Assembly (NCBI GenBank): GCA_012799255.1 | Contig: JAAZLQ010000261.1 | Span: 1-9,934, forward strand | Direction: 5' to 3' | Length of the DNA: 9,934 bases | Source: Bacillota bacterium | GTDB lineage: Bacteria > Bacillota_G > Limnochordia > DTU010 | Shown: one piece after another, positions 1 to 9,934 of the stretch | How positions within the stretch are numbered: position 1 is the first letter of the stretch | Layout of the letters: each line of letters starts with the position of its first letter | Notes under the pieces: generated by a model | Databases searched by the model: none | What the model was told of the DNA's origin: nothing | What the model saw: only the letters and a program-made list of their open reading frames with translations | Translations under genes and position numbers: made by a program

Positions 1-303
1 GAGTGGCAGGAGTGCAGCCAAATCCATCAATTGACCGATGATCTCGCCCAAAACAAGCACGATACCATACCAAGCCAGCCCAGCAACGGCAACCAGGGTA
101 GCTAAGACCGCTATTCCACGTGGGAAACGCAAACGCCTTTCCAGAAAACCTATTGCTGGTTCTAAGATAACCGCAAAGCTAATAGCGATCAAAAAAGGCA
201 ATAGGACAGTGGCAAGCTGCCTTGAGAAAAAGACTAATACTAAGGCGATAACGGCAAATGAAATAACTCGTTTGGGCGTAAGTAATTCCCGTAAGAAGCT
301 CAT
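1..303 (-). CDS. ytvI: Sporulation integral membrane protein YtvI / AI-2E transporter family, N-terminal part
   Basis: Partial gene running off the left edge: the first 101 residues are present, from ATG at 303. An AAGGAGG ribosome binding site lies just upstream (about 311-317), which fixes the start. The protein opens with a short basic stretch (MSFLRELLTPKR), then two closely packed hydrophobic segments (about residues 13-25 and 30-47, the second containing LLPFLIAISFAVILEP), a basic loop (ERRLRFPRG) and a third segment (about 63-86). The pattern 'LPF..A...A..LEP...FLERR...R..AV' is typical of the AI-2E permease family and closest to its sporulation branch, YtvI, a polytopic protein of the mother-cell membrane whose transported substrate is unknown. 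The assignment to YtvI rather than a generic AI-2E member is inference from the sporulation neighbourhood. It diverges from the cortex hydrolase gene at 448. Confidence 0.75.
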   Translation of the reverse strand, partial: MSFLRELLTPKRVISFAVIALVLVFFSRQLATVLLPFLIAISFAVILEPAIGFLERRLRFPRGIAVLATLVAVAGLAWYGIVLVLGEIIGQLMDLAALLPL

Positions 304-327
304 TCGTCCACCTCCTTGGCACTTTTA

Positions 328-356
328 AGTATATTATGTCCACCATGCATTTGCAA
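328..356 (-). promoter_or_regulatory. Candidate sigma-A promoter of the ytvI-like gene
   Basis: On the minus strand TTGCAA (351-356) and TATACT (328-333) are separated by 17 bp and lie about 25 bp upstream of the start codon. They match 4/6 and 5/6 of the sigma-A consensus. A sporulation sigma factor might be expected for ytvI, but I see no clear sigma-E match. Confidence 0.45.
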
Positions 357-382
357 CCAAGGAGATCCTCTAGTGGGACAAA

Positions 383-411
383 TTGACACTCCACCTTTTT
401 CCTAGTATAAT
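383..411 (+). promoter_or_regulatory. Perfect sigma-A promoter of the LysM/SleB gene
   Basis: TTGACA (383-388), a 17-bp spacer and TATAAT (406-411): a perfect match to both consensus hexamers with optimal spacing. Transcription would begin near 418. The ATG at 415 therefore lies upstream of the RNA 5' end and cannot be the start codon of the following gene. Confidence 0.85.
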
Positions 412-447
412 TACATGGCAATTATTCTTAAGAAAGAGGTTCAGAAA

Positions 448-1194
448 TTGAACGAGCAATTACATCAAAACAAGGAGCGCTTCGTAATCTTCAGCTATCT
501 AGCTGTGGTAATCCTGCTTCTTTTCCAAATAGGTGCGGTAAGTGATCCTTTGACTTTGGACGAGCCCGCCAGCATGGAAGACTTAGCGTTGGCGAATGAT
601 GTTCCTGGAGGTGACGAGCCCAGCCCAGTACCTGCAACCCCGAGTCCGGTCAGGCATCAACCATATACAGTCTATCAAGTCGAGTCTGGTGATAGTTTAT
701 ACTGGATTGCAGCCACATATGGATTGACCGTCCAGGAACTAAAGGAGCTCAATCGTTTGGAGTCCGATTCTATTCGAGTGGGTCAGCGTTTAGTTGTGCC
801 TTTGGACTCAGTTAAGTACTATCCCGCAGGTGTACATCTTACTTCCCAAGAGGTTGAATGGTTAGCGCAGATGATCCATGCTGAAGCCAGGGGAGAGCCC
901 TACGTGGGGCAAGTCGCCGTGGGAGCTGTTATTATCAACAGGATGTTGAGCCCACAGTTTCCGGATACATTAAGAGGCGTGCTGTTTCAGAAAAATGCAT
1001 TTCAGCCGATTCAAAACGGGAGTTTTTATATGACCCCTAATGAAAGTGCCAGAAAGGCAGCACTTGAGGCTTTAAATGGAAATGATCCAACAGGTGGGGC
1101 ACTGTTTTTCTTCAATCCTCGCCAGTCCACGGATCGTTTCATGCATAGTCGTCCTGCCAAAATAACTATAGGTAGTCACCGCTTTACAAGCTAA
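448..1194 (+). CDS. Membrane-anchored LysM + SleB/CwlJ-type cell-wall (spore cortex) hydrolase
   Basis: I place the start at TTG 448, not the more upstream ATG 415. TTG 448 has an AAAGAGG ribosome binding site at 433-439 with 8-nt spacing, while ATG 415 precedes the predicted transcription start. The product has 248 residues: one N-terminal membrane segment (about 12-31, FVIFSYLAVVILLLFQIGAV) without an obvious cleavage site, an acidic/Pro-rich linker (about 32-72), one LysM peptidoglycan-binding domain (about 73-118, YTVYQVESGDSLYWIAATYG..., ending GQRLVVP) and a C-terminal Hydrolase_2 domain (about 137-247). The Hydrolase_2 motif HAEARGEPYVGQVAVGAVI (about 144-162) carries the Glu (residue 146) that is catalytic in SleB. 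Family members cleave spore cortex or vegetative peptidoglycan as lytic transglycosylase-like enzymes. SleB itself has a signal peptide and a different binding domain, so this is a SleB-domain paralogue. A sigma-A promoter hints at vegetative expression. A strong terminator follows. Confidence 0.88.
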   Translation: MNEQLHQNKERFVIFSYLAVVILLLFQIGAVSDPLTLDEPASMEDLALANDVPGGDEPSPVPATPSPVRHQPYTVYQVESGDSLYWIAATYGLTVQELKELNRLESDSIRVGQRLVVPLDSVKYYPAGVHLTSQEVEWLAQMIHAEARGEPYVGQVAVGAVIINRMLSPQFPDTLRGVLFQKNAFQPIQNGSFYMTPNESARKAALEALNGNDPTGGALFFFNPRQSTDRFMHSRPAKITIGSHRFTS

Positions 1195-1213
1195 GATGAA
1201 CCGCTAAATGAAA

Positions 1214-1242
1214 ATGCTCCCTGTCTTTTTGACAGGGAGCAT
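1214..1242. terminator. Bidirectional intrinsic terminator between the SleB-like gene and ackA
   Basis: A perfect 12-bp stem (1214-1225 with 1231-1242) with a TTTTT loop lies between two convergent genes. It is followed by a T-rich stretch on the plus strand (1244-1263) and by ATTTTCATTT on the minus strand, so it can end both transcripts. Confidence 0.9.
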
Positions 1243-1261
1243 ATTTATTGTGATTTCTTTT

Positions 1262-2449
1262 TTAGACGATACTTGCTGTATCCCGTGCAATAACTAGCTC
1301 TTCATCGGTGGGTACTACAAAGACCTTGACTTTGGAATCTGGTGTGGAAATTTCCACGTCTTCTCCGCGGATCTTATTTTTCTCCTCATCAATGTGGATA
1401 TCCAAGTAAGGGAGATTCTTGCATAATTCGCTTCGCAAGCTAGGTGTGTTTTCTCCAATACCAGCGGTGAAGACAATCGCATCGACACCATTCATAGCGG
1501 CCACGTAGGAGCCGATGTACTTGCGAATACGGTATTCATAGATGGCAAAGGCCAGAGTGGACAACTTATCGTCCTCGGCGATTCCCTTCTCGATATCACG
1601 CATATCACTCACTCCAGCGATGCCATAAAGACCCGAGTGCTTGTTCAACATGGAGTCAATTTCGTGGAGAGAGAGGTTTTCTTTCTTCATGATGTAAAAA
1701 ATCGCCCCTGGGTCGATATCTCCACTTCGAGTACCCATCATTAAGCCTTCAAGTGGCGTAAAGCCCATGGAGGTATCAATTGATTTGCCCCCTGCAATGG
1801 CGGCAATACTGGCCCCATTGCCGAGGTGGCAGGAGATGATTTTAAGATCCTCGATGTTTTTACCCATGAGCTCAGCGGTCCGCTGCGAGACATACTTGTG
1901 GCTGGTTCCATGGAAACCATAACGCCTTACTTTATGGCGTTGGTAAACACTGTAAGGAATAGCGTATAAGTAAGCGTGTGGTGGAATTGTGCTGTGAAAA
2001 GCCGTGTCAAAAACAGCTACCTGGGGAACACCGGGCATGATCTTTTCAGCAGCCCTAATTCCGGTTACGTTAGCTGGGTTATGCAGAGGTGCTAGTTCAG
2101 CCAAAGAATCCAGGATTTCTTTAGTCCGCTCATTAATCAAGACAGAGTCGGAGAAAGACTCGCCACCATGAACTACACGATGCCCTACAGCATCGATTTC
2201 GTCCACACTTTTTAGAATACCATGCTCGGGGTGTGTTAATAGATTCAAGCTCTCCTGGATAGCAATTGTATGCTCCAAAATGGGCATAGTTTTAGAAATT
2301 TTCTCTTTTCCAGTGGATTGATGAGTAATTACCGCATTGTCTTGGCCAATACGTTCAACCCGTCCTTCCGCTAGAACGTGCTCATTTTCCATGGAATACA
2401 ACTTATATTTTACTGAAGAAGAACCGCAGTTCAAAACGAAAACATTCAT
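1262..2449 (-). CDS. ackA: Acetate kinase
   Basis: Converts acetate + ATP to and from acetyl phosphate + ADP in the cytoplasm, the ATP-yielding last step of acetate fermentation. The product has 395 residues, normal for AckA. Family signatures are clear: N-terminal phosphate-1 motif VLNCGSSSVKY, substrate-loop GHRVVHGGE, the VFDTAFH and YGFHGTSHKYV segments with the catalytic His/Asp/Arg framework, HLGNGAS, MGFTPLEGLMMGTRSGDIDPG, and the C-terminal FTAGIGEN adenosine motif. I start it at ATG 2449 because family members begin M-x-V-x-V-L-N-C-G-S-S-S and because the AGGAGG at 2460-2465 is 10 nt away. The in-frame TTG at 2458 sits only 1 nt from that site and is excluded. It follows the dehydrogenase-like gene by 5 bp, so the two are very likely cotranscribed. 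No phosphotransacetylase gene is adjacent. Confidence 0.97.
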   Translation of the reverse strand: MNVFVLNCGSSSVKYKLYSMENEHVLAEGRVERIGQDNAVITHQSTGKEKISKTMPILEHTIAIQESLNLLTHPEHGILKSVDEIDAVGHRVVHGGESFSDSVLINERTKEILDSLAELAPLHNPANVTGIRAAEKIMPGVPQVAVFDTAFHSTIPPHAYLYAIPYSVYQRHKVRRYGFHGTSHKYVSQRTAELMGKNIEDLKIISCHLGNGASIAAIAGGKSIDTSMGFTPLEGLMMGTRSGDIDPGAIFYIMKKENLSLHEIDSMLNKHSGLYGIAGVSDMRDIEKGIAEDDKLSTLAFAIYEYRIRKYIGSYVAAMNGVDAIVFTAGIGENTPSLRSELCKNLPYLDIHIDEEKNKIRGEDVEISTPDSKVKVFVVPTDEELVIARDTASIV

Positions 2450-2454
2450 CCTAA

Positions 2455-3345
2455 TCAATCCTCCTGTTGGCCTTCGTCGTCAGTAACGATGGCATCATCT
2501 TCGGTATATGCAAAAAAGCCCAGTCTAGTCTTGACACCTAAGCGTCGCTCACGGACGTAACGGCGAATAAGGGGGCAAGGGGCGTAGCGGGGACCAAATT
2601 CTTTTTGGAGTTGCTCCATCCAATTCAGAACCAAATCCAGACCCAAACGGTCAGCCATTTCTAAAGGTCCTTGGGTCATCCCCCAGCTTTCCTTCAAGAC
2701 TAATTCAGCATCTCTGGCGGTGCACACACCCTCATCAACCATGTAGGCAGCCTCATTGACCAGTGTCACGAGTGCACGGGGATTGATCAGACCAGGGCTC
2801 TCTTGAATTTCAAATACTTGCTTGCCTAGGCGAGCAGCAAATTGCCGTACTATTTCTATCGCCTTCTCAGAGGTATGGGTTCCTCTGACTAGTTCTGCAA
2901 CTGGTACATCAGGTACTGGAGGGATAAAGTGGAGACCCACCAACATATCGTTACGGTTGATGCCTCTAGCCAACTCCGAAACCTTTAATGTGGAGGTAGT
3001 AGAAATAAAAACAACCTCAGGACCACAGAGATGATCAGCAGTGCGCAATAACTCTTGTTTTGTGTAAAAGTGGTCTATTGTAGCTTCAACGAGCAAATCA
3101 GCTTTACTAAGTTCTTTCAGATCCAACGTATAACTGATGCGACCCAAGATGAGCCGTTTTTCAGATTCAGTAATTCCCCACTTGGCTAACTTGCGATCGA
3201 GACTTTTCTCAATCCGCCTAAGGGCATCTTGTCCCCCTGCACCTTGGGAAAATAAAACTACATCGTAGCCTTTGCTGGCAGCACATTCGGCAATACCCCT
3301 GCCTAGTCGGCCCGCGCCTAGTACTGCTATTTTGCGAATATCCAT
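2455..3345 (-). CDS. 3-hydroxyacyl-CoA dehydrogenase family protein (divergent)
   Basis: NAD-dependent 3-hydroxyacyl/3-hydroxybutyryl-CoA dehydrogenase family, 296 residues, about the length of Hbd. It has an N-terminal Rossmann fold with the dinucleotide loop GAGRLGRG (about 10-17) and a C-terminal 3HCDH domain (about 183-280). By register with mammalian HAD, catalytic Ser (S118, in STTSTL), His (H139, in GLHF) and Glu (E151) are kept. The position of the substrate-binding Asn is Pro189, with an Asn one residue earlier (PGLINPR instead of PGF-x-x-NR), and the usual HFFNP reads HFIPP. The C-terminus is acidic (DDEGQQED). ATG 3345 has AGGAGG at 3355-3360 with 9-nt spacing. It is first in a two-gene unit with ackA, suggesting a fermentative or acyl-CoA role. 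The changed active-site residues make plain Hbd activity uncertain, and a different hydroxyacyl or hydroxy-acid substrate is possible. Confidence 0.85.
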   Translation of the reverse strand: MDIRKIAVLGAGRLGRGIAECAASKGYDVVLFSQGAGGQDALRRIEKSLDRKLAKWGITESEKRLILGRISYTLDLKELSKADLLVEATIDHFYTKQELLRTADHLCGPEVVFISTTSTLKVSELARGINRNDMLVGLHFIPPVPDVPVAELVRGTHTSEKAIEIVRQFAARLGKQVFEIQESPGLINPRALVTLVNEAAYMVDEGVCTARDAELVLKESWGMTQGPLEMADRLGLDLVLNWMEQLQKEFGPRYAPCPLIRRYVRERRLGVKTRLGFFAYTEDDAIVTDDEGQQED

Positions 3346-3431
3346 TTAATTATACCTCCTATGTTCGCTCCTTCATCTAAAGTTAATTCTAATTTCGTTG
3401 CCGGTTTCCTGCTTTTTGTGAACCTACTTAG

Positions 3432-4970
<1,539 letters not shown>

Positions 4971-4995
4971 GAAAATAGTGCTATGACATAATCTC

Positions 4996-5012
4996 CTTGT
5001 GCTGCGTACAAG
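4996..5012 (+). other. Short hairpin downstream of guaB
   Basis: A 7-bp stem (4996-5002 with 5006-5012, one G-U pair) with a TGC loop. It is followed by TGATATAG rather than a T-run, so it is not a convincing terminator. An alternative pairing of CTCCTT (4993-4998) with AAGGAG (5021-5026) would hide the ribosome binding site of the small reading frame at 5030. Whether this matters is inference. Confidence 0.3.
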
Positions 5013-5029
5013 TGATATAGAAGGAGGGG

Positions 5030-5182
5030 ATGATCATAGGGTACTCTGATACGAGATTCTATTGGGATGTATTGCGTGGGGATGCATATCGTTATTGGTG
5101 GAATGTTTTGTCCATTCGGGGTGAGCGCCGCTTACCTACTAGCACACCCTGGCAGACAGGAGCGAATGAGTTCGGAGGATGA
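5030..5182 (+). CDS. Possible small protein gene, 50 residues, unknown
   Basis: ATG 5030 is preceded by AAGGAGGGG (5021-5029), one of the strongest Shine-Dalgarno stretches in the window, though the gap to the ATG is short (about 2 nt). The product would have 50 residues, be rich in aromatic residues (a YWDVLRGDAYRYWWNV stretch at about 11-26) and lack a signal peptide or membrane segment. The stop at 5180-5182 is followed after 8 nt by a GC-rich hairpin (5191-5210). I do not recognise the protein. The W-x-V...AY-x-Y pattern loosely recalls small YqzL-like sporulation proteins, but that is only an impression. It lies between guaB and the CPBP gene, on the same strand as both. It may instead be untranslated leader. 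Confidence 0.35.
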   Translation: MIIGYSDTRFYWDVLRGDAYRYWWNVLSIRGERRLPTSTPWQTGANEFGG

Positions 5183-5190
5183 TGTTAAAC

Positions 5191-5210
5191 AGGGGCGCAG
5201 TTGCGCTCCT
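5191..5210 (+). terminator. Terminator- or attenuator-like hairpin before the CPBP gene
   Basis: A GC-rich stem (5191-5198 with 5203-5210, one G-U pair, AGTT loop) is followed by TTCCTCTT. The weak T-tract makes full termination doubtful. It lies 24 nt before the CPBP start and 8 nt after the stop of the small reading frame, so it could partly end transcription of guaB and the small gene or modulate CPBP expression. Confidence 0.4.
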
Positions 5211-5234
5211 TTCCTCTTGGAGAGGTGGTTGTCA

Positions 5235-5897
5235 ATGGACCAATATAGAAGGCGAGCATTTTGGTTCTTCCTCGTAATGGGAGTTCTGTTTTTCACTGCT
5301 CTGGTTGCGAGAGTACTGATCCCCTCCGAAGATGTGAGGTTGGCGCTGTTAATCTGGCAACAGCTTCTGTTTGTTGTGGGGGGAATCTTAGGGTCACGCA
5401 AGGAAGTCTTCGGTCCGTTGAATTTGGGAACAGTCGCTTGGGGTCTAGTCTGCGGATTGGCTCTTTATGTGGTCAATACACTGCTTGGTTCTTTAACCTA
5501 TGTGATTGCCCGTAACATCTTAGGTAATCAAGTGGTACAGGATTTGATCTTGAGCGATCGTGCGGGAGTAGAGTCCCTCTTAACGAGTAATAAGCCCCTA
5601 ATAGTCTCCGGAGTAATGCTCCTCTTGGTTGTGGGAGCACCATTAAGTGAAGAACTGTTTTTTAGGGGCCTACTCGCGGATCTTTTGAGCGAACGTGTTG
5701 GTCCTAGAAGGGCCGTGCTTATCGCCGCATTACTCTTTACCGTTCTGCATTTTTATGTGTTGCAGTTCATCCCAGTGCTGTTTGCCGGTATTATCCTGGG
5801 CATCCTTTTTGTACGCACCGAGAATATCTTCATATCAATAATCGCCCATGCGGTGGTAAACGCAGTAACATTGCTTGCTTGGCTTTTAGCCCTATAA
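5235..5897 (+). CDS. CPBP-family intramembrane glutamic endopeptidase
   Basis: 220-residue polytopic membrane protein of the CPBP (Abi/Rce1-like) protease family. The three signature motifs are present: EELFFRG (Glu139-Glu140...Arg144), FTVLH (His172) and HAVVN (His205...Asn209), all in the C-terminal half, as in family members that cleave substrates inside the membrane. Six or so hydrophobic segments are visible (about 8-28, 35-52, 65-90, 122-135, 160-175, 179-195). The start at ATG 5235 is supported by GGAGAGG at 5219-5225, 9 nt away. A 56-residue N-terminal extension to ATG 5067 is possible by frame but has no ribosome binding site and no family counterpart. Members serve in prenyl-protein processing, bacteriocin immunity or sporulation; the substrate cannot be told from here. 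Its last 6 bp overlap the end of the convergent darA gene. Confidence 0.88.
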   Translation: MDQYRRRAFWFFLVMGVLFFTALVARVLIPSEDVRLALLIWQQLLFVVGGILGSRKEVFGPLNLGTVAWGLVCGLALYVVNTLLGSLTYVIARNILGNQVVQDLILSDRAGVESLLTSNKPLIVSGVMLLLVVGAPLSEELFFRGLLADLLSERVGPRRAVLIAALLFTVLHFYVLQFIPVLFAGIILGILFVRTENIFISIIAHAVVNAVTLLAWLLAL

Positions 5898-6212
5898 CTT
5901 CCAGAACTGATCTATGTCAATAACAAACACAATGGCACCACCCGCTTCAACTTCAACGGGAACACCAATGGCCGTTGGTAGCTCCGGTGCAATTTGAGGA
6001 ATGATCTTTTTGCGAGGAGCACACGTGGAGCGAATGATGTCCAATACTGTTTCAACCTGATTATCCTGAACACCAATTAAGAGTGTAGTGTTTCCTTGGA
6101 GCAAAAACCCTCCTGTGCTGGCCAATTTCGTCGCCTGAAATCCGCCTTCCACAAGCGCTTCCATAAGAAAGCCAACATCGTTGTCTTCTACCACAGTGAT
6201 CACTAGCTTCAT
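5892..6212 (-). CDS. darA: Cyclic-di-AMP receptor, PII-like (DarA/PstA, DUF970)
   Basis: 106-residue PII-like signalling protein of the DarA/PstA family, which forms trimers that bind cyclic di-AMP; its downstream target is not established. The conserved opening MKLVITVVEDND, the core ATKLASTGGFLLQGNTTLLIGV (residues 27-48) and the C-terminal VEVEAGGAIVFVIDIDQF are all present. T28, G35, F36, L37 and N41 occupy the ligand-contact positions described for PstA/DarA structures. Start ATG 6212 has AAGGAGG at 6220-6226 with 7-nt spacing; the in-frame ATG at 6230 would include the ribosome binding site and is rejected. A perfect 8-bp inverted repeat (6236-6255) precedes the ribosome binding site. 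It lies 78 bp downstream of the glycosyltransferase gene with no clear terminator between, so cotranscription is possible. The 3' end overlaps the CPBP gene. Confidence 0.93.
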   Translation of the reverse strand: MKLVITVVEDNDVGFLMEALVEGGFQATKLASTGGFLLQGNTTLLIGVQDNQVETVLDIIRSTCAPRKKIIPQIAPELPTAIGVPVEVEAGGAIVFVIDIDQFWKL

Positions 6213-6235
6213 GGCAGTTCCTCCTTCCATCCCTA

Positions 6236-6255
6236 ACTAGTTTGACAAAACTAGT
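6236..6255. repeat. 8-bp perfect inverted repeat upstream of darA
   Basis: ACTAGTTT (6236-6243) and AAACTAGT (6248-6255) are separated by 4 bp, 9 bp upstream of the darA ribosome binding site. An overlapping second repeat (TTTGAC/GTCAAA arms at 6241-6246 and 6254-6259) allows an alternative fold. It could be an operator or an mRNA hairpin. No T-run follows on the minus strand, so it is not a terminator of the upstream gene. Confidence 0.5.
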
Positions 6256-6290
6256 CAAATTCCTGTTAATGGGTTCTGCTTGTCACGCTT

Positions 6291-7250
6291 CTAGCTTTCT
6301 AGAATCCCTTTATAAATAAGGGCAAGTTTTTCTGCCATCTTTTTGCTGGAAAAATGTTCACTAGCGTATTGCCTTCCGAAGTTACCTAAGGCCTGAAGGC
6401 GCTCGATCGATGGATCCTTCAGATCTCCACTGGCACTTTGAGAACAGTACTCGCGTTTTGAAGTCCTGCCACTAAAGTTTGTTTGTCGAAGTAGCTCGAC
6501 GTTTTCAGGTGTGACCAAGCCGTCGGAGTATGTGCCCAAAATCCACACTGCGGAGTTTGCTGCCATTCCTTCTCTGATTGCCCTTCCGGTCCCGACCACT
6601 AGATCTGCCTGTTTTAGTAAGGGCCACACATCGTTGACCCAACCGAGGTGTTTGACTCCTTTAAACCGCCAATTACCTGCACTGGTAACCTTCCAACCCC
6701 AATCAAGGAGATCCCGTGATATGCGGCGGAAGTTCTCCTCTTTTTCCGCAGTTACCTGGGCTAATATCAGAGCACGTTTTTGCCAGGGTTTTCGGAAGTG
6801 GTTCGGTAAAGGTATATTAACACCATTTTCCACCACGAAGGTTGGTACAGAAAGATTAGAAAAAAAGGCTTTCATTTCCTCACTTATTAAAACGACAGCG
6901 CTTTGTTCCTGCAATAGTTCACGAGGTTCAAAGTCTAGGTAATGAACTGTGGTCAGGGTCCGAACTTGTAGGTGCTGACCTAAATCGATGGTAGCGGCTA
7001 GGGTGTGGGCAGAATGGTTATGGATGATATCCGGTTGCCATTCTACCAGGTGCTTATAGAGTTTACGGGGGTCAGAGGTCGTGAGATAGAGTATCCTTCT
7101 TGCGTTTAACCACTGAACATAAATTGGATCATGGAGCTGAGTAATAACTAGCATCACTTGGTGTCCTTGGCGGATTAGTTCTGCACAGAGATCCGCCACA
7201 TGGGTTGTCTGCCCGTTTTTATAGAACCGCGTTATGATCAGAACTCGCAC
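6291..7250 (-). CDS. GT4-type (GT-B fold) glycosyltransferase
   Basis: 319-residue cytoplasmic or membrane-associated glycosyltransferase. It has an N-terminal acceptor domain starting MRVLIITRFYKNGQTTHVADL (the glycine-loop equivalent has N-G-Q-T) with the sugar-binding-cleft motif DIIHNHSAH (about 74-82), then ENGVNIP (about 141-147) at the interdomain hinge. The C-terminal nucleotide-sugar domain carries GTGRAIREGMA (about 220-230), the donor-binding region of GT4 enzymes. The segment GLVTPEN...NFSGR (about 244-262) resembles a Bacillota subgroup of GT4 proteins. At 319 residues it is a little shorter than most GT4 enzymes, and the second Glu of the usual E-x7-E motif is not obvious (NSAVWILG replaces the common G-x-P-V-V). 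GTG 7250 has AAGGGAG at 7258-7264 with 7-nt spacing. Donor and acceptor are unknown; a cell-surface or spore-surface glycan is a guess. Confidence 0.82.
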   Translation of the reverse strand: MRVLIITRFYKNGQTTHVADLCAELIRQGHQVMLVITQLHDPIYVQWLNARRILYLTTSDPRKLYKHLVEWQPDIIHNHSAHTLAATIDLGQHLQVRTLTTVHYLDFEPRELLQEQSAVVLISEEMKAFFSNLSVPTFVVENGVNIPLPNHFRKPWQKRALILAQVTAEKEENFRRISRDLLDWGWKVTSAGNWRFKGVKHLGWVNDVWPLLKQADLVVGTGRAIREGMAANSAVWILGTYSDGLVTPENVELLRQTNFSGRTSKREYCSQSASGDLKDPSIERLQALGNFGRQYASEHFSSKKMAEKLALIYKGILES

Positions 7251-7290
7251 CTCACCACTCCCTTCAGGGTTGTCCTCTCATCCAGGAAAG

Positions 7291-7317
7291 CCAAATCCAG
7301 CAGGCTGCTGGACTTGG
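7291..7317 (-). terminator. Strong hairpin downstream of the Cys-rich gene
   Basis: 13-nt arms (7291-7303 and 7305-7317) pair completely in the minus-strand RNA with one G-U. The same pair is an A-C mismatch on the plus strand, so the structure is built for the minus transcript. It begins 7 nt after the stop codon at 7325. The T-tract (CTTTCC) is short, so termination may be partial, with read-through to the glycosyltransferase gene. Confidence 0.6.
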
Positions 7318-7324
7318 TCTTTCT

Positions 7325-7903
7325 TTAGCGGTGCTCTCTAACAGGTTGTGGTGGAAATGGGGGCCAAAAAGCACCAGACTCAGCCAGCTCGAACCACTCT
7401 GCGCAGCCTATCGGTGATACTTGCTCGCATTCTGGTGGTTCGGGAGCGAAGCGGGCCATGACCTCCAACTGGACTAGGGCAACAGCCTTTAGTACTAGGT
7501 AAATACCTACGTCACATTCGATGACTGTGCCGCCATCTACAGCCCGGCAATTCAAGCAGCGGATCAAAGGAAGAACAACTGTACCCATTCCGGGTAAGGC
7601 ACCTTCTACCCGTACACCCCGGCGACGGTATTGGGCCGTCTGCTGAATGAACTGAGTCATTCCGTTACTGTCGTATTCCACGTTCATAATAAAGGTGACA
7701 ACAACGTCCATCTCATTTGGCCCCACAATAGTTGCCTCGGCTACAATATCGGTAACATTACAGTCCACGATATTGACCGCTAACGGGAATGTGGGGGGAA
7801 TCGGGATTCGATAGGTAGGACAGTCAATAATAGAACATTCGTTGTAGACCTTATTTACATAAATTACCTCCCGTTGAAAGTCAGGTTCGTAATCACACTT
7901 CAT
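7325..7903 (-). CDS. Cys-rich beta-strand protein of unknown function, possibly spore-surface
   Basis: 192 residues from ATG 7903, chosen because AAAGGAGG at 7911-7918 lies 7 nt away; a longer reading to 7996 has no such site and would contain the promoter. I see no signal peptide and no membrane segment. The protein opens with a charged segment and a VNKVYNECSIIDCP motif, then alternates short hydrophobic beta-type stretches (about 41-75, 98-150), and ends in a Pro/aromatic tail (FWPPFPPQP). There are nine Cys (3, 23, 28, 48, 116, 119, 130, 159, 167), including a CLNC pair. The pattern recalls DUF3794/SPOCS-type and other Clostridia spore-envelope proteins that start with a K-V-Y-x-x-C motif, but I cannot prove membership. 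A sporulation-type -10 sequence upstream supports mother-cell expression. Divergent from the propeller gene. Confidence 0.75.
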   Translation of the reverse strand: MKCDYEPDFQREVIYVNKVYNECSIIDCPTYRIPIPPTFPLAVNIVDCNVTDIVAEATIVGPNEMDVVVTFIMNVEYDSNGMTQFIQQTAQYRRRGVRVEGALPGMGTVVLPLIRCLNCRAVDGGTVIECDVGIYLVLKAVALVQLEVMARFAPEPPECEQVSPIGCAEWFELAESGAFWPPFPPQPVREHR

Positions 7904-7926
7904 CCGTAATCCTCCTTTCTCTAAAC

Positions 7927-7953
7927 CATAGTATGCCGGCAGTGAAACGGGGT
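7927..7953 (-). promoter_or_regulatory. Candidate sporulation promoter (sigma-K-like) of the Cys-rich gene
   Basis: On the minus strand AC (7952-7953), a 16-bp spacer and CATACTATG (7927-7935) match the sigma-K pattern AC-N16-CATAnnnTA except for the final base. The -10 also contains CATACTA, the sigma-G/F form, but no matching forespore -35 is seen. Transcription would start around 7919-7921, directly before the ribosome binding site. Confidence 0.45.
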
Positions 7954-7993
7954 GCGTATCTTGGCGGAAAATGTCTGAATGTCCAGGCCCTTG

Positions 7994-8002
7994 CATACCT
8001 TA
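7994..8002 (+). promoter_or_regulatory. Candidate mother-cell-type -10 element of the propeller gene
   Basis: CATACCTTA is a full match to the sigma-K -10 CATAnnnTA and near the sigma-E form CATACANT. No clear -35 (AC or ATA type) is found at the right distance, so it rests on the -10 alone. It lies 20 bp before ATG 8022, and the GAGGGGG ribosome binding site is at 8008-8014. Confidence 0.3.
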
Positions 8003-8021
8003 GTGGTGAGGGGGTGTTGCT

Positions 8022-9338
8022 ATGTTAATTAGATTAAGTCATCAAAAATTCAGTACTGTGGAACTACGCGGGGAATCGTTAATAATCCACTCTATGCAGG
8101 GTGAGGGCAGGGTGTTACGGGAGAACGTGAAAGATGTTGTGGCGACTATGCAAGATAGTCAAATCCGTATCGTGGCATTTCTTAACGGTGATTATGCTTG
8201 GTTTTTCAGCGGGCGGGATGAATTGCAGAGTGAAATGGTTGAACTAGGTCAACCTTACGGTGGTGGAGGTCAATTGGTTACAGATGGACTGGGAAATAGT
8301 CATCTCTTCTACTTTGTAAATCAGTCTCCAGGCCATAGTGCACTATTACGTCATCAGGTCTTTAGTGGCGAGTGGTCAAAACCACAAACAGTGTCCACCA
8401 ACGTATTTCCAGGAAACTCAAGTTACAGTGCTAGCTGGCATGACGATCACTATTTGCACTTGGTCTACTTGGGGCACAACGATCAACACCTGCTCTACCG
8501 AGTGTACAACATGGAACATGGTGTGTGGAGTGGTGCAGTAAGTTTCTCAGAAGCCCGTTGCAGTTATCCACAATTGATTTCAGCGGATAGATTGTATCTT
8601 TTCTGGCAGGAAGAAACTGACCCAATAAGTATTAGAGTTCGGGAAAAAGATCAGACCTGGTCTTCGACGAAGCAAGTTTCCACAGGTGAGTATCATGCTG
8701 CTAGTGTGGGTTATTCATTCGAAGACAATAATTGGAGTGTTTTTTGGATGGAAGGGAGTCACTTTTACAAAGCCTCTTTCGGAGAATGGTCTCAGCGGGA
8801 GCAAGTTGACCGTGCAGATTTTGATTATGCTTGGTTTCTGCATGGAGGTCTCACCATCCCCATGTATACGTCCAAACAGGTGACTGAACCCGCCCCCGTC
8901 CCTGCTGCTCGGACTGGAGAGGCGGAGTCAGTGGTGAAACACCCAGAACCGATAGTTGTACCCCAGTCGGAAGAGAAGCAGCAAGAACAGCAGAGAAGAG
9001 AATCTGAAGAGGCCAAGTTACAGGCCGCTTTTATCGAAAAGGCATTTCGGACGTTAAAGGAATGGGAAACAGTAAGGGAAGAAATGGATAAGTGGAAAAG
9101 GGAGTTTCGGTTGCCCGATCCAGTGGATCTCACCCCTTTGACGACTAGGCTGGAACGTCTAGAAAGGCGCTTTGTTAGTTTAAAGCAGAATCAGGAGCAA
9201 GCCATGGCACAATGGGAAGTAAGTGTGCAGAAGACAGAGGAAGAGCTGTTTAAAGCTAGAGCTCGCTTGCGGGAGTTGGAGGATGCTGAAAAAAGGAAAG
9301 CTCCTAGTCTCTGGCGAAGGGTTCTTGGTCGAGGATGA
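8022..9338 (+). CDS. Predicted beta-propeller + C-terminal coiled-coil protein, unknown function
   Basis: 438 residues, no signal peptide or membrane segment, so probably cytoplasmic (in a spore former, possibly mother-cell or spore-surface). Residues about 1-285 are beta-rich with at least four repeats whose end is marked by a G-x-W-S or similar turn (Trp at 118, 169, 213 and 256; spacing 51, 44 and 43), as in sialidase/BNR-like or other beta-propeller blades; LHLVYL, LYLFWQE and WSVFWMEG form the matching inner strands. A Pro/Glu linker (about 286-320) leads to a highly charged helical region (about 315-425, Q/E/K/R-rich with heptad-like LERLERRFVSL) and a basic end (LWRRVLGRG). ATG 8022 follows GAGGGGG at 8008-8014. 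I do not recognise the family. It is followed after 40 bp by the candidate selenoprotein gene, in the same direction. Confidence 0.82.
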   Translation: MLIRLSHQKFSTVELRGESLIIHSMQGEGRVLRENVKDVVATMQDSQIRIVAFLNGDYAWFFSGRDELQSEMVELGQPYGGGGQLVTDGLGNSHLFYFVNQSPGHSALLRHQVFSGEWSKPQTVSTNVFPGNSSYSASWHDDHYLHLVYLGHNDQHLLYRVYNMEHGVWSGAVSFSEARCSYPQLISADRLYLFWQEETDPISIRVREKDQTWSSTKQVSTGEYHAASVGYSFEDNNWSVFWMEGSHFYKASFGEWSQREQVDRADFDYAWFLHGGLTIPMYTSKQVTEPAPVPAARTGEAESVVKHPEPIVVPQSEEKQQEQQRRESEEAKLQAAFIEKAFRTLKEWETVREEMDKWKREFRLPDPVDLTPLTTRLERLERRFVSLKQNQEQAMAQWEVSVQKTEEELFKARARLRELEDAEKRKAPSLWRRVLGRG

Positions 9339-9378
9339 TACATATACTAACCAAGGACTTGAACACGGGGGGCTAGAA

Positions 9379-9669
9379 ATGGAAGTAATTGTATGTGGGA
9401 ATCCCAGGTTTATTTTGTCATCTTGTGGTGGTTGAAGGAAAAGTTTGCCTCTGGGAGAGGCTGTAGTTTATTTGAGGCGAGGAGTAAAGAGGCGGTTTGG
9501 CTCAAACGTTACGGTAAGACTGGTAAAAGAAGACAGTTTGGAAGCCAGGCGAAGCACCTGGGGAGGAGAGAGGCCATTGCCGATTGTAGTTATCGACGGC
9601 AAGGTGTTTTCCAAAGGTAGCTTTTCTTTAAAAGCAATAATTCAAGAACTCTTGCGTTTGAGTAACTAG
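9379..9669 (+). CDS. Candidate selenoprotein: small thioredoxin-fold protein with CGGU motif (in-frame TGA)
   Basis: Read through one TGA (9433-9435) as selenocysteine, the frame from ATG 9379 to TAG 9667-9669 gives 96 residues with a complete thioredoxin-like layout. It has beta-strand EVIVCGNP (2-9), redox motif C16-G-G-U19, helix (about 25-40, LGEAVVYLRRGVKRRF), strand NVTVRLV (43-49), a likely cis-Pro in RPLPIVVIDGKVF (65-77) with two more strands, and a C-terminal helix (83-94). The TGA sits exactly at the second Cys position of a CxxC motif. A hairpin at 9447-9461 provides a fitting SECIS. A GGGGGG ribosome binding site (9367-9372) precedes the ATG. The C-terminal half recalls YuzD (DUF1462)-like and redox-active glutaredoxin-like small proteins; the role is probably thiol/disulfide or peroxide reduction. 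Alternatives are a nonsense mutation or sequencing error in a CGGC protein, or a truncated start at TTG 9445, which would lose strand 1 and the active site. Confidence 0.68.
9433..9461 (+). promoter_or_regulatory. Candidate bacterial SECIS element (TGA plus hairpin)
   Basis: Eleven nucleotides after the TGA a perfect 6-bp stem begins (9447-9452 with 9456-9461) around a GGG loop (9453-9455). The loop starts 17 nt after the TGA. Bacterial SECIS elements are short stem-loops inside the coding region with a small loop that has a G in its first two positions and lies roughly 16-37 nt from the UGA, where SelB binds. A weak lower helix (AAA 9439-9441 with TTT 9467-9469) is possible. The functional assignment is inference. 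Confidence 0.6.
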
Positions 9670-9721
9670 GAGTAGAACAGGACAATCCCAGATTTTGGCG
9701 TACAAGCTCGTCCGTTTTTCC

Positions 9722-9730
9722 TGCTATAAT
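9722..9730 (+). promoter_or_regulatory. Extended -10 sigma-A promoter of the Pro-rich protein gene
   Basis: TGCTATAAT is an extended -10 (TGn plus a perfect TATAAT at 9725-9730). No good -35 hexamer is found 16-18 bp upstream, which extended -10 promoters tolerate. The start codon is 38 bp downstream. The 98 bp between the candidate selenoprotein gene and the next start hold nothing else that I can identify. Confidence 0.6.
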
Positions 9731-9767
9731 GGGTATTGCATTTACTACATTATTAGGAGGAAACAGC

Positions 9768-9934
9768 TTGAAACGTCTTAGTCTTATTGTTGTTATATGT
9801 GTTCTAGTCGTTGCCCCATTTGCACAAGCCAGTGCCTGGGAGTGGTGGGCACCTAGTTTGCAGCAGACACCATCTTGGAGTCAACCGAGCTGGCCAACAC
9901 CAAGCCCAACTCCCAATCCAACTCCCAATCCAAC
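9768..9934 (+). CDS. Secreted Pro/Thr/Asn-repeat protein, N-terminal part
   Basis: Partial gene running off the right edge, 55 complete codons seen. It starts at TTG 9768 with TAGGAGG (9754-9760) 7 nt upstream. A typical signal peptide (M-K-R, then LSLIVVICVLVVAPFAQA, likely cleaved after Ala-Gln-Ala or Ala-Ser-Ala near residue 21-23) is followed by a Trp-rich stretch (WEWW...WSQPSW) and then P-T-P-S / P-T-P-N repeats that continue past the window. Such Pro/Thr repeats usually form an extended linker between the membrane or signal region and a folded, often wall-bound or enzymatic, domain, which is not visible here. Function unknown. Confidence 0.75.
   Translation, partial: MKRLSLIVVICVLVVAPFAQASAWEWWAPSLQQTPSWSQPSWPTPSPTPNPTPNP
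9894..9934 (+). repeat. 12-bp tandem repeat encoding Pro-Thr-Pro-Asn
   Basis: Unit CCAACTCCCAAT occurs exactly at 9906-9917 and 9918-9929 and begins again at 9930. A diverged copy precedes it (9894-9905). It is in frame with TTG 9768, so copy-number change would lengthen or shorten the linker without shifting the frame. Confidence 0.85.

Follow-up and report, generated by a model that had tools for sequence, protein, structure and literature searches.

The window analysed here, a stretch of 9,934 nucleotides from a Bacillota bacterium, contains near its end a reading frame with an in-frame TGA, which raises the question of whether this triplet terminates a short gene or is decoded as selenocysteine (Sec). 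The original prediction had described a frame running from 9379 to 9669 and broken only by the TGA at 9433-9435. This was confirmed, as the frame encodes 96 residues, begins with MEVIVCGNPRFILSSCGGU and has the TGA at codon 19, in the motif SCGGU, as its sole interruption. The truncated product of 74 residues expected from standard gene callers was also found, since a protein of 74 aa (P0004) is listed at the locus in a protein search. Judged from sequence comparison, 9379-9669 almost certainly encodes a selenoprotein. The features of the locus are collected in Table 1.

Table 1. Features of the predicted selenoprotein locus (window coordinates).
Feature	Positions	Strand	Basis
438-aa gene, no Pfam hit, ends in TGA	8022..9338	+	40 nt before ATG 9379
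Likely ribosome-binding G run GGGGGG, before ATG 9379	9367..9372	+	sequence; inference
Predicted selenoprotein gene, 96 aa, Sec at residue 19 (SCGGU)	9379..9669	+	open except one TGA; purifying selection on either side
UGA predicted to be read as selenocysteine, second position of CxxU	9433..9435	+	TGA conserved; Cys homologues
bSECIS hairpin, 6 bp, loop GGG 9453-9455, 17 nt after UGA	9447..9461	+	comparison, covariation, synonymous constraint
Start of secreted protein, cut by window end	9768..9934	+	TTG 9768 by analogy with L001

A scan of a genome collection yielded 10 loci at 52-65% identity, and the TGA was present at the same codon in all 10, within the motif SCGGU[RK]K. Homologues with TGA and homologues with Cys at residue 19, which the original prediction had proposed to look for, were both recovered. 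In an alignment of 45 sequences, column 19 (Sec or Cys only) and Pro68 were the only invariant positions. Codon counts for selection and synonymous sites were made on 20 of the UGA genes, in which codon position 3 was approximately 2-4 times as variable as positions 1 and 2, both before and after the UGA. No dN/dS ratio is given, because for many pairs dS had reached saturation or could not be estimated.

The structure model, built with Cys in place of Sec, had a thioredoxin fold. The elements followed the order strand-helix-strand-helix-strand-strand-helix with a Pro before strand 3, as is characteristic of this fold. The first beta-strand, which had been placed upstream of the TGA, corresponded to residues 2-6, and the model agreed with the proposed thioredoxin-like fold carrying its Pro in a PLPI stretch (the invariant Pro68). 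Cys16 and Sec19 lay in the loop that joins strand 1 to helix 1, where the model was least certain (block mean 71). A Foldseek search with the model gave no match at E ≤ 0.001. The family profile, on the other hand, matched PDB entry 1xg8 (DUF1462/YuzD) with an E-value of 5.9e-8, with Sec19 aligned to a Cys. The window protein alone scored below the gathering cut-off of Pfam PF07315 (13.5 versus 25 bits); among 10 relatives scanned singly, this cut-off was exceeded by the Cys orthologue L048 (37.0 bits) and the UGA relative L071 (29.3 bits). Two relatives (P0005 and P0033) are named ‘disulfide oxidoreductase YuzD’ by JGI. The window protein is very likely the Sec form of a DUF1462/YuzD-like family. 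Neither the window protein nor any of 20 members scanned one at a time scored over the cut-off of a model in NCBIfam 20.0.

The 6-bp hairpin with a GGG loop, predicted to begin 11 nt past the TGA, was confirmed at 9447-9461, with arms at 9447-9452 and 9456-9461 separated from the UGA by 11 spacer nucleotides and with a minimum free energy (MFE) of -8.6 kcal/mol. The thermodynamics of this single sequence were unremarkable (z = -0.48, 60 of 200 shuffles folding as well or better), and the reality of the hairpin therefore rests on comparison. The synonymous sites of codons 24-27, which fall inside the hairpin, were nearly frozen in the 20 aligned UGA genes, at 0.13 of the maximal entropy versus 0.80 in 22 other conserved codons. 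The original prediction had regarded loss of the hairpin in relatives as evidence against it; in 44 UGA rows, the hairpin retained a GGN loop, which stood at a constant distance, three rows being one codon farther (the one extra codon after the UGA in L053, L056 and L062 was removed from the register for the hairpin count). This count excluded L027-L034, L037 and L057-L059 (the same genes as other rows), L070 (identical in sequence to L069), L073 (TGA elsewhere) and UGA copies outside the fetched loci. All six inner pairs were formed in 34 of the 44 rows, five in 8 and three in 2, and the two outer pairs held in only 29 and 25 rows, respectively. The covariation analysis, whose shuffles ignore the relatedness of the sequences, covered 27 distinct stem-loops and 8 pairs and showed that 83.8% of cells paired and that 35 cells had changed on both sides. 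The paired fraction and the double changes were each matched by none of 1000 shuffles, and slid registers paired at 40-57%; the count of further pair types was not beyond chance (reached by 140 of 1000 shuffles). Nine Cys homologues that were looked at kept one to three of the six pairs. According to PMC13188914, a bacterial SECIS element (bSECIS) has a loop of 3-9 nt with G in its first two positions, a stem of 4-16 bp, a spacing of 16-37 nt and an MFE ≤ -7.5. The window hairpin, with its loop GGG, 6 bp, 17 nt and -8.6 kcal/mol, falls within these published constraints and, together with the covariation, gives the bacterial SECIS check called for by the original prediction a favourable outcome.

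The family was widespread. In the class of one relative’s genome, a match was found in 31 of 72 genomes, of which 27 were of the UGA type (20 close and 7 more distant) and 4 had Cys only; the TGA position was read in 26 of the 27 (all but G022). In a sample drawn evenly from the phylum, in which up to 12 candidates were scored per genome and a miss does not mean absence, at least 67 of 398 genomes had a match and at least about 24 had an in-frame TGA. This tally comprises every genome whose entry showed one TGA, apart from G403, in which a 987-aa frame contained the match. For 21 genomes the TGA position was read, with G140 having its TGA elsewhere, and G096, G165 and G176 were unread; G076 and G122 carry the same sequence. 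The UGA contexts in the phylum were CYGU, CxxGGUG and CY[T/S]UG, among others, and the remaining matches read had Cys, most of the weaker matches lying outside the set read at codon 19. Two in-frame-TGA family matches per genome were observed in G083, G088, G167, G200 and G277, and two Cys-type members occurred approximately 2 kb apart at L103 (G027). The G140 relative (L073, 1501-1821, minus strand) is DUF1462-like, with its in-frame TGA in a Cys-rich N-terminal stretch; it lies 10 nt before a transporter gene, whose cluster is shared with an SBF-family one. Its TGA is perhaps a second, independent Sec site.

The Sec machinery was searched for in 9 genomes of the 10 first relatives, the window’s own genome being outside this set. 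tRNA-Sec (>60 bits), selB and selA were present in 8 of the 9, adjacent to one another, and selD was likewise found in 8, 7 of which had a selD with an in-frame TGA. Only tRNA-Sec matches above 60 bits were counted, because at E ≤ 0.001 the model matched all 14 control genomes (5 over the cut-off) and other tRNAs at up to 49 bits. The selB model at E ≤ 0.001 also matched all 14 controls (2 over the cut-off), and stricter limits, passed by 2 of the 14 controls, were for this reason used in the class and phylum counts. With these limits, selB was detected in 24 of the 27 UGA-type genomes of the class versus 9 of the 41 genomes that lacked a family match, and in all 24 UGA genomes of the phylum sample versus 242 of the 374 others. 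At the limit used, it was not seen in the UGA-type genomes G007, G046 and G050. With at least 284 contigs in G007 and at least 175 in G050, assembly gaps are likely in both, and the selD gene found in G007 itself contains an in-frame TGA.

The Cys orthologues L047 (G033) and L048 (G054) had TGT at codon 19 and no hairpin. Both kept the neighbourhood of the window: the 438-aa gene preceded them, a gene for a CAP-type protein followed, and the more remote genes were mostly present too; in this comparison, clusters 0-6 were represented at L100 and clusters 0-3, 5 and 6 at L101. At the limits used, selB, selA and selD were not found in G033, G054 and the two other Cys-only genomes of the class. 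The Cys form L047 was placed by FastTree as sister to the UGA form L046. Cys16 is replaced by Tyr in L047, and a cycle involving both residues is therefore not universal in the family.

Across 50 loci, including the window, the family gene was immediately preceded by a homologue of the 438-aa gene in 22, and a CAP-type cluster (cluster 1) lay directly downstream, at 29-139 nt, in 20; the CAP domain was found in the full-length neighbour at L010, the one tested. Pfam matches within the window included a LysM and cell-wall hydrolase gene, a glycosyltransferase, a cyclic-di-AMP receptor and an Rce1-like protease. The 438-aa and 223-aa (7325-7996) genes had no Pfam match at E ≤ 0.01, and both were observed near the selenoprotein or a Cys orthologue in about 20 loci. 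From the LysM/cell-wall hydrolase gene and the CAP neighbour, an envelope or spore-coat role might be guessed. The neighbours differed in distant UGA relatives. At L119 (G076, 4225-6898), the UGA relative was located between DUF302 and methyltransferase genes on one side and two Sulf_transp halves and TusA on the other, a selenium/sulfur-like neighbourhood. At L117, L125 and L130, the UGA relatives followed queC by 16-38 nt (Pfam QueC was tested in L117), with a queD-like gene, named by eye, preceding queC. At L124 and L127, a pyridine-nucleotide disulfide oxidoreductase gene (identified by Pfam in L124) stood approximately 600-650 nt ahead of the UGA relative, which was itself followed by a regulator/kinase pair named by eye. 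Such varied company is compatible with a function in redox chemistry and also with one involving selenium, sulfur or metalloids.

The selenoprotein reading of the original prediction was strongly supported by the conserved recoded frame, the hairpin, the alternation of UGA and Cys and the co-occurrence of the Sec machinery in relatives. Gene callers predict instead that the UGA is a true stop and that a separate C-terminal protein starts after it, e.g., at TTG 9445, and the 28 proteins for the close (core) group are indeed 50-79 aa long, too short to take in the UGA. However, residues 1-18 are conserved under purifying selection, the Cys forms read straight through codon 19 and strand 1 precedes the UGA in the model, so that termination appears very improbable. 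We found no support for reading of the UGA as Trp or another residue via a changed code or a suppressor, which is just as improbable: the upstream gene ends in an ordinary TGA, and UGA is therefore a stop elsewhere in the genome, the aligned homologues lacking the TGA have Cys rather than Trp in column 19, and the Sec machinery co-occurs. The single stop in an otherwise open frame would also fit a pseudogene or a sequencing error, but with the same TGA in all 10 relatives at 52-65% identity and selection acting beyond it, the probability of this is negligible.

The best explanation as a whole, in which we place high confidence, is a Sec-decoded DUF1462/YuzD-like protein with the hairpin as its bSECIS and CGGU as a redox pair. 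The UGA would be decoded by SelB and tRNA-Sec, with the hairpin serving as bSECIS. Beside the computed frame, hairpin, alternation, co-occurrence and fold, we infer the redox chemistry, the attacking residue and the partner: Cys16 and Sec19 would most likely form a reversible selenenylsulfide, reducing or exchanging disulfides, with Sec19 as the attacking residue. Redox exchange is probably the main chemistry; failing that, the protein would handle metals, metalloids or chalcogens. An ArsD-like selenoprotein, whose Cys16 and Sec19 would not exchange disulfides but would serve as a binding site for a metal or metalloid or as a carrier of selenium or sulfur, seems rather unlikely: the window protein does not reach the ArsD cut-offs, and such neighbours are absent from the clusters that recur in the core group centred on the window.

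The original prediction had suggested a family not yet described as selenoprotein, and DUF1462/YuzD, in which the protein is now placed, has no entry among the 119 selenoprotein families of Table 1 in PMC13188914. No paper on a DUF1462 selenoprotein was present among the literature matches listed, although an unseen report is possible, most subscription papers being outside reach. Within the limits of these sources, the family is new among selenoproteins, though its kind is well known. The prokaryotic catalogue gains a family whose predicted active site contains Sec, and the appearance of such genes as truncated fragments in databases is explained. UGA and Cys orthologues occur in fixed synteny, with Sec, hairpin and sel genes present or absent together. 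The tie to selenium chemistry also opens the function of DUF1462, a domain of unknown function, to testing. In the DUF1462/YuzD-like superfamily, Bacillota likely have a large and so far unnoticed reservoir of selenoproteins. It would comprise several Sec branches (CGGU, CYGU, CxxGGUG and CY[T/S]UG), exchange UGA and Cys as the Sec machinery is retained or lost, and serve functions as different as redox chemistry of the envelope or spore and the handling of selenium, sulfur or arsenic. The confidence expressed in the selenoprotein reading, the family placement and the redox chemistry is a matter of judgement, not of computation.

Several known systems resemble the window protein. The ArsD metallochaperone and MTH895-ArsE thioredoxin-like proteins have a related fold and weak C-terminal profile similarity; the window protein is far under their curated cut-offs (12.4 of 90 bits and 14.3 of 62 bits; NF033727/PF06953, TIGR00412). 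The HUIPC thioredoxin-like selenoprotein model NF047660, the only selenoprotein model to touch any family member scanned, matched one member, L062, under its cut-off (19 versus 105 bits). The CC/Se motif selenoprotein NF041239 (a Moorella hypothetical protein) is likewise a small CxxU selenoprotein and shares 7 of the 21 genomes searched with the window family. This NCBIfam model did not match the window protein or the family members scanned, and its places never overlapped those of the family; in G238, one lay no farther than approximately 1 kb from weak distant matches on contig C22. Brachyspira Sec.1 and Sec.2 (PF13192), as described in PMC5330540, are also small thioredoxin-domain selenoproteins overlooked by annotation, but their Sec is carried by a short extension that precedes the domain, whereas that of the window protein occupies the CxxC place of the domain, and PF13192 scored below its cut-off against the window protein (15.4 of 24.8 bits). 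The DUF1462/YuzD-like proteins (PF07315; 1xg8, S. aureus SA0798) share the thioredoxin fold and have CxxC where C16-xx-U19 sits; unlike them, the window protein has Sec in place of the second Cys.
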